Below, one piece after another: positions 1 to 58,520 of a stretch of 58,520 nucleotides of DNA. The translations under genes were made by a program, and so were the position numbers. The DNA is taken from IMG/VR virus record IMGVR_UViG_3300044859_000807, positions 1 through 58,520 of that record. One strand, given 5' to 3'. The stretch comes from a virus. Position 1 is the first letter of the stretch. Each line of letters begins with the position of its first letter. Below the pieces are notes generated by a model. The model searched no databases and was not told where the DNA came from. It saw only the letters and a program-made list of their open reading frames with translations.

Positions 1-147
1 CCTAACTTCTCTTTCCTTATATACCAGATAATCAATAATACCATTTCTGCCGGTGAGATACTTCTTACCTTCCATCTCTATAGAATAGATCCCTTCCGGA
101 ATCTCAAGCTCTAACTTTTCGCGGAGTAATACTTCCCATTCTTCCAT
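1..147 (-). CDS. Hypothetical protein, 3' end outside window
   Basis: An open frame of 49 codons starts at an ATG on the minus strand (147) and is still open at base 1, so only the N-terminal part is visible. It begins MEEWEVLLREKLELEIPEG and is rich in Glu, Lys and Leu. No family is recognised. It is divergent from the early cassettes that start at 458, so the 148-411 interval should hold promoters for both directions. The start is preceded by an AT-rich leader with no Shine-Dalgarno sequence, as elsewhere in the window. Confidence 0.6.
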   Translation of the reverse strand, partial: MEEWEVLLREKLELEIPEGIYSIEMEGKKYLTGRNGIIDYLVYKEREVR

Positions 148-411
148 ATATTAAATATACATATATATAAGAACAAAAACAAGATCTTGTAGGGTATATA
201 GGAAATGGTATGGCAAATATACTATATGTACCAGGGGGTGGGGTCTTCTATAAAACAACCCCGGCCTCTCACAACTTCCCCCCTACCCCCCATGTTTTAT
301 ACTAGGCAATCCTAAATCTAGTCTAGTAAAATGTTTTTTTCTAACAGAAGAAGAAGCTAGATGGGTATGGTAGCTAGGAAGCTCTGCTACAAGCTCATGC
401 TCACCAGTGCT
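148..411. other. Divergent intergenic region with a C-rich tract and an orphan early box
   Basis: No credible gene is visible in these 264 bases. The interval contains alternating TATA runs next to the minus-strand start, a G-rich run near 234 and a C-rich run around 277-290. A lone copy of the early promoter-like box (ATGTTTTATACTA, from 292) is followed by no ORF in the next 100 bases. It could drive a short untranslated RNA or be a decayed cassette; the sequence does not decide. Confidence 0.45.
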
Positions 412-457
412 CATATGTTTTACTTATTTAAGTCTATGTCTATGTCTAAACTATATT
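412..457 (+). promoter_or_regulatory. Early-type promoter box, copy 1 (divergent form)
   Basis: CATATGTTTTACTTATTTAA is followed by a spacer and a TATATT just before the start codon. It shares the ATGTTTTA core and the distance to the start codon (43 nt from the box ATG) with the other copies but lacks the TAACTC half. The ATG inside the box is not the translation start. Confidence 0.55.
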
Positions 458-748
458 ATGAAAACAGATACAAAAGCTATGTCTTCTTTCCTATTAGGCT
501 TAGAAGACTTCGGGTTTGAATACCCAACTAATCAACCTAACACCTTCGGTATTAAGTTTATATCTAAGAAAGCAGTTGCCCGCAAGGTCTGGACTGACTT
601 CTCTGTAGAATATCCTAATCTAAAGTCAGGGTTGATGTACCATGAATGCTCAAACAAAGATCTTATAATCTTTGGCGGTGCATTCCCTTCTAATAGTAAA
701 GCTAAAGATATACTCTTTAGGCTTATCAAGAAGAACCTTGCTTCATAG
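458..748 (+). CDS. Hypothetical early protein, 96 aa
   Basis: An unknown protein starting MKTDTKAMSSFLLGLEDFG. The frame is open further upstream from a GTG at 407, but those codons lie in the promoter-like box. I therefore chose the ATG at 458, which sits in the same TATATTATG context as its neighbours. The product is mixed alpha/beta with a basic C-terminus (FRLIKKNLAS) and no transmembrane segment. It is a single-gene cassette with its own terminator directly after the stop. Function cannot be inferred beyond probable immediate-early expression. Confidence 0.7.
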   Translation: MKTDTKAMSSFLLGLEDFGFEYPTNQPNTFGIKFISKKAVARKVWTDFSVEYPNLKSGLMYHECSNKDLIIFGGAFPSNSKAKDILFRLIKKNLAS

Positions 749-751
749 AAC

Positions 752-779
752 AATCCCCTTCGGGGGATATTCTTTTTTA
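752..779 (+). terminator. Intrinsic terminator with UUCG loop
   Basis: The stem ATCCCC/GGGGAT is closed by a TTCG tetraloop and followed by a T-rich tail. It lies immediately after the TAG of the 458 gene. Confidence 0.8.
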
Positions 780-793
780 TATATAGGGCTTCT

Positions 794-838
794 CATATGT
801 TTTATGATAACTCTTTGTATATCACTAACTTATATATT
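794..838 (+). promoter_or_regulatory. Early-type promoter box, copy 2
   Basis: CATATGTTTTATGATAACTC is followed by TTTGTATAT, 42 nt from the box ATG to the start codon. It matches copies 3, 4 and 6 closely. Confidence 0.65.
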
Positions 839-1045
839 ATGGATACAACAACAGTACTAGAGATTATCAAGATGATTGATAATCAAATTGATTATTATAG
901 AAGAAATAATAATCAAGATGGATTTGGTAACATTATTAAAGAATTTCCTCAAGGACAGGAAGATTCTTTAACAAAGTTAAAAAACCACCTTCAATCCTTC
1001 ATTGAAGGACAAGTCAGTGCAATAGAGAATAGTACAGGGGAATAA
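839..1045 (+). CDS. Hypothetical early protein, 68 aa
   Basis: A small acidic, Asn/Gln-rich helical protein beginning MDTTTVLEIIKMIDNQIDYY. The upstream in-frame ATG at 797 is part of the promoter box, so the ATG at 839 (TATTATGG context) is taken as the start. The first residues MDTT recur in the next gene, probably from shared start-region sequence rather than homology. The TAA stop is inside the loop of the terminator hairpin. No family is recognised. Confidence 0.7.
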   Translation: MDTTTVLEIIKMIDNQIDYYRRNNNQDGFGNIIKEFPQGQEDSLTKLKNHLQSFIEGQVSAIENSTGE

Positions 1046-1063
1046 CCTGTACTTTTTTTTTTT
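1031..1063 (+). terminator. Terminator overlapping the stop codon
   Basis: The stem AGTACAGG/CCTGTACT (1031-1038 with 1046-1053) is followed by eleven T. The TAA of the upstream gene (1043-1045) is in the loop. Confidence 0.85.
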
Positions 1064-1077
1064 GATAAGCTATGCCC

Positions 1078-1120
1078 TTATGTTTTATAGTAACTCTATA
1101 TATGAACTAAACTATATATT
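1078..1120 (+). promoter_or_regulatory. Early-type promoter box, copy 3
   Basis: TTATGTTTTATAGTAACTC is followed by TATATAT and an A-rich spacer, 41 nt from the box ATG to the start codon. Confidence 0.65.
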
Positions 1121-1465
1121 ATGGACACAACTAAACTCAATCAATTAGTATCTGTAACAGATGCATTTGCTAAGAAAACTAAGCTTGCTGAACAAGCTAT
1201 ATCTACAGCTAAATACCACCAAGAAAGATATTCATATCTTCAGTATGCTGTAGATCAATACAAAAAATATGGTCACTTAACTTGTGAAGAAGGCAAGAAG
1301 CGTGGTGCAACTTGGTTTGGTGACTTCACTGTTACTAGAGATATTGTAGACGCGGGACAAAGAGCTAGATATTATAATATCAATAAGTTCACAGCCTTGA
1401 GGGAATATCTAATGTCCAAGCAAGATCTGATTGACCAAATCAGTATAATAAGGACAGAGCAATAG
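1121..1465 (+). CDS. Hypothetical early protein, 114 aa
   Basis: A soluble, mostly helical protein beginning MDTTKLNQLVSVTDAFAKKT, with a Tyr-rich middle (residues about 30-50) and a short KKRGATWFGDF segment. The start lies in the conserved ATATATTATGG context, one box length after the promoter. The TAG stop is embedded in the terminator hairpin. No homologous family is recognised. Position and expression signals suggest an early host-takeover factor, but that is inference only. Confidence 0.7.
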   Translation: MDTTKLNQLVSVTDAFAKKTKLAEQAISTAKYHQERYSYLQYAVDQYKKYGHLTCEEGKKRGATWFGDFTVTRDIVDAGQRARYYNINKFTALREYLMSKQDLIDQISIIRTEQ

Positions 1466-1480
1466 CTCTGTTCTTCTTTA
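1452..1480 (+). terminator. Terminator overlapping the stop codon
   Basis: A nine-pair stem (GGACAGAGC with GCTCTGTTC) has loop AATA and a T-rich tail. The TAG stop (1463-1465) spans the loop and first stem base. Confidence 0.8.
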
Positions 1481-1482
1481 CT

Positions 1483-1524
1483 CATATGTTTTATACTAAC
1501 TCTTTATATAACTTAAAATATTAT
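1483..1524 (+). promoter_or_regulatory. Early-type promoter box, copy 4
   Basis: CATATGTTTTATACTAACTC is followed by TTTATATAACTTAAAATATT, 39 nt from the box ATG to the start. It is nearly identical to copy 6. Confidence 0.65.
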
Positions 1525-1698
1525 ATGTTACACTTCAAGCCAATGCCCGTAAAAACAGTTGAGTCAGCTCCTGTTAAAATGAAAATTATCAATGTGCCTA
1601 TAGCTCCACGCTTAGTGCTTAGTCCTTGTGGAACAATTGTTCCTATTGAGACTATCATTGATTGGGACTTTGATAAACTTAATGGAGCAGGCGAATAG
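1525..1698 (+). CDS. Hypothetical early protein, 57 aa
   Basis: A small Pro/Val/Ile-rich protein beginning MLHFKPMPVKTVESAPVKMK. Several beta-prone stretches (IINVPIAPRLVLS, GTIVPIETIIDW) suggest a compact all-beta fold. The frame is open from 1486, but that ATG is in the promoter box, so the ATG at 1525 is preferred. No family is recognised. The TAG stop is inside the terminator loop. Confidence 0.6.
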   Translation: MLHFKPMPVKTVESAPVKMKIINVPIAPRLVLSPCGTIVPIETIIDWDFDKLNGAGE

Positions 1699-1713
1699 CC
1701 TGTTCTTTTTTTC
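1685..1713 (+). terminator. Terminator overlapping the stop codon
   Basis: The stem GAGCAGGC/GCCTGTTC has loop GAATA and a T-run. The TAG stop (1696-1698) starts in the loop. Confidence 0.8.
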
Positions 1714-1727
1714 TCATAAGCATTACT

Positions 1728-1782
1728 CATATGTTTTGTATTAACTCTTTATTAGTATTAACTAATTTAAAACCAATATATT
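1728..1782 (+). promoter_or_regulatory. Early-type promoter box, copy 5
   Basis: CATATGTTTTGTATTAACTC is followed by TTTATTAG. The leader is about 11 nt longer than in the other copies (52 nt from the box ATG to the start). Confidence 0.6.
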
Positions 1783-2079
1783 ATGGAAGAAACAACTATC
1801 AACAGATCAACATTATTTGTAGTCATTGATATGATTACTACAAGACTTAGTGATATCAATGAAGAACAAAAAGACCCTGAGATTGCATATTCTGAGAATG
1901 AATTATTTGCAGTAAAGATAGAGCTCAGAGATGTGCTTAAGAAACTTTGGGCAGAGGTAAACAAGATAGATGAAGCCTCTACTAAAGTTATAGGCAACAT
2001 AGAGAAGAACTTCTTAGAGGAAGAGATAAGAGAGATAGAAAATGAAGAAGACTATCATTATGGAGATTGGGGCATATAG
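1783..2079 (+). CDS. Hypothetical early protein, 98 aa, acidic helical
   Basis: A strongly acidic, helical protein (MEETTINRSTLFVVIDMITT...). Glu/Lys-rich heptad-like segments run from about residue 20 to the end, which suggests a coiled coil. The C-terminus carries EEEIREIENEEDYHYGDWG, a very acidic tail. It could be a nucleic-acid mimic or protein-binding factor, but no family is recognised. The stop codon is embedded in the terminator hairpin. Confidence 0.7.
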   Translation: MEETTINRSTLFVVIDMITTRLSDINEEQKDPEIAYSENELFAVKIELRDVLKKLWAEVNKIDEASTKVIGNIEKNFLEEEIREIENEEDYHYGDWGI

Positions 2080-2094
2080 CCCCTTTCTTTTTTT
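2069..2094 (+). terminator. Terminator overlapping the stop codon
   Basis: The stem GGGGC/GCCCC has loop ATATA and is followed by a T-rich run. The TAG stop (2077-2079) overlaps the loop. Confidence 0.8.
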
Positions 2095-2109
2095 CTCATA
2101 TACTATACT

Positions 2110-2153
2110 CTTATGTTTTATATTAACTCTTTATATAACTTAAAATATATATT
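2110..2153 (+). promoter_or_regulatory. Early-type promoter box, copy 6
   Basis: TTATGTTTTATATTAACTC is followed by TTTATATAACTTAAAATATA, 41 nt from the box ATG to the start. Confidence 0.65.
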
Positions 2154-2477
2154 ATGAAAACATTAGCAGAGATTGCAACAGAAGCCTTTCACCAAGGCTC
2201 GGACAAATTTGGTGAATCAGTTACAGGTGTACAAGAAGAGTTAAAATACTCTGAGACTTGTAAGTATTACTCAAAGACTGTGTTCCTTGTACAAAAGGAT
2301 GGTCACAAGTGTACTTCAGGTATCGGCTTCTATCCTTATATAGTAAAGGAAGCTGACTTGTTTGGTCCAACTGTAAAGAAGATGGATGTATGTTCAGGTC
2401 ATATTGTATTCAGAGGTATTGAAATTACACCTGAATTACAAGCAGAGCTTGACAAAGCATATGTATCACAGTATTAA
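2154..2477 (+). CDS. Hypothetical early protein, 107 aa
   Basis: A soluble alpha/beta protein beginning MKTLAEIATEAFHQGSDKFG with three cysteines. The middle is beta-rich (SKTVFLVQKDGHKCTSGIGF) and the C-terminus helical. No family is recognised. The start is in the conserved TATTATG context 41 nt after the promoter box. Unlike its neighbours, the stop codon lies just before, not inside, the terminator stem. Confidence 0.7.
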   Translation: MKTLAEIATEAFHQGSDKFGESVTGVQEELKYSETCKYYSKTVFLVQKDGHKCTSGIGFYPYIVKEADLFGPTVKKMDVCSGHIVFRGIEITPELQAELDKAYVSQY

Positions 2478-2506
2478 GAACAAGGGCTTAGGCCCTGTTC
2501 TTTTTT
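2478..2506 (+). terminator. Intrinsic terminator
   Basis: The stem GAACAAGGGC/GCCCTGTTC (one bulged A) has loop TTAG and is followed by six T. Confidence 0.85.
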
Positions 2507-2611
2507 ACTATGTGCAAATATGTTAAAATGAGTGGTAGTGGGATACTCACCGGTGGAGCAACCGCACTTTGCTCAATCTTTTTTAAAGCTGTCCACTGTA
2601 CAAGCATTACT

Positions 2612-2662
2612 CTTATGTTTTTTTTATGTAACTGTTTTTTTTGTGTAACTCTTTATTGAGTG
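2612..2662 (+). promoter_or_regulatory. Early-type promoter box, copy 7 (expanded T-tracts)
   Basis: CTTATGTTTTTTTTATGTAAC is followed by a second T-run and GTAACTCTTTATT. It looks like the standard box with an internal duplication of the T-tract/TAAC part. The 2507-2610 stretch before it shows no gene. Confidence 0.5.
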
Positions 2663-2724
2663 TGATATAGTTGGGTAAAAACAGTTATTGCTGTTTTCTC
2701 AGTAAAACCTATATCTCAATTCAC

Positions 2725-3060
2725 ATGGCAACTTTCAGCAACACCCAAACAGTAGCACAATTAGGTAACAAAGGTATCTTTGTATCAGTAATTAACAACC
2801 CAAAGACAGGTTCATTGTTCCTTACTGATGAAGCAGGTACACCTATTGGTGCAGTATCTTCAAAGATTGAAGCAGAGATTAGACAGACTAAAGCAATTAG
2901 TCCTGACTATGTAATCTCTGATATCACTGATGAAGAGACAGGCGAGACCTTCAAAATGCTTCATAAGGCAGGCGGTAACAATGATAACCTTATAGCTTCT
3001 ACTCGCCCAAGCAATGCAGCCGTAGCAAGTAGCCAAGCTAACTTGAACAAGGCTTTCTAA
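2725..3060 (+). CDS. Hypothetical abundant-type early protein, 111 aa
   Basis: The protein begins MATFSNTQTVAQLGNKGIFV. The frame extends upstream to 2671, but that part contains the hairpin AAAACAG/CTGTTTT and is less protein-like, so the ATG at 2725 is chosen. The body is beta-rich with many Gly/Ala/Thr. The C-terminus is a flexible Ser/Ala/Asn-rich tail ending in NLNKAF. Codon usage includes more C-ending codons than neighbouring genes, which fits high expression. The overall look (small beta-rich protein, flexible tail) would suit a DNA-binding protein, but I do not recognise it. Confidence 0.7.
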   Translation: MATFSNTQTVAQLGNKGIFVSVINNPKTGSLFLTDEAGTPIGAVSSKIEAEIRQTKAISPDYVISDITDEETGETFKMLHKAGGNNDNLIASTRPSNAAVASSQANLNKAF

Positions 3061-3071
3061 GTTCTCACATA

Positions 3072-3106
3072 AACTATACAGGGTAATACCTGTATAGTTT
3101 TTTTTT
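3072..3106 (+). terminator. Intrinsic terminator
   Basis: The 11-pair stem AACTATACAGG/CCTGTATAGTT has a GTAATA loop and eight or more T. Confidence 0.85.
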
Positions 3107-3687
3107 CACAGAGGTACAGATATATATAGTATACATACATATATATATATAGTATACACAGAGTAGTTGGTAATATGTACAGGTTGTGTGTATACTTTAT
3201 ATATAGTACAAGTATCAAACATTGTTTAAACAAAGGGGGTAGAATAGCAACAGGTCGATTATGTGTGTGAACTGTGAGTTCTTGTCTCTCTCTATATATA
3301 GAGAATTGAGACAAAGATGTGAGAGCTGTGAAACTTTGTACTGATAATCAATTAGTTAGCATTATGGTGGTAGCATGGTGTATCATCTCCCTATATATAG
3401 AACAAGCACACTGTGATGACATGGAGATAATACTTTATTAGTTGTGTGTGGGTGTAAATATTACACAAGAAAGGGTGTTTGTTTTGAGCTAACTACCTCA
3501 TACACAATTCTTTATTAACCCATAACACCTAAAATCCCTATAAATTTTGGCGGGTCATAATATGGCTACAAGATCTATACTACTATGCCTATACTAACCC
3601 TATAATATTCTATATATCTATTACTACTATATATGGTTAGTAGAAAGAATCCGCCACTTTGAAATTATTAAGAACTTGGCCTATAAG
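3107..3687. other. Non-coding AT-rich region
   Basis: No convincing gene is visible. Alternating TA tracts are repeated: TATATATAGTATACA occurs twice between 3120 and 3164, and CTATATATAGA-type runs recur near 3290 and 3391. From about 3550 short complementary segments appear (for example TTTGGCGG near 3547 facing CCGCCACTTTG near 3651), pointing to an RNA that folds over long distance. It is the beginning of the structured-RNA region. Confidence 0.4.
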
Positions 3688-3774
3688 GGTTATTAGAGTA
3701 CTGTTATATACTCCACGCAATGATCTTGTTCATTGTTGGCTGTAGGATACTATAGTATATATCATCTAATAACC
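3688..3774 (+). ncRNA. Structured RNA candidate closed by a 10-bp stem
   Basis: GGTTATTAGA (3688-3697) pairs perfectly with TCTAATAACC (3765-3774). Inside, CAATGA (3718-3723) pairs with TCATTG (3730-3735), and an ATACTATAGTAT palindrome follows. There is no ORF of useful length. The role is unknown. Confidence 0.4.
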
Positions 3775-3830
3775 TTGGCTACATATTATTGTCCGCAACC
3801 TAATAGAGGGTTAGATAGGACGCATAAAGT

Positions 3831-3924
3831 ATACTCTAATTTTTAACTCATAGCTTCTATACTATAGAAGAGTGGGTTATGGTAAAGGCTGCTCTGGTTT
3901 GATTCCAGCAACTTGTTAGAGTAT
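3831..3924 (+). ncRNA. Structured RNA candidate with tRNA-like hairpins
   Basis: ATACTCTAA (3831-3839) pairs with TTAGAGTAT (3916-3924). Inside are TAACTC/GGGTTA, then a 5-bp stem CTTCT/AGAAG with a seven-base loop ATACTAT (3859-3865), and CTGG/CCAG with a seven-base loop TTTGATT (3898-3904). The two seven-base loops resemble anticodon and T arms. However, the T-like arm is not adjacent to the closing stem, so this is not called a tRNA. Confidence 0.35.
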
Positions 3925-3937
3925 CTAATACATTAAA

Positions 3938-4080
3938 TAGTAGACCAGAGTGCATGTCAAAGGGGTCAAGCCAATAAGCAAATAGGCTAAAAGTACAAAG
4001 TGTACCATTAAGGAGGGAAATCCCAATCCTATTATTCCTGAAGGTGGGACCGCTCCATGGCTAAACACTCTGGTCTATTA
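3938..4080 (+). ncRNA. Repeated structured element, copy A
   Basis: TAGTAGACCAGAGTG (3938-3952) pairs with CACTCTGGTCTATTA (4066-4080), giving 15 pairs with one G-U. The inner edges are GTGCATG on the 5' side and GGCTAAACAC on the 3' side, exactly as in copies B and C. The interior is longer here (about 113 nt) and contains further hairpins such as GTAC...GTAC and GGGAAATCCC. Confidence 0.55.
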
Positions 4081-4140
4081 TATACAAAGGTCTACCTAGG
4101 AAGAGACCATGAAGAATGTATGAACTAATCATCACCTTCA

Positions 4141-4175
4141 CCTGAGCACATAGTTATGCACTATCCCTGCTCGGG
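4141..4175 (+). other. Strong hairpin upstream of the 4220 gene
   Basis: CCTGAGCA (4141-4148) pairs with TGCTCGGG (4168-4175), with an inner ATAGT/ACTAT stem. It has no T-tract, so it is a transcript structure rather than a standard terminator. Confidence 0.45.
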
Positions 4176-4219
4176 AAATCTAAAACTTATTTATTAATCA
4201 ACTTAAAACCCCAACTCAA

Positions 4220-4453
4220 ATGACAAAACTAGACTTAAGTACACAGTCAAATATACAGTTAGAACTGTTATTGGCTAAAGAAGAGAATATGATTAAGGGT
4301 ATAACTAATATTCTAAAAGAGATAGACAAGATCTGTTTAGAAGAGATAGATATGACTCTTGAACAATTACTTGAAGCAAATGATTGGTCTATAGACAGAC
4401 TCAAAGCTCTACAACTAGAAATAAAGGATAGACAACAACCTTTAGTAATTTAA
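4220..4453 (+). CDS. Hypothetical coiled-coil protein, 77 aa
   Basis: A small acidic helical protein, MTKLDLSTQSNIQLELLLAK..., with repeated Ile/Leu spacing typical of a short coiled coil across most of its length. It is preceded by the second recurrent leader of this phage (TTATTAATCAACTTAAAAC then CCAACTCAAATG). No family is recognised. It is the first of several small genes embedded between structured RNA segments. Confidence 0.65.
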   Translation: MTKLDLSTQSNIQLELLLAKEENMIKGITNILKEIDKICLEEIDMTLEQLLEANDWSIDRLKALQLEIKDRQQPLVI

Positions 4454-4477
4454 TTAACAATCTAAAATCCAACTCAG

Positions 4478-4693
4478 ATGAAAACAACAAAATCAATTGC
4501 AGTATTTATAGCAACTTACCTTGTGCTATATCTTATACTATCAGCTATGGGCTGTATGTTTATTAAAGGTGATGGCAACCATTACTCATATGGTGAGTGT
4601 ATAGGTAGTACATTCTGGTTCACATTGTACAACTTATTTATAGGTTGGTGGGTAGCAGGTATAGTAGCAAATGACTATTATGAATCTAACTAA
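4478..4693 (+). CDS. Hypothetical membrane protein, 71 aa
   Basis: Two hydrophobic segments are visible, at about residues 7-28 (IAVFIATYLVLYLILSAMGC) and 47-63 (WFTLYNLFIGWWVAGIV), joined by a hydrophilic loop with GDGNHYSYGEC. This is a two-helix inner-membrane protein, probably with both ends in the cytoplasm. It carries the same leader motif (ATTAACAATCTAAAATCC) as its neighbours. The function is unknown; small early membrane proteins of phages often modify the host envelope or exclude competitors. Confidence 0.65.
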   Translation: MKTTKSIAVFIATYLVLYLILSAMGCMFIKGDGNHYSYGECIGSTFWFTLYNLFIGWWVAGIVANDYYESN

Positions 4694-4720
4694 TTATTAA
4701 CAACCTAAAACCTCAACACA

Positions 4721-4849
4721 ATGATAACATTATGTGTAATAGGGCATATAATAGCCTGGAAAGATGAAACAGTCTTTCAAAAAACAATAGTTACATTACA
4801 ATGCTTAGTCCTTGATAGTACATATATCATAGCTCTATGCATTTGGTAA
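4721..4849 (+). CDS. Hypothetical small hydrophobic protein, 42 aa
   Basis: The ATG at 4721 follows the recurrent leader (TTATTAACAACCTAAAACC). The product is hydrophobic at both ends (MITLCVIGHIIAW, YIIALCIW) with a short polar centre and is probably membrane associated. The leader and the spacing to the 4478 gene support it as a real gene; the short length keeps confidence moderate. Confidence 0.45.
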   Translation: MITLCVIGHIIAWKDETVFQKTIVTLQCLVLDSTYIIALCIW

Positions 4850-4854
4850 AGAAT

Positions 4855-4914
4855 GTGTTAGGTCTTTGAAGAGACCTACAGCTATCTAACGGTAGTCGCC
4901 TGATAGTAAAACAC
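4855..4914 (+). ncRNA. Small three-way-junction RNA candidate
   Basis: GTGTT (4855-4859) pairs with AACAC (4910-4914). Two hairpins sit inside: AGGTCT/AGACCT with a TTGAAG-type loop, and CTATC/GATAG with a 15-base loop. The 3' end TAAAACAC resembles the CTAAACAC end of elements A-C. No coding potential is visible. Confidence 0.35.
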
Positions 4915-5095
4915 TCGAGTGGTATTGTCATCATTTCCTTAACCTGATGAATATCCAGTAAGTTGCTGGCTTATGTCTATTATAAGATCTTGTAGGCACG
5001 GATGATAGTGGAGAGAAATCTCCTCTATCTATCCTTTAATTAGGTGATATTTACTACCTTTATAAAGTGTGAATCCAACTCAAACAACAACTCAG
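4915..5095 (+). other. Non-coding leader with two long hairpins
   Basis: Hairpin 1 (4921-4956) pairs GGTATT-g-TCATCA with TGATGAATATCC. Hairpin 2 (5000-5034) pairs GGAT.ATAG.GGAGA with TCTCC.CTAT.ATCC around a GAAA loop. Both are long and nearly perfect. Neither has a T-tract, so I read them as transcript structures. Confidence 0.4.
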
Positions 5096-5377
5096 ATGAC
5101 AAAAATTATGAACTATGTACCTACATCAGTAGGACCAAGCAGGTTAGAAGAGATTTTAGCTTGTGCTCCGGACATGACGGATGAAAACAAAGAGAAAGTA
5201 TGTATCATTAGTGATATTGCTAGACTTGGTAAGTTATTAAAGCATCCAGAAATCAGTCCTAAAAACTTTTATACTCTATATGAAACACCTACAAATGTAC
5301 TTGAAGCTATTCAACATAATTTTCAAGTAGAGTTAAATACACATTTATATAAACAATCTGTTGCTTCTTCACTATGA
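5096..5377 (+). CDS. Hypothetical protein, 93 aa
   Basis: A helical protein beginning MTKIMNYVPTSVGPSRLEEI, with two cysteines and a Leu/Ile-rich centre. The frame reaches back to a GTG at 5069, but the CCAACTC-type leader before 5096 matches other genes, so that ATG is chosen; the ATG at 5108 is also possible. The TGA stop overlaps the next gene in an ATGA, implying translational coupling. No family is recognised. Confidence 0.6.
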   Translation: MTKIMNYVPTSVGPSRLEEILACAPDMTDENKEKVCIISDIARLGKLLKHPEISPKNFYTLYETPTNVLEAIQHNFQVELNTHLYKQSVASSL

Positions 5378-5577
5378 GTACAACTCATGTAATCAGAATC
5401 AAGAGCACTAAAGAAGTGCTATTCACAGGAATAGATCTTGATGACTGCAAGAAACAAATGAAACCGGCATTTTTTGACCATATAGATAAAGGCTTAGGAT
5501 TAGAAGATTTTCCTCTAGAAGCTGTTACTATATATGAGTTAGAAGAAGAATGGCCTGATTTTATAGAATGTGTTTAA
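5374..5577 (+). CDS. Hypothetical acidic protein, 67 aa
   Basis: The start overlaps the previous stop (ATGA). The protein begins MSTTHVIRIKSTKEVLFTGI and has an alternating beta-strand pattern, then an acidic helix ending ELEEEWPDFIECV. It could form a small ferredoxin-like fold. No family is recognised. It is coupled to the 5096 gene and followed directly by a structured RNA candidate. Confidence 0.6.
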   Translation: MSTTHVIRIKSTKEVLFTGIDLDDCKKQMKPAFFDHIDKGLGLEDFPLEAVTIYELEEEWPDFIECV

Positions 5578-5591
5578 CAAATTACAGGTAT

Positions 5592-5662
5592 TCTCAATGC
5601 ACTTTCTATAGCTGGTCAAGTCAGTATGTGACACATAAGGACACATAAGAAAGTGTTTGAGA
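5592..5662 (+). ncRNA. Long hairpin RNA candidate
   Basis: TCTCAATGCACTTTCT (5592-5607) pairs with AGAAAGTGTTTGAGA (5648-5662) with a single bulged T, about 15 pairs. The 40-base apical part contains a repeated ACACATA. Confidence 0.45.
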
Positions 5663-5727
5663 TAAATAGAGCTTGGCTACCATGTGCTCAGAGGTAGACT
5701 CATTTATTAACTTAATACTAAAAACTT

Positions 5728-6651
5728 ATGATATATACACAAGAACAATGGCCCAAGAATAAAGATCTAAAGCCTTCTATGATGTCTCTTGATCAGAAGA
5801 AACTAAGGATTAAGTCTAAAAAGAAGAAATATACTAAAGAGACTAAGATATGTAACCAATGTTTTAAAGAGCAAGATATTATAGAGTTTTATCTTAAAGA
5901 CAAAAAATACAAGAGAAGAGATTGTAAATGTAGAGATTGTAGACTTAAAAATAGAGGAGTTATTGAAATAGGTAAGCAGAGATTTGCCTTTAAGATAGCT
6001 AAGAAAGGTTTTAGAAGATGCACTGTATGTAAAGAGACAAAACCTTTACATTCACATTTTCCTAAGCATAAATCTGAGTATCTAGGTATTTCTAATACCT
6101 GTAAAGATTGTAATAGTACATTACACGATTCTTATGCAAAGAATCAACGTGACACCATTGGAGACTTTTATGTAAGGGAATACGGCAAGCTTCAAGGTAT
6201 AACAAGATTTGGACCTAAAACCTTGCAGAGATTAAGAAATGAAATCATAGCCAATAGACAAGAGAAAGAAAGGATAAAGTATACCCTAGATGGGAAAGGA
6301 TTTACTAATGTAGAAGAGTTTGCTAGATATGTCTCTAAGAATTATGATGTACAACACCATGCTGTTGTAAAGAGAATAGAGAAGGGATGTACAGAGGCTG
6401 AATGTATTATTCCTGAGAAAGAGTTCCGATCTCTAAAGAGCGGAACCAATCTTGGTCAGATCAAAGCTACTAATTGTAAAACAGGTGAGGTATTACTCTT
6501 CAAAAACTCCAAGGATAAAGAATTACGTAAGATGTTCTCTGCAGATACTATTACAAGATATCTTAGAAGCGGAGAAGAAATTATATATCTTAGACTAGAT
6601 AAAAAGAATAGATACAAAAGTGGCTATAAACTCGAAAGAATAAAAGATTAA
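5728..6651 (+). CDS. Zinc-ribbon homing-endonuclease-like protein, 307 aa
   Basis: Cys pairs form zinc ribbons in the N-terminal half: CNQCFKEQDIIEFY with CRDC (about residues 42-71), then CTVCKETKPLHSHF with CKDC (about 99-130). This CxxC...EFY/HFP...CxxC layout is typical of the DNA-binding part of phage HNH/EndoVII-like endonucleases. A lysine/arginine-rich centre and a C-terminal segment with an ARYVSKNYDVQHHAVVKRIE helix-turn-helix-like stretch follow, as in modular homing enzymes (NUMOD-type). A complete HNH catalytic motif is not obvious, so activity is uncertain. It sits alone between two non-coding, structured stretches, as mobile genes often do. Confidence 0.55.
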   Translation: MIYTQEQWPKNKDLKPSMMSLDQKKLRIKSKKKKYTKETKICNQCFKEQDIIEFYLKDKKYKRRDCKCRDCRLKNRGVIEIGKQRFAFKIAKKGFRRCTVCKETKPLHSHFPKHKSEYLGISNTCKDCNSTLHDSYAKNQRDTIGDFYVREYGKLQGITRFGPKTLQRLRNEIIANRQEKERIKYTLDGKGFTNVEEFARYVSKNYDVQHHAVVKRIEKGCTEAECIIPEKEFRSLKSGTNLGQIKATNCKTGEVLLFKNSKDKELRKMFSADTITRYLRSGEEIIYLRLDKKNRYKSGYKLERIKD

Positions 6652-6778
6652 AAGCTTTCCCAGATGTGCTTAGACTGGGCCTCATTTAAGAAGCGAATGG
6701 TATATAGAAGTAGGGTTAGTCACCTATGGAATATACAAGTCCTATTCTATATGACCTATAGAGGGACGAACTCATTTA

Positions 6779-6872
6779 ATAATAGACCATAGTGCATGCC
6801 AATGACTCCCTACCTGCTGTGGGAAACTACTAACCAGAATCGTAGGTGAGGCTAAACACTATGGACTATTAT
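6779..6872 (+). ncRNA. Repeated structured element, copy B
   Basis: TAATAGACCATAGTG (6780-6794) pairs with CACTATGGACTATTA (6857-6871) with one A-A mismatch. The inner edges are GTGCATGCC and GGCTAAACAC. The interior carries CCTAC/GTAGG (6809-6813 with 6842-6846) and a GGGAAAC segment. Confidence 0.55.
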
Positions 6873-7033
6873 AACACATTTAAAACATTACCTACTGAAG
6901 ATAAACAATAAGTGACCATAAACAGTTTACCTACCAATACTTATTTAAAATCTTGCAAATAGTTGTAAGTCCCCTCAGTTGGGCAGTAATATAAGAAGTC
7001 TCGCCTTTTTATCCTTTTTGCATACTTATTTAA

Positions 7034-7111
7034 TAATAGACCATAGTGCATGCTGAGAAGAAGTCGTAGGGGAAACCCAGGGGCTTGAGGGCTAAACACT
7101 ATGGACTATTA
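7034..7111 (+). ncRNA. Repeated structured element, copy C
   Basis: TAATAGACCATAGTG (7034-7048) pairs with CACTATGGACTATTA (7097-7111), sharing copy B's A-A mismatch. The inner edges GTGCATGC and GGCTAAACAC are kept, while the interior (about 40 nt) differs and contains GGGGAAACCC, a GAAA-type hairpin. The upstream flank ATTTAATAATAGACC is also shared with copy B. Confidence 0.55.
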
Positions 7112-7352
7112 TGACTTTGACAGCGGTGTCAAGTGTTTATTGCTACACTATAAAGCAATACTCAGTGGATTAAAGGTTTATTCCTTGAACTGAGTATAAT
7201 AAAAGAATCCAGGTGGAATCACGGTAGAATCAGCCGGCCATTTTAAGATTGACTTCAAGAGGAGGTAAGACTCCTAGGCCCTGGTGGAAAGAACGCGTGC
7301 CTCAACAATCTAGTCTACAGGTACCTCCTGTAGGCAAGCGCATTATAACATT

Positions 7353-7404
7353 AACTATTACCCAATAAATCTACAGATATACAAACGGGGACTGTAGAAT
7401 AGTT
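7353..7404 (+). other. Two-part hairpin just upstream of the ribozyme candidate
   Basis: AACTATT (7353-7359) pairs with AATAGTT (7398-7404), and CTACAG (7371-7376) pairs with CTGTAG (7392-7397). The two 3' strands are contiguous. It may form one folded unit with the hammerhead candidate that begins 34 nt later. Confidence 0.45.
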
Positions 7405-7437
7405 AAACTTTAAACATTTAAACTACTAAAGTTTTAA

Positions 7438-7490
7438 ATTGCACTGATGATTCCTATAGGGGATGAAATAAGCTTAGGCTTATATGCAAT
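7438..7490 (+). ncRNA. Candidate type I hammerhead ribozyme
   Basis: All core parts are present in order. Stem I is ATTGCA (7438-7443) with TGCAAT (7485-7490). The CTGATGA core is at 7444-7450. Stem II and its loop are at 7451-7464 (TTCC with GGGA). GAAA is at 7465-7468. Stem III ATAAGC/GCTTAT closes on TTAG (7468-7483). A7484 is the expected cleavage nucleotide (H17). Stems II and III are closed, so the open stem is I (type I). The weak point is a U-U apposition at the base of stem II where G-C is usual. It lies in a non-coding region about 160 nt upstream of the 7648 start. Confidence 0.6.
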
Positions 7491-7647
7491 GCATAAGGTT
7501 TTGTGAGTATACTTCATTCGTAAGAACTCACCGGTACATTCAACCGTGGTGGAGAGGCTTAGAGCTTCTCTACCTAAAGGGTATAATCAACTCAACAATC
7601 AATTCAAACTTAAAACTTTTTGGTAGCAAGCAACCATACCCACATTT

Positions 7648-8568
7648 ATGAGACATAATCTCGCAACAACAGGTTTAAGCTTATCACAAGCTAGCAGTAT
7701 ATCAAACCTATGCTTTCAAAGAGCAAATATGATATCACAAGCATTGTCAGGTATTAACAATGCTCACCGTACATTGAAGATAAGTGGTGAAACTTATGTT
7801 CATGTAGCAGGTAAACCGGTACCAAAAGAGTTAGCAGCTCTTCTTCAAGAGAAGGCAAAACTGCACGCAGCTCAGGCTTTCTTGATGACTAACATCAAAG
7901 CCAAGGACGGGTTATTAGGAGAGATCAAAAGTAGGCAGTTTGTGCCTTCAACGGATGCTCCAGAGAATCCAACTATGAATGCATTCAAACCTACACTCCT
8001 AGTACAGGAGCAGTGGGGATGGGATCAGCTTAGCCAAGCTGAGTACGCAGAGTTCCTTGAGCAGGAAGCTTACGCTTCTCACATAGGTCAGTTTATTCAT
8101 AAGGATTCAGTTCTTGACACTTTACGCAATGAGTTGCCTAAGGTTAAGTCATTAGACTGGATAACTGTGAGAGATGGAGAACGCACACCTGTAAAGGTAG
8201 AAGTTCACCATACTCCTGAAGAGCTATTAGCTCATCATGAGAAGCTGGCCAGCTTACACCGTACTCATGAGCAAAGGGTAAATTACTTCAAAGCTAAGGT
8301 TAAAAACTTAGTAACTGAAGAGAATGCCCGCATCTCTAAGGAGAATGCTCTTGGACAAGCTGAAGTAAACAAGCTCAATGAGAAATTGAGACTTGATTAC
8401 ACGAATGTGTATCTTACATATTTAGAGCTTGTGAAGGTGGAGCGTGAGGAGTTTGAGGCTGCACGTCAAGCAGAGATACAAAGCACGGCTGCTTTGAGAA
8501 TCTCTATTGACCCTAGATTTCAGGATACCATTGACAACTTCTTAAAGAAGTTAGATCCTGAGTCTTAG
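7648..8568 (+). CDS. Hypothetical alpha-helical protein, 306 aa
   Basis: A largely helical protein beginning MRHNLATTGLSLSQASSISN. A coiled-coil-rich C-terminal half (about residues 190-275) contains LLAHHEKLASLHRTHEQRV and a run of charged heptads. Codon use is somewhat less AT-biased than in the neighbouring small genes. No enzymatic motif is visible. It is preceded by a long untranslated leader containing the hammerhead candidate and several hairpins, so its mRNA 5' end may be set by RNA processing. The length and helices could fit a structural or DNA-organising protein, but nothing identifies it. Confidence 0.65.
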   Translation: MRHNLATTGLSLSQASSISNLCFQRANMISQALSGINNAHRTLKISGETYVHVAGKPVPKELAALLQEKAKLHAAQAFLMTNIKAKDGLLGEIKSRQFVPSTDAPENPTMNAFKPTLLVQEQWGWDQLSQAEYAEFLEQEAYASHIGQFIHKDSVLDTLRNELPKVKSLDWITVRDGERTPVKVEVHHTPEELLAHHEKLASLHRTHEQRVNYFKAKVKNLVTEENARISKENALGQAEVNKLNEKLRLDYTNVYLTYLELVKVEREEFEAARQAEIQSTAALRISIDPRFQDTIDNFLKKLDPES

Positions 8569-8574
8569 TACTAC

Positions 8575-8601
8575 GTAGCCCGGTTATGGTATCCGGGCTA
8601 C
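8575..8601 (+). terminator. GC-rich hairpin after the 7648 gene
   Basis: GTAGCCCGG (8575-8583) pairs perfectly with CCGGGCTAC (8593-8601) around a nine-base loop. There is no T-run after it, so it is either an mRNA-stabilising hairpin or a weak terminator. Confidence 0.5.
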
Positions 8602-9116
8602 ACTACAATAAAATTAAATATAGTGTGAGAGCAGAGGCAAGCTTTCTTCATGTGAGTACGATCATGCCACTCCTCATACAGCTATCAGAAATTCAAAGGG
8701 TGCAGAAAAGATAGGGCATAAGCCTGATTCTTTATGCTTTATACTTGGTAAGAAGGTTACTAAAACTTATGATAAAAATCTACTTTTAATAGATATAAAC
8801 TAAACGCACCTTAGGGTGCACAAACCGCTTCTTCTGCAACTTAAAATCACCTTTTTTGTAGGGCTTTTAGTATAAAAAGTACCAAAGCTTGACAGGTTAC
8901 CCTATGGGGAAAACTGGCAGCACCTCATACAAACAGAGTTACCTGAATGGCCCACGGGCCCAGGTCATAACTCTGTGAGGATACAATTAAGACTTAGATT
9001 TTATCTTAGCCTTTGAACGCAGAGGGAGGTCTTTGCCTTTAGTTTTACTTTTATCTTGGTCTATTCAACTTTCTTACTGAGTGACTTTTATATTATTAAC
9101 CCAAAAAACAACTCAA
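8602..9116 (+). other. Non-coding region with further RNA structure
   Basis: No gene is visible in about 515 bases. Complementary segments include GCATAA/TTTATGC (about 8717-8740), GCACC/GGGTGC (8805-8819), and a large hairpin at 8934-8975 (CAGAGTTA/TAACTCTG, CCTG/CAGG, then GGCC CACG GGCC). TTAGATTTTATCTTAG also forms a palindrome near 8996. This closes the structured-RNA region before the small membrane-protein gene at 9117. Confidence 0.45.
8934..8975 (+). other. Large composite hairpin
   Basis: CAGAGTTA pairs with TAACTCTG. Inside, CCTG pairs with CAGG and GGCC pairs with GGCC around a CACG tetraloop. It is among the most stable foldbacks in the window and has no T-tract. Confidence 0.55.
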
Positions 9117-9227
9117 ATGAAAACAACAAATCAACCAGACACTATGGATATCATAAGATATACCATAGCAGGAGTAGGCTTCCTAGGTATTGTGATAGCA
9201 ATCACAGTATTTGAATTAGCTAAGTAA
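9117..9227 (+). CDS. Small single-pass membrane protein, 36 aa
   Basis: The ATG at 9117 follows the recurrent leader (TATTATTAACCCAAAAAAC, then AACTCAAATG). The product has a short polar N-terminus and one hydrophobic helix, about residues 15-32 (YTIAGVGFLGIVIAITVF). It is too short for homology judgement. The leader motif and the next gene 34 nt downstream support it as real. Confidence 0.5.
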   Translation: MKTTNQPDTMDIIRYTIAGVGFLGIVIAITVFELAK

Positions 9228-9261
9228 TTAATTATTAATCAACTCAAAAACAGAAACAACA

Positions 9262-9666
9262 ATGAAGAAAATTGTAACAATTATGTTGATCATGCTAAGC
9301 GTGACTACATTAACAGCAAAAGATCCTTATCACTTTATAGTACAAGGATCATTTATAGCAGATAAGAATATTAAGTATACCATATTTAAAATGAAGAAAG
9401 ATGGTGCTTTAGTTGCTATAGAACATGTAAAAGGTCGCAAGTACTACTTTGTAGAATGCAATGTAGGTGACAAGTATGTAGTAAGATTCCAAAACAAAAA
9501 AGGTAATGTGAAGTTCTTAATGATAGATGCTAGTGCCAATGGGTATTTTCAAGCAGATCTAGACTGGACTCAACCTTATGATGGATGGATTAAAAGAGAA
9601 AAAGCTAAGTACAAGTTAACAAGAATCTGTAATGCAGCTAAAGATCCAGTACAAACAAACATTTAA
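9262..9666 (+). CDS. Hypothetical exported protein, 134 aa
   Basis: A clear signal peptide is present: a basic start (MKK), a hydrophobic core (IVTIMLIMLSVTTL) and a likely cleavage after TAK/TLTA near residue 20. The mature part is beta-rich and basic, without enzymatic motifs. Export in a Gram-negative host would place it in the periplasm or at the membrane, for example in superinfection exclusion, but that is inference. The leader contains AATTATTAATCAACTCAAAAAC, and a terminator follows. Confidence 0.65.
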   Translation: MKKIVTIMLIMLSVTTLTAKDPYHFIVQGSFIADKNIKYTIFKMKKDGALVAIEHVKGRKYYFVECNVGDKYVVRFQNKKGNVKFLMIDASANGYFQADLDWTQPYDGWIKREKAKYKLTRICNAAKDPVQTNI

Positions 9667-9682
9667 TTACTTTATTAAGCAT

Positions 9683-9720
9683 AAGGGATTATAGGTATTA
9701 CATCCTGTAATCCCTTTTAT
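9683..9720 (+). terminator. Intrinsic terminator
   Basis: AAGGGATTA (9683-9691) pairs with TAATCCCTT (9708-9716) and is followed by TTTTAT. It ends the 9117-9666 transcript. Confidence 0.75.
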
Positions 9721-9721
9721 A

Positions 9722-9825
9722 TGATAGATAGTTTAACAGGTAAAAACAGTTCAAAGGTTAAAGTTTACAGTATTTTTGAGTTATCACTTTGTCCAAGATC
9801 AGTGGTTCGAGCCCACTTCTATCAC
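9722..9825 (+). tRNA. tRNA-like cloverleaf with abnormal anticodon domain
   Basis: The acceptor stem TGATAGA (9722-9728) pairs perfectly with TCTATCA (9818-9824), followed by discriminator C. The T arm is canonical: AGTGG/CCACT around TTCGAGC. A D arm GTTT/AAAC has GG in its loop (AACAGGTAA). The 52 bases between the D and T arms hold no standard 5-bp stem with a seven-base loop. The best stem is CAAAG/CTTTG (9752-9756 with 9787-9791) enclosing 30 bases. CCA is not encoded. It could be a tRNA with a small insertion, a long-variable-arm tRNA I could not fold, or a tRNA mimic. Confidence 0.5.
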
Positions 9826-9849
9826 TATTAATTATTAATAAATCCTATT

Positions 9850-10764
9850 ATGAGTATAAAAAAAGAAAAATTTGATAAATTAGTAGAGCTTATTGCTATG
9901 AATCCTTTATTGTATTCATCATATAAAATTACTAATAAAGATGGTCTTGAAGTTCATTGCTTTGGTGATAAAGACAACAAAAGTTTAGAAGAAGCTAAAG
10001 CTCTTTTTAGAGGAAAAGGTTATAAAGGTGATGATGTATATGCAGAAGCTAATGCATTAAACAATCAAGGCAAACTTGTAGCTGATTATACTACTTTCTT
10101 GTATAATGCTGAAAAAGATAAGATCTCAATAGGTTTATTTAGGACAGGTTATGCTTATGCTAATAAAAAGCAGAGATTTTATCCAATTAAAAAGAATGAG
10201 CCAGTCTTAGCTTGGACTAAGCATATCTATTGTTTTAGAAGAGAATTAACAAACAAAATATCTCCAAGAATACAACTTGGAGGAGTATCTGGTAGTGAGT
10301 TATCTACATTAATAACAAAAACTTTATATAACATAGATTATATACCTGATGCATGGATTAGTTATAGACATTTTATAGATACTAAAGATGAGTATGAAGC
10401 TCTGGAAAGGTATACAGGAAGTAAATTACCTGAAGCTTTAAAACATTATAGACCTTCTATCATACTAGCATTATATAAATCTTTAAAAGATTTTACAAAA
10501 TTTGATACAATAATTGGTCATATATTCAGCACACATCCAAAATGTACAAATATTAATGTTTTGGATTGGAATATGGATGAATATCGTGCAGTAGGTGATA
10601 GACTAGCCTATATTCATTATGACTTATTTGTATTAATTATTTGTAATAAAATAACAGATCAAGAATACAATTCAATACTTACTATAAGCAATTCTGTAGA
10701 TATTGAGAATATCACAATAGCTGAAGAAATAATTAAAATAAAAATAGAAGATGGTGGTAATTGA
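9850..10764 (+). CDS. Hypothetical protein with a C-terminal shared repeat, 304 aa
   Basis: Not recognised. The N-terminal half is beta-rich (TTFLYNAEKDKISIGLFRTG) with aromatic residues; the second half is helical. The C-terminus (about residues 275-300) carries ITDQEYNSILTISNSVDIEN, a version of a motif that recurs in at least five other proteins here (15568, 20996, 29113, 31969, 32459). It starts the long run of overlapping genes after the tRNA-like element. It overlaps the next gene by 14 nt. Confidence 0.65.
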   Translation: MSIKKEKFDKLVELIAMNPLLYSSYKITNKDGLEVHCFGDKDNKSLEEAKALFRGKGYKGDDVYAEANALNNQGKLVADYTTFLYNAEKDKISIGLFRTGYAYANKKQRFYPIKKNEPVLAWTKHIYCFRRELTNKISPRIQLGGVSGSELSTLITKTLYNIDYIPDAWISYRHFIDTKDEYEALERYTGSKLPEALKHYRPSIILALYKSLKDFTKFDTIIGHIFSTHPKCTNINVLDWNMDEYRAVGDRLAYIHYDLFVLIICNKITDQEYNSILTISNSVDIENITIAEEIIKIKIEDGGN

Positions 10765-10993
10765 AACACAAGAACAACTAGAGATGTTTGGTTGGGATAT
10801 AGCAAATAACATGCCTTACATACCAGAAAACTTAAGGCTCTTAATAATAATAGAGCCTGAGGCTTTTGGTAATTTAGTAAAACAAATTGTACCACCATGG
10901 GCTAGACCTGAAGATGAGGGATATAGATTTATTTATAACAGCCAATCTGGAGTAGAGTTTGGTGTAAAGAAAGCAAGTCATGAGCCTGTTTAA
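10751..10993 (+). CDS. Hypothetical protein, 80 aa
   Basis: A small acidic protein beginning MVVIETQEQLEMFGWDIANN. It overlaps both neighbours by 14 nt in different frames, which supports tight translational coupling. The sequence suggests a helix followed by a short beta section. No family is recognised. Confidence 0.6.
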   Translation: MVVIETQEQLEMFGWDIANNMPYIPENLRLLIIIEPEAFGNLVKQIVPPWARPEDEGYRFIYNSQSGVEFGVKKASHEPV

Positions 10994-11279
10994 AAAGTTT
11001 GGTCAACAACCAGCAGCAGATCTTGATGCTTTTGCATTACATTTACAACAACAAAGAGAACAACAGATGGCACAACCCGCCCCTTGGGGAAATGTACCCA
11101 GAACAAAACAACTAGATGTGTATGAGAGAACTCAGTTAGCTCTACAACAATTACAGATCCTGTTTTCAGCAGGGGAATTAGAGAAGCATGAGCTTCTTAA
11201 TGCAACAAGAATGACATTGTCATTGGACAGAGAAAATTTGGTAGTAGTAGAAGAAATTATTAAATCAAAACTAGGATAA
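10980..11279 (+). CDS. Hypothetical Gln-rich protein with partial shared repeat, 99 aa
   Basis: The N-terminal part is Gln/Ala-rich (LHLQQQREQQMAQPAPW), probably flexible. The C-terminal 40 residues are helical and end SLDRENLVVVEEIIKSKLG, resembling the second half of the recurrent phage motif (S-x-D-x-E-N then hydrophobic helix). No enzymatic residues are evident. The stop TAA overlaps the next start as TAATG. Confidence 0.6.
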   Translation: MSLFKKFGQQPAADLDAFALHLQQQREQQMAQPAPWGNVPRTKQLDVYERTQLALQQLQILFSAGELEKHELLNATRMTLSLDRENLVVVEEIIKSKLG

Positions 11280-11458
11280 TGGCAACAGTAGCAGAAGCAG
11301 TCATCAAAGTGAAAATCACAGATGACACAACAAACAATGTACAAATTGAATTTAATGGGGGCCAAGTCCCTGTAGATGCTATCATAGCAGGACTAGAAAT
11401 AGTATTGGAGAAGCTTAAAGAAGCTCCAGAATCACAAGACAGAAGAAACATAAACTGA
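11279..11458 (+). CDS. Hypothetical protein, 59 aa
   Basis: The start overlaps the previous stop (TAATG), and the TGA lies five bases before the next gene. The sequence alternates like beta strands (VIKVKITDDTTNNVQIEFN) and then forms an amphipathic helix (IIAGLEIVLEKLKEA). The layout is ribbon-like but there is no known family. Confidence 0.55.
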   Translation: MATVAEAVIKVKITDDTTNNVQIEFNGGQVPVDAIIAGLEIVLEKLKEAPESQDRRNIN

Positions 11459-11463
11459 TAAAA

Positions 11464-11970
11464 ATGAGTGTTAATCAAGAAAAGAAAGTTATCATAGAAG
11501 TAACTGTTTATGACATAGCAAGCCTGCTTTCAAAACATATGGTGCAAGGATCATCCGGTGAAGACCGCGCTGTAACCAACTTAATAGTTGGACACTTAGC
11601 TCTTACTGAAAAAGGATTACCTCAGCTATTTAAAGCATTAATGGGTGTATTTCCTTCTCTTATCTATAAAGAGAAAGATTGGGTATATGCCCGGTTAGAT
11701 ATGTTACCTAGCTGGAAAATGAATAAAATAGCAACAGCTGCCCTACCGAGTGTCAAAAATGAATACATATTGGCTCAAATTATAGAATGCAATGTCTATA
11801 AAACTAGTCAATATAAACTTGCTTATGATGTGATAAAAGACGGAGAGACTGTAGCTAAACAAGAAACATCAGAGATCAGAGAAGAATACATTCTTGAAAA
11901 AGCAGAAGATTTTGTAGATATCTTAGATGCTCTAGAAAAATTAAAAGAAGAACAAGATAAGGCTTTTTAA
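11464..11970 (+). CDS. Hypothetical protein, 168 aa
   Basis: An alpha/beta protein beginning MSVNQEKKVIIEVTVYDIAS. It contains a long helical C-terminus rich in Glu/Lys (residues about 135-168), probably coiled coil. No signal peptide or transmembrane segment is seen. The family is unknown. It is the last gene before the host-type promoter-like box at 11979. Confidence 0.65.
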   Translation: MSVNQEKKVIIEVTVYDIASLLSKHMVQGSSGEDRAVTNLIVGHLALTEKGLPQLFKALMGVFPSLIYKEKDWVYARLDMLPSWKMNKIATAALPSVKNEYILAQIIECNVYKTSQYKLAYDVIKDGETVAKQETSEIREEYILEKAEDFVDILDALEKLKEEQDKAF

Positions 11971-11978
11971 AAAATCTG

Positions 11979-11986
11979 TATATTTG
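11979..11986 (+). promoter_or_regulatory. Bacteroidota -7 box candidate
   Basis: TATATTTG matches TAnnTTTG exactly, 15 nt before the ATG at 12002. No good TTTG is found about 20 nt upstream, so the -33 element is weak or absent. Confidence 0.4.
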
Positions 11987-12001
11987 TATAAACTAAAAAT
12001 T

Positions 12002-12211
12002 ATGGAAGAAAAAGAAAACATCATTGATGAATTAAAGAAAATTTATCCTGATGAGAAGAAAAAGAAAAAGTTTGTATATCTAGACAAATATGAAATTTAT
12101 AAAGAAATTACAGATACTAGACTTCATTCACTAGAAAGAAGCTTAAATGCTTGCTATATAGGAATAGGAATATTAGCAGTTTGTATAGTATTAATAGTTA
12201 TACTTAAATAA
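12002..12211 (+). CDS. Hypothetical tail-anchored membrane protein, 69 aa
   Basis: The highly charged N-terminal two thirds (KKIYPDEKKKKKFVYLDKYE) are followed by one hydrophobic helix at the C-terminus, about residues 49-67 (CYIGIGILAVCIVLIVILK). This is a tail-anchored layout with the basic part in the cytoplasm. The frame continues upstream to a TTG, but the ATG at 12002 lies in the usual AAAATTATGG context. It has its own candidate promoter and is followed by hairpins and a terminator. Confidence 0.6.
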   Translation: MEEKENIIDELKKIYPDEKKKKKFVYLDKYEIYKEITDTRLHSLERSLNACYIGIGILAVCIVLIVILK

Positions 12212-12215
12212 ATAC

Positions 12216-12265
12216 TGATTCAAGAGAATCAAAAGATACTTGATTACTAATGGCCATAGTAATCA
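12216..12265 (+). other. Two hairpins ahead of a terminator
   Basis: TGATTC/GAATCA (12216-12231, loop AAGA) and TGATTACTA/TAGTAATCA (12241-12265, seven-base loop ATGGCCA) precede the terminator at 12274. The second is a near-perfect inverted repeat and could also be an operator. Confidence 0.45.
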
Positions 12266-12273
12266 GTAATGTT

Positions 12274-12300
12274 AAAACCAGGAGAGTACCTGGTTTTTTG
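12274..12300 (+). terminator. Intrinsic terminator
   Basis: AAAACCAGG (12274-12282) pairs with CCTGGTTTT (12289-12297) around AGAGTA and continues into a T-run. Confidence 0.85.
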
Positions 12301-12359
12301 CATTTAAAACAACCCCTACTCAAAATCAAATCAATGTAAAACCTAAAAAAACAAAAATC

Positions 12360-12821
12360 ATGAACAGCAAAGTAAAAGTAACAGCAGACGAAGCAGGCAA
12401 TGTAGTAATTGTGTCTAAAAACAATCCTGAGTGGGCTCACATCCGTGTTGAGCAATCAAGAATAGTAATTGATGACAATGGATTTGCCCGCAAAAGAGTA
12501 ATCAGTGCATTAGTGCACGGTACAGTAGAAGACTTAAAGTCTTTTGGATGGACAAAAGGTGTAGATCTTCCTGGTAGAATTGTATTTAAAGAAAGCCTTG
12601 AGCCCTTTAATGTAGCACAACCAGAGCGTGATTACAAGATAGCAGGTAAAACAGGAATAGTATGTTGTCAAGATGCACAACCTATTTACCGTAAAACTTT
12701 CTATACTTTAAACACATCTGCAGAAGATATATCTGTAGCACACAACAACGTAGAAGATATCCGCGCAGCTTATGCAACAAGTGTATATGCTGAAGTTGAT
12801 GGCAATGTAGCTGATCTATAG
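12360..12821 (+). CDS. Hypothetical protein in an isolated, terminator-flanked cistron, 153 aa
   Basis: A beta-rich soluble protein beginning MNSKVKVTADEAGNVVIVSK. Codons end in C/G more often than in surrounding genes, and Asn/Ala/Val are frequent, which suits strong expression. Terminators on both sides isolate it as a single-gene unit, and a long A-rich leader (12300-12359) precedes it. Small, beta-rich and separately expressed proteins of phages are often DNA-binding or virion accessory proteins, but nothing identifies this one. Confidence 0.7.
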   Translation: MNSKVKVTADEAGNVVIVSKNNPEWAHIRVEQSRIVIDDNGFARKRVISALVHGTVEDLKSFGWTKGVDLPGRIVFKESLEPFNVAQPERDYKIAGKTGIVCCQDAQPIYRKTFYTLNTSAEDISVAHNNVEDIRAAYATSVYAEVDGNVADL

Positions 12822-12840
12822 TGTATGTAAACTAAACTAA

Positions 12841-12876
12841 AAGAAGGAAGTGAAATCTTCCTTCTTTTTTCTTTTT
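12841..12876 (+). terminator. Intrinsic terminator
   Basis: AAGAAGGAAG (12841-12850) pairs with CTTCCTTCTT (12857-12866) and runs into a T-rich tail. Confidence 0.85.
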
Positions 12877-12905
12877 TAAATTAACCCTTAAATCCTAAAC
12901 AGTGC

Positions 12906-13424
12906 ATGCAAAAAACTAAAGAAGATTATTATAGCAAACACCAAAATTTTTTATACAATAGAGCTTTATATGGCTTGAGTATTTATTTATTGGATGAAGT
13001 AATGCTCATGCCTCTAGAAAAAAAGAAAAGAATAACAAAAATCCATAAGAAAAGTCAAAAGATAATGAATTTATGGAAACAAGAAATTGTCAATACTCTA
13101 GCTAATAAACTCTTTACAGACATTTTTCCTGATATGGAAATAACCAAATGTTTAGTAAAGTATTATGGCACAGAGGGTGACCCTGAATATGTTAACAATA
13201 TGAGCTTTAAATTGCTAAAAATCAGCAAAGAACAGATCATTAGTAAGTTAATAGAAACAAAGATATTACCAAAGAATTTTAATGAATTAAACCAAGAAGA
13301 AGATGCAAGTAGAATTTCTAGTAAATGGGAGCCTGACACTAATCCTAACCCCGGAGAATCCCTTAGAAGAAGAGCTCTTAAAGTCACTGGTAAAGCAGGA
13401 AAATATACTACAACAAGCACGTAG
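12906..13424 (+). CDS. Hypothetical protein, 172 aa; candidate +1 frameshift near its end
   Basis: A basic helical protein beginning MQKTKEDYYSKHQNFLYNRA. The last 28 codons in this frame (GESLRRRALKVTGKAGKYTT...) do not resemble the rest in composition. The +1 frame over the same DNA reads as normal acidic/helical protein (NPLEEELLKSLVKQENI) and ends exactly where the next gene begins. The switch would occur at about 13349-13356, in the AACCCCGGA region. Either programmed frameshifting, a mutation or a sequencing error would explain it. No family is recognised. Confidence 0.6.
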   Translation: MQKTKEDYYSKHQNFLYNRALYGLSIYLLDEVMLMPLEKKKRITKIHKKSQKIMNLWKQEIVNTLANKLFTDIFPDMEITKCLVKYYGTEGDPEYVNNMSFKLLKISKEQIISKLIETKILPKNFNELNQEEDASRISSKWEPDTNPNPGESLRRRALKVTGKAGKYTTTST

Positions 13425-13518
13425 TGGTATAACAGTGTTTAATAAGACACTACCAAATGCTTTGCTGATCGGTAAGAAGAGTATTCTGGAACCTGAGAAA
13501 AAAGAAGAGAAACTATGA
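13303..13518 (+). CDS. Probable frame-shifted C-terminal part of the 12906 gene
   Basis: This frame is +1 to the 12906 gene. Its formal start at 13303 gives an unconvincing N-terminus, but from about 13352 on it reads like real protein (ENPLEEELLKSLVKQENILQ to EPEKKEEKL). Its TGA overlaps the ATG of the HNH gene at 13515 in an ATGA, the coupling pattern used all along this block. I interpret it as the extension of the upstream gene rather than a separate protein. Confidence 0.45.
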   Translation: MQVEFLVNGSLTLILTPENPLEEELLKSLVKQENILQQARSGITVFNKTLPNALLIGKKSILEPEKKEEKL

Positions 13519-13934
13519 TAGCTAAACAGAAGATATGTGCGGGATGCAATAAGCTATCATACATCTGGAAGAGTAAAGGCGGAGTAAAGCTATGTAAGCA
13601 ATGTTCAACTAATACTGGAGTTGCCAAGCTTAGTATTAAACCAACTGCTAAGTCAAAGCCTATTCCGCCCCGCTCCCAGAAAAGATCTAAAGAGGAGAGA
13701 CTATACTCAGGCAAAAGAATAATATTCTTACAAGAAAAACCTTTATGTGAAGCACATATTAGTGGAATATGTACTAAATATTCTACTGAATGTCATCACA
13801 AAAAAGGCAGAATTGGAGAAGACTTATTAGATGAAACATTGTGGTTAGCCTTATGCCACAACTGTCATGAGTATATTGAAAACCATAGAGAGTTTGCTAT
13901 GGAAAAAGGTTACAGTATAAAAAGAATAACTTAA
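13515..13934 (+). CDS. HNH endonuclease with N-terminal zinc ribbon, 139 aa
   Basis: The N-terminal CAGC...CKQC (residues about 8-30) is a zinc ribbon. The C-terminal half has the HNH core: ECHHKKGRIGEDLLDE, then WLALCHNCHEYIENH, with paired His for metal binding and a CxxC. Free-standing small HNH proteins in phages nick or cut DNA, as homing enzymes or in DNA processing and packaging. Its place inside a replication-type operon, not next to a terminase, argues for a recombination or homing role. It is translationally coupled to the preceding (frame-shifted) gene. Confidence 0.7.
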   Translation: MIAKQKICAGCNKLSYIWKSKGGVKLCKQCSTNTGVAKLSIKPTAKSKPIPPRSQKRSKEERLYSGKRIIFLQEKPLCEAHISGICTKYSTECHHKKGRIGEDLLDETLWLALCHNCHEYIENHREFAMEKGYSIKRIT

Positions 13935-13944
13935 AAATTTAAAA

Positions 13945-14079
13945 ATGAAAAATACTAAAAAATACACAGTGCATACAATGAACATAAATGATCTTATAAT
14001 CTTACCTTCTAATAAAAAGAAGTTAAATATGAAATATGTAGATGCTCTTATGAAATCATTAAACTTATATAAAAAATAA
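13945..14079 (+). CDS. Hypothetical basic protein, 44 aa
   Basis: The ATG at 13945 follows an A-rich leader ten bases after the HNH gene. The product is very Lys/Asn-rich (MKNTKKYTVHTMNINDLIIL...). No family is recognised. It is a plausible small gene filling the gap between the HNH and ParB-like genes. Confidence 0.4.
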   Translation: MKNTKKYTVHTMNINDLIILPSNKKKLNMKYVDALMKSLNLYKK

Positions 14080-14114
14080 TATAAAAAATAATTAACAATT
14101 AAAAACACAGAGAC

Positions 14115-14828
14115 ATGCAAAATAATATTATAGAATACCCAATAGAAAGATTAAAAGTAACTGAACTTAAATGTTTACCTTTTAATAGAAAAATAAACAT
14201 GACACAAGTAACTAATTTACTTAATTCAATGTATGCTAATGGTATATTAAGAACTCCATTAGTTGCAAAAGGTAAGATTGGTAGTCATAGAGTAAATTAT
14301 TACATCATTGATGGACAGCATATGATTGCAGCTCTTCACAAAGTAGATTGGAAGACTGTTCAATGTCAACTTATTGAAACAGAAGATATTCCATTTATTG
14401 TAAATATGATGGCTAAAGTTAATAACTGTAGTTTAAAATGGATACTTGATGACTATGTTAATGCATATGCTGTATTATGCAGCAAAGAATATGAAAAGTT
14501 AAGAGCACATAAACTAGCAACAGGCTTAAGTTACTCTATTTCTGCTTTAATTTTAGGAGAAAGTACTCATCATGGTATTAAAGATGGTACATTTAAAGCA
14601 ACATCTAAAGATGCTGATAAAGTAACTGCTGAACTAATAGATGTAATATCATTCTTAGGTACTAACAACTCTAAATTTATGAGAGCATTTATTAGATTTA
14701 GAAGATCACCTAGTGTAGATTATAATCATAAAATATTTATGCAAAAGTTAGCTCAAAATAAATCTGAAGTAAAGCTTGTTCATGATGAAACAGCTATGAG
14801 AGAAATACTAGAAAATTTATACAAATAA
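14115..14828 (+). CDS. ParB/sulfiredoxin-fold protein 1, 237 aa
   Basis: The N-terminal 100 residues follow the ParB/Srx plan: a start strand (IIEYPIERLKVTELKCLPFN), a helix choosing neighbours (VTNLLNSMYANGIL), then RTPLVAKGK and the signature YYIIDGQHMIAALHKVDW. The D-G-Q-H motif corresponds to the nucleotide-binding loop of this fold. The C-terminal part is helical and may bind DNA. Such proteins can be CTP/ATP-dependent DNA-binding regulators, partition factors or nucleases. It is followed by a diverged paralogue of nearly the same length (14848), suggesting a duplicated pair that acts together. Confidence 0.7.
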   Translation: MQNNIIEYPIERLKVTELKCLPFNRKINMTQVTNLLNSMYANGILRTPLVAKGKIGSHRVNYYIIDGQHMIAALHKVDWKTVQCQLIETEDIPFIVNMMAKVNNCSLKWILDDYVNAYAVLCSKEYEKLRAHKLATGLSYSISALILGESTHHGIKDGTFKATSKDADKVTAELIDVISFLGTNNSKFMRAFIRFRRSPSVDYNHKIFMQKLAQNKSEVKLVHDETAMREILENLYK

Positions 14829-14847
14829 CAATTAAAAACAATAACAA

Positions 14848-15564
14848 ATGAGTCAATCAACAATTTACAAAACAAAAGACTATAGCAAGTTTGGAGTCTA
14901 CAAATTCAACAGAACTATCAATGAAAGTCTTGTTAAAAAGATTATGGAATCTATCCAAAATATTGGATACATTCATGGTAAGTCTGTAATAGTAGATAAA
15001 GAAATGAATGTTATAGATGGTCAGCATAGATTAGAAGCTTGTAAGAGATTAAAGCTCCCTATCTACTATATGATTACTAACACAGATCCTCAAAAGACTA
15101 TTATTGAACTTAATGCTAAACAAGTAGGTTGGAAAATGAATGATTACATTCATTCTTGGGCCGGAAGTGGTGTAAAATGCTACATAGATCTGCAAGAGTT
15201 TGAAAAAAAGCATCATTTAGGTATTACTAATAGTTTATTAGTTTTATTTGACTCTACTGTGGATGTTGTAGATATCAAGAACATTAAAGCTGGTAAAAAG
15301 TTTAAAGTCAATCCTAAAGCTGATGAGATAGTAACTTTTATAGAATCATGTAATATGGTTCCTTATTATAAGAGTTCTTATTTTATTAAAGCTGTAGTGA
15401 GAGTTTATAAAATAGCTTCTGCTAAACATCTTGAAAAATTACAACAGCATGTTATATCTTTACCACAACAAGCAACAGCTGCTGCATACGTAGCTGCTTT
15501 TGAAAACTTGGTAAACAAGGGTATAATGACTAAAAATAGAGTATCTTTTAAAGCAGGACAATAG
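14848..15564 (+). CDS. ParB/sulfiredoxin-fold protein 2, 238 aa
   Basis: The N-terminal domain has FGVYKFNRTINESLVKKIME, SVIVDKEMNVIDGQHRLEAC and then KRLKLPIYYMI, a textbook ParB-like nuclease/Srx core including D-G-Q-H-R. The middle (KTIIELNAKQVGWKMNDYIH) is typical of phage ParB-domain proteins. Sequence, length and position mark it as a diverged tandem paralogue of the 14115 product. The first copy lacks the Arg after DGQH, so the two may differ in nucleotide handling. The cellular role is unproven. Confidence 0.75.
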   Translation: MSQSTIYKTKDYSKFGVYKFNRTINESLVKKIMESIQNIGYIHGKSVIVDKEMNVIDGQHRLEACKRLKLPIYYMITNTDPQKTIIELNAKQVGWKMNDYIHSWAGSGVKCYIDLQEFEKKHHLGITNSLLVLFDSTVDVVDIKNIKAGKKFKVNPKADEIVTFIESCNMVPYYKSSYFIKAVVRVYKIASAKHLEKLQQHVISLPQQATAAAYVAAFENLVNKGIMTKNRVSFKAGQ

Positions 15565-15567
15565 CTT

Positions 15568-15777
15568 ATGGAGGAAGGAATACCATTCAGACCTTATGGA
15601 TATGACAAGTGTGATCAAGCACTAGAAGTTCTCAGAATGTGTGATGATATTACTCCAGAAGAGTATAAAACTATTAAGGCTATGCTAGATTCTTCAGATG
15701 AGGAGAATCTAGCTATGGCCGAAGTAGCATTATGGGACAAATACAAATACATAACAATTAAACTTAAGAAATCATGA
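15568..15777 (+). CDS. Small protein carrying the shared phage repeat, 69 aa
   Basis: The protein is essentially one copy of the recurrent motif. The segment ITPEEYKTIKAMLDSSDEEN followed by LAMAEVAL matches segments in the proteins at 29113, 31969, 32459, 9850 and 20996. The pattern is two amphipathic helices joined by S-S/N-D-x-x-N. It overlaps the helicase gene by 4 nt (ATGA). No enzymatic residues are evident; the motif is probably a protein-protein adaptor. Confidence 0.65.
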   Translation: MEEGIPFRPYGYDKCDQALEVLRMCDDITPEEYKTIKAMLDSSDEENLAMAEVALWDKYKYITIKLKKS

Positions 15778-16859
15778 AAACAAAAGACACAATTGGAGAA
15801 GAAGCTCTTACCGCGCTAAGCAAAGTAAGAGGTGGTACTGCAGCAATGTCTGTAGGTACCGGAAAGACTCTGGTAGGCTTAAGACATATGGATTTACATT
15901 ACACAGATACATCATTCTTCTTAGTTGTTGCTCCAAAGAAATCTATATTTCAGAGTTGGATTGATGATGCTAAGAAGTTTGACCTAGAGTATCTGCTAGA
16001 TAGAATCACATTTACAACTTATTTGTCCTTACCAAAGCAACAATTACACTATGATGCTGTGTATTTAGATGAAGCGCATAGCTTACTAGAATCACATGCA
16101 GGATGGTTAAACGCGTATAAAGGAATCAAAATAGGATTAACAGGTACCCCACCAAAATATTTATACTCAGCAAGGGGAAAATTATTTAGTATACATATTC
16201 CAGTAGTATATGAATATATTACAGATGATGCTGTAGAAGATGGGATATTAAATGATTATCAAATCATTGTACATGAGCTTGAACTAAACAAAGCAAAAAT
16301 ATTAAAAGCAGGTAAAGCACCTAAAACATGGATGACCTCAGAGCAAGCCTCTTATGATTATTGGACTAACAGAGTAATGAATGCTAAGAGTCCTAAGGAA
16401 AGACAGATCATGAGTATCATGCGGATGAAGCAAATTATGAGCTACCCTACAAAGGAGAAGTATGCAAAGAAACTTCTAGAGGATATGCATGATAAGACAA
16501 TTCTATTTGCTAATACTCAAGAACAAGCCGATAGCTTTGGAATAGCAAGCTATCATAGTAAGAATCCAGATTCAGAAGAAAACTTGGAGAAATTCAAGAA
16601 AGGTAATATCTTAGATCTTGCTTGTGTATTGCAGCTGAATGAAGGTGTAAATATTCCTAACTTGCGCTCTGGTATCATAATGCATGCATACGGTAATGAA
16701 AGAAAAGCATCACAAAGAATAGGAAGGCTTATGCGCTTAAATCCTAATGATAAATGTACAATTCATATACTTTGTTACAAAAGTACTGTAGATGAAGCAT
16801 GGGTAAAACAAGCACTAGAAGACTATGATCAAACTAAAATTGAATGGACAAATGAATAA
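15774..16859 (+). CDS. SF2 (SNF2/DEAD-like) helicase, 361 aa
   Basis: Helicase motifs are in order: I (SVGTGKTLVG, about residues 26-35), Ia (VVAPKKSIFQSW), II (YLDEAHSLL), III (IGLTGTPP), then in the C-terminal RecA domain IV (TILFANTQEQAD), V (NEGVNIPNLRSGI) and VI (ASQRIGRLMRL). The length is near minimal for a two-domain SF2 translocase. The enzyme should hydrolyse ATP to move on or remodel DNA, in replication or recombination restart. It is embedded in the small-gene operon with overlaps on both sides. Confidence 0.85.
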   Translation: MKTKDTIGEEALTALSKVRGGTAAMSVGTGKTLVGLRHMDLHYTDTSFFLVVAPKKSIFQSWIDDAKKFDLEYLLDRITFTTYLSLPKQQLHYDAVYLDEAHSLLESHAGWLNAYKGIKIGLTGTPPKYLYSARGKLFSIHIPVVYEYITDDAVEDGILNDYQIIVHELELNKAKILKAGKAPKTWMTSEQASYDYWTNRVMNAKSPKERQIMSIMRMKQIMSYPTKEKYAKKLLEDMHDKTILFANTQEQADSFGIASYHSKNPDSEENLEKFKKGNILDLACVLQLNEGVNIPNLRSGIIMHAYGNERKASQRIGRLMRLNPNDKCTIHILCYKSTVDEAWVKQALEDYDQTKIEWTNE

Positions 16860-17262
16860 ACCAACAGAAAAACAAATAAAAGCTAAAATCAAAAGTTTAG
16901 ATAACCAAAGATATAAGCTAGGTAAAGAATCTAATAATTTACAACAAGAGTTGCAAAAAAGAAGTGCTGATAAGGAAGCTCAGAGACTTCTTAAAATCAA
17001 ATTTATAAAGACTCAATATGGTGATAATACTGAAGTAGTATACATACATGAAATAAAGGTAAACAAGAAAGATCCTTTACACTCTAAAACAAAAGGAGTA
17101 CGTGTATTCAGAGATAATATATCCCATATTGATGTACCTCTTCATCACTTCAGTTATCACAAACTAGCAAAACAAGATGACTTTGTAAAAGCTTTTAGTA
17201 CTATTATTAAAAAGATTGATTTAAGACTTCCTTTAATTAAAAAAACTAAAGTAGGATTATGA
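16852..17262 (+). CDS. Hypothetical protein, 136 aa
   Basis: The start at 16852 overlaps the helicase stop by 8 nt; a further ATG at 16825 is in frame but lies deep in the helicase gene. The N-terminal 50 residues are a charged coiled coil (KQIKAKIKSLDNQRYKLGKE). The rest is beta-rich and basic, with HHFSYHK. It may be a helicase accessory factor by position only. Confidence 0.6.
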   Translation: MNKPTEKQIKAKIKSLDNQRYKLGKESNNLQQELQKRSADKEAQRLLKIKFIKTQYGDNTEVVYIHEIKVNKKDPLHSKTKGVRVFRDNISHIDVPLHHFSYHKLAKQDDFVKAFSTIIKKIDLRLPLIKKTKVGL

Positions 17263-17519
17263 GAACATTTTATGATTTTAGAGGTGATTATTGCTATGAA
17301 AACCCTAAGAAATATCCTCTTCAGGGCTATGTCTTACTAAAAAGTAAGAATTACTGGTTATGCTGGATATATAGAGATGGTCATATGGTAAGTATGAATC
17401 AATCCATTAAAGGATTTATTGTAGCTCCCCGGAGTATTTACTTATACGATGTATATCTAGCAACAGGGTTTTGGGATGCACTTAAGAAATTTATTAAAAA
17501 AGTAAAGAAGAAGAAATGA
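17259..17519 (+). CDS. Hypothetical basic protein, 86 aa
   Basis: A Tyr/Trp-rich, basic protein (MRTFYDFRGDYCYENPKKYP...) ending in FIKKVKKKK. Strand-like segments with several aromatics suggest a small beta barrel. It overlaps both neighbours by 4 nt. No family is recognised; the basic tail may bind nucleic acid. Confidence 0.6.
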   Translation: MRTFYDFRGDYCYENPKKYPLQGYVLLKSKNYWLCWIYRDGHMVSMNQSIKGFIVAPRSIYLYDVYLATGFWDALKKFIKKVKKKK

Positions 17520-17812
17520 GAGATTTAGAAGTACTTGATCCAGAAGTAGACAAGGAAGTAGAACATGCCATAGATGAATTGGTAAACCCTACTAAAGCAA
17601 TAATCCTCTATAATGATGATTACAATACCTTCCCTCATGTTCTAGAATGTTTGAGAAAGTATTGTGGTCACTCTATGGAGCAAGCAGAACAATGTACTAT
17701 GATAGTGCACCATAATGGTAGGTGTGATGTTAAGCATGGCTCATTTGAAAAACTAAAACCAATATGTGAAGCCTTGCTAGAGCAAGGTCTCACAGCTAAA
17801 ATAGAAAACTAA
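17516..17812 (+). CDS. clpS: ClpS-like ClpA/ClpC adaptor, 98 aa
   Basis: Residues about 27-96 match the ClpS core: AIILYNDDYNTFPHVLECL, then the helix SMEQAEQCTMIVHHNGRCDV and a C-terminal helix-strand (KLKPICEALLEQGLTAKIEN). The N-D-D triplet (33-35) and the His at 65-66 match the N-degron pocket residues of bacterial ClpS. ClpS delivers proteins with bulky N-terminal residues to ClpAP. A phage copy could redirect host proteolysis or protect phage proteins. It sits in the operon between unknown small genes. Recognition is by motif, so some family uncertainty remains. Confidence 0.75.
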   Translation: MRDLEVLDPEVDKEVEHAIDELVNPTKAIILYNDDYNTFPHVLECLRKYCGHSMEQAEQCTMIVHHNGRCDVKHGSFEKLKPICEALLEQGLTAKIEN

Positions 17813-17813
17813 C

Positions 17814-18068
17814 ATGAAAAAGAAAACTCACAAATATGATTTAGTCATATACAATGGCAGGATTAAAGTATACATAGATGGTTATGTTGCTTTTACATTT
17901 AACCAACTAGATTTTAAAGGTTATTATGCTTATAAAGATGATACAGATTTGTATGGTTTAGATATATACCTAATGAATGATAAAGGTGGAGCTACAACTA
18001 TGGAAGTGTATTTTAAGACCAAACACAATTGGTTAAATATACTCAAGTTATTAGATGAAAAACTTTAA
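17814..18068 (+). CDS. Hypothetical protein, 84 aa
   Basis: A Tyr/Asp-rich beta-type protein beginning MKKKTHKYDLVIYNGRIKVY. Alternating hydrophobics over most of the length suggest a small sheet with one C-terminal helix (NWLNILKLLDEKL). It lies one base after the ClpS-like gene. No family is recognised. Confidence 0.55.
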   Translation: MKKKTHKYDLVIYNGRIKVYIDGYVAFTFNQLDFKGYYAYKDDTDLYGLDIYLMNDKGGATTMEVYFKTKHNWLNILKLLDEKL

Positions 18069-18080
18069 CACAAGACTAAT

Positions 18081-18344
18081 ATGAAAACTAAAGAAGAAAT
18101 AGAACAGTTAGCTGAAAAAGAAATGATGGGCATGGAGGGTAGATTTGGCTTTGTTGCTGGTTATGAAAAATGCCAAGAAGACTATAAAGACAAGCGGTAT
18201 ATAGATGAACATATGTTATTAGCTTATGTAAATGGTGGTGCTAATCTAGCTGAAGATTTTAAAGACGCTACTAAAATGAAGGAAAACTTTAACAGACTAA
18301 TGGCTGCTATAGATAAAAGTATAGATGGTAACACAAACAACTAG
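18081..18344 (+). CDS. Hypothetical protein, 87 aa, paralogue of the next gene
   Basis: Its opening MKTKEEIEQLAEKEM and GYEKCQEDYKDKRYIDEHML recur almost exactly in the 18350 product, so the two are a tandem duplication. The pattern K-Y-x-E/D-E-D/H-h within a helical acidic protein is frequent in small proteins of phages from gut Bacteroidota, function unknown. The middle parts have diverged. Confidence 0.6.
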   Translation: MKTKEEIEQLAEKEMMGMEGRFGFVAGYEKCQEDYKDKRYIDEHMLLAYVNGGANLAEDFKDATKMKENFNRLMAAIDKSIDGNTNN

Positions 18345-18349
18345 AAAGT

Positions 18350-18631
18350 ATGAAAAGCAAAGAAGAAATAGAACAGTTGGCTGAAAGGTATGCTGATGGA
18401 TATAGTACAGAAGAAGCACACACAAGTTATATTGCTTTTCAAGATGGCTACACTAAATGCCAAGAAGACAATGCTGATAAGAAATACACAGAGGAAGATA
18501 TAAGGGAAGCTATTGATATGGCTAGACAATTATCTCACGTTTCATGTCTTGAAGATGGTGAACATAGATTAAAGTACTCTAACACTGAAGATGATATTAT
18601 CAACTCACTAAACAAACAAGACAATGAATAA
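18350..18631 (+). CDS. Hypothetical protein, 93 aa, paralogue of the previous gene
   Basis: It begins MKSKEEIEQLAERYADGYST and contains GYTKCQEDNADKKYTEEDIR followed by EAIDMAR. The shared start and CQED...KKY core show duplication from or with the 18081 gene. It is acidic and helical and overlaps the next gene by 8 nt. No biochemical function is known to me. Confidence 0.6.
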   Translation: MKSKEEIEQLAERYADGYSTEEAHTSYIAFQDGYTKCQEDNADKKYTEEDIREAIDMARQLSHVSCLEDGEHRLKYSNTEDDIINSLNKQDNE

Positions 18632-18935
18632 TATGAAAATTACACATGAAAGCTTACTAGAAAATGGTTGGGAGGGTAATGAAGAAGAAGGTAGATACAC
18701 CAGAAAAGACCCTAAAGATTATAGTGATTCTTCTTTTGTATTGTTCTTAAGTAGAAATTATGGTGTTGAAGACGACTATAGAGTAAAGCTAATAAGAGTA
18801 ATCCCTCACACAGCAGGTGAAAATGTAGAGATCAACATAAATTGTATGACCCATGCAGATTTAAAAGCATTAGAGTTTGTATTTTACAAAGCAGGTGCTG
18901 TAGGTATAATAAAAAGATTATTAATAAACTATTAA
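18624..18935 (+). CDS. Hypothetical protein, 103 aa
   Basis: An alpha/beta protein beginning MNNMKITHESLLENGWEGNE. The segment KITHESLLENGWEGNEEEGR, with a Gly-Trp turn, is reminiscent of small phage proteins of unknown role. It overlaps the preceding stop. Met4 (18633) could be the true start. Confidence 0.55.
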   Translation: MNNMKITHESLLENGWEGNEEEGRYTRKDPKDYSDSSFVLFLSRNYGVEDDYRVKLIRVIPHTAGENVEININCMTHADLKALEFVFYKAGAVGIIKRLLINY

Positions 18936-18936
18936 C

Positions 18937-19062
18937 ATGAATAACTTTATATGTAGTGAGTGTGGTACCAAGTACAGCTCACCAGAATTAACACCTCCTC
19001 CAGGAATTAAATGGAGTGATGGTCATGTATGTACACCTAAACCTGTAGACAATGGAAAATAA
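18937..19062 (+). CDS. Small zinc-ribbon-like protein, 41 aa
   Basis: The ATG at 18937 gives MNNFICSECGTKYSSPELTP with a Cys-x-x-Cys knuckle (CSEC) and a third Cys near the end (HVC). It overlaps the next start by 11 nt (the TAA lies inside the next gene), the same compact style as its neighbours. It may be a single zinc knuckle, but the fourth ligand is unclear (His in DGHVC). Confidence 0.45.
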   Translation: MNNFICSECGTKYSSPELTPPPGIKWSDGHVCTPKPVDNGK

Positions 19063-19306
19063 CATACCAACAGCAGAAGAGACTCGTCTCAAATATATCC
19101 CCAATGGATGTGTTAATATAAAAGGTAAAGGTCTTGGGGATGGTAAACCTCAAAAAAAATATGAAGATAATCTTCTAGATCAGATGTTACTAGAATTTGC
19201 TAAACTTCATGTAACAGCAGCACTTAAAGAAGCAAGTGAAGATGCAAATATGGATAGTGACTATTACCAAGCATTACAAGTTTATCCACTAACTAATATA
19301 AAATAA
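19052..19306 (+). CDS. Hypothetical protein, 84 aa
   Basis: The N-terminal part is polar (MENNIPTAEETRLKYIPNGC). A helical C-terminal part contains DQMLLEFAKLHVTAALKEAS, a pattern seen at the end of many small phage proteins of unknown function. One base separates it from the next gene. Confidence 0.55.
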   Translation: MENNIPTAEETRLKYIPNGCVNIKGKGLGDGKPQKKYEDNLLDQMLLEFAKLHVTAALKEASEDANMDSDYYQALQVYPLTNIK

Positions 19307-19307
19307 C

Positions 19308-19562
19308 ATGGAAAAAGAAAAATTTTTAGAAAAGTGGGGATACCAACCTGCTACAGGACTAGAAGGAGCTATGATAGATGTCAAAGCTCAACTAGAAAAA
19401 GATCTGGATGATTTAGAACTTACAGATCAAGTATTAGAAAAAATGGCTCTTCTTCATTATCCTGAGATAGGCCATAGAGTATATCAAATCTATATTGCTG
19501 ATCTAAAGGAGAAAAGAGATAAGTCTTTAATCTTATCTAGACAAACTAATAGAAATCTGTAA
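19308..19562 (+). CDS. Hypothetical helical protein, 84 aa
   Basis: An acidic all-helical protein, MEKEKFLEKWGYQPATGLEG..., with heptad-like Leu spacing in residues 25-50 and a charged C-terminus. There are no cysteines or membrane segments. It is not recognised. Confidence 0.55.
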   Translation: MEKEKFLEKWGYQPATGLEGAMIDVKAQLEKDLDDLELTDQVLEKMALLHYPEIGHRVYQIYIADLKEKRDKSLILSRQTNRNL

Positions 19563-19574
19563 AAACAAATAAAT

Positions 19575-19871
19575 ATGGCAACAAAAGCTGAAGATTACTG
19601 GACATGTTCTAAGTGTTTTAATCTACAGAATAGAATGGCTCCATGGCATTCAGATGATGTATGTGATATCTGTTATGAAAAACTTAGAGAAAGAGAAGAA
19701 GGTAGATGGCATGCTCAATTAGATTTGCTTCAGAAGTTAGTAGGGAAAAATCCTAATCCAGATCAAACCGGATGCTTTCATAACTTTATGATTGTACCTA
19801 AATCAGGAAAAAGATTTGGTATAAAACTCTGGGTATGTGAGCATTGTGAAAAAGTTGTTCAAGCAAGCTAA
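19575..19871 (+). CDS. Zinc-ribbon protein, 98 aa
   Basis: Three Cys-x-x-Cys pairs are present: CSKC (about residue 10-13), CDIC (about 32-35) and CEHC (about 90-93). The first two should form one ribbon. The third, with CFHN upstream, may form a second. A helical, charged centre joins them. This is a likely nucleic-acid or protein-binding adaptor of unknown function. Confidence 0.6.
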   Translation: MATKAEDYWTCSKCFNLQNRMAPWHSDDVCDICYEKLREREEGRWHAQLDLLQKLVGKNPNPDQTGCFHNFMIVPKSGKRFGIKLWVCEHCEKVVQAS

Positions 19872-19889
19872 AACTATTATATTTACATT

Positions 19890-20135
19890 ATGACTAAGCA
19901 AGAAGAATATACACACATGTTAAATACTAAACCTTATGATCTTAAAACAACTATCAAAGATGGTAAAGAAATCAAATGGGTAAAAGTTTGGGATCATCAT
20001 ATGGGTGCTTCAGAAACAGTATTTAAAACATTAACACCACCTCCCTATGAGCACAAGCTTATAAAAGTTCAAGAAATAGATCTTATGCCTGTGGCAAACA
20101 AGAAAATCTACAAAATCACAATTAAAAGAAATTAA
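19890..20135 (+). CDS. Hypothetical protein, 81 aa
   Basis: A basic, beta-rich protein beginning MTKQEEYTHMLNTKPYDLKT. Strand-like segments with HHMGASETVF in the centre and a basic C-terminus (KIYKITIKRN) are visible. The start lies after an A/T-rich leader. No family is recognised. Confidence 0.55.
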   Translation: MTKQEEYTHMLNTKPYDLKTTIKDGKEIKWVKVWDHHMGASETVFKTLTPPPYEHKLIKVQEIDLMPVANKKIYKITIKRN

Positions 20136-20146
20136 AAACCAACAAC

Positions 20147-20476
20147 ATGGCAGTAACAGCACTTAAAGTAGGAGAGCAAAGAATTAAGTTTATAACTACA
20201 GGCTCTGAAATTATAAAATCTAAGGATGGTACAACAGAAAAAACTTTCCTAACTGTAGATTTAAGAGTATGTGATGAAGACTTTATACCTTTAAGACAAG
20301 GTAATGTAAGTATTCATGATGAAGATGAGGAAACTTATCACAAGAAACTTAGAATAGCAGCTTTAGAAAAAGGACATTTTGTGCCTGAAGAATCAACAGA
20401 TCATCAATGGCATCCTAATTATAATCCAGAAGATCATATTTTAGAACAACCTAAAGAAGATGGAGATACCATTTAA
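20147..20476 (+). CDS. Hypothetical protein, 109 aa
   Basis: A beta-rich start (MAVTALKVGEQRIKFITTGS) is followed by an acidic, His-containing C-terminal half (EESTDHQWHPNYNPEDHILE). Possible metal ligands are present but there is no known motif. It overlaps the next gene by 17 nt. Confidence 0.55.
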   Translation: MAVTALKVGEQRIKFITTGSEIIKSKDGTTEKTFLTVDLRVCDEDFIPLRQGNVSIHDEDEETYHKKLRIAALEKGHFVPEESTDHQWHPNYNPEDHILEQPKEDGDTI

Positions 20477-20807
20477 AGTAATCTGTATTAATGATGCAGA
20501 TAAGCCTTCGGATATACCCAATAGCAAGTGGATAAAGAAAGGTAATCTATATACAGTGAATAAAGTAGTAAAAATGATTATTCAAGGAGGTAGATTAGGA
20601 TTTTATCTTGATGAGGTAAATCTTGATGGATGTGCTCCTTATTCCGCGTATTCAGCTAATAGATTTGGTGTTATACTTAATAGTAAAGTGTTAGCTGAGA
20701 TTGAATTAAACGCTTTACTTAAAGAAGCAATAGAAGAAGAAAAGTATGAAGAATTTAACAGAGAAGAAATTAAAAAAACTAGGTCTGAAGAAAAAATGGT
20801 TAGATGA
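20460..20807 (+). CDS. Hypothetical protein, 115 aa, SH3-like N-terminus
   Basis: The segment FKVICINDADKPSDIPNSKW, then KGNLYTVNKVVKM and GFYLDEVNL, is a strand pattern seen in small SH3-like phage proteins. The C-terminal 35 residues are a charged helix (LLKEAIEEEKYEEFNREEIK). It overlaps the next gene by 62 nt, the longest overlap in this block. Confidence 0.55.
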   Translation: MEIPFKVICINDADKPSDIPNSKWIKKGNLYTVNKVVKMIIQGGRLGFYLDEVNLDGCAPYSAYSANRFGVILNSKVLAEIELNALLKEAIEEEKYEEFNREEIKKTRSEEKMVR

Positions 20808-21024
20808 TAAGTCAGGCTGCTGGTGGGAAATGACTTTACCGGGTAAAATACCTGTAAATATTCTCTATGATGAGGATGTTCTAGTTCTTAGAATAAAAAC
20901 ACTTAATGATTACAGACCTTTTAAAAGAGAGAAATGCTGGAGTTTTTTATTTATAAGAAAAGCTACATTAAAAAACTTTAAAAAAATGATTAATTATGGA
21001 TTACACATTACTACAGAAAAATAG
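20746..21024 (+). CDS. Hypothetical basic protein, 92 aa
   Basis: A Lys-rich protein beginning MKNLTEKKLKKLGLKKKWLD, with aromatic residues in the centre (CWWEM, CWSFLFI). The long overlap with the 20460 gene casts doubt on the exact start, but the downstream part is clearly coding and the end overlaps the next gene by 29 nt. Confidence 0.5.
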   Translation: MKNLTEKKLKKLGLKKKWLDDKSGCWWEMTLPGKIPVNILYDEDVLVLRIKTLNDYRPFKREKCWSFLFIRKATLKNFKKMINYGLHITTEK

Positions 21025-21319
21025 TGCTATATTAAACTATATGGGAGGCCCAAGCTTTCTAAGAAACCTTCTTAAAAATACAATTAAAGAAGAAGAAATA
21101 TCTATATATGGTCCTGAAGATTTGTTATTTCATAAATCTTGGGATTGGTTGATGCCGGCATGGAAAAAAGCAAATATAGAATTGACATCTACTCAAGACA
21201 ATATTCCTATGCTTTATGCTATGGGAAAAGCTCTTGATTCTGTAGATATTGAGAATTTACATAATTTAATAGCAAAACAAGCTATAGAATGGTGCAAAAA
21301 TAAACAAATCAAATTATAA
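20996..21319 (+). CDS. Hypothetical protein with shared repeat, 107 aa
   Basis: The protein begins MDYTLLQKNSAILNYMGGPS. Residues about 80-100 (AMGKALDSVDIENLHNLIAK) match the S-x-D-x-E-N part of the motif shared with the products at 9850, 15568, 29113, 31969 and 32459. The rest is helical with several Trp residues. No enzymatic motif is seen. Confidence 0.55.
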   Translation: MDYTLLQKNSAILNYMGGPSFLRNLLKNTIKEEEISIYGPEDLLFHKSWDWLMPAWKKANIELTSTQDNIPMLYAMGKALDSVDIENLHNLIAKQAIEWCKNKQIKL

Positions 21320-21321
21320 AA

Positions 21322-21561
21322 ATGGAATTTTTTAAAGTACTAGTAGCTGTATTAGCTATTAGAGGAGGTTGGTCATTATTTGCCAGTCCTTCAGAAGTTG
21401 ATGTGTATAAAATCAATGCTTATGATAGCATAGCTGCTGTTAATACTCATTTATATGCTCAAGTAATAAAAGCAAATACAGAAATATCATCTATTAATAA
21501 CAATTTTCTTTATCAATACTACATGAAAAATGTAGACTTAAAGGATACCTTAAACCAATAA
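21322..21561 (+). CDS. Hypothetical membrane-anchored or exported protein, 79 aa
   Basis: The hydrophobic N-terminus (FFKVLVAVLAIRGGWSLFAS) acts as a signal anchor or signal peptide; the remainder is polar and helical. This architecture resembles phage spanin or lysis-accessory subunits, but the context is a replication-type operon. The role is unknown. Confidence 0.5.
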   Translation: MEFFKVLVAVLAIRGGWSLFASPSEVDVYKINAYDSIAAVNTHLYAQVIKANTEISSINNNFLYQYYMKNVDLKDTLNQ

Positions 21562-21563
21562 TC

Positions 21564-21707
21564 ATGGAAGAAAAACCAGTAACTAAACAACAAGAACATG
21601 CTCTAAATCAAGAGCGTTTTAAGAAAACTTCTCAAGAAAAAGAATTAACAAAAACTGCTAAGTCTGCTTGGAAAAAATTTAAGAAAGATGACCAAGCAAA
21701 AAGATAG
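21564..21707 (+). CDS. Small charged helical protein, 47 aa
   Basis: The ATG at 21564 gives MEEKPVTKQQEHALNQERFK followed by a Lys-rich helix. The 3' end overlaps the next start by 20 nt in another frame. It is highly charged, with no membrane segment, and is not recognised. Confidence 0.45.
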   Translation: MEEKPVTKQQEHALNQERFKKTSQEKELTKTAKSAWKKFKKDDQAKR

Positions 21708-22095
21708 TATGTTTTCCTCAATGTTTATTAAAAAACATGGAAAATTAGTATATACTAAAGACAGTGATGAAAAATTATATAAGCTGTTTGTAGAAAACTT
21801 AGTTGAAGATCAAACAGTAGAGGTATTCTTTGATGCAAACAAAGATGATGGAACTCTAGCTCAGCTAGCTAAGATACACAAGTGTATTAGGGAAATAGCA
21901 AAAGAAACAGGTAATGAGTTTGAAGACATAAAAGATATTATTAAAATGAGATCTGGATTCTGCTTTGAAAAAGAAGTAGATGGTAAGGTAATAACTAAGT
22001 GTAAAAGCTTTGCTAAAGCTTCTAAAGAAGACCTAGGTTTTGTAATTGAAGCCTTAATAAAATTAGGAGATATGGTAAATGTTAACTGCCGGTAG
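21688..22095 (+). CDS. NinB-like recombination protein candidate, 135 aa
   Basis: The layout recalls NinB/Orf-type phage recombination proteins: a strand near the start (KLVYTKDSDEKL), a central helix LAQLAKIHKCIREIAKETGN, then KMRSGFCFEKEVDGK and a final helix preceded by KSFAKASKEDLGFVIEALIK. NinB of lambda helps load recombinases on SSB-coated ssDNA. Similarity is judged by pattern only. Its end overlaps, tail to tail, the minus-strand gene at 22082 by 14 nt, with no room for a terminator. Confidence 0.4.
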   Translation: MTKQKDSMFSSMFIKKHGKLVYTKDSDEKLYKLFVENLVEDQTVEVFFDANKDDGTLAQLAKIHKCIREIAKETGNEFEDIKDIIKMRSGFCFEKEVDGKVITKCKSFAKASKEDLGFVIEALIKLGDMVNVNCR

Positions 22096-22384
22096 TAACT
22101 GGTTCATCAGGTATTTCTACCTCTTCCTCTTTAGTCTTGTTTTGAGCTTTAGCTTTCTTCTCAATCTCATATATAAGAGACATTAGAATATTAACATTAA
22201 ACTCAATCATTGACTCAGCTGGATTGTTGCCTTTAAGCTTTTCAAGAATTGCTTTAAATTCTTCCAAAGGAACTGTATTACTTAACATAGTTAATAAATC
22301 AACTATTCCTCTGTAGAAGGTTCCTGAAACCTGAATATCTATAATAACATCAGGTGGAATTGTATCATATTTAATTTTAGCCAT
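22082..22384 (-). CDS. Isolated minus-strand hypothetical protein, 100 aa
   Basis: The true start is the ATG at 22384 (MAKIKYDTIPPDVIIDIQVS); the frame further upstream is antisense to the UDG gene and not protein-like. The product is helical with a charged C-terminal tail (KAKAQNKTKEEEVEIPDEPV). A TATATTTG box (22388-22395, minus strand) lies only 3-4 nt before the start, which would make the mRNA leaderless. It is the only minus-strand gene between 0.15 and 40.9 kb and overlaps the plus-strand gene end. I recall similar small proteins in crAss-like phages but no function. Confidence 0.7.
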   Translation of the reverse strand: MAKIKYDTIPPDVIIDIQVSGTFYRGIVDLLTMLSNTVPLEEFKAILEKLKGNNPAESMIEFNVNILMSLIYEIEKKAKAQNKTKEEEVEIPDEPVTTGS

Positions 22385-22403
22385 AGGCAAATATACAAAA
22401 ATT

Positions 22404-23174
22404 ATGAGCATATTAGAAACAATAAACATAGAAGAAGTAAAGAAAAAATTGTATGAAAATCTTAAACCATCCGGCTGGGGAGATAAGCTTAAAAGTTTTA
22501 TTCTCAGCAATGATTTTGATAAGATAATAAATACACTATTAGCAGAAGCTAAACAAGGTAAAAGATTTACACCTGTATTAAAACAAGTCTTTAGAGCTTT
22601 TGAAGAATGCCCTTTAAATGAATTAAAAGTAGTCATAATTGGACAAGATCCTTATCCTCAAGGACCGGTAACTGTAAGAGAAGGTAAAGATGGTATGGTT
22701 AGAGAAGTAAGTAGATATCCTGTAGCAGATGGAATACCGTTTTCTTGCAGTAATACTAATAATCCTCAACCATCTCTTAAATACATTTTTAAGGCTATAG
22801 ATGAGACAGTATATACAGACGGGTATGATTGGGATCCAGATCTTAAAAGATGGTCTAATCAAGGAATTTTAATGATTAACTGTGCTTTTACAACACAGAT
22901 AACCAAAACAGGAGTACACTATGCTATGTGGAAACCTTTTCTAGAATTTTTATTTGATTATCTTAGCATTAATCATCCAAATGTAATTTACATATATTTA
23001 GGAAGGAAAGCTGAAGAATGGTCAACATATGTTCCTGAAGATAGTTCTAAGTTATTTGCAAGTCACCCAGCATCTGCAGCATATCAAGATCTAGAAAAAT
23101 GGGATTGCAATGACATTTTCAACAAGACATCAGAGCTGGTAAAAAAACAATTTAATGAAGAAATCATATGGTAA
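22404..23174 (+). CDS. ung: Uracil-DNA glycosylase, family 1, 256 aa
   Basis: The catalytic water-activating motif GQDPYP is at residues 80-85 (Asp82), followed by GIPFSCSN and the pocket region, and near the C-terminus the DNA-gripping HPASAAY replaces the usual HPSPLS. A GILMINCAFTTQ segment corresponds to the conserved LLLN strand. An extra acidic/basic insertion after the first motif (VREGKDGMVREVSRYPVADG) separates it from the pocket. The enzyme removes uracil from DNA, giving repair of deaminated C or control of dUMP incorporation. It is divergent from the 22082 gene and overlaps the next gene. Confidence 0.9.
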   Translation: MSILETINIEEVKKKLYENLKPSGWGDKLKSFILSNDFDKIINTLLAEAKQGKRFTPVLKQVFRAFEECPLNELKVVIIGQDPYPQGPVTVREGKDGMVREVSRYPVADGIPFSCSNTNNPQPSLKYIFKAIDETVYTDGYDWDPDLKRWSNQGILMINCAFTTQITKTGVHYAMWKPFLEFLFDYLSINHPNVIYIYLGRKAEEWSTYVPEDSSKLFASHPASAAYQDLEKWDCNDIFNKTSELVKKQFNEEIIW

Positions 23175-23776
23175 AAAGTAAAATAGGTATACAAGTAGTA
23201 TTTAATCATATTGCTGAAGCTAAACTAACACCTAATCAGTTCTATCTACTTTATTCTATGAATCAAGGTATCACAGCTCCTCTAATGAATACTCATCAAG
23301 AGTTGAGAGCTTTATTAGTTGATCACTGGATTAAGGAAACTACTTATGAGCTAGAACCTAAAGCCTTAAGCTTGATTAGTAAGATAGATTCATACTTTGG
23401 AGTACAGATAAAAAAGTCTAATAATGGATTAATGGGTCAAGACTTTGAAGCTAATGCTGAAAAGTATAATAACATCTTTCCGCGGATGAAATTGCCAAGT
23501 AATAAACCGGCAAGATCACCACTTAAAGAAATTATAGTGGCTTTCAGAGAATTCTTTAAAGAGTATGATTATGGCTGGGAAATTATTCATCAGGCTGCAG
23601 CATATTATATAGAAGAAGAAGAGAAGAAAGGATTTAAGTATACGCGTACATCAAGGTACTTCATCAGGAAGCAAGATTCAGACAAATCATGGATATCAGA
23701 TCTAGCAGGATACTGTGAATTAGTAAAGAATGGAGAAGATCATGATGATGTAAAATATGTTGATAAAGTCTTTTAA
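23168..23776 (+). CDS. Hypothetical replication-associated protein, 202 aa
   Basis: It overlaps the UDG gene by 7 nt. The N-terminal 80 residues (LTPNQFYLLYSMNQGITAPL with following helices) look like a winged-helix fold. The rest is helical with acidic patches (YYIEEEEKKGFKYTRTSRYF). Its position directly before the DnaB-like helicase suggests an initiator or helicase-loader role. That is inference from order only. Confidence 0.55.
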   Translation: MVKSKIGIQVVFNHIAEAKLTPNQFYLLYSMNQGITAPLMNTHQELRALLVDHWIKETTYELEPKALSLISKIDSYFGVQIKKSNNGLMGQDFEANAEKYNNIFPRMKLPSNKPARSPLKEIIVAFREFFKEYDYGWEIIHQAAAYYIEEEEKKGFKYTRTSRYFIRKQDSDKSWISDLAGYCELVKNGEDHDDVKYVDKVF

Positions 23777-23814
23777 TTTTTAACACTTATAAATCAGTTA
23801 CTTGTGAAAAACAG

Positions 23815-23845
23815 TTGTTTTTACACTTGTAAAAAGTTATATTTG
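23815..23845 (+). promoter_or_regulatory. Bacteroidota-type promoter before the helicase gene
   Basis: TTG at 23815-23817, a 20-nt spacer and TATATTTG at 23838-23845 fit the host -33/-7 consensus. An AAAAACAG...GTTTTT foldback overlaps the upstream element and could serve as an operator. Confidence 0.5.
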
Positions 23846-23871
23846 TTACCCCAGTAAAATAAATCAGTCAC

Positions 23872-24861
23872 ATGACCAAACCAACAAAGTGGAAGACTCA
23901 AAGAGAGGCCTTTATAGAATCCTTGTCTTATCTACAAGGTAGACAATCAGGCAAAATTACAAGTCTTAAAACTCCCTGGAAAAAATTTAATGAAGCAACT
24001 ACTGATGGTATTGAATGGCATAGCACAACAGTAATAGGAGCTAGACCAGCAACTGGTAAAACTTTAATTAAAGATCTTATCATAGTTGCTGCTTTCAAGC
24101 TTAATCCACTGAGTAACTTTAGAGTTTTAGAATTTCAATTTGAGATGTTGGGTAAAAACTCAGCTATCAGAGAGTATTCTCAATACATAGAAAAGAGTTA
24201 TAAGTATTTATGTAGTGCAGATGGTAAATTATCAGATGAAGATTTTGAGAAATGTAAAGCTTATGCAAAAGCAAAGCTTCAATATCCTATAGACATAATA
24301 GAAGAATCTTGTAATGTAATGGAGTTTAAAGAAGCTATTGAAGAATATATGTTATTACATTCTTCTTTAAACAAAGAAGGCAAAAGAACTTACAAGAACA
24401 CAATTGTTACCTTAGATCACTCTTTACTACTAGATAACAGCCCTTACGGGGATGATATGAGCATGTTGAAAGCTCTAGGTAAAACATTAACAGCATTAAA
24501 AAGAAAGTATCCAATAGCATTTATTATTCTTAGCCAGCTCAATAGAAATATTGATGCTCCAGATAGGAATGAAGATGGTAAGTATGGTAACTTTATATTG
24601 CCATCTGATATTTATGGATCAGATGCTTTATTACAACATGCAGATACTTTAATAGGTCTTAATCTACCAGGTAAGCAGAAGCTTAACTATTATGGTGTAG
24701 AGAGATTTATAATACAACAAGATCCAACAATCTTAGCTATGCATTTTTTAAAATGCAGAAATGGAGAAACAGGAACTGCTTTCTTCAGAACTATGTTTCA
24801 TAAGATGCAAATAGGAGAAATGGAAGCACCAGGTAAGCAAGAAAGAAGAATGAGAACATAA
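23872..24861 (+). CDS. DnaB-like replicative helicase, 329 aa
   Basis: This is the RecA-type core of a DnaB helicase. Walker A GARPATGKT is at residues 56-64, a FEMLGKNSAIREYSQY segment corresponds to the DnaB SLEM/arginine region, Walker B is TIVTLDHSLL, and the sensor ILSQLNRNID is followed by SDALLQHADTLIGL. The N-terminal domain of DnaB is missing; about 50 residues precede the core, as in many phage helicases. It should unwind the fork 5' to 3' together with the 26835 primase. It has its own host-type promoter and a 1-nt overlap with the next gene. Confidence 0.85.
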   Translation: MTKPTKWKTQREAFIESLSYLQGRQSGKITSLKTPWKKFNEATTDGIEWHSTTVIGARPATGKTLIKDLIIVAAFKLNPLSNFRVLEFQFEMLGKNSAIREYSQYIEKSYKYLCSADGKLSDEDFEKCKAYAKAKLQYPIDIIEESCNVMEFKEAIEEYMLLHSSLNKEGKRTYKNTIVTLDHSLLLDNSPYGDDMSMLKALGKTLTALKRKYPIAFIILSQLNRNIDAPDRNEDGKYGNFILPSDIYGSDALLQHADTLIGLNLPGKQKLNYYGVERFIIQQDPTILAMHFLKCRNGETGTAFFRTMFHKMQIGEMEAPGKQERRMRT

Positions 24862-25418
24862 TGAGTATACCAACAGTAAGTAGTCCAGAAGACAAGAAAG
24901 AAAACCTTAAGAAAATCAAAGAATTTCATAAGGCAGCAATGGAAAAATTGGGAGTAAGTGATTATTCACTAATCCCTAAATTGGCCTATAGGCCTTCAGG
25001 TAAAACAGAATTGTATATAAGCTTTTTCTATAGTGAGATAAGCAGAGGACAAGATGTATACCTAGAATTTACAGACAGAAACAATGTTCCAGAAGATCCG
25101 GAAAGAACTCTATATTTATGGAAGTTCAACCCGCACTTTGAAGAGGAATATGAAAAAACAGAGCCTACAGAAGGTACAGGACACATAAGATATTTAGTGC
25201 CTGTAGAAGAACTCAAAGTAATCAAAAAAACTAGTCCTGAGGCTATGATTACCACAGAAAAAGAAGTTAAATTAAAGCCAGCTTTAGATTTTAGCTTACC
25301 TAATCCGGAAACAGATCCTCCCTTTAATGAGATGACTATTCGTGATTTAGCAGCAATCATGCTTAACAAACCAGTTAGCAATAAAGAATGGTTAAACATA
25401 ATTATAAAAAATAAGTAA
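24861..25418 (+). CDS. Hypothetical protein, 185 aa
   Basis: A mixed alpha/beta protein beginning MSIPTVSSPEDKKENLKKIK. A beta-rich centre has ELYISFFYSEISRGQDVYLE and TGHIRYLVPVEELK. It is linked to the helicase and the RecT-like gene by one-base overlaps, so it is probably part of the replication/recombination set. No motif assigns a function. Confidence 0.6.
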   Translation: MSIPTVSSPEDKKENLKKIKEFHKAAMEKLGVSDYSLIPKLAYRPSGKTELYISFFYSEISRGQDVYLEFTDRNNVPEDPERTLYLWKFNPHFEEEYEKTEPTEGTGHIRYLVPVEELKVIKKTSPEAMITTEKEVKLKPALDFSLPNPETDPPFNEMTIRDLAAIMLNKPVSNKEWLNIIIKNK

Positions 25419-26047
25419 TGGGACAAGAAATTACAGTAGCAGGGGATGGAGAGTTAAAAAACTTTCTAGCAACCCTCATTGAATCAAAACAACTTCCGGC
25501 TCACATAAAAACTGTAGAGCAAGCATTCACTATCGCGCAGATGGGTAAAGAATTAGGATTTCCTACAATGCAGGCATTCCATTACATTATTCCTATTCAA
25601 GGTAAATTAAGCTTAAGTGCAAAAGCAACTAATGCTTTACTAAGAAAAGGTGGTGTAAAATTCTATACTAAAGAAGATGGTGTATATGTTTACAAAGATG
25701 GTTCTGTAACTGAGATGAGAAAAGATATAGCAGAAAATCCTATGGATAGAAGAACTACTATTGTATTTATCAGAGATGGTATAGAAGAAACTTGTTCTTT
25801 TACATGGATAGATGCAACCGGCCAAGGTTTAAATACTAAGGATAACTGGAAGCGGATGCCTAAAGAGATGTTGTATGCAAGATGTTTAGCAAAAGGTGCT
25901 AATCGTGTTGGCTCAGATCTATTATTAGGTTTGTACATGACAGAAGAGTTAACTGATAGTTTCAATATCCCGGAGATAGCTGTGAAGCGTAATGAAGATG
26001 GTACTATCAAAGAAATAATAGATGTAACCCATACAGAAGTAAAATAA
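25418..26047 (+). CDS. RecT-like single-strand annealing protein candidate, 209 aa
   Basis: The segments FTIAQMGKELGFPTMQAFHY, IIPIQGKLSLSAKATNALLR and, near the end, MPKEMLYARCLAKGANRVGS with LLLGLYMTEEL follow the layout of phage RecT/Bet family proteins (large hydrophobic helix, I-x-G-K-x-S-L-S, then a helix ending in an A-R-x-x-A-K-G-A-N-R element). Such proteins anneal complementary ssDNA during recombination-dependent replication. The next gene encodes an SSB, and a RecE-like exonuclease lies at 33622, giving a RecE/RecT-like set. The assignment is by pattern. Confidence 0.55.
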   Translation: MGQEITVAGDGELKNFLATLIESKQLPAHIKTVEQAFTIAQMGKELGFPTMQAFHYIIPIQGKLSLSAKATNALLRKGGVKFYTKEDGVYVYKDGSVTEMRKDIAENPMDRRTTIVFIRDGIEETCSFTWIDATGQGLNTKDNWKRMPKEMLYARCLAKGANRVGSDLLLGLYMTEELTDSFNIPEIAVKRNEDGTIKEIIDVTHTEVK

Positions 26048-26066
26048 TCCAAATAAAAAAAACAAT

Positions 26067-26741
26067 ATGAGTAACTTAAGTACAAAAAACATCAAAACTG
26101 GTGGAGATGGTGGAATGTCAAAGACATTAGAACCAGGAACAAATCTATGTAAAATTAATAATGTAACTCTTGAGGAATTCAAGTTTAAAGAGGGAGCATT
26201 GAATGTAATGTTTCATCTAGAAGGTGAAGACTTAGGTGATGACTTCCAAGGATTTTTCATTGATAAAAACAATGAATCTCTAGGTCGCCATAAAGGTAAA
26301 GTAGGTGTAGTAAAAGCTACAGAATGGGCTTTTGCAGATGGTGAAACTAAAAGTGGTATTGCTGTTAGCAGAGATTCAGAAATGATGAAATTCCTTAAAC
26401 AATTATGCACAAGTTTTGATTGTGTAAAATGGTTTGATGCTCAGGATGATAAACATCCTACAATTGAATCTATCTATACAGCTTTTAATAAAGAAAAGCC
26501 TTTTAAAGATCAATTCTTTAGATTCTGTATTGCTGGTAAGGAGTACACCAATCGCGGAGGATACAAAGCTCATGAATTATTTTTACCTAAGTATTCTAAA
26601 GATGGAACACCTATTGAGAAAGATGATGTACAAGTATCAAAGCTAATTAAATACAATGAAGCAGATCATATCCGCAAAAAGAAAGAAGAAAAAGTAGAAG
26701 GGTTTGGAGACTCTAAAGCAGGTTCTGATTTTGAACTTTAA
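26067..26741 (+). CDS. Single-stranded DNA-binding protein candidate, 224 aa
   Basis: The N-terminal part has Gly-rich start strands (LEPGTNLCKINNVTLEEFKF, ALNVMFHLEGEDLGDDFQGF) consistent with an OB-like fold. The C-terminus has a charged linker and a final acidic hydrophobic tip GSDFEL, like the DDDIPF tips of SSBs that recruit partners. Its position between the RecT-like gene and the primase fits. It would coat ssDNA at the fork. A strong terminator follows. Confidence 0.6.
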   Translation: MSNLSTKNIKTGGDGGMSKTLEPGTNLCKINNVTLEEFKFKEGALNVMFHLEGEDLGDDFQGFFIDKNNESLGRHKGKVGVVKATEWAFADGETKSGIAVSRDSEMMKFLKQLCTSFDCVKWFDAQDDKHPTIESIYTAFNKEKPFKDQFFRFCIAGKEYTNRGGYKAHELFLPKYSKDGTPIEKDDVQVSKLIKYNEADHIRKKKEEKVEGFGDSKAGSDFEL

Positions 26742-26746
26742 TTAAT

Positions 26747-26774
26747 AAGGGGAGGCAATTAAGTCTCCCCTTTT
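26747..26774 (+). terminator. Intrinsic terminator
   Basis: AAGGGGAG (26747-26754) pairs with CTCCCCTT and continues into TTTT. It ends the helicase-SSB transcription unit. Confidence 0.8.
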
Positions 26775-26834
26775 ATATAATCAGTTATGTCAAAAATACA
26801 GAATCACCAGATTATTAATATTTAACAGAGAAGC

Positions 26835-27842
26835 ATGCTGAGAACTAAATCACTAATTACAGAAATAACAGAGGTTCCAAGAGAATGGATATTTGAACAC
26901 TATTTACAATTGCAAGAAAAGTTAACAGGACAAGATATAAAGATAAAGTCCGTGTTCAATAAAAATGATAAAACACCCTCAATGTGCATATATTATGCAT
27001 CAAATAATACTTATAAGTATAAAGATTTTTCAACAGGAAAATCAGGAGATGCAATTAACTTAATTATGGAGCTTACTGAGCCAAAGCTTACTACAAGAGG
27101 TGAGACTGCTCATAAGATTATTGAAGATTATAATGCTTTTATTCTTAACAATAAAGATGATGGCATTAGACAATTCAAGAAAAAGTCTAAGTATAAAGTA
27201 GTAGATTTCACTATAAGATCTTGGAGTAATTTTGATGATAAATATTGGAGTAAATTCAATATAGGATCAAAACTATTAGAATTTTATAAAGTATCTCCTT
27301 TATCAGACTATAAATTACAAAAAGAAGAAGATGGTTCTATCACAGAACAAGTGATTAAAAGTACTAACATGTATGGTTACTTCCGGAAAGATGGTACACT
27401 CTATAAAATCTATCACCCTTTAGTGAAAGACTATAAGTTCATCAAAGTACAAGATTACATCCAAGGTATGGATCAGCTTACAATGAAGGTGCCATATTTA
27501 ATCATTTGTAGTTCATTAAAAGATATTATGGCTTTCACAAAACTTGGTTACAAGAATGCAGAAGCCATTGCACCGGATAGTGAAAACACAATGATACAAG
27601 AGCATGTAATAACAGCACTTAAGCATAAGTATCAAGGAATCTGCACTCTATTTGATAATGATCCAGCAGGATTAGAATCCATGAAAAAGTATAAGGAGAA
27701 GTATGACTTACCTTATGTTGTCCTAGAGATGTCCAAAGATCTATCAGATTCAGTAAGGGATACAACTCTAACCAAGGTAAGGGAAACCTTGACTCCTATG
27801 CTAAAAGAGAAATTAATGAAACAAGCAGTAATAACAGAGTAA
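26835..27842 (+). CDS. DnaG-like primase, 335 aa
   Basis: The N-terminal SVFNKNDKTPSMCIYYASNN, then YKYKDFSTGKSGDAINLIME, corresponds to the DnaG zinc-domain region (DxxPS, F..G..GD.i..v) but lacks the usual CHC2 cysteines. A TOPRIM-like domain follows: YLIICSSLKDIMAFTKLGYK, where the usual catalytic Glu of EG.KD is replaced by Ser, and GICTLFDNDPAGLESMKKYK with the D-x-D pair. It should make RNA primers with the 23872 helicase. The missing cysteines and altered Glu are unusual and may mean reduced or divergent catalysis. Confidence 0.75.
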   Translation: MLRTKSLITEITEVPREWIFEHYLQLQEKLTGQDIKIKSVFNKNDKTPSMCIYYASNNTYKYKDFSTGKSGDAINLIMELTEPKLTTRGETAHKIIEDYNAFILNNKDDGIRQFKKKSKYKVVDFTIRSWSNFDDKYWSKFNIGSKLLEFYKVSPLSDYKLQKEEDGSITEQVIKSTNMYGYFRKDGTLYKIYHPLVKDYKFIKVQDYIQGMDQLTMKVPYLIICSSLKDIMAFTKLGYKNAEAIAPDSENTMIQEHVITALKHKYQGICTLFDNDPAGLESMKKYKEKYDLPYVVLEMSKDLSDSVRDTTLTKVRETLTPMLKEKLMKQAVITE

Positions 27843-27843
27843 T

Positions 27844-27957
27844 ATGGACGAATTTCAGAAGTGGCTATTCAGCCTACCAATTCAAACATTAACAGATGAA
27901 CTCAAAGATGAGATTATAACTCAGGCATTGAATGCTCAAGAAAGAGATAACTCATGA
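27844..27957 (+). CDS. Small acidic protein, 37 aa
   Basis: The ATG at 27844 gives MDEFQKWLFSLPIQTLTDEL and a C-terminal helix. The TGA overlaps the next start in ATGA. The coupling and clean fit between neighbours support a real small gene. Function unknown. Confidence 0.5.
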   Translation: MDEFQKWLFSLPIQTLTDELKDEIITQALNAQERDNS

Positions 27958-28382
27958 GTTGGATATACAATGGTAAACAGTTCCAGGATGAAGACATCCC
28001 GCCAGGAGCAGTAGGTTTCATCTACATGATCGAAGCAGTTATTGATGGTAAATCAGTAGCTTATATAGGTAAGAAGAACTTTCAAGCTCTTATAAAAAAG
28101 AAGCTTAGTAAAAAGAAATTACCTGTAGACAAAAGAAAGAAAGCTTATGAGCATGTAGCTAAAACTGCATACAACAATTATTACAGTAGTAATGAAGTGC
28201 TTAAAAAAGCACAGAAAGAAGGAGTAAAAATGAAGAGAACTATGCTCAAAATATGCTATAGCAAAACTGAATTGACTTACCAAGAGGTAAAGCATCAGTT
28301 TAAGTATGAAGTATTAGAGCATGATATGTATCTTAATGGTAACATCCTTGGTTCATTTTATAAACAGAAGAAAAATGAGTGA
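27954..28382 (+). CDS. SegE-like GIY-YIG endonuclease, 142 aa
   Basis: The segment GFIYMIEAVIDGKSVAYIGK gives the two halves of GIY-YIG (with FIY for GIY) about 16 residues apart, followed by KNF and a Lys-rich region. This is typical of the SegE-type family of phage homing endonucleases. The C-terminus TELTYQEVKHQFKYEVLEHD holds the conserved Glu region. It is one of five putative homing/HNH-type nucleases in the window. It sits in the operon with 4-nt and 8-nt overlaps rather than in an intron. Confidence 0.7.
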   Translation: MSWIYNGKQFQDEDIPPGAVGFIYMIEAVIDGKSVAYIGKKNFQALIKKKLSKKKLPVDKRKKAYEHVAKTAYNNYYSSNEVLKKAQKEGVKMKRTMLKICYSKTELTYQEVKHQFKYEVLEHDMYLNGNILGSFYKQKKNE

Positions 28383-28797
28383 AGAAAAAAAAGAAATAAG
28401 CTGTACAATCCCTTTAGATAGCGGTTTTACACATGTACTATTTAATCTTGCTAGTCAAGGATACTCTCATATATATGCAAGATATAGCGGTAGTGGTGAT
28501 AGTGGTGCTATAGATGAAATGTATCTAGTAGAAAGAGGCGGTGTTATTGAAGAAAATAAGGATGACCTTCCACAACTTGAAGAAGATGCTGTACTAGCTG
28601 ATATAGAAAATGATCTATTTGAATTATTACAAGATAAAATATACAGTATAGCAGATAATGCAGATGACTGGTATAACAATGATGGTGGTGGTGGCGTTAT
28701 ATTTATTTCTACAGAAGATTATAAATATAAAGGTGATCATTATGTTAATGTAACAGAATCAGTACATACTGATGTAGAAGGTACTCTTGGAGATTAA
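28375..28797 (+). CDS. Hypothetical acidic protein, 140 aa
   Basis: The start at 28375 overlaps the previous stop; a 28321 ATG in frame lies inside the nuclease gene. The product is strongly acidic with the pattern YARYSGSGDSGAIDEMYLVE and, near the end, WYNNDGGGGVIFISTEDYKY. The whole resembles a family of conserved phage/bacterial proteins of unknown function containing a Y-x-G-S-G-D-S-G motif. No catalytic claim is made. Confidence 0.6.
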   Translation: MSEEKKEISCTIPLDSGFTHVLFNLASQGYSHIYARYSGSGDSGAIDEMYLVERGGVIEENKDDLPQLEEDAVLADIENDLFELLQDKIYSIADNADDWYNNDGGGGVIFISTEDYKYKGDHYVNVTESVHTDVEGTLGD

Positions 28798-28798
28798 T

Positions 28799-29146
28799 AT
28801 GGCACATCCATCAGAACATGCTAAATCCTCAGTTAAGAAGTGGGGTGGCGTAGAAGAAGACTATTTACCAATACATGAATGGTTTGATGCTACTAAAGCT
28901 TGGGTAGGACATTCTATACATAGAGTATTCCGCCATCACTCAGAAGGAATATTTGAGTGTGAAAGAGTATTTGGTAAACATTTTTTCAATAAGGACGGTA
29001 AAAAGGTCTATGTAAGATATGTAGGAGAACAACACGTAAAAGAAGATTGTAATAATCACATCCCATCAGCCAAAGAATGGCTGGATAACATAACAGAGAA
29101 AAAAACACCACTATGGATGCTAAAGACACTACCGATACAAGACTAG
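28799..29146 (+). CDS. DUF6915-like protein, 115 aa
   Basis: The segments HAKSSVKKWGGVEEDYLPIH, WFDATKAWVGHSIHRVFRHH, then a GEQHVKEDCNNHIPSAKEWL stretch form the typical series of the DUF6915 family found in phages and bacteria. The many conserved His residues might bind metal. The start at 28799 follows the previous stop by one base; an ATG 12 nt earlier is less likely. The biochemical role is unknown. Confidence 0.7.
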   Translation: MAHPSEHAKSSVKKWGGVEEDYLPIHEWFDATKAWVGHSIHRVFRHHSEGIFECERVFGKHFFNKDGKKVYVRYVGEQHVKEDCNNHIPSAKEWLDNITEKKTPLWMLKTLPIQD

Positions 29147-29538
29147 TAATTGATGAAGCAAGCTATAAGAATTTAAAAGAAATGTTGAATTCATCACCTG
29201 AAGATGTTCAAGTAGCTCTTAGTTGTATTAAAACATTAGATAAACAAAGAAACTTTGCTGCAATTGCTTTTCTCAGAAAAAATACAAAATGTGATATTCT
29301 TAATTGGATTCAGCAATGCAATACTCACTTAAAATATCAAGAAAATCTAGGCATTCCTGTTGGATATCACATAAAAATTTCTGATATTTATAGGGCTTTA
29401 GGTAATGAAACTGCATATAAAGATGAGAACAAAAAATTCTTTACTGCAAGATATGTTGAGTTTTTAAAGAGTACCATTGCAGGAATGGATTTTGTTGAAA
29501 GTATTGAAATCAAAGTAAAACTTAAAGATTATGAATAA
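29113..29538 (+). CDS. Protein with shared phage repeat, 141 aa
   Basis: Residues about 11-45 carry IDEASYKNLKEMLNSSPEDV then QVALSCI, a copy of the motif shared with 9850, 15568, 20996, 31969 and 32459. The rest is helical. It overlaps the DUF6915-like gene by 34 nt and the metallopeptidase gene by 8 nt. Two further repeat proteins flank the MoxR ATPase downstream, so this one may belong to the same complex. Confidence 0.6.
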   Translation: MDAKDTTDTRLVIDEASYKNLKEMLNSSPEDVQVALSCIKTLDKQRNFAAIAFLRKNTKCDILNWIQQCNTHLKYQENLGIPVGYHIKISDIYRALGNETAYKDENKKFFTARYVEFLKSTIAGMDFVESIEIKVKLKDYE

Positions 29539-30781
29539 CAAAACAGATGAATTGGCCAAAGCCAGTAAAGATCTGATGTTAAAGGAGCCCTTCTATGGAC
29601 TATTCCTAATTATGCTTAACAAGCAATGGAATAATCAAGCTGTACCAACAGCAGGTGTAAGTAGACAGGGTATTAACTATCAGCTTTACATAAATGAAAA
29701 CTTTTGGAATAAGCTAAACACTAACCAACACATAGGTTTATTGAAGCATGAGCTTCTACATATTGCCTTTTTCCATATTACAGATTATGATCATCTTACA
29801 GATAAAGAAATTGCTAATATAGCAATGGACATTGAGATCAATCAGTATATAGATAAGGATTTCCTACCTCCAGGTCCACAACTTCCGGAATCATATCCAG
29901 AACTAAAGCTTGAAGCAAAGAAGGGTACTCAGTATTATTATGACAAATTAATGCAGGGTAAGCAAGCAGGAAATTGTCCAAATCTTAATGCTATGCTTGC
30001 TGCAGGTGCTGTTGGTATTCCTATGCCTGGAGAAGGTGATCAACCTGGTGGAGGACAAATGGTAAAAATCAGAGCCAAAGGTGGTGGTGAGATAGAAGTA
30101 CAACTTCCAGATCACAGTACTTGGGGTGAGTTTGATGATCTTGATGAAGCCACTAAGAAGCTAATTAGGACTCAGACAGGGCATATCCTATCGGAAGTAG
30201 CAGATCAAGTTACAAAGAGCCGTGGAACAGTTCCTGGAGAGATGGCAGAGATCATTAAAAGGATTGCTATTGTTGAAGAACCTAAGTTCAACTGGAGAGG
30301 TTACCTAAGACGGTTTGTAGGAGGTAGTACCAAAACCTTCACAAAGATGTCCCGGTCCAAGCCTAACTTCAGATTTCAGGAGAACCCAGGCTTAAAACAC
30401 AAGACGCGTAGAAAGATCTTAGTAGCAATTGATACCTCAGGTTCAGTAAGTACCAATGAGCTTAAAGAGTTCTTAGGTGAGATGAATCATATTCATAGAA
30501 CCGGAACTGAGATCATGGTTATACAGTGTGACAGCGCTATCCATCACATGGAGAGATTTGATCCTAAGAAGGATCTTGAAATTCATGGTAGAGGTGGAAC
30601 TAGCTTTACACCTGTTACAGACTATTATGATGCAAATTTCAGAAAGTATAATTGCTTAATCTTTCTTACAGATGGTGAAGCACCGGCTCCAGACAAATGC
30701 CGAGGCCCTGTATTATGGGTAATGTCATCTCAATCAAGTATTAATAATGATCTACAAGGTCTAGTAATCAAATTAAATTAA
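29531..30781 (+). CDS. VWA-domain metallopeptidase-like protein (DUF2201 type), 416 aa
   Basis: The N-terminal zinc-peptidase-like domain has LLKHELLHIAFFH (HELLH at residues 73-77). A Gly-rich linker (about 150-185) follows, then a C-terminal von Willebrand A domain with MIDAS DTSGS (near residue 300) and a later T-D-G-E (FLTDGEAPAP). This is the DUF2201/VWA-like architecture that pairs with MoxR AAA+ ATPases, here encoded directly downstream. In bacteria such pairs act as chaperone or metal-insertion machines. What it does in phage infection is unknown; it might remodel host or virion complexes. Confidence 0.8.
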   Translation: MNNKTDELAKASKDLMLKEPFYGLFLIMLNKQWNNQAVPTAGVSRQGINYQLYINENFWNKLNTNQHIGLLKHELLHIAFFHITDYDHLTDKEIANIAMDIEINQYIDKDFLPPGPQLPESYPELKLEAKKGTQYYYDKLMQGKQAGNCPNLNAMLAAGAVGIPMPGEGDQPGGGQMVKIRAKGGGEIEVQLPDHSTWGEFDDLDEATKKLIRTQTGHILSEVADQVTKSRGTVPGEMAEIIKRIAIVEEPKFNWRGYLRRFVGGSTKTFTKMSRSKPNFRFQENPGLKHKTRRKILVAIDTSGSVSTNELKEFLGEMNHIHRTGTEIMVIQCDSAIHHMERFDPKKDLEIHGRGGTSFTPVTDYYDANFRKYNCLIFLTDGEAPAPDKCRGPVLWVMSSQSSINNDLQGLVIKLN

Positions 30782-30784
30782 ATT

Positions 30785-31969
30785 ATGTCAGCACAAATAG
30801 CATTAAATGCAGAAGAGTTAAAAGAATTTTTAACCTATATCCACAAGAATAATCAATTATTAATCAGTAAGAAGCTACCAGCTCAGACTGTTAATGTAGA
30901 AGGTGAAGCAGGTGGAGGAAAGACTTCAACTATATTACAGCTTGCCAATGAAATGGGTATGGCTTTAGTAAGGAAAAATTTAGCTGAGTTAGAAGATGTT
31001 TCTGATTTAGTAGGTTATCCGTGTAAAGAACATGAAATGATTGCCAAAGATGGCGAAACAAAGAAATGGGTAGTAGAAGGTATTATGCCTCAGTATATCA
31101 CAGCAGGTTATAAACCAACTAATGAGAAACGCATGACTCATGCTGCTCCAGAATGGGTACAATCAGCAACAGGACCTATCATTCTTTTATTAGATGATTA
31201 TAGCAGAGCTTCTGAGAAGTTTGTTCAAGCTACTATGACTTTAATAGAGAATCAAACTTACAACAACTGGAGATTACCAGAAGGATCAATGATACTTCTA
31301 ACTTCTAATCCTGATAACGGAGTATATAGTGTAACAGCATTAGACAATGCTCAAAAGACTCGTGTAATCAATGTAAGTTATAAGTTTGATGTTTCTGTGT
31401 GGGCAAGATATGCAGAGAAGACCGGTATTGATGGCAGATGTATTAACTTCTTGTTATTACATCCTGAACTTATGGAAAAGAATACAGAACTTAATGCAAG
31501 AACTGTAACTATGTTCTTCAATAGTTTAATGTCTATTCCTGATTTTATGGCTCAATTAGGTTTGATTCAGCAGTTAGGTGAAGGTACTACTAGTGGTGAT
31601 TTTACTACTATGTTTACTACATTTATTCATAACAAGTTGGATAAAATGGTTACTCCTAAAGATATGTTACTTCATGATAATGAACCATATATTATTGGAG
31701 AAATCAGATCTTGTATTGGTGCCGGACCTCAGTATCGCGCAGATATAGCAAGTGTGTTAGCCCAAAGGTTAATCAATTTTACTATAAACTATGCAGAAGA
31801 TAACACAATTACACAAAAAGTAACAGACCGCTTAATCAGATTTGCTACAGATGATTTATTTACTAATGATTTGAAATATATCATTATTAAGAAGATCATC
31901 AATGCAAATAAGCAAAAGTTTCAAAAGCTTATGCTTAATGCCGATGTGGTTAAGATAGCCATGAAATAA
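30785..31969 (+). CDS. MoxR-family AAA+ ATPase, 394 aa
   Basis: Walker A GEAGGGKTSTI is at residues 40-50, the DVSDLVGYPCKE region is typical of MoxR/dynein-related AAA proteins, Walker B is IILLLDDYSRAS, and the sensor segment ILLTSNPDNGVYSVTALDNA is followed by R-V-I. It lies three bases after the VWA protein gene and overlaps the next gene by one base. The two should form an ATPase/VWA chaperone complex, possibly with the repeat proteins at 31969 and 32459. Confidence 0.85.
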   Translation: MSAQIALNAEELKEFLTYIHKNNQLLISKKLPAQTVNVEGEAGGGKTSTILQLANEMGMALVRKNLAELEDVSDLVGYPCKEHEMIAKDGETKKWVVEGIMPQYITAGYKPTNEKRMTHAAPEWVQSATGPIILLLDDYSRASEKFVQATMTLIENQTYNNWRLPEGSMILLTSNPDNGVYSVTALDNAQKTRVINVSYKFDVSVWARYAEKTGIDGRCINFLLLHPELMEKNTELNARTVTMFFNSLMSIPDFMAQLGLIQQLGEGTTSGDFTTMFTTFIHNKLDKMVTPKDMLLHDNEPYIIGEIRSCIGAGPQYRADIASVLAQRLINFTINYAEDNTITQKVTDRLIRFATDDLFTNDLKYIIIKKIINANKQKFQKLMLNADVVKIAMK

Positions 31970-32478
31970 TGGAAGAAGTAATAGAAAAATATGTACCAGT
32001 AGTAGCAACTCCCCTGAAAGATGGGGGGTCTACTCCGGTATTGGATGAAGAAACATATAATACCTTATTAGGTATGCTTAAAAGTAATGATGAGGGTAAT
32101 CACAAGATGGCCCAACTGATTCTTAACACCTGTGATATTCAAAAATCTATTTATTGGCTATGGAAAATGACCAGAGAACTTGGGTGGAAAACAAATAATA
32201 TGGTTAATCTAAGAACAAAAGCTAGCAGATCTTTCAGAGATCTTAGTACTTTATTTTCTGTGTGTAATATGACTCCTTTACACTTTGCTGAATTCTGTAA
32301 TACTAAAGGTTGGTTAACCTCTGAGATTTATATGAAACTAGAAGATGATATTATAGAAACAGTGTCTAAAAGATTTAATAATACATTTTATAATGTAGAT
32401 TTTAAAATTAAGAATAAGTATGAACATCTTCCATTAACAAAAACAACAATAAAAAATTATGAAGAAACCGGAGGGTAG
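31969..32478 (+). CDS. Protein with shared phage repeat, 169 aa
   Basis: Residues about 19-60 carry LDEETYNTLLGMLKSNDEGN and then HKMAQLILNTCDIQKSIYWL, the fullest copy of the recurrent motif including the Cys-Asp after the second helix. The rest is helical. It starts on the last base of the MoxR gene and overlaps the next repeat protein by 20 nt, so it is probably a partner of this ATPase module. Confidence 0.65.
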   Translation: MEEVIEKYVPVVATPLKDGGSTPVLDEETYNTLLGMLKSNDEGNHKMAQLILNTCDIQKSIYWLWKMTRELGWKTNNMVNLRTKASRSFRDLSTLFSVCNMTPLHFAEFCNTKGWLTSEIYMKLEDDIIETVSKRFNNTFYNVDFKIKNKYEHLPLTKTTIKNYEETGG

Positions 32479-33625
32479 AACAATCATAATGATTGATAAA
32501 CTACATAAACCAGAAAATACAATTGATTATGCTCATATAGAAATATTTGAGAACAGTCCTTTAAAAGGATTACCAAGAAAGTACATGCCAACAGCTGGAG
32601 ATCGCATCTTCATCTATCCGGATAGTAATATTCCAAGATTTAAACTAAAGAGTTTTTGTGAAAAACATAAATTATCCATAGCAAAAGCTAAGGAAACAGC
32701 TAATGTATTTTTCATGGATCCAGATTCTGCTAACAGAAACAATGCATATTATTCAACAGATAATTATGCTCATCTAATGCATAGAAGTTATTTTCTTGAT
32801 TATGTAAAAAAAGCTACAAGAGTAGGTGACAAAAGATATATTCAGCTAATAACCGATCTAACAAACTCTCAAGAGGATGTGATATACTTAGAAGACTACT
32901 ATGGTTTTAAAGATAGAGGTCTTAATAACTATAGACTTGATATTGTACAGAAAGATAATTTAGATGATGATGAGGATGATAGCTTAGTTAATTGTGAAAA
33001 TCGTTCTATAGTATTCTTTATAGCTAATGTTGAGCAACAACAAGCTATGGATGCTTTGGTAGGAAAAGATGTTTATCACTCTGATGCGCTATTAGCTCTA
33101 CTTAATGAAGGTAGTGTAGTAGATAAAGAAATGTATGATGGAATCATGAATCTTTTTGAAAGTAGTGATAATAATGATCATAAAGTTGCTATGGAAGCTA
33201 TGGCTAATTGTGATTATGAGAAATCAGCAGTGTATTTACTAATGGTATTTTATCATCATCAGAATGAGATTTACAATTCAGATACTAAATCACATGTTAA
33301 CTTCAAGAGTTATCTTAATTTCTTTGATTTGCAAGTTAGACGTAGTATAAGCATAGATGATATGATTGATAAGCTTAAGGATAAAAGATTACTTAATAGT
33401 TCTAACCTAGCTATACTGATGAAGGAAGCAAAAAAAGTTATCAAGGATAATATAGAGGGTAGTACAGAATATTTTGTATTTACTGATATAGCTCCTGTAG
33501 AAGAGATCCAGAAGGAAGTAGCAGAGACAGATGCTGAAGAAGCAGCACAACAAGTACAACAACCGGTTGCAGTACAAATGCCGGCACCTGATCCAATGGG
33601 TGTATCAGTACTAACAGATCTATGA
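32459..33625 (+). CDS. Hypothetical protein with internal shared repeat, 388 aa
   Basis: The N-terminal half (IEIFENSPLKGLPRKYMPTA, GDRIFIYPDSNIPRFKLKSF) is mixed alpha/beta and unrecognised. Residues about 220-260 carry VDKEMYDGIMNLFESSDNND followed by HKVAMEAMANCDYEKSAVYL, the recurrent motif. The C-terminus is an acidic/Ala/Gln/Pro-rich tail (VAETDAEEAAQQVQQPVAVQ), probably disordered. The start overlaps the 31969 gene by 20 nt; the ATG at 32489 is an alternative. Confidence 0.6.
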   Translation: MKKPEGRTIIMIDKLHKPENTIDYAHIEIFENSPLKGLPRKYMPTAGDRIFIYPDSNIPRFKLKSFCEKHKLSIAKAKETANVFFMDPDSANRNNAYYSTDNYAHLMHRSYFLDYVKKATRVGDKRYIQLITDLTNSQEDVIYLEDYYGFKDRGLNNYRLDIVQKDNLDDDEDDSLVNCENRSIVFFIANVEQQQAMDALVGKDVYHSDALLALLNEGSVVDKEMYDGIMNLFESSDNNDHKVAMEAMANCDYEKSAVYLLMVFYHHQNEIYNSDTKSHVNFKSYLNFFDLQVRRSISIDDMIDKLKDKRLLNSSNLAILMKEAKKVIKDNIEGSTEYFVFTDIAPVEEIQKEVAETDAEEAAQQVQQPVAVQMPAPDPMGVSVLTDL

Positions 33626-34656
33626 TAGAAACAATAAAAACACCACAAGAGTTAGAGAAAGAATTTTATAGTAAGCCCCTGGTACTAAGTTACTCAGGCT
33701 TAAATAAATTACTATTCTCACCTAAACTCTATTACAAACATTATGTCCTTCAACAGAGGGAAGAGAAACTTGAAAGTTATTTAATAGATGGAAAAGTTAT
33801 TCACAATTTATTGCTTGATGATGGTAGTTTTGATAAAAGTTTCATACTTTTGCCATCCACTCTACCCACAGGCAACTCAAGACTAGTTATAGATAAAGTA
33901 TTTCAAAAACACAAAGAGCACATCCTTAGTTCTTTTGGAACAATAGGTACTCTAGATGATTTTGGAAAAGATATTTTAGATATACTCAAAGAGATCAACT
34001 TACATCAGGCACTCAAGACAGATGCTCAAAGATTTGCAAAAATAATTACAGAAGAAACTATAAGTTATTTTGAATTCTTAAAAGTAAAAGGCAATAAGGA
34101 TTTAATAGATAATGAAACACTACAAAGATGTAATGAAGCAGTAGATGTAATTAAGAGTAACAGTAAAGCAACTGAACTTTTAGGTACATACCGATCAGAG
34201 ATGGATAATACTAAAATACACAATGAACTAATGCTGTCTATAGATCAGTATAGCTCTGCGGAATTTTCATCTTTTGGACTAAGAGGAGCCATAGATAATA
34301 TGAAAATTGATTTTGATGCTAAAATCATTTATATCAATGATCTTAAAACTACTGGTAAAACTGTTGCAGACTTTGAAGAGACCGTAAAGTTTTATAACTA
34401 TAATCTACAGGCAGCAATTTATCAAAGGCTTGTTAAAGAAAAGCTAAAGGATAGTATTGATGCTGATTGGAAAATAGTTTTTCATTTTATAGTAGTAGAT
34501 AAGTATAATCAAGTCTACTGTTTTGAAGTGAGTCCTACCACAATGCAGAACTGGCAAAATGAATTAAATCTTAAGCTAGCAGAAGCAGAGTGGCATTATA
34601 AGAATAATAAGTATGATTTACCCTTTAAATTTGAGACAGGCCAAGTAATTTTATAA
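33622..34656 (+). CDS. PD-(D/E)XK exonuclease (RecE/Exo VIII-like), 344 aa
   Basis: The N-terminal LSYSGLNKLLFSPKLYYKHY and DGKVIHNLLLD are typical openings of phage/RecE-type PDDEXK nucleases. The catalytic core follows: LRGAIDNMKIDFD (acidic residue D), then IYINDLKTTG (D-x-K) and a helix with YNYNLQAAIYQRL (Q-x-x-x-Y). These enzymes resect dsDNA 5' to 3' to give ssDNA for an annealing protein. The RecT-like gene at 25418 is the probable partner. It overlaps the preceding gene by 4 nt. Confidence 0.8.
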   Translation: MIETIKTPQELEKEFYSKPLVLSYSGLNKLLFSPKLYYKHYVLQQREEKLESYLIDGKVIHNLLLDDGSFDKSFILLPSTLPTGNSRLVIDKVFQKHKEHILSSFGTIGTLDDFGKDILDILKEINLHQALKTDAQRFAKIITEETISYFEFLKVKGNKDLIDNETLQRCNEAVDVIKSNSKATELLGTYRSEMDNTKIHNELMLSIDQYSSAEFSSFGLRGAIDNMKIDFDAKIIYINDLKTTGKTVADFEETVKFYNYNLQAAIYQRLVKEKLKDSIDADWKIVFHFIVVDKYNQVYCFEVSPTTMQNWQNELNLKLAEAEWHYKNNKYDLPFKFETGQVIL

Positions 34657-34661
34657 TAACT

Positions 34662-35234
34662 ATGGCTATTAAATCTTTGTACAAAAATTATTTTCAGAAA
34701 AGTAGGATATTCATGTATCCTATTCTGGAAATAAAACGCGGGGCAAGTGTAACCCCTATTGAAACCTACATATCTTGGCATGAGCAGTATTCATGTAAAG
34801 ATATGAAACTAATATGTCTATATCATTTAAGAGATGATTTAGAATTTAGAAATTTTGAGAAAGATAGACTATTGAAAAATAGGCATTTTTATGACTTCAA
34901 ACAACTTGAAGATCATAAAGGAGCTTATGTTTTTGATTTCTCAGAATACAGAAAAGATTGGGAAAAACTAATAAATGGAAAATATTCTGAAGTTAGTTAT
35001 TCATACAAGAAAAAGATTGAGAATTTTTATGGTAAAAGAGATTCAAATTATGCTTATGTAGAAAGTTTTCTGTATCCAGAAAAATACTATTCTATGTATG
35101 CAGAAATGCTAAAAGTTGAAGAATCATTATTGAGAGAAGTAAAAGAACTTTGTTCTGAAATGGATCTTGATAAAGAAAACTTAGTAGCTAAGATAATAAA
35201 TTTGGAACTAGGCATAAAAAATAGTAATTTGTAA
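34662..35234 (+). CDS. Hypothetical protein, 190 aa
   Basis: A charged, Tyr-rich protein beginning MAIKSLYKNYFQKSRIFMYP, followed by LEIKRGASVTPIETYISWHE. The second half is helical (SLLREVKELCSEMDLDKENL). I recall similar proteins in the replication regions of crAss-like phages but no function. It lies between the exonuclease and the polymerase unit. Confidence 0.55.
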   Translation: MAIKSLYKNYFQKSRIFMYPILEIKRGASVTPIETYISWHEQYSCKDMKLICLYHLRDDLEFRNFEKDRLLKNRHFYDFKQLEDHKGAYVFDFSEYRKDWEKLINGKYSEVSYSYKKKIENFYGKRDSNYAYVESFLYPEKYYSMYAEMLKVEESLLREVKELCSEMDLDKENLVAKIINLELGIKNSNL

Positions 35235-35251
35235 CCCCAAAACAAAATAAA

Positions 35252-35680
35252 ATGAGTGACTTAAAAACAATGATGTTGATAACTGTACCATATACAGCAA
35301 CAGAAAAGAGTTTCAGAATGATTCCTGTAACCGCAGATTGTCCATACATAGATGTTGTGTACTGGAAAGACAAAAAAGTATTGGAGATTAACTCTCCATT
35401 CAAGAAACAAGAGCATGCCTATTTTCCAAAGTTAGATGATAATGGAGATATGGAAAAAAGAAAGCATCCTATTCAAGATGAAAATGGTCAACCTATGATC
35501 TACAAACAAGAAAGAAGAACTACAGAAACACTACAGAAATATTATATAATAGAGCAAGTGGAAATCATGGCTTTCATTGAAGCAATAGCAATCAATGCAA
35601 AGACTGTTGATTACATGAGTATCTTATCAAGTAAAGATGTTGTAATTGAAGCACCAAAGTCTTCAATTATCATGCCTTAA
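35252..35680 (+). CDS. Hypothetical protein, 142 aa
   Basis: A beta-rich protein (MLITVPYTATEKSFRMIPVT, CPYIDVVYWKDKKVLEINSP) with a following linker and a C-terminal helix. It has the look of a small conserved replication accessory protein near the polymerase. There is no assignable family. An intrinsic terminator follows the stop. Confidence 0.55.
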   Translation: MSDLKTMMLITVPYTATEKSFRMIPVTADCPYIDVVYWKDKKVLEINSPFKKQEHAYFPKLDDNGDMEKRKHPIQDENGQPMIYKQERRTTETLQKYYIIEQVEIMAFIEAIAINAKTVDYMSILSSKDVVIEAPKSSIIMP

Positions 35681-35709
35681 TCTCAAAAATAAAAACCATA
35701 GCTGCAGAA

Positions 35710-35734
35710 GGGGAGTAGAAATACTCTCCTTTTT
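35710..35734 (+). terminator. Intrinsic terminator
   Basis: GGGGAGTA (35710-35717) pairs with TACTCTCC (35722-35729) around GAAA, followed by TTTTT. It separates the upstream operon from the DNA polymerase gene. Confidence 0.8.
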
Positions 35735-35780
35735 GTGTCTTAAACATATAGGGGGGACAGCTGAACTGAACAAAACTAAC

Positions 35781-37211
35781 ATGGCTAAAGACAATTGGGT
35801 AATGGATTACGAAACCCTGATAGATTGTACTGTTCTAGTAGCAGAACACTATACAGGAACTGAAACAAGAGTATTTGTAGTAAGTCGTCTAGAAAATCAG
35901 ATTGCAGAGCTAATAGATTTTCTAGAACAAAATAAAAAACAAGATGAGTGGCACATATCATTTAACGGGTTAGGTTTTGACTCACAAATTACAGAGCACA
36001 TACTAAGAGCCAAATCACATCTTTTAAAACTAAATGCTGTAGATATTGCTGGATGGATCCACAAGCAAGCACAAAAGATAATAGACGGTCAAGATGAAAG
36101 AAGATTTGCAGAATTTAGTGAAAAAGATCTAAGTATTAGGCAAATTGATGTATTCAAGCTTAATCACTGGGATAACCCAGCTAAGAGATCCGGTTTAAAG
36201 TGGATACAATACTCTATGGACTGGCCAAACTTATTAGATATGCCAATAGACCATACAGAGTCAATAACCTCTCAGGAGCAGCTTAATACAATAATTGAGT
36301 ACTGTAAGAATGATGTTAGATCTACTAAACAGATTATGCAGCTTAGTAAGGAACAGATCAATCTCCGCAAGACTCTAACAGCTGAATACAAAATCAACCT
36401 TTTTAGTGCTTCAGAACCAAGAATATCCAAAGAGTTATTCCTACACTTCTTAAGCAAAGGAACCGGTATAAGCAAGTATGATCTTAAGAATCTCAGAACC
36501 AAAAGAGATCTAATCAAAATATCAGATATCATACTACCCTATACAAACTTTAAAAGTTTAACCTTTAAAAGTTTATTAGAAAACTTTCAAAGTTTAATAC
36601 TGAATGCTAATAACACCAAAGGAGGATTTAAGTATAGTTTGACTCATAAAGGAGTTAAAACAGACTTTGGTCTAGGTGGTGTACATGGTTGTACAAAAGC
36701 TGGAGTTTATGAATCCGGTAATGGCATGTTGATACTATCATCTGATGTTGTATCATACTATCCAAATCTAGCTATTAGAAACAAGTGGGCCCCGGCTCAT
36801 CTACCTAAGCAAGAATTTTGTGAGATATATGAATGGTTCTTTGAAGAAAGAAAAAAGCTACCTAAATCAGATCCTAAGAACTATGTATTTAAGATTATCC
36901 TAAACTCAACCTTTGGATTAAGTATAGACGAGAACAGTTTCCTATATGATCCTCAATTTGGCATGCAGATAACCATCAACGGGCAGCTAAGCCTTATGAT
37001 GCTGTATGAGATGATAAGTGAAGGTATACCAGAATCGGTTCCTCTAATGCAGAATACAGATGGTGTAGAGTTTATGATACCTGAGAAAGATCAGGAAAAA
37101 TATCTTGAAATCTGTAAAGAATGGGAAAAACTGACTCAACTCAGTTTAGAACATGACCAATATCAGAAGATGGTTATCAAAGATGTCAATAATTACTTAG
37201 CGGTATACTAG
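35781..37211 (+). CDS. Family B DNA polymerase, N-terminal split part, 476 aa
   Basis: The ATG at 35781 (MAKDNWVMDYETLIDC) is chosen; the frame upstream crosses the terminator. The 3'-5' exonuclease motifs are Exo I DYET (D9, E11), Exo II HISFNGLGFD and Exo III EYCKNDV. Polymerase motifs follow: A LSSDVVSYYPNLAI, B KNYVFKIILNSTFG, C QNTDGVEF (one Asp of DTD replaced by Asn). The protein stops right after KDVNNYLAVY, the point where family B enzymes continue into palm/thumb. The missing part is encoded at 37891, after an inserted GIY-YIG gene. The two parts probably associate to give active polymerase. Confidence 0.85.
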   Translation: MAKDNWVMDYETLIDCTVLVAEHYTGTETRVFVVSRLENQIAELIDFLEQNKKQDEWHISFNGLGFDSQITEHILRAKSHLLKLNAVDIAGWIHKQAQKIIDGQDERRFAEFSEKDLSIRQIDVFKLNHWDNPAKRSGLKWIQYSMDWPNLLDMPIDHTESITSQEQLNTIIEYCKNDVRSTKQIMQLSKEQINLRKTLTAEYKINLFSASEPRISKELFLHFLSKGTGISKYDLKNLRTKRDLIKISDIILPYTNFKSLTFKSLLENFQSLILNANNTKGGFKYSLTHKGVKTDFGLGGVHGCTKAGVYESGNGMLILSSDVVSYYPNLAIRNKWAPAHLPKQEFCEIYEWFFEERKKLPKSDPKNYVFKIILNSTFGLSIDENSFLYDPQFGMQITINGQLSLMMLYEMISEGIPESVPLMQNTDGVEFMIPEKDQEKYLEICKEWEKLTQLSLEHDQYQKMVIKDVNNYLAVY

Positions 37212-37223
37212 TTATTAAGAAAA

Positions 37224-37255
37224 TTTGTATTAATAACTATATTTCTTTATATTTG
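37224..37255 (+). promoter_or_regulatory. Host-type (Bacteroidota) promoter of the homing endonuclease
   Basis: TTTG (37224-37227), a 20-nt spacer and TATATTTG (37248-37255) match the TTTG/TAnnTTTG consensus exactly. The box ends 4 nt before the ATG at 37260, so the transcript would be leaderless or nearly so. Confidence 0.65.
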
Positions 37256-37259
37256 TTTT

Positions 37260-37898
37260 ATGAAAGCAAATATAAAACATAAAAATCTAGCTGGTATTTA
37301 TATGATTAAAAATCTAATAAATAATAAGGTTTATATAGGTAAATCTATGAATATTTATGCTAGAATATGGGAACATAACTATAGATTAAATAAAGGAGTA
37401 TCTGATAGTCCTCATCTACAAAATTCTTGGACTAAGTATGGTTCTGAAAACTTTGAATATACAGTACTAGAAGTACTTACAGATGAGATAGAAATTGCTA
37501 AAAAGGAACTTTTCTGGATGAATGCTTTAAATGCTTTAAGTAAAGATCATGGATATAATTTAAGATCAGATAGTGATTCTCAAATGATTGTTCATGAGTC
37601 TACAAGAAAAAAAATATCAAGTAGATTGAAAAAAGAATGGTCAGAGGGTATAAGAAAAGAGCATGGACAAAAACTTTCAGCTAATTGGAAAACTACACCT
37701 AATAGAGGAAAGATACAAGCTAAAGTATTGTCAAGAGTATTAACTAAATACCAATATAAAGTGAACAATAGACTTTTAGATTATAAAAGGCTAAAAAGAT
37801 GCGGTCTTAAAAATGTTCTAGCAACTTTTCATAAACAAAAAATCAACAAAGTACTTTTTAGAGGTATAAGTATAGAAAGGATAAAATTAAATGGCTGA
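37260..37898 (+). CDS. GIY-YIG homing endonuclease inserted in the DNA polymerase gene, 212 aa
   Basis: The GIY-YIG catalytic domain starts near the N-terminus: LAGIYMIKNLINNKVYIGKS (GIY at 12-14, YIG at 25-27), followed by IYARIWEH, a helix with N-S-W and a conserved E (KKELFWMNAL). The second half (SRLKKEWSEGIRKEHGQKLS and following) is a basic DNA-binding region of NUMOD type. It is placed exactly between the two halves of the DNA polymerase, with its own host-type promoter upstream and an 8-nt overlap with the second half. This is typical of free-standing homing genes that have split an essential phage gene. Confidence 0.85.
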   Translation: MKANIKHKNLAGIYMIKNLINNKVYIGKSMNIYARIWEHNYRLNKGVSDSPHLQNSWTKYGSENFEYTVLEVLTDEIEIAKKELFWMNALNALSKDHGYNLRSDSDSQMIVHESTRKKISSRLKKEWSEGIRKEHGQKLSANWKTTPNRGKIQAKVLSRVLTKYQYKVNNRLLDYKRLKRCGLKNVLATFHKQKINKVLFRGISIERIKLNG

Positions 37899-38373
37899 GA
37901 AAAAAAAAGTAAAATGTAAAGGCTTATTTGAATTTAGCAATTTAGCACTTCATAAAAACAAAAGTTTTTTAATCATACCTAAAGCTTTATACGCGTTCTT
38001 TGTAGAAGGCAAGATACCTGAACAGTTTTTACAAGAAAATAGAAATATCTATGACTATTGTGCAGGTGTAAAAATCAAGGGTGATTGGGAGTTTCAACAA
38101 GTATGTGTAAAGGATCAGGTGATAGGTAGAGAAAAGCTACAAAAAACACTAAGGTATTATATCTCACCAAAGGGATGTAAGATCTATAAAGTAAATAAGT
38201 CTGATGGAAGAGAGATTCAGCTGGAAGCCGGGAAGTGGATGCAAGAAATATTCAATCTCTACGAAGAGAAATCTTGGGCAGACTACCAGATTGATGAAAG
38301 CTATTATCTGGACAAGATTTACAAGGAGATAAATAACATCATTCCAAAAAATAATCAACTAACATTATTTTAA
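37891..38373 (+). CDS. Family B DNA polymerase, C-terminal split part, 160 aa
   Basis: The sequence KVKCKGLFEFSNLALHKNKS and FLIIPKALYAFF continues the palm-thumb region that normally follows NNYLAVY in phage family B polymerases (NYxAV...KxKGxFE...LHKNxSxxIIPxAL). The C-terminus ends with NQLTLF, which could be a clamp-binding or terminal peptide. It has its own ATG at 37891 within the end of the GIY-YIG gene and is expected to assemble with the 35781 product. Confidence 0.75.
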   Translation: MAEKKKVKCKGLFEFSNLALHKNKSFLIIPKALYAFFVEGKIPEQFLQENRNIYDYCAGVKIKGDWEFQQVCVKDQVIGREKLQKTLRYYISPKGCKIYKVNKSDGREIQLEAGKWMQEIFNLYEEKSWADYQIDESYYLDKIYKEINNIIPKNNQLTLF

Positions 38374-38709
38374 ATGCATTTTGAGACAGTAAAATTCCAG
38401 TGTTATTACTGTAGAGAATACCTCACGGATCTTAACAGAACTAAGGACCATGTTATACCTAAGTCCAAGGGTGGGAAACTATCCAAGGACAACAAGGTGT
38501 ATGCATGCAGAAAGTGTAACCGGAATAAAGGAGACCTAACTATAGAAGAATGGATAGAGAAATTGAAAGTTTTAAAATGTACACCAAAGACAAAGAAGAT
38601 GTTTGGTAAAAAGCTTATAATACTACCCACTCTCTATGGAATAATAGAAACATTAATTAATCAAGAAAAATGGCAAAAAGAGCAATCACAGCAACAAAAG
38701 AATTATTAA
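38374..38709 (+). CDS. HNH endonuclease, 111 aa
   Basis: The segments FQCYYCREYL, KDHVIPKSKGGKLSKDN and VYACRKCNRNKG form a complete HNH motif with two CxxC zinc pairs (CYYC, CRKC). It starts on the base after the second polymerase fragment's stop and overlaps the DUF932 gene by 40 nt. A second nuclease gene adjoining the split polymerase suggests repeated invasion of this locus or a role in trimming DNA during homing. Confidence 0.8.
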   Translation: MHFETVKFQCYYCREYLTDLNRTKDHVIPKSKGGKLSKDNKVYACRKCNRNKGDLTIEEWIEKLKVLKCTPKTKKMFGKKLIILPTLYGIIETLINQEKWQKEQSQQQKNY

Positions 38710-39641
38710 TGGCAGCACCTCTGCCAGTTTATGAAGGAGATACTTATACAGTAATCCCACATGAATTTGTAATAGCAGAAACCGTAAGAAACCTAACAAC
38801 CCAAGGGTTTAAAGTAAAGCAAGAGCTCTACAGATGCAACCAGAACGCGAACATAGCACAAGGCATATACCATTTAGATTACTCAGATGATCCTGATATG
38901 GGAATGATGTTTGCTTGGAGTAACTCATATGATAAGTCAATGAGATTCAAATGTGCAATTGGAGGTTATGTCTTTGTATGCATGAATGGAATGGTAAATG
39001 GCAACATGGGAGCCTGGGGAAGAAAGCATACAGGATCAGCAGATTCAGAGACAACAGAAACAATCCAAACTCAGATAAGTAAAGCAAAACAATACTACAA
39101 GCAATTAGTCTATGATAAAGAAACTATGAAAACAATCATAGTAGATGATAAAACAAGAGCTGAATTAGTAGGAAGACTTTACTTTGAGGAAGACTTACTC
39201 AATACAGAACAGCTGACATTAATCAAACACCAAATGCATTCACCAAAGTTTGATTATAATGCAGACACAAAAAGCTTATGGGCCTTATACAATCATATAA
39301 CCCTAAGCTTACACAAATCACATCCTAAAGACTGGCTTGATCATCAAAGACTCGTACATTGGTTTTTCACACAAGAGTACGGAATTCAACCATTAGTCCT
39401 TCAAGAAGACACACCTAATGAGGTTACAGAGAATGTACAGGAAATAGTACAAATCATACAACCCACTCTGGCTGATATAGTTAATATAACAATCCCTAGA
39501 GAGGATCCTATTCAAGAAATAGAAAATCCTTTTTTAAAAGAAGATGTTATTATTAAAATAGATAAACCAGTTATTGAACAACTAGACTTATTAGATGCTA
39601 TCAAGGAGGCAGAAAGTGAAGGTAATTTAAACCATTTATAA
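38670..39641 (+). CDS. DUF932 phage/plasmid-like protein, 323 aa
   Basis: The segments FAWSNSYDKSMRFKCAIGGY, VFVCMNGMVNGNMGAWGRKH and later LWALYNHITLSLHKSH give the typical DUF932 (TIGR03299-like) layout: N-S-Y-D, GGxVFVCxNGM and L-x-x-x-Y-N-H-x-T. The C-terminal 80 residues are an acidic extension. The family is common in phages and plasmids; its function is unknown, possibly linked to replication or recombination. The start at 38670 lies inside the HNH gene. Confidence 0.75.
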   Translation: MAKRAITATKELLMAAPLPVYEGDTYTVIPHEFVIAETVRNLTTQGFKVKQELYRCNQNANIAQGIYHLDYSDDPDMGMMFAWSNSYDKSMRFKCAIGGYVFVCMNGMVNGNMGAWGRKHTGSADSETTETIQTQISKAKQYYKQLVYDKETMKTIIVDDKTRAELVGRLYFEEDLLNTEQLTLIKHQMHSPKFDYNADTKSLWALYNHITLSLHKSHPKDWLDHQRLVHWFFTQEYGIQPLVLQEDTPNEVTENVQEIVQIIQPTLADIVNITIPREDPIQEIENPFLKEDVIIKIDKPVIEQLDLLDAIKEAESEGNLNHL

Positions 39642-39642
39642 A

Positions 39643-40236
39643 ATGAATGACAAGAATATATATGAAGAGCACAAGCTCAAAGATGGCCACATCTTACAGA
39701 TATTTCAAGACACTTGGGCGGAAAGCCCGAGGTCTTGGGATAATCTAGGCACCATGGCAATATTCCACAAAAGATATAATTTTGGGGATGAAGTAGATTT
39801 TGCATCAGAAGACTTCGGAAACTGGTCAGAAATGCAAGAGCATATTGAAAATGAATTAAAAGCTAGTGTATGCATACCTATTTTTATGTATGATCACAGC
39901 GGTATAACAATTAACACAGAAGGTTTTTCTTGTCCATGGGACTCAGGACAAGTAGGATTCATCTATGTAACAGATAAAAAACTTAAAGAAGAATACAAAG
40001 AATCAGTAATTACAGAAGAAGTAATAAAAAAAGCTACAGCAAACTTAAAGCTTGAAGTATCAACCATGAATCAATATGTTATGGGTGATGTTTATGGATT
40101 TCAACTAATTAAAAAAGAAGGAGAGGAAGAAATAATAATTGATTCCTGCTCAGGCTTTTATGGAGAAAACCCCTCTAAAAATGGAATGCTTGACTATATA
40201 AAAGAGGAAATTATTCCTGAAAATTTAATATTTTAA
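39643..40236 (+). CDS. Conserved phage protein, 197 aa
   Basis: The segment WAESPRSWDNLGTMAIFHKR, followed by YNFGDE and later GITINTEGFSCPWDSGQVGF, is a set of motifs found in conserved proteins of phages and conjugative elements. The motif ESPRxWDNLGTMxxxHxRY is easily recognised, but no biochemical function is known to me. It starts one base after the DUF932 gene. Confidence 0.65.
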   Translation: MNDKNIYEEHKLKDGHILQIFQDTWAESPRSWDNLGTMAIFHKRYNFGDEVDFASEDFGNWSEMQEHIENELKASVCIPIFMYDHSGITINTEGFSCPWDSGQVGFIYVTDKKLKEEYKESVITEEVIKKATANLKLEVSTMNQYVMGDVYGFQLIKKEGEEEIIIDSCSGFYGENPSKNGMLDYIKEEIIPENLIF

Positions 40237-40239
40237 AAC

Positions 40240-40503
40240 ATGAAAGAAAATCCTGAAAAAGTAAATTTAGAAGAAATATTGTTTAATTTTGATACATCAA
40301 GTGAGCAAGAGGAAAAACAAGTAGAATTCCTTTACTCTTATTACATAGCTAAGCTTAAGATGCTCCGTAAGGAAAATCCATATTTATATACAACAAAAGA
40401 AGCTGCCAAAAGAGAAGGTTTATATAAAGATTTAATCTCAGCTAGTGCATGTTATCTACATGACTTAAAATTTAAAACCAAGAACAATGAAGGAAACAAT
40501 TAG
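40240..40503 (+). CDS. Hypothetical protein, 87 aa
   Basis: An acidic, helical protein beginning MKENPEKVNLEEILFNFDTS, with FLYSYYIAKLKMLRKENPYL in the middle. It overlaps the MazG-like gene by 17 nt. No family is recognised. Confidence 0.55.
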   Translation: MKENPEKVNLEEILFNFDTSSEQEEKQVEFLYSYYIAKLKMLRKENPYLYTTKEAAKREGLYKDLISASACYLHDLKFKTKNNEGNN

Positions 40504-40870
40504 AAAAGTGGAAATCTTCCATGAAGCTTTTAAGCAAAAAAATGGCACAGGCCCAATGTTGTTAACAACAGGAGAAGCTGAACTACGCCATAGATTAATG
40601 GCTGAAGAGAATGAAGAATACTTAGAAGCTTGTAACAAAGAAGACATGGTAGAAATAGCAGATGCTTTAGGGGATCAGCTGTATATATTATGTGGAACTA
40701 TTCTAAAGCACGGTCTTCAACATAAGATAGAAGAAGTGTTTAATGAAATTCACCTTAGTAACATGAGTAAGTTAGATGCTGATGGCAATCCTATCTTAAG
40801 AGAAGACGGCAAGATTATGAAGAGCAACCGGTATTTTAGGCCGGATATTGCAAAGATCATTTTCAAATAA
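40487..40870 (+). CDS. MazG-like nucleotide pyrophosphohydrolase, 127 aa
   Basis: The segment AELRHRLMAEENEEYLEACN gives the E-E-x-x-E half, and MVEIADALGDQLYILCGTIL the E-x-x-D half, of the metal-binding helices of the all-alpha NTP pyrophosphatase family. EIHLSNMSKLDADGNP is a typical continuation. These enzymes hydrolyse NTPs/dNTPs or (p)ppGpp-like compounds. A phage copy may adjust nucleotide pools or dampen a stress response. It is the last plus-strand gene before the convergent virion block. Confidence 0.8.
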   Translation: MKETIRKVEIFHEAFKQKNGTGPMLLTTGEAELRHRLMAEENEEYLEACNKEDMVEIADALGDQLYILCGTILKHGLQHKIEEVFNEIHLSNMSKLDADGNPILREDGKIMKSNRYFRPDIAKIIFK

Positions 40871-40876
40871 AAATTA

Positions 40877-40913
40877 TAGAGATATTCCTTCGGGAGTATC
40901 TCTATTTTTTTTT
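40877..40913. terminator. Bidirectional terminator between convergent blocks
   Basis: TAGAGATATTCC (40877-40888) pairs with GGAGTATCTCTA (40893-40904) around TTCG, followed by nine T. The minus-strand side is also T-rich after the stem, so it can stop both the early/middle and the virion transcription units. Confidence 0.8.
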
Positions 40914-41049
40914 AATTACCCTGAGATACTCTTGGTTTCCTATAGTTCTTACTATTAGGATTAGAAGAGGTTTTACTCTTAGCATGAATTCCTTTTCTTT
41001 TAATTTTTGCTTTGATCTTAATAGATCCTGTTACTGTTTGCTTAGCCAT
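40912..41049 (-). CDS. Small basic conserved protein, 45 aa
   Basis: A short frame on the minus strand gives MAKQTVTGSIKIKAKIKRKG with a Lys/Ser/Asn-rich remainder. It starts two bases after the stop of the 1109-aa gene and ends at the bidirectional terminator. The spacing, the start MAKQTVTGS and the basic composition match tiny proteins I recall from crAss-like phages; the function is unknown. It could bind DNA or be packaged. Confidence 0.65.
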   Translation of the reverse strand: MAKQTVTGSIKIKAKIKRKGIHAKSKTSSNPNSKNYRKPRVSQGN

Positions 41050-41051
41050 TG

Positions 41052-44000
41052 TTATTTGTTTAGTGTTCCTTTGAATGATTCTACTGCTTCTTCTGGTTTA
41101 ATATTATAACCAGAGTAACCCATAAGTTTTAAGAAGTAAGCCCATGATTTGTTGTCTCCTTGATTCCATATACCTGACTTTTTTTGAAATTCTAGTTCTT
41201 CAGGATCCCATGTAAAGAAGAATTGATCAGTAAACTTGATAGCTCTTTCTAAAGTTCCTGTCATAGCAGATGGTGACTTAACAACCCTGTATGCATCTGG
41301 AAGACTAATATACGCGAAAGTCTCACTTCTCATACGGATTAATTCATATAGTGTGAAGTTGTATGCATAGTTTTTCTTTAAATCTTCATCATCATCACCG
41401 GCTGCCATTAGTATAGCAATCAGAGCTGTAGATGTTATAATGATTGTAGCTTCAGCTATTACTCTTTTTATCTGAGCTTTTTCAAATGCTGAATATGTAG
41501 ACCAATTTTGTGCAACATTAAATTTGTAATCTCTAAGATCTCTTACAAAAGTATTCCAGAAAGTTCTATAAAAACCTTCAGTAATAGTACCTAGTTCTTG
41601 ATCCATTGATAAAGACTTAAACCTTCTCATGTATCCAGGAACAAGATGCTTTCTATACATTGTAGCTAATCTTCCTAAAGAATATCTACCAGCTGTACCT
41701 TTATCAAAATCATTGTAAACACCATGCATTCTTTTACTTAAAGCATGAAGTCTATTTTGTAAAGCTTGTCTTTTCTTTTCTGTAAAATCTGTGTTTTCAG
41801 CAACACCTGTTACTCCAAACTTTTTATAAGCATTTAGCAAAGTCATCTGGGTACCATCCTTAGCTGTAACTGTAGTTGCATCCATAAGAGCAAGCATACA
41901 TGATACTTGTATTTCATGTTCACCAAACTGCTGGTTAAAGAATAATGTGTTAGTTCTAAATAGCTTGCTTGCTACGGAACCTGTAACATCTTTACCATAA
42001 TGATCTTTATATGTTCCTTGCATAGGATCATATCTATTTATAAGTTGACCAAGAAAACTTTCAGGGTAAGACTTTCCAAAGTCAGCAAGTATTCCTGGTA
42101 ACTCTTTCATATACTCAACTTTACCTAAAGCTAGATTTTTCTTATTAAAAAATTCTCCTGAGTTAGCTTCTATAATTAACTGTATATTACCTTGTAAGTT
42201 ATTAGCCACACCTTTAAGAACATCTAGGGCAATAGTAGTAACGGCTGATATACCGGTACCAATATTTGTTATTTTAGATAGAGAAACACCTAATATTTCT
42301 TCAGCCTTTTGCATCTCTCCATAGACAACCATATCTATAAAAGCATCTACATGTTTTTTAGAATAAGCTTCTCCATTTTGTTTAATGTACTCTACATAAC
42401 CTTGCTTATTAGCAAAAGCATCAAGAATAGGCTCACCTTTACTATTAGTTTCAGCAATTTTTCTATCTCCTATAATAGTTTGGAACATAGATATTTCTGA
42501 GTGTATCTCATTTAAAGCTTCATATCTATTAGCCATTGCTGCAAATAACAGTACTGACTTTGCTAAGTCAAGACTAACATTTTCTGCATTCATAGCTTGT
42601 GTGTAGTGAACAGGTAAAAACTTTGCTTCTGTTTCTCCTAGACCAGCTAGACCAAATTCTGGATCATAAACTTTAACATTAATAGCATCTGAGAAATTTT
42701 GTTTTGTTAGATCTATAAGGCCATTTGCTATAGCTCTTTCTAGGTCAGACTTTGGTACAGAAGGTACTCTAAAACCTCTTCTTTTAGAAGCCGGCAATTT
42801 ATCTTGTGCTTCAAAGTATATTTTTAGTAGAGCTTTATGATATTCACCCTTATTATTTTTAGGCTTATCATTAACATCGTACATAGCTAACCACTTAGTA
42901 CTTATATATTTTTTTGCAGGTTGTGATAGTTCTCTTTTATAAGTAGTATTACCAAACTTGTCTGTATACATCACAGACTTTTTCCACTTGTTATATTCTT
43001 CTTCTGTTATAAGATTAGCATTCCTTTGTTTTTCTTTTGCTGCTATGATCTTGTCTATCTCCTCTTTAGGTTTAGGCTCTGTATTTTCTCTGTTCCAGGC
43101 AGCAACCTTGGATATGTATTCTTTAAGCTTTATTTTTTCCTGTTTAGTAGGGACTTCAGATAACTTAGGAGCTTCGCCTAAAGACTTGCGGAAAGCTTTT
43201 CTAGCTTGCTTAAACTTTTCTTGATCATACTTTTGTACAAAGTCTATTCTTTCTGCAGTCTTTTTCTCACCATTTTTATCTGTATAGGTAACAGTTACTG
43301 TTTCATATATACCTTCATTAAACTTTGCAGGGTTATCTCTATTAGCAGTGTTAGATGCTTTATAATTATCAAAAGCTTTGCCTACATATTTTAAGTTATC
43401 ATCATCCTTCATCCGGGCATTTTCTAGTTGACTCTTAACCGCTTTAGCAAATAGAGCTAAAACTGAATCTTCAGAACTAATAAGTGGATCCATTAAGAAA
43501 CTAAGTACTCCTGTATCAGAGGTAAAACTTCTAAGAGCTTCAACAAGTGTTTTTTTATTTAAAGAAAAAGATTGTAGTTTATCTATTTTATCTTGGTACT
43601 CTTTTGCTCTTTCTTCTTTTTTCTTATCACTTAGATTTTCAAAAGCTAAGTTTTTAATACGCTTGTTCAGTGTATCTATTTGGTCAAGAATAGTAGCTCC
43701 CAACTCAGTAGTATAACCTAATAAAAAGTCAGCCATCAAAGGTATACCTTGATTTATGTATCTTGCTTTTATATCATTTTTTGTTGCAATAGCTGCACTT
43801 ACAAGTTGTTGTGGAGTAAGTTCACCTTCTGGTATCTTTATACTTACTCTTTGCATAAAGTACTCTTTTAAGTCAGCATTATTTAACTCATCTAATATAG
43901 AGTAACCATTAATAAAATCAGATATAGCTAACATCTTACCCATCAGATCTTTTCTATCATAAGCATCTTTATTTTTTATAAGATCTTCTAATTGTTTTTT

Positions 44001-44381
44001 TGCTCTGTTAGCATTGTTATATGCATCTTTAATAAATATGTATATAGAATCTACACCTTCTGCAGCCTCTATATTTTTGATAAGATCTTGTAGTTTTTTT
44101 TCTTTTGTTTCTTGATCCCTTACCACTTTTTGCTGTAGAATAGCAAGTTGTTTATTAACAAAAACTTTGATAGAACCAATAAGCTTGCCAAAAGCTGTGT
44201 CCTTTTCAGGATCAATATCAGGAACCTCTTCTTTTTCTGCTTCTGGTTCACTGTTAAGATCTTCATTATCAGCAAAACCTCTTTCCTCCCATAGCTCTAA
44301 AGCTCTTTCTCTATTACCATTGGTTTCTTTTAGTATGTCTTTCCACTCTTGTGAGGATTCATTAGGACAACTATTTAGCAT
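41052..44381 (-). CDS. Large virion (probably ejected) protein, 1109 aa
   Basis: It begins with MLNSCPNESSQEWKDILKET and a segment NRERALELWEERGF, typical of short cargo-type openings. Long coiled-coil segments (about residues 80-420) follow, then a hydrophobic helix near residues 990-1010 (ATIIITSTALIAILMAAG), and a C-terminal part with RMRSETFAYISLPDAYRVVK. This architecture is that of the very large proteins coded next to the RNA polymerase polyprotein in crAss-like phages, which are packaged and probably ejected into the cell. Its start overlaps the end of the 4307-aa gene by 7 nt. Confidence 0.75.
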   Translation of the reverse strand: MLNSCPNESSQEWKDILKETNGNRERALELWEERGFADNEDLNSEPEAEKEEVPDIDPEKDTAFGKLIGSIKVFVNKQLAILQQKVVRDQETKEKKLQDLIKNIEAAEGVDSIYIFIKDAYNNANRAKKQLEDLIKNKDAYDRKDLMGKMLAISDFINGYSILDELNNADLKEYFMQRVSIKIPEGELTPQQLVSAAIATKNDIKARYINQGIPLMADFLLGYTTELGATILDQIDTLNKRIKNLAFENLSDKKKEERAKEYQDKIDKLQSFSLNKKTLVEALRSFTSDTGVLSFLMDPLISSEDSVLALFAKAVKSQLENARMKDDDNLKYVGKAFDNYKASNTANRDNPAKFNEGIYETVTVTYTDKNGEKKTAERIDFVQKYDQEKFKQARKAFRKSLGEAPKLSEVPTKQEKIKLKEYISKVAAWNRENTEPKPKEEIDKIIAAKEKQRNANLITEEEYNKWKKSVMYTDKFGNTTYKRELSQPAKKYISTKWLAMYDVNDKPKNNKGEYHKALLKIYFEAQDKLPASKRRGFRVPSVPKSDLERAIANGLIDLTKQNFSDAINVKVYDPEFGLAGLGETEAKFLPVHYTQAMNAENVSLDLAKSVLLFAAMANRYEALNEIHSEISMFQTIIGDRKIAETNSKGEPILDAFANKQGYVEYIKQNGEAYSKKHVDAFIDMVVYGEMQKAEEILGVSLSKITNIGTGISAVTTIALDVLKGVANNLQGNIQLIIEANSGEFFNKKNLALGKVEYMKELPGILADFGKSYPESFLGQLINRYDPMQGTYKDHYGKDVTGSVASKLFRTNTLFFNQQFGEHEIQVSCMLALMDATTVTAKDGTQMTLLNAYKKFGVTGVAENTDFTEKKRQALQNRLHALSKRMHGVYNDFDKGTAGRYSLGRLATMYRKHLVPGYMRRFKSLSMDQELGTITEGFYRTFWNTFVRDLRDYKFNVAQNWSTYSAFEKAQIKRVIAEATIIITSTALIAILMAAGDDDEDLKKNYAYNFTLYELIRMRSETFAYISLPDAYRVVKSPSAMTGTLERAIKFTDQFFFTWDPEELEFQKKSGIWNQGDNKSWAYFLKLMGYSGYNIKPEEAVESFKGTLNK

Positions 44382-47300
44382 AACTTATCTAGTATTTTGT
44401 TTATTTTATTTAAGTCTTCTTGTGTTTTAACAGCCTCCAAGTTACTAATAATATCTTTTACATCATAACCTTTTTCAGCTAATAGCTCAGTTAAGTTTGT
44501 TTGTCTAACAGCCTTATTTATCTTTTTAAGTAGTTCTTGCTTTTTGTTTACAATATCTGGCTCTACATCTGTAGTAGTAGGTTGAACAGCTGGTTGTGTA
44601 GTAAGTTTAGCTGGTGCAGTTGGCATTTCGGGCTCTAAATCAGCGGCTCTTCTGAATGTAAAAGTTACAGTGTAGTTACTAGTAACTGTACCATCAGGTA
44701 ATGTAATTGGAGGAAAACTTGAATCAGTTTTTGGTGCTTCAATAACATCATGTACTGCTTCAAATCTACCTTTACCATCCATACCAAATGTATAAATATC
44801 ACCATTACGTAATGTAAGTGTTTTAGGATTTACCATTTGACCGGCTCCTCTTACTGCTTTACCTCCGTTATCATCAACTCTTACTTTATGTTCATTACCT
44901 AATACATATACTACAACTGGATAACCTTTAGCAGTATTAGATTCATCAATATCAGTATGTCTATATAATTTTGTACCCTTAGTATATATATTATTTAAAG
45001 CAATGTCATAGTTAGACATATCAATACCTAATGTTTTTTCTATATGTCTTTTTAAGAAATCTAATTCTTTAATGTTTGGTACTGGTGTGCCATCATTATA
45101 TTTAGAGTCATAAAAATAATAAGGTTTAATAGGTTGTAATTTACCAGTAGCATTAAAATCTACTTGAGCTGGTTGAACTTTTAATTTTTCTCCTGTAACA
45201 TTTTTGGTATTATTACCTTTCCATTGCCATCCATAACTAAACATAAGATTAGCTGTGTTACTACCATTTTCAACATAAGCATTTTTCTTAATGTTGTCTG
45301 ATATTGCATTTACTAATTTGTTATCAAACTCTTTAGTAGGATTTGTTGAAGCTTGTACTACACCATATTGAGGTATAACTTCCTTAACTTCAACACCAGT
45401 AGATGGTTGAGTAGTAGAACTCTTAAGTTTATCAAGAATCTGAGATCTCTCAGCAGCTTTTTTGTATACCTCATTACCAGTAGATAATGAGAATATTTTA
45501 TTCTTACTATCTACAACAAACATCTTATTGTTAAACTCTACTTTAGGTAAAGTTTTTATATAACCTAATTTGTCTATGTTAGGAGTTCCTGTAAACTTGG
45601 TACCATCAGGATCAGTAAGTTGTGCTTTTCCAGCAGCATTAATATTCCATAATAAATATGGCTTTTCATTATAAGATACTACATCACCTGGTTGAGGAGT
45701 CTTTTCTACAGCAGCTGGTTGAGTGATAGGTTGAGCAGAAGACTTATTAGCAATAGCTGCTTTTAATTGTTCTCTCCAATTAGCATCTGCCATGTTAATA
45801 GTAGGTATACCTTTTCTTCTTGCCATTTCAACAGCTTGCCCTGTACCACCTTTTGGTCTTAAAGGATCTTTTGTTTCTTGAGCATAGAATAATACAAAGT
45901 CTACTGTACTATCAAGATTTTTACCAAAGATTTGGTTAGTATTTCTAGCCATAAGCTTTACTGCTCCTGGTGTTAATCTATCTGGTGCAGGGTGTATTTC
46001 TTTAACTATACTGTTGGACTTTTCAGTAACATTTTCATTATACTTATCAACAGATGTAACACCATTAATAGTTTTTCTTATACCATAAGGACCAAACAAA
46101 GTTTTGTTTTTACTTCCATCTGAGAAAGCTTTATCTGCACCTTCTTCATCTAAACTTGTTTCTTTATTTTTAAAAGTAAAGCCTGTTTGTAAAGTGTAGC
46201 CTAAACCATCAAGATAGTTAGCAGCTTTAGTCATCAGATCAAGAACTTCTTTTGGAGTTTCTCTAGATCCTATACCAGCATAAGTCATAGTAGGTGTAGC
46301 AGATTTTCCAGGAAGTGAATCAAACACCGGTCTTGTTTTATCTGTAGAAACTTGTGGTTGAATGTTTTGTGTAGGTTCAGCTAGTTTAAACTCTATTTGC
46401 CATGCATTATCAAGTTCTGGTCTTACTTTATTTTCAAAGTAATCTACAGACCAACCTTCTAACTTAGACCAAGACTCAGGATTTTTATCTGAACCTTTCA
46501 ATGGATGAAGAGCTTTTGTAACAACAACATCAACTGTTCTACCATCAGCAGATTCCCAAGTTATTATATCACCAACCTTAGCACTTTTCCAATAGTCAAA
46601 AGCTTTTTTATTACTATATCTTGTAGTAGCTGTTCTTTCACCTTTAATTATTGCATCAAAGGTTGTGTTACTTGTAACATCAGATCTCTTATTTTTACCA
46701 TAAGACATTGTCATTTGTCCTGATAATCTATTAACTGGCTGAGTAGTAGTAGTAGGTAGAGCAGGTGCTGTTTTTATAGCAGGAAGAGGAGCTTCAGATA
46801 TACCTGTCTCAAGGTTTACATCTCTAAGATATATCTCACCGGTTACTTTATCTACTAAGTCATATAAGTTCTTGCTATTAAGCAACCACTTAGTCATGTT
46901 ATTATTAGTAAAGAATGTTTTAGGTAAGGTGCCTTTGTTTTTATCTACCTCCATTTTGAAAGCTGCTAGATCACCATCAGATATTATCTTAGGGTTAGCA
47001 ATCACTTTTGTAGTTTCAACACCCGGGATGTTTGCTGTAGATGGTTCAACCTTAGCTACTTTTTTGCCACCAAAGTTGTTTACATTTACTACAATCTTTT
47101 TACCTGTAGCTTTAAGTCTATCTGTAGCTACATGATAGTCAAGTATAGCCTGATCTACTTCATCAGCTGTTAAGTATGTATTTTGAAACTTAAACAAGTC
47201 AGAAGGACTCATTAAGAATATGGTATCTTTATTACCATTTCTTAGTAAGTTTACTATAGGATCATTAGCATCTATAGTAACAGTTCTACCATTCATAGTA

Positions 47301-50300
47301 AAGGTATCCATCTCAAATATATCTTGCTCAACTTCTTTTAAGAATGGTTGCTCATATAAGTTAGTATTAGCTACAGGCAAGTTAAGGGTAGGTTGTTTTA
47401 CTAATAAACCTCTGTTTCTTAGTGGTTTCTTACTTCTGTTAACTGAATTCTCTATAATAAATAGTTCATTTATACCACCCAAGATCTTCTTAGCATCTTC
47501 TTTATCTAATCTACTTAAGAAGTTACCGGATGCTCTTTCCATTATCTCTTTGTATTTATCATAAGGCATAACAGATGATAAAGAGAATTGGCTTGAGTCC
47601 ATACCTGATTGTAAGAAAGCATAGATAGGAAGCTTTGCAAAAAAGTTACTTACATAAGCATTAGCTTTTGTTGCTTGTGTATTCTCTCCTAGTATCTTAA
47701 ACTTACCAGGATTAGCTAAGTTTGTCCATTGATTAAAGTAGTCATTTATAAGACCCCCATCTAAGTTAGAATAGTTCTTAAGTTGAAAGTTACTTATACC
47801 GGCTAAATCACTTCTATTGGAAATACCTTGTGGGGCAAACTGTTGTAGTATAGAGTAGTTAGTATTATCACCTATTTCTTTATAGTTTTGGATAATATCC
47901 ATAAGCTCTCTAGCTATTGTATTATCACCAGATCTAAATAACTGCCAGATATTATAAGTATTTTTAAGAGCTTGGTTAGCAAGATAATCTTCATAAGTCA
48001 TCTTGTTTAATCTCTCATCATACTCTTCTTGTGATTCAGTACTTGTTTGTTGATATACTCTTTGATCTGTCTCAATAAGTCTTGTTCTTCTAAGCTCAAA
48101 TTCTTTAGTATTTAAAAGGCTAGCCATAGGAACAGTTCTTCTTAAGTATTCTCTCTCAAGAGTGAACTCAATAAAGTCTTGTCTTATTTTAGCTACAGAT
48201 TTTAAATATGCTTCACCATCTTGTGAGCCTCTGCTAAACTGAAAAGCTGCAGGGTTTATAGGAGCTAGACCACGACTTTTATAAGAGTCAAGACTTTTAC
48301 TATAGATAGAGTAATTTTCTTCATCAAAGTCTTTATTAGCTTGATCTAAGAAAGCTTGTGATATTTGTCTACCCTTGTATGTTTTGCTTTTAGGATCATA
48401 TTGTCTTAACTCATTAGCAAAAATATATTGTGCTAAAAAGTTCTTAAACTTTATAACATAAGTTTCAGTATCATAGCCTGTAGTCTTTTTGATATCAGTC
48501 ATTTTAGTGTAGTTCTTTGTCTGATCAAGAAGAAAATCATTTACTATTTTACTATCTCTTAGTTTAAACAATCTACTAAACAACTTTCTAGCAAGCTCCT
48601 GTATAAAGAAAGGAGAAATAATACTTTTATATCTTATAAAGTCAAAAATACCATAATCAAGAGATCTTGACTCAGCAACAGCATTTACTTCTTCAATCTT
48701 AGCTTGACTAGAGAATAAATCACTTACTTTGTTAGTATCCGGGTTGAAGGCCTTCTTCATGTCATCATAGTCCTTAATAAGATCTTCTATGTATAAGTAC
48801 TGTAAGAAACCAGCAACTTGTTCTTTATTAGATAAGTCAACATCTTGTTTAGCTATAGCATTTAAGTTTCCTTCTGTAAAGTACTCAGGCTCATATAGTT
48901 CTTGTAGACCATTATAGAAACCGTGTATGTTACCTGTATCAATTACATTACCAGAATTTATCTCTATACTAACTAAGTTAGCAAAAGTACTAGGTGAAAA
49001 GTTAAAGTTAAGACCTATCTTTTGTAACATCTCTGTTCTTACAGCTTTTTTAGAATCACCTGGTATGTGTTGGTAACCATAGATAAGCTTTGAAAAAACA
49101 GATTTCTGTTTGTTCTTTTCAGCTACATAAGCTCTTGATATTGGATTATTTACAAAAGCAGCAATATGCTCAAAAGGGACACCTGCTTCTAGCATGAATA
49201 AAACCTTAGGTACTACATCTGTATTACCCTGTAAGTAAGCTACAAAAGGATCATTACCAGCATCTACCAAACCATTCATTAACTGATTTATAACCTCAGC
49301 TATGTCATGTTTGTCATTAGTATCTATTATATGCGATAGTGATATGGCACCATCAAGTTTGTTATGCTTAAGGTTTAAATCTATAGGTATAAACATATCC
49401 TTTGATTTAACATAATTAGCTTGTTTTTTACTCCAAGTATAACCAGTACTGGCCATAGATTTATTCATCTTAGCACCAGCTTGGTTAAGTAGAATATTAA
49501 TAGGATTATCTACAGCAGCAATACCTAAGGAGTCTTTACTAACAGTAAACTCTTGATGTTTTTTATTGTTATAATCCTCTCTAAAGATAACACCTGGTAC
49601 AACACCTTTAGCTACTTTCTTACCTGTAATTAAAGACTTACTATAATCTGTTTCATCATCAGCTTCTTGGATATACTCTTTCATATTATCAGCAATTGGC
49701 TTAATTATATTAGTATCATTAGGAGAAAGTAATGATGCAGCCTTTGCAGGTAACTGAAGTATGTTTACAATATCTTCTATTAATCTATTTTGAATAGCTG
49801 ATATATAGTTGTTCTTGTGTTCTTGAGCATCGCTTAGTTCATCATAAACACCGGCTAGCTCACTTTTTTGTTCATACATGTTAGCTAAACCTTCTTCAAC
49901 ATTTTTAATATCTTCAAGAGTAGCTCCTTTTATTTCACTGTTATAGATCTTATATGCTCTTTTAAAATTCTTTAATACAGCATCCATGCCAGGTTGTTCT
50001 AGAGTTTTTATGATATCTCTATTTTTACCTGTTAAAGCTTTAAGTTGTTCTTCACTTAAAGTATTAGTCATGGTTTTAACATCTTTGAATATAGCTTTTC
50101 TAAACTTGTTAAAAGAAGGACCTATATCCATCCACTTAGCAGACTTCTCAGTCTTGAATAACTCAATAGCTTCTTTAGTCTTTTTATACTTATTAAGCTT
50201 TTCTTTTAAAGTTTCTATCTTTTTCTCTAAAGCTTCTTCTGACATGTTATCTTTTAATAACTTACCAGTACGGGTTATGTATGGTAAGTAAGTAGTCATC

Positions 50301-53300
50301 TTATCTACGTCAAAGTCAGTACCAGACTTGGCAACAAGCTCAGCTGGGATAATGATAATAGGACCAGCATCGGGACTTAAAAACTCAACTACTTCACCAA
50401 ACTCCATAGAGTTGTCTCCCTGTACAGGAATCCTAACACCTGTTAGTCTTAGCTTTTTAAAGTTTTCATCATCAAGCTTCCACTCTTTTACCAATAACAT
50501 CTCATTAAGTCTGTCAAGACTAGCTTCAATATCTAAAGACTTAGTTTCTTTACCATTTTCATCTTTAGTAGTTTTGTATACAGCAATTTTAATTTTGTTT
50601 TTGTTCTTATCTAGAGCTGGTACATATTGACCTTTTTCATTTTTAACATAGTAAATAGTTTGGAAAAGATTTTGATCCATCTCTCTAAGAGCTCTTTTAA
50701 ATCCAAAACCTATATTGTTTTTCTTGCCGGCTAGATCTACTATATAAGAAGGTAAACCGTTAGTACTAAAGTAATTATACTTTTCTTGTTCTTCTCTTGT
50801 AGCATTTCTAAACTTAGGGTTTTGCATTAAAGCTGAGGATACCTCAACTAAAGGCTCACCTCTAAGTTTAAGTCTTATAAGTCGGTTGTTTATAACAGAC
50901 ATTATAAGTTTTTCAAATCTTGCTGCAAGAGGGCTTATACTAAAGTCTATAGTGTTATAGTTAGTATCCGTTTGTAGAATAGATATCTCATGATCACTAA
51001 AGCCTTGTTCTTTAAGTTCTTTTATTAAGAAAGTAATCATTTTTTCCATAGCTTCCGGACTAGCTACTGCTTTTTCAACATCTTCTTCTGTCCAGTTTAA
51101 ATCATCTAATAGATTTTTATACTCATGATATACAAGTCTATCTAAACTATCTTTAAAGTTTGTTACAAGATCATGAAACTCACTTTCTTTTCTTTTTTGT
51201 GCATCAGTTAGTTTATCCCATTGAGCTTTAGTTCCTTTATAGTCTATAGGTAAACCATTCTTGTATAATCCCCCAGGTAATAACTTTCTTAACTGGGTAG
51301 AAAATGTAGAAAATTCTTTGAATGTGCTGTTTACATCAGTCTGATTTTTAAGATATGTAACATATACACTATTTTTAGTAAACTTTATTTTATCTTTTGG
51401 TAGGATATCACTTGTATCACCATTGTTGTATATCACATCTCCACTAACATCAGCACTAGGTTTTATATGAGATCTCTTAGAACCTGACTCAAATAATGCA
51501 TAGTCAATATTTTGTTGCATCATTGCTAGATGCATTTGTTCTGCAGGGTAGTTTTTTATAACAGTTGGAATAAGCGGAAACAAAGAGAACTTGTGGAAAG
51601 CTTGTACCGGATATCTACCAGTTTCAGTAGCTAAATTACCATTATACTGAAGCTTGTATACAGGGAATAGATCTGATAATTCATCAGCTCCTAAAACCTG
51701 ACCTCTTACAATTTTCATGTATGCATCTTCTTGTGCATTACTCCATTGACCTTCTACTCTTTTAAGTATTCTGTAAGAGTCAAATGTTATCCAACCTTGT
51801 CCATCACCATCCTTAATCTTAGCATATGGATTCATCTTGCCGCCATAAGTATCATAAGTACCATCTGCTTTTCTAGCTCCTGTTCCTATTTTACCATCCG
51901 TGTCTTGTCCATACAGAGCTATATTTAATGCATCACCTTCAAGACCTTTTTCTTTAAACATCTTCTTGAAAAGATCTCTATACATTTCAAAGTACACAGA
52001 ACCTACTTGGCTCTCTTTTATTATAGCCGTGTTGTATATACCATTATACTTTGTTACTTCAGTGCTACCATTTTCTTTTTTAATAGCATTTTCTTTAAGT
52101 AGTTTTTCCTCAAGAGGTCTTCCTACTTTAGTGTTTACCCAATGCTGAGTAAGTTTATCTACAGCAAATACTCTACCACCAGATTGTGATCCTGGAGTAC
52201 GCTTAGGTGCCTGATCTTTAGAATGATCAAACTGAAAGCCGTCTCCTTGTAGAAGCAATGTTGTTTCTGTCTTATGTAAAAAGTTATTTACCATATAAGA
52301 CATCATTGCTGCATCTTTTATATTAGAGTTATAGTTATCACCTAATGCTTGTATTTGATCAGCAGTAAGTTCTTTAAGTATAATAGTGCTTAATGTTTTG
52401 TTTATAGAATTAGGTAAGACAGCTGTTTTACCAAAGGTTTTTTCAAACAAGTTTTTGTTGTACTCTTTTACAAGCTTTTCAAAGTATGTTTTGATGTTAG
52501 CATCTATCTTCTTTTTTAAAGCTAGATTATCTGACATATTTAAAAAGTCCATAAGACTCATATTAGATTCAGCAAACTTCTTAAAGAACTCAGCAGATGC
52601 TAACTTTTCTTTAAGATTGTCTTTAGAGTCTAGCATTTCAGAAAAGATTGTAAACTCTTCTCCTTTTTCAAAACCTTTTATGTTTTTATAGTACTCAGGA
52701 GCAGCTTTGATCATAGCTATCCTTCTGATCTCTCCTTCTAACTTAGGATATAATATCTCTATGGTTTTATCCATACCATCATATCCAGCTACATTTACAC
52801 CATCTTTATTCTTTAAGAATGCAGAAGTATCTACAAACAAGTAGTTTGTTTTCTTATTAGTGTATGTAGTAATGTTGTCAATCTTTAAAGAATAGTAAGA
52901 ACTCTTATCACCTGGTAAAATACCTTGCATAAATCCTGCAGTTAAGGTTGAGATAAAGTCTGATATAAACTTATCAGTAGCATTCATCTTAGAGTATGTA
53001 ATACCTATAGTAGAAGATTCATCTTTTCTATCAACATTAAACTGTGAACCAGATAAGTCAAAGATGTTGATATTATTACTAATTCTTTTACCAGAAGGAT
53101 CAAACATTGACTTCATGTACACAGAACCATTAACCTCAGGATTGTTAGCTGGGTTTAAGTAGTTCATATGCATAAACTCAGGATGATCACTAGAAAGATC
53201 ACCTTTTTGTTTAGCATTTTGTAATGCTCTAACCTTTTGAGTATCCGTGCTGTTTAAAGAAAACACAGATTTCTTTTCACCATCTGGTGTAAGTCTCATA

Positions 53301-56300
53301 CCACTAGCATATTCTTCAGAGAAGTTAGCTTCTAGATTAGCAAGACTGTTAACTGTTCCACCACTGTTTGTTATAGGTTCTTTGTTAGGTAATGATTTAC
53401 CTGTTCTAAAAAGATCTATAGGAGCAGAAAGTATCTTTTGGATTTCTTTTAGCTTCTCTTCTTTTTGTAAACCTTTATAGTTCTTTTCTATATCATTTAT
53501 ATAGTCATCTATTTTTACAATAGTCTCAGCTAAATATCTAACATCATTAGGTTGAAGAAACTCTCTAATCTCTTCTGTATCAGAAAGATTAATACCTATA
53601 CTATTAAGAAATGGTACATAGTCTTCTTTAGCTACCGTTACAAATAGTTTACCGGCATCATTATATTTCTTTTGTATGTAGTCTTCTACAACATTCTTAG
53701 TATTGATATAGTTAACTTTATCTTTGTTCTTAGCAGTATGTCTATCAGCTTCTTTTTGTTGGTATGCAGATTGCCAGTTTCTTATAATGTTTTGATACTC
53801 AGCACTTGACTTACCAACCTTAACTTCTATACCTTCATCAGTTTGTGTAATGTTTACATTAACTAGGTCTATTCTGAATAAGTTAAAAGACTGAACAAGT
53901 TTCATCCACATCTCACCTGTAACACTACCTTCTGTTATGAAGGCAGCCATACTTTGTTCTTCTGATAAAGTTATTTCTTTATTATCAGTATCTAATATTG
54001 TTTTTAACTTAAAGATCTTGTCAAGTAACTGTTTGAATAATGGAGATACAGTATTACCTGCAGTTTTTATTTTGTTATAAAGACCCATGATACTGGTTTC
54101 ACCAGAACACTTGTCCATCATAACTCTCCAAAAAGGTTTGAATTCTATAGGCTCAGGAAAACCTAGTTCATTAAGAACATAGCTTCCATCTTTATTTTGT
54201 TTAAGTAAACTCTTAATTATATAAACAGTAAGCTCATTAGCTAACTTCTCAGATTCAGTGCTGCTATTTCCAGCATCAAAGTTTCTACCTATTAAGTTGT
54301 TCTCAAGTTGTTCTTCATCTAAGTCAACAGCTTCTTCTTTGCTTATTTTAAACTTAACAAACATGTCTTTGAACTCACTGTTCTGTCTATGGAAAGCAAT
54401 GATAGAATCTGTAACATTTGTACCTTCTAAAATCTGAGTTATGTTACCATACATGTAAGGCTTTGTTGCTCTGGTAAGAACAGATATTTTATTATCAAGT
54501 ACAGCTTTTTCTACAACTTTGTCTGCAGGTAAAGCTTTTAATTGCTTTAAAAACTCTTCTCTCTTATCACTAAGTTCAGTTAAAGCTTTTTCATATACTT
54601 TCTTTAGTTCCTTTGGACTTCTGAATATCAAGCTTGCAGCACTGAGAGATCCAGACTGTACTTTTTCAGTAGTTGCTTTAGATATAATACCATCTATAGT
54701 TTTACTTACAAGTAAGCTTTCAGATAAAGATAGCACATCTTCAGGATGTTCTTTATTAACAACACCAGAGTTTAATAAACCAAACTCACCATTTTTAATA
54801 TTAGATGCATAAGGAAGGAGTTGTTCTTGAGACTTTGCTGTATACAAAGTGTTAAAGATCTCACCTAATACACCTTCTGATCCAGGGTTAGAGTAAATGT
54901 TTATAGCAGTTGAACCTCCAACTAAAGCCTTTAAAGCTTTCCATATTCTGTCAAATATCCACTTAAAGATATTAGTCTTTTCATTCTCAGTTTTAAACTT
55001 GCCTTTGTTCAAAGCATATGTTCTAAACTCTTCAGCTATAAACTCTTCTAACTCTTTTCTTTCAGCTTTACTAAACTCAACATCAACAAGTTCAATATTA
55101 CCTTGACCAGTTGCTTTAGCTACTTTAAAAGATCCTGGAAGTTTAGATACTGCTTTATAGAACTTAGTTCTCTCACTATAAGTAAGATAAGTCTGGCTAA
55201 AAGCATGCCAAGCCTCATGATACACATGAGAGTAATTTGCACCCTCATATAAAGTAATCACAGAGTCACGGAAGCTAGCCCATGCTTCAGAGTTTACAGC
55301 ATTTCTTAATGGGTTTAGAGTAAAAAGAGGTTTTACAACACCATTCTCATCTTTATAAGTAGCTTTAGACAAAGCTGATTCTTCCCACCAAGCTTTTGCT
55401 TCAGCATCTTCTTCAGGAGTAACTATGCTATCTAGTAATCTAGAACGTAGTAACTCATCATAGTCTTCCTCTGCTTGTTTTTTAGTTACAGGTACTTCTT
55501 CTTTTACAACTTCTTTTGTAACTTCTTCTACTTTGTCAGCAACTTCTTTTGCTGTAACTACAGGCTGAAATCTAAAGTAACCATTAAGTACCATAGGTAG
55601 TTTGGTTCTTTCATCACGGACAAGTCTAGGATACAACCTAGGACTTATAAACTTGTAATAATCTTCATCAGACTTACTAACATTAAAAGCACCATTGTCT
55701 GGTGTTAGTTTAAAAGCAGTATAACTATTTTTATCATAGCTCTTCTTGTGAAAATGTATAGTAGCATTTTTACCCAAGAAGTCTTTTAATACTCTTCTAG
55801 CTGCTTCTTTATCAGACAGATCTAAAACATTACCACCTAAGTTAATTTCTAACTTTTGGTCACCATTTACAAGGGTTGTACCTATTGTATAGTTTTTTGC
55901 TTTTAATTGTATGTATTGACCAACATTGTCAACCTTGTCTATATCAGGTACAGCTTTATCACCAACCTTAAGATCTTGTGTAAGTATATCTACTATGTTA
56001 TTTAAGATGTCAGCATCTTCCGCTTTTTCTCCTATTTTATTTGGATTCTTTAAACTAATAAGATTATCTACATTAGGAAACTGTATAGCTGGTAGATTCT
56101 CTGGTTGACCACTAACATTTTCTACAGTAAATACTATAGACTGTTTTGCTTTGTCATTTACATCAAACTCAGATAAAGGAAAAGTAAGTTTTTTTCTAGT
56201 TTCCTCTCCAACAATGTTATCTACATTTTGGGTTGCCCCTTTAAAGCCTCCTGTTATATCTACAGGAACAGGTTCACCAAATCTTATTTTTCTTTTAGCT

Positions 56301-57298
56301 GCTTCTATTTGTTCTAGTTGGTTACTGATTACTTTATCAGCTTCTTTTTTTGCATTTTCTATTTGCTCAGCTGTCATGTTAGTTCTATCTAACATAGACA
56401 TCATACTTGCTTTTATAGCAGCTTTGTGCTTTTCAAAATCTTTATTTTTTGGGTTTGTTGTTTTAAGCAAGAGGTATATAGGTCTACCATTATCAATATC
56501 ACCTATAGTATTATCAGGTTTAAAATATAATATTTCTCCTGTCTTGCTATCAGTAAGTACAAATGATAGTATCTCATAAGCTAACTGACTTTCTCTATCT
56601 AGGCGGATCTTACCAGGAATGCTTCTTTCAAACATCAGTCTTCCTGCAAAACCTGTATGATTACCAAAAGTAACTTTACTAAAGTCATTATCATCAGGTC
56701 TCTTAGCAGCCATTATACCGGATAATACTCCTTGGTAGAAAGCAGCATCTTCATTAGACTTAGATGCAAAAGGCAAGTTTGTTTTTTTATCTATCTCAGC
56801 TCCACTTTGTGATGTAGCAAAGAATCCGGCATTAGAAGCTAACACAAGAGTATCTACAGTAAGACTTGTACCTGGTACAGATAATAGCATAGTTGCTTGA
56901 TCAGTAGGTTGGTTAGCTACAAATGTTTCAATCTCATCTAAACTCTTTATTGGTTTACCTAAAAGTATTGCAACAGCTCCTAGCTTATCTATAGAAGTAG
57001 CTAACTTATCTATTTCAGCACTCAAAACACCAACATCATAACCTTTAGTTATTAGATTTTTAAGACCTAGTTGTTTTTTGTTATCAGTAACAAGATCAAA
57101 TATCATCTGTGGTACATGATAAGCCATACCCAAAGCTAGATTCTCATCATTGCTTTTACCAAGAACATCTTTGTAGATTGTGTCTACTATTTTCTTGTAA
57201 TCAAAAGTTGGGTCATTAGTGTAGCTCTTTACTAGTAAAGCATTAACATAACTTTCTAGTTTTTCTTTTAGGTTATTTTTACTTAAATCACAAACCAT
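44375..57298 (-). CDS. Giant virion RNA polymerase polyprotein with C-terminal enzyme modules, 4307 aa
   Basis: One 12.9-kb gene with several domains recognised. (1) HEAWH near residue 694 in VYHEAWHAFSQTYL, a zincin-like metalloprotease site. (2) RNA polymerase catalytic barrel: RIPVQGDNSMEFGEVVEF, then KSGTDFDVDKM with the Asp triad starting at D2328, as in crAss-type two-barrel polymerases. (3) ASCH-like domain, about 3530-3640. (4) SLOG (DprA/LOG-like) domain, about 3670-3843, with AGIGSRETP and PKGGTGQAVEMA. (5) A small beta domain, about 3866-3960. (6) AlkB-like 2OG-Fe(II) dioxygenase, about 3985-4225, with H4114-T-D4116, H4183 and R4216/R4217. Linkers rich in Pro, Thr and Gln separate the C-terminal modules. 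Much of residues 1-650 and 800-2200 is unassigned. The protein is probably packaged, ejected and possibly cleaved by the zincin. Confidence 0.85.
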   Translation of the reverse strand: MVCDLSKNNLKEKLESYVNALLVKSYTNDPTFDYKKIVDTIYKDVLGKSNDENLALGMAYHVPQMIFDLVTDNKKQLGLKNLITKGYDVGVLSAEIDKLATSIDKLGAVAILLGKPIKSLDEIETFVANQPTDQATMLLSVPGTSLTVDTLVLASNAGFFATSQSGAEIDKKTNLPFASKSNEDAAFYQGVLSGIMAAKRPDDNDFSKVTFGNHTGFAGRLMFERSIPGKIRLDRESQLAYEILSFVLTDSKTGEILYFKPDNTIGDIDNGRPIYLLLKTTNPKNKDFEKHKAAIKASMMSMLDRTNMTAEQIENAKKEADKVISNQLEQIEAAKRKIRFGEPVPVDITGGFKGATQNVDNIVGEETRKKLTFPLSEFDVNDKAKQSIVFTVENVSGQPENLPAIQFPNVDNLISLKNPNKIGEKAEDADILNNIVDILTQDLKVGDKAVPDIDKVDNVGQYIQLKAKNYTIGTTLVNGDQKLEINLGGNVLDLSDKEAARRVLKDFLGKNATIHFHKKSYDKNSYTAFKLTPDNGAFNVSKSDEDYYKFISPRLYPRLVRDERTKLPMVLNGYFRFQPVVTAKEVADKVEEVTKEVVKEEVPVTKKQAEEDYDELLRSRLLDSIVTPEEDAEAKAWWEESALSKATYKDENGVVKPLFTLNPLRNAVNSEAWASFRDSVITLYEGANYSHVYHEAWHAFSQTYLTYSERTKFYKAVSKLPGSFKVAKATGQGNIELVDVEFSKAERKELEEFIAEEFRTYALNKGKFKTENEKTNIFKWIFDRIWKALKALVGGSTAINIYSNPGSEGVLGEIFNTLYTAKSQEQLLPYASNIKNGEFGLLNSGVVNKEHPEDVLSLSESLLVSKTIDGIISKATTEKVQSGSLSAASLIFRSPKELKKVYEKALTELSDKREEFLKQLKALPADKVVEKAVLDNKISVLTRATKPYMYGNITQILEGTNVTDSIIAFHRQNSEFKDMFVKFKISKEEAVDLDEEQLENNLIGRNFDAGNSSTESEKLANELTVYIIKSLLKQNKDGSYVLNELGFPEPIEFKPFWRVMMDKCSGETSIMGLYNKIKTAGNTVSPLFKQLLDKIFKLKTILDTDNKEITLSEEQSMAAFITEGSVTGEMWMKLVQSFNLFRIDLVNVNITQTDEGIEVKVGKSSAEYQNIIRNWQSAYQQKEADRHTAKNKDKVNYINTKNVVEDYIQKKYNDAGKLFVTVAKEDYVPFLNSIGINLSDTEEIREFLQPNDVRYLAETIVKIDDYINDIEKNYKGLQKEEKLKEIQKILSAPIDLFRTGKSLPNKEPITNSGGTVNSLANLEANFSEEYASGMRLTPDGEKKSVFSLNSTDTQKVRALQNAKQKGDLSSDHPEFMHMNYLNPANNPEVNGSVYMKSMFDPSGKRISNNINIFDLSGSQFNVDRKDESSTIGITYSKMNATDKFISDFISTLTAGFMQGILPGDKSSYYSLKIDNITTYTNKKTNYLFVDTSAFLKNKDGVNVAGYDGMDKTIEILYPKLEGEIRRIAMIKAAPEYYKNIKGFEKGEEFTIFSEMLDSKDNLKEKLASAEFFKKFAESNMSLMDFLNMSDNLALKKKIDANIKTYFEKLVKEYNKNLFEKTFGKTAVLPNSINKTLSTIILKELTADQIQALGDNYNSNIKDAAMMSYMVNNFLHKTETTLLLQGDGFQFDHSKDQAPKRTPGSQSGGRVFAVDKLTQHWVNTKVGRPLEEKLLKENAIKKENGSTEVTKYNGIYNTAIIKESQVGSVYFEMYRDLFKKMFKEKGLEGDALNIALYGQDTDGKIGTGARKADGTYDTYGGKMNPYAKIKDGDGQGWITFDSYRILKRVEGQWSNAQEDAYMKIVRGQVLGADELSDLFPVYKLQYNGNLATETGRYPVQAFHKFSLFPLIPTVIKNYPAEQMHLAMMQQNIDYALFESGSKRSHIKPSADVSGDVIYNNGDTSDILPKDKIKFTKNSVYVTYLKNQTDVNSTFKEFSTFSTQLRKLLPGGLYKNGLPIDYKGTKAQWDKLTDAQKRKESEFHDLVTNFKDSLDRLVYHEYKNLLDDLNWTEEDVEKAVASPEAMEKMITFLIKELKEQGFSDHEISILQTDTNYNTIDFSISPLAARFEKLIMSVINNRLIRLKLRGEPLVEVSSALMQNPKFRNATREEQEKYNYFSTNGLPSYIVDLAGKKNNIGFGFKRALREMDQNLFQTIYYVKNEKGQYVPALDKNKNKIKIAVYKTTKDENGKETKSLDIEASLDRLNEMLLVKEWKLDDENFKKLRLTGVRIPVQGDNSMEFGEVVEFLSPDAGPIIIIPAELVAKSGTDFDVDKMTTYLPYITRTGKLLKDNMSEEALEKKIETLKEKLNKYKKTKEAIELFKTEKSAKWMDIGPSFNKFRKAIFKDVKTMTNTLSEEQLKALTGKNRDIIKTLEQPGMDAVLKNFKRAYKIYNSEIKGATLEDIKNVEEGLANMYEQKSELAGVYDELSDAQEHKNNYISAIQNRLIEDIVNILQLPAKAASLLSPNDTNIIKPIADNMKEYIQEADDETDYSKSLITGKKVAKGVVPGVIFREDYNNKKHQEFTVSKDSLGIAAVDNPINILLNQAGAKMNKSMASTGYTWSKKQANYVKSKDMFIPIDLNLKHNKLDGAISLSHIIDTNDKHDIAEVINQLMNGLVDAGNDPFVAYLQGNTDVVPKVLFMLEAGVPFEHIAAFVNNPISRAYVAEKNKQKSVFSKLIYGYQHIPGDSKKAVRTEMLQKIGLNFNFSPSTFANLVSIEINSGNVIDTGNIHGFYNGLQELYEPEYFTEGNLNAIAKQDVDLSNKEQVAGFLQYLYIEDLIKDYDDMKKAFNPDTNKVSDLFSSQAKIEEVNAVAESRSLDYGIFDFIRYKSIISPFFIQELARKLFSRLFKLRDSKIVNDFLLDQTKNYTKMTDIKKTTGYDTETYVIKFKNFLAQYIFANELRQYDPKSKTYKGRQISQAFLDQANKDFDEENYSIYSKSLDSYKSRGLAPINPAAFQFSRGSQDGEAYLKSVAKIRQDFIEFTLEREYLRRTVPMASLLNTKEFELRRTRLIETDQRVYQQTSTESQEEYDERLNKMTYEDYLANQALKNTYNIWQLFRSGDNTIARELMDIIQNYKEIGDNTNYSILQQFAPQGISNRSDLAGISNFQLKNYSNLDGGLINDYFNQWTNLANPGKFKILGENTQATKANAYVSNFFAKLPIYAFLQSGMDSSQFSLSSVMPYDKYKEIMERASGNFLSRLDKEDAKKILGGINELFIIENSVNRSKKPLRNRGLLVKQPTLNLPVANTNLYEQPFLKEVEQDIFEMDTFTMNGRTVTIDANDPIVNLLRNGNKDTIFLMSPSDLFKFQNTYLTADEVDQAILDYHVATDRLKATGKKIVVNVNNFGGKKVAKVEPSTANIPGVETTKVIANPKIISDGDLAAFKMEVDKNKGTLPKTFFTNNNMTKWLLNSKNLYDLVDKVTGEIYLRDVNLETGISEAPLPAIKTAPALPTTTTQPVNRLSGQMTMSYGKNKRSDVTSNTTFDAIIKGERTATTRYSNKKAFDYWKSAKVGDIITWESADGRTVDVVVTKALHPLKGSDKNPESWSKLEGWSVDYFENKVRPELDNAWQIEFKLAEPTQNIQPQVSTDKTRPVFDSLPGKSATPTMTYAGIGSRETPKEVLDLMTKAANYLDGLGYTLQTGFTFKNKETSLDEEGADKAFSDGSKNKTLFGPYGIRKTINGVTSVDKYNENVTEKSNSIVKEIHPAPDRLTPGAVKLMARNTNQIFGKNLDSTVDFVLFYAQETKDPLRPKGGTGQAVEMARRKGIPTINMADANWREQLKAAIANKSSAQPITQPAAVEKTPQPGDVVSYNEKPYLLWNINAAGKAQLTDPDGTKFTGTPNIDKLGYIKTLPKVEFNNKMFVVDSKNKIFSLSTGNEVYKKAAERSQILDKLKSSTTQPSTGVEVKEVIPQYGVVQASTNPTKEFDNKLVNAISDNIKKNAYVENGSNTANLMFSYGWQWKGNNTKNVTGEKLKVQPAQVDFNATGKLQPIKPYYFYDSKYNDGTPVPNIKELDFLKRHIEKTLGIDMSNYDIALNNIYTKGTKLYRHTDIDESNTAKGYPVVVYVLGNEHKVRVDDNGGKAVRGAGQMVNPKTLTLRNGDIYTFGMDGKGRFEAVHDVIEAPKTDSSFPPITLPDGTVTSNYTVTFTFRRAADLEPEMPTAPAKLTTQPAVQPTTTDVEPDIVNKKQELLKKINKAVRQTNLTELLAEKGYDVKDIISNLEAVKTQEDLNKINKILDKLC

Positions 57299-57302
57299 CT
57301 TA

Positions 57303-58520
57303 TTATATACAAAGGTTATTTAAAAAATCATCTTTTCTTTTGTTTACAGCTTTGTCCATAGCAGTCTTGTCAGTAGGTATCTCTTCAAAAACTCTTTCAG
57401 TTGTATTAACCAGTTCTTCATTCTTTACTACTTGTTCAGTTTCTTCTACAGTTGCTTTCTTTACTCCCGGCTCAACTACTGTTAGTTCTTTAGCTAAGTC
57501 TTCTTCTTTTATGTTTACATCATCTCTGTTGGGAGCATATAAAGTTACTGATTTTTTTCCAACTCTCTTAATTTTATACCTGTTTCCTTTGTATTCTACC
57601 TCAAGTTTTTGAGCCTTAGCTTCTTGTAAACTTTGTAAGTTTAGTTCAGCATTTATAGTTTCAACAGTATAAACTTTAGGAAACAACTCTTCTTCTGTTT
57701 CTGTTGTAACTACAGCATTTTCTTTTGCAGCTTTTTCTACAGCTTTTTTTACTTTTGCTTCTCTATGCTTTTTAGTTTTTCCTTTGATAGGCTCATCAAA
57801 ACTAGTTTTCTCAACAACTGTTTTGTCTCTTGAGACTGTTCCTCTTGTTTCTCCTGTTGTGGTACTTGTGCTTCTAGCAGTCTCATTCTGAATGATTTTT
57901 TCTCCATATTGTTCTTGTTTATAGTTTTCTAATGCTGTTATATCTTTTTCTAAAGCTTTTTTGTATTGTTTTATCTGAGCTTGAGTTAACATCCTTTTAG
58001 GATCTAAAAGCATATCATCAATCTCTTTATACTTGTTATATAACCAGTCAGATGTTTCTGATAAAGCAACAGGATCTATTGGAAGATTATTATCAAACCT
58101 GTCCATAGTAATAACAACAGACATAGGAACATCATCCAAAGGATCAAACTCAATACCAAGTTCTTTTCTCTTTTCTTGTATAAACTTTAGCTCTTTATCT
58201 CTTTCTCTTAAAAGCTGATCTACTGATTTACCAGGTTGTCTTTTTACAGCAGGCTCTTCAATAACTGGCTTTTCTTCTACTTCTTCTTCTGCTAAAGTGT
58301 TTAGTCTTTCTTCAACAAGTTCATTTATAAGATACATGTTTTCCCAAGCTTTTGTAAACTCAGCATTATCTTTATACTCATTTTGTAAAAAACTATCTAA
58401 TCTTTTTGCAGCACCATTTGCCCAAAGTTGTATAGCTATTAAAGAAGCTCTATCTAAAGGCTTGTTAGCATATAGATTATTTAAAGCACTTGTTATACTG
58501 TTATCAAGACCAAGGTTTAA
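57303..58520 (-). CDS. Virion-block protein, 5' end outside window, >405 aa
   Basis: The frame has an ATG at 58337 but stays open through 58520 (61 more codons beginning LNLGLDNSITSALNNLYANK), so the true start lies beyond the window. The first 60 visible residues are helical (RASLIAIQLWANGAAKRLDS). The rest is highly charged with Thr/Ser/Arg-rich disordered stretches (ARSTSTTTGETRGTVSRDKT) and ends NKRKDDFLNNLCI. It lies 4 bases before the giant gene on the same strand and is probably a virion or cargo protein. No enzymatic motif is visible. Confidence 0.65.
   Translation of the reverse strand, partial: LNLGLDNSITSALNNLYANKPLDRASLIAIQLWANGAAKRLDSFLQNEYKDNAEFTKAWENMYLINELVEERLNTLAEEEVEEKPVIEEPAVKRQPGKSVDQLLRERDKELKFIQEKRKELGIEFDPLDDVPMSVVITMDRFDNNLPIDPVALSETSDWLYNKYKEIDDMLLDPKRMLTQAQIKQYKKALEKDITALENYKQEQYGEKIIQNETARSTSTTTGETRGTVSRDKTVVEKTSFDEPIKGKTKKHREAKVKKAVEKAAKENAVVTTETEEELFPKVYTVETINAELNLQSLQEAKAQKLEVEYKGNRYKIKRVGKKSVTLYAPNRDDVNIKEEDLAKELTVVEPGVKKATVEETEQVVKNEELVNTTERVFEEIPTDKTAMDKAVNKRKDDFLNNLCI

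Follow-up and report, generated by a model that had tools for sequence, protein, structure and literature searches.

What hammerhead ribozymes do in phages is still an open question (PMC6155905). The window analysed here, a stretch of 58,520 nt of viral DNA (IMG/VR record IMGVR_UViG_3300044859_000807), raises it at positions 7438-7490. There, the first-pass annotation had placed a candidate hammerhead, which could either mature a structured RNA upstream or set the 5′ end of the mRNA downstream. Two points were at issue: whether the element is a hammerhead, and what a cut at this place would do. The element is very likely a type I hammerhead of the U10.1-U11.1/A17 kind, predicted to cut itself after A7484 within a longer phage transcript. 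The cut would most likely define the 5′ terminus of a structured leader, or else free a small structured RNA.

Anatomy and homologues of the ribozyme

Rereading of the sequence upheld the proposed order of the parts and all their coordinates on the + strand. The 5′ strand of stem I (ATTGCA, 7438-7443) is followed by the core CUGAUGA (DNA CTGATGA, 7444-7450), which supplies C3, U4, G5, A6, N7, G8 and A9. Stem II (TTCCTATAGGGGAT, 7451-7464) begins at its base with a U10.1-U11.1 mismatch and continues with U-A, C-G, C-G and a possible U.G; a pair is expected at 10.1-11.1, and the window ribozyme has U.U. The second core segment, GAAA (7465-7468), provides G12, A13, A14 and A15.1 (7468), the last of which pairs with U16.1 (7483) around stem III (TAAGC-TTAG-GCTTA, 7469-7482). 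Stem III has 6 bp when the A15.1-U16.1 pair is counted, and stem I, whose 3′ strand is TGCAAT (7485-7490), also has 6 bp. Stem I forms the open end and the topology is therefore type I. From hammerhead anatomy, cleavage is predicted after A17, between 7484 and 7485, and A7484 agrees with the rule that position 17 is any base except G (H17). With regard to a possible loop contact between stems I and II, the loops of the homologues L003 (UCAAG) and L084 (UAAAG) are similar to the UNAAU loops frequent in type I, and that of the window ribozyme is UAUAGG.

The ribozyme recurs in other phages. In L002 the copy is identical. In the relatives L003/L004, stem I is ATTGCC/GGCAAT against ATTGCA/TGCAAT in the window, a compensatory change of A-U to C-G, and stem III is ACACATA/TATGTGT against ATAAGC/GCTTAT, with most pairs changed and pairing kept. 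In L084, an unrelated phage with an unrelated gene context, stem I (GTTAA/TTAAC) and stem III (ACGAGC/GCTCGT) are wholly different from those of the window and again paired. This homologue was found by a pattern search with stem II fixed, so the independent support from it is confined to stems I and III. The core is identical, and the U.U-based stem II unchanged, in L003, L004 and L084. Among the window, L003 and L084, covariation is seen in stems I and III. Stem II hardly varies in this trio and covaries only in the wider set of phage hammerheads. That not a letter of the core changed, although the pairs of stems I and III were replaced by compensation, implies selection on the active fold. 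Judged by its sequence, the window hammerhead is very probably active.

The downstream leader and the possible role of cleavage

The sequence match to the relatives covers 7436-7613 and nothing upstream. This conserved block (+ strand, 76% identical to L003/L004 by blastn) extends from the ribozyme to beyond the third of three hairpins, located at 7503-7531, 7532-7546 and 7548-7574 (12 bp), all on the + strand. The hairpins differ from those of L003 by one, one and three compensatory pairs, respectively. Altogether, 25/25 pairs are kept in both distinct sequences, five of them by compensation, and slid-structure controls pair at 38-44%. The observed score was reached by 17/500 shuffles and, as there are only two distinct leader sequences, the covariation evidence for the hairpins is thin. 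No family was matched in an Rfam search of the hairpin RNA, and a tRNA-like nature was rejected, since neither ARAGORN nor Rfam found a tRNA in it.

The predicted cut site lies 163 nt before the next gene, with the three hairpins between them and no obvious terminator between the hairpin RNA and the gene. This gene (7648-8568, + strand) encodes a protein of 306 aa with 92 relatives in IMG/VR. Pfam and PHROG searches with the protein gave no match, nor did annotated phages, whether searched with the 1 kb region as DNA or with the 306-aa product. Its structure model is confident, and the fold search matched only an uncharacterised phage protein. In other relatives, tRNAs, a tmRNA or GOLLD RNA lie near the same gene, which makes the locus a stable-RNA neighbourhood. 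For instance, GOLLD RNA and a tmRNA are found there in L009 (6528-6942) and L010 (5950-6338). In L011/L012 (761-821), a hammerhead-like sequence of type III, in which CTGATGA is followed by an additional U, is located 3 kb upstream of the relative of this gene. Elsewhere in the window, positions 44375-57298 of the − strand encode a protein of 4307 aa, residues 3670-3852 of which form a DprA-like domain.

Transcription from left to right would produce an RNA that folds and cuts itself after A7484. In a type I arrangement, almost all of the catalytic fold would remain on the upstream fragment, which would end in a 2′,3′-cyclic phosphate. The downstream fragment would start with a 5′-OH at U7485, carry the three-hairpin RNA (7503-7574) first and, if the two are co-transcribed, run on into the gene at 7648.

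Between the two functions proposed in the first-pass annotation, the downstream one, namely the setting of the 5′ end of the leader, is favoured on the sequence evidence because conservation runs downstream from the ribozyme. Among the hammerheads listed from the viral loci collected, 252/280 lie between genes, and for 218/236 the following ORF is read from the same strand. A major early transcript of haloviruses HF1/HF2 has its 5′ end within 3 nt of a hammerhead cleavage site, and prophage hammerheads have been proposed to cut long transcripts into shorter mRNAs (PMC3088659). As the ribozyme heads a leader that is conserved and covaries, the 5′-end hypothesis becomes open to testing.

Alternatively, the ribozyme could make the 3′ end of an upstream non-coding RNA (6650-7440). 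Being of type I, it would then remain on that RNA and cap its 3′ terminus, which would bear a cyclic phosphate. Two copies of a hairpin element, both strongly folded, lie in the roughly 1 kb upstream, which has no ORF; this speaks for such an RNA, as do the tRNAs, tmRNA and GOLLD RNA near the same gene in relatives. In L003/L004, however, the upstream structured RNA is absent and the same ribozyme directly follows an ordinary ORF and precedes another small one; moreover, conservation sets in with the ribozyme and not earlier. An upstream product is accordingly considered unlikely, and the setting of the leader's 5′ end remains the preferred reading.

The two copies of the hairpin element (6779-6872, z -5.2; 7033-7112, z -4.2) share an identical long basal stem (AATAATAG.CCATAGTG / CACTATGG.CTATTAT) and differ in their apical parts. 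Outside the window, an exact match to this structured RNA occurs only in L082, an identical phage.

The stem II mismatch and the base at the cut site

The U-U at the base of stem II had been seen as a feature that might prevent the fold in all relatives. This concern did not hold: every close homologue retains U.U, which occurs in 125/485 of the phage and bacterial hammerheads among the matches listed, with the rest of the fold intact. The mismatch is the mark of a subclass and no bar to hammerhead membership. Natural hammerheads with a stem II starting in a U10.1-U11.1 mismatch are already described, and U.U supports the most cleavage of any mispair (PMC3088659). That survey at first discarded matches mispaired at 10.1-11.1 and kept only those with measured activity, and the U.U class was consequently under-sampled.

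The mismatch could still belong to a remnant or slow hammerhead, with an inherited fold and little activity, which now serves as a structured leader only. It disrupts the most conserved pair of stem II, and nearest-neighbour folding favours a slipped stem II, in which A9 pairs with U11.1, by ~1 kcal/mol in the window, L003 and L084. Against this, compensatory changes renewed stems I and III around an unchanged core, U.U recurs in at least 125 hammerheads, and it is the best tolerated mispair. A decayed ribozyme therefore seems improbable, more so than an upstream product, and a self-cutting hammerhead is preferred. As a general cause of U.U, a mere slip of the stem II register was rejected: a slip is possible in the window, L003 and L084, but U.U also occurs on the stems TCGC/GCGT, TACC/GGTT and TTGC/GCAT, which cannot slip likewise.

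The identity of the 10.1-11.1 combination is strongly associated with the base at the cut site. Hammerheads were collected from IMG/VR and GTDB genomes, with at least 333 unique sequences in a first set and at least 485 in the final one; most U.U sequences were retrieved with one stem II sequence. Among the 485 listed, 10.1-11.1 is almost always G-C or U.U and other combinations are very rare. In the first set (333 listed), hammerheads with G-C have C17 in 169 cases, A in 23 and U in 2, whereas those with U.U have A17 in 106, U in 11 and C in 7 (Fisher p 4e-52, the p values for the coupling being overstated because the sequences share ancestry). G17 was seen in only 1/333 of these descriptor matches. 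In the final set (485 listed), the respective counts at position 17 are 107 A, 11 U and 7 C for U.U and 52 A, 5 U and 284 C for G-C.

The split holds in type I (among the matches listed, U.U 22 A and 2 C vs G-C 13 A, 1 U and 114 C), in type III, in viral loci and in genome loci. It also survives clustering at 85% similarity (U.U 65 A, 8 U, 6 C; G-C 20 A, 2 U, 110 C). Within the 31 listed loci that carry both kinds, U.U is found with 32 A, 3 U and 2 C, and G-C with 59 C and 7 A. Hammerheads not selected by the search pattern show the same distribution (U.U 17 A, 3 U, 1 C; G-C 75 C, 11 A). Position 17 carries 0.53 bit of information on U.U, and the other positions tested carry at most 0.11. For a new stem II, xGCC/GGCx, the prediction was fixed in advance; its G-C arm gave 89 C, 22 A and 3 U, and its U.U arm was void, as the 7 matches hold no hammerhead.

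Tandem arrays with 5 to 9 hammerheads per contig were observed in L341 (4854-6809), L294 (2500-6501) and L162 (1892-6178). The array of L341, a Candidatus Paceibacterota contig, consists entirely of U.U hammerheads with A17 or U17.

The window ribozyme belongs to a neglected subgroup of hammerheads, with a mismatch beside the active site and an A at the cut site. Whether there are two natural active-site settings, each evolving as a unit, is to us an evenly balanced matter: one would be G10.1-C11.1/C17 and the other U10.1-U11.1/A17 (or U17), with the window ribozyme of the second kind. A metal ion binds the A9 phosphate and the G10.1 nitrogen (PMC7151607), and from this statement we infer a possible basis of the coupling. 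In G10.1, an N7 is available to the catalytic metal situated close to A9 and the scissile phosphate; U10.1 has no such atom, and an A at position 17 might compensate for this loss or alter the metal preference. A search of the open-access literature found no report of a coupling between 10.1-11.1 and position 17. The coupling joins two sites that are not base-paired to each other in the best studied small ribozyme and is the part of interest to specialists; the window ribozyme itself is new as a member, not as a kind.

Detection of phage hammerheads and comparison with known classes

The core strings alone (CTGANGA...GAAA) are worthless as evidence, with 4 matches in the window against 4.5 expected by chance. 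The full three-stem descriptor has one match. In 300 dinucleotide shuffles, 3 weaker matches appeared altogether and none was as good as 7438-7490. A covariance model (R1) built from 32 hammerheads of other phages, excluding the window and its close kin, has the same site as its sole match in the window (34.7 bits, E ~1e-6) and gives 35.8 bits to the ribozyme of L003/L004. The features that the sequence allows one to examine, among them the core, the covariation of stems I and III and the sole model match, support a hammerhead, and the annotated identity is borne out: as far as sequence can tell, the element is a real, conserved type I hammerhead.

The search with Rfam hammerhead models suggested in the first-pass annotation did not bring this support. 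None of the families RF00163, RF00008 and RF03152 matched the window ribozyme above its gathering threshold, and on a 1 kb slice the hammerhead was not called even at E 10. The best model, RAGATH-1-hammerhead, reached 14.3 bits on a 71-nt slice, compared with a threshold of 56.3. Other Rfam matches in the slice (T-box, CRISPR-DR51, snoRNAs) were all far below threshold and were rejected. At gathering scores, Rfam recovers 1/46 of the descriptor hammerheads in 12 phage loci and misses the other 45, so its silence here is uninformative. The missing Rfam call might suggest a fortuitous match or a hairpin RNA of a different kind, but this is hardly credible in view of the shuffles, the R1 score, the covarying homologues and this low recovery. 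Phage hammerheads are far commoner than the Rfam thresholds indicate.

With the type I hammerheads of bacteria and phages (RF00163; 2011 surveys, PMC3088659), the window ribozyme shares the CUGANGA/GAAA core, the A15.1-U16.1 pair, the three stems with an open stem I and an intergenic site in a phage. It differs from them by U10.1-U11.1 in place of G-C, by A17 in place of C17 and by its sub-threshold score in Rfam. The U10.1-U11.1 hammerheads of PMC3088659 share with it the mismatch from which stem II starts; a link to A17 is not mentioned there. The RAGATH-1 hammerhead (RF03152) has the hammerhead core in common with the window ribozyme, but the consensus of its model, the best-scoring one despite the low score, is C17, against A17 in the window. 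A further parallel is HHphage of haloviruses HF1/HF2 (PMC3088659), also a phage hammerhead upstream of a gene and thought to set the 5′ end of a transcript. HHphage carries unusual insertions in its core and is only 13 nt away from the start codon, whereas in the window 163 nt and three hairpins separate the predicted cut from the gene.
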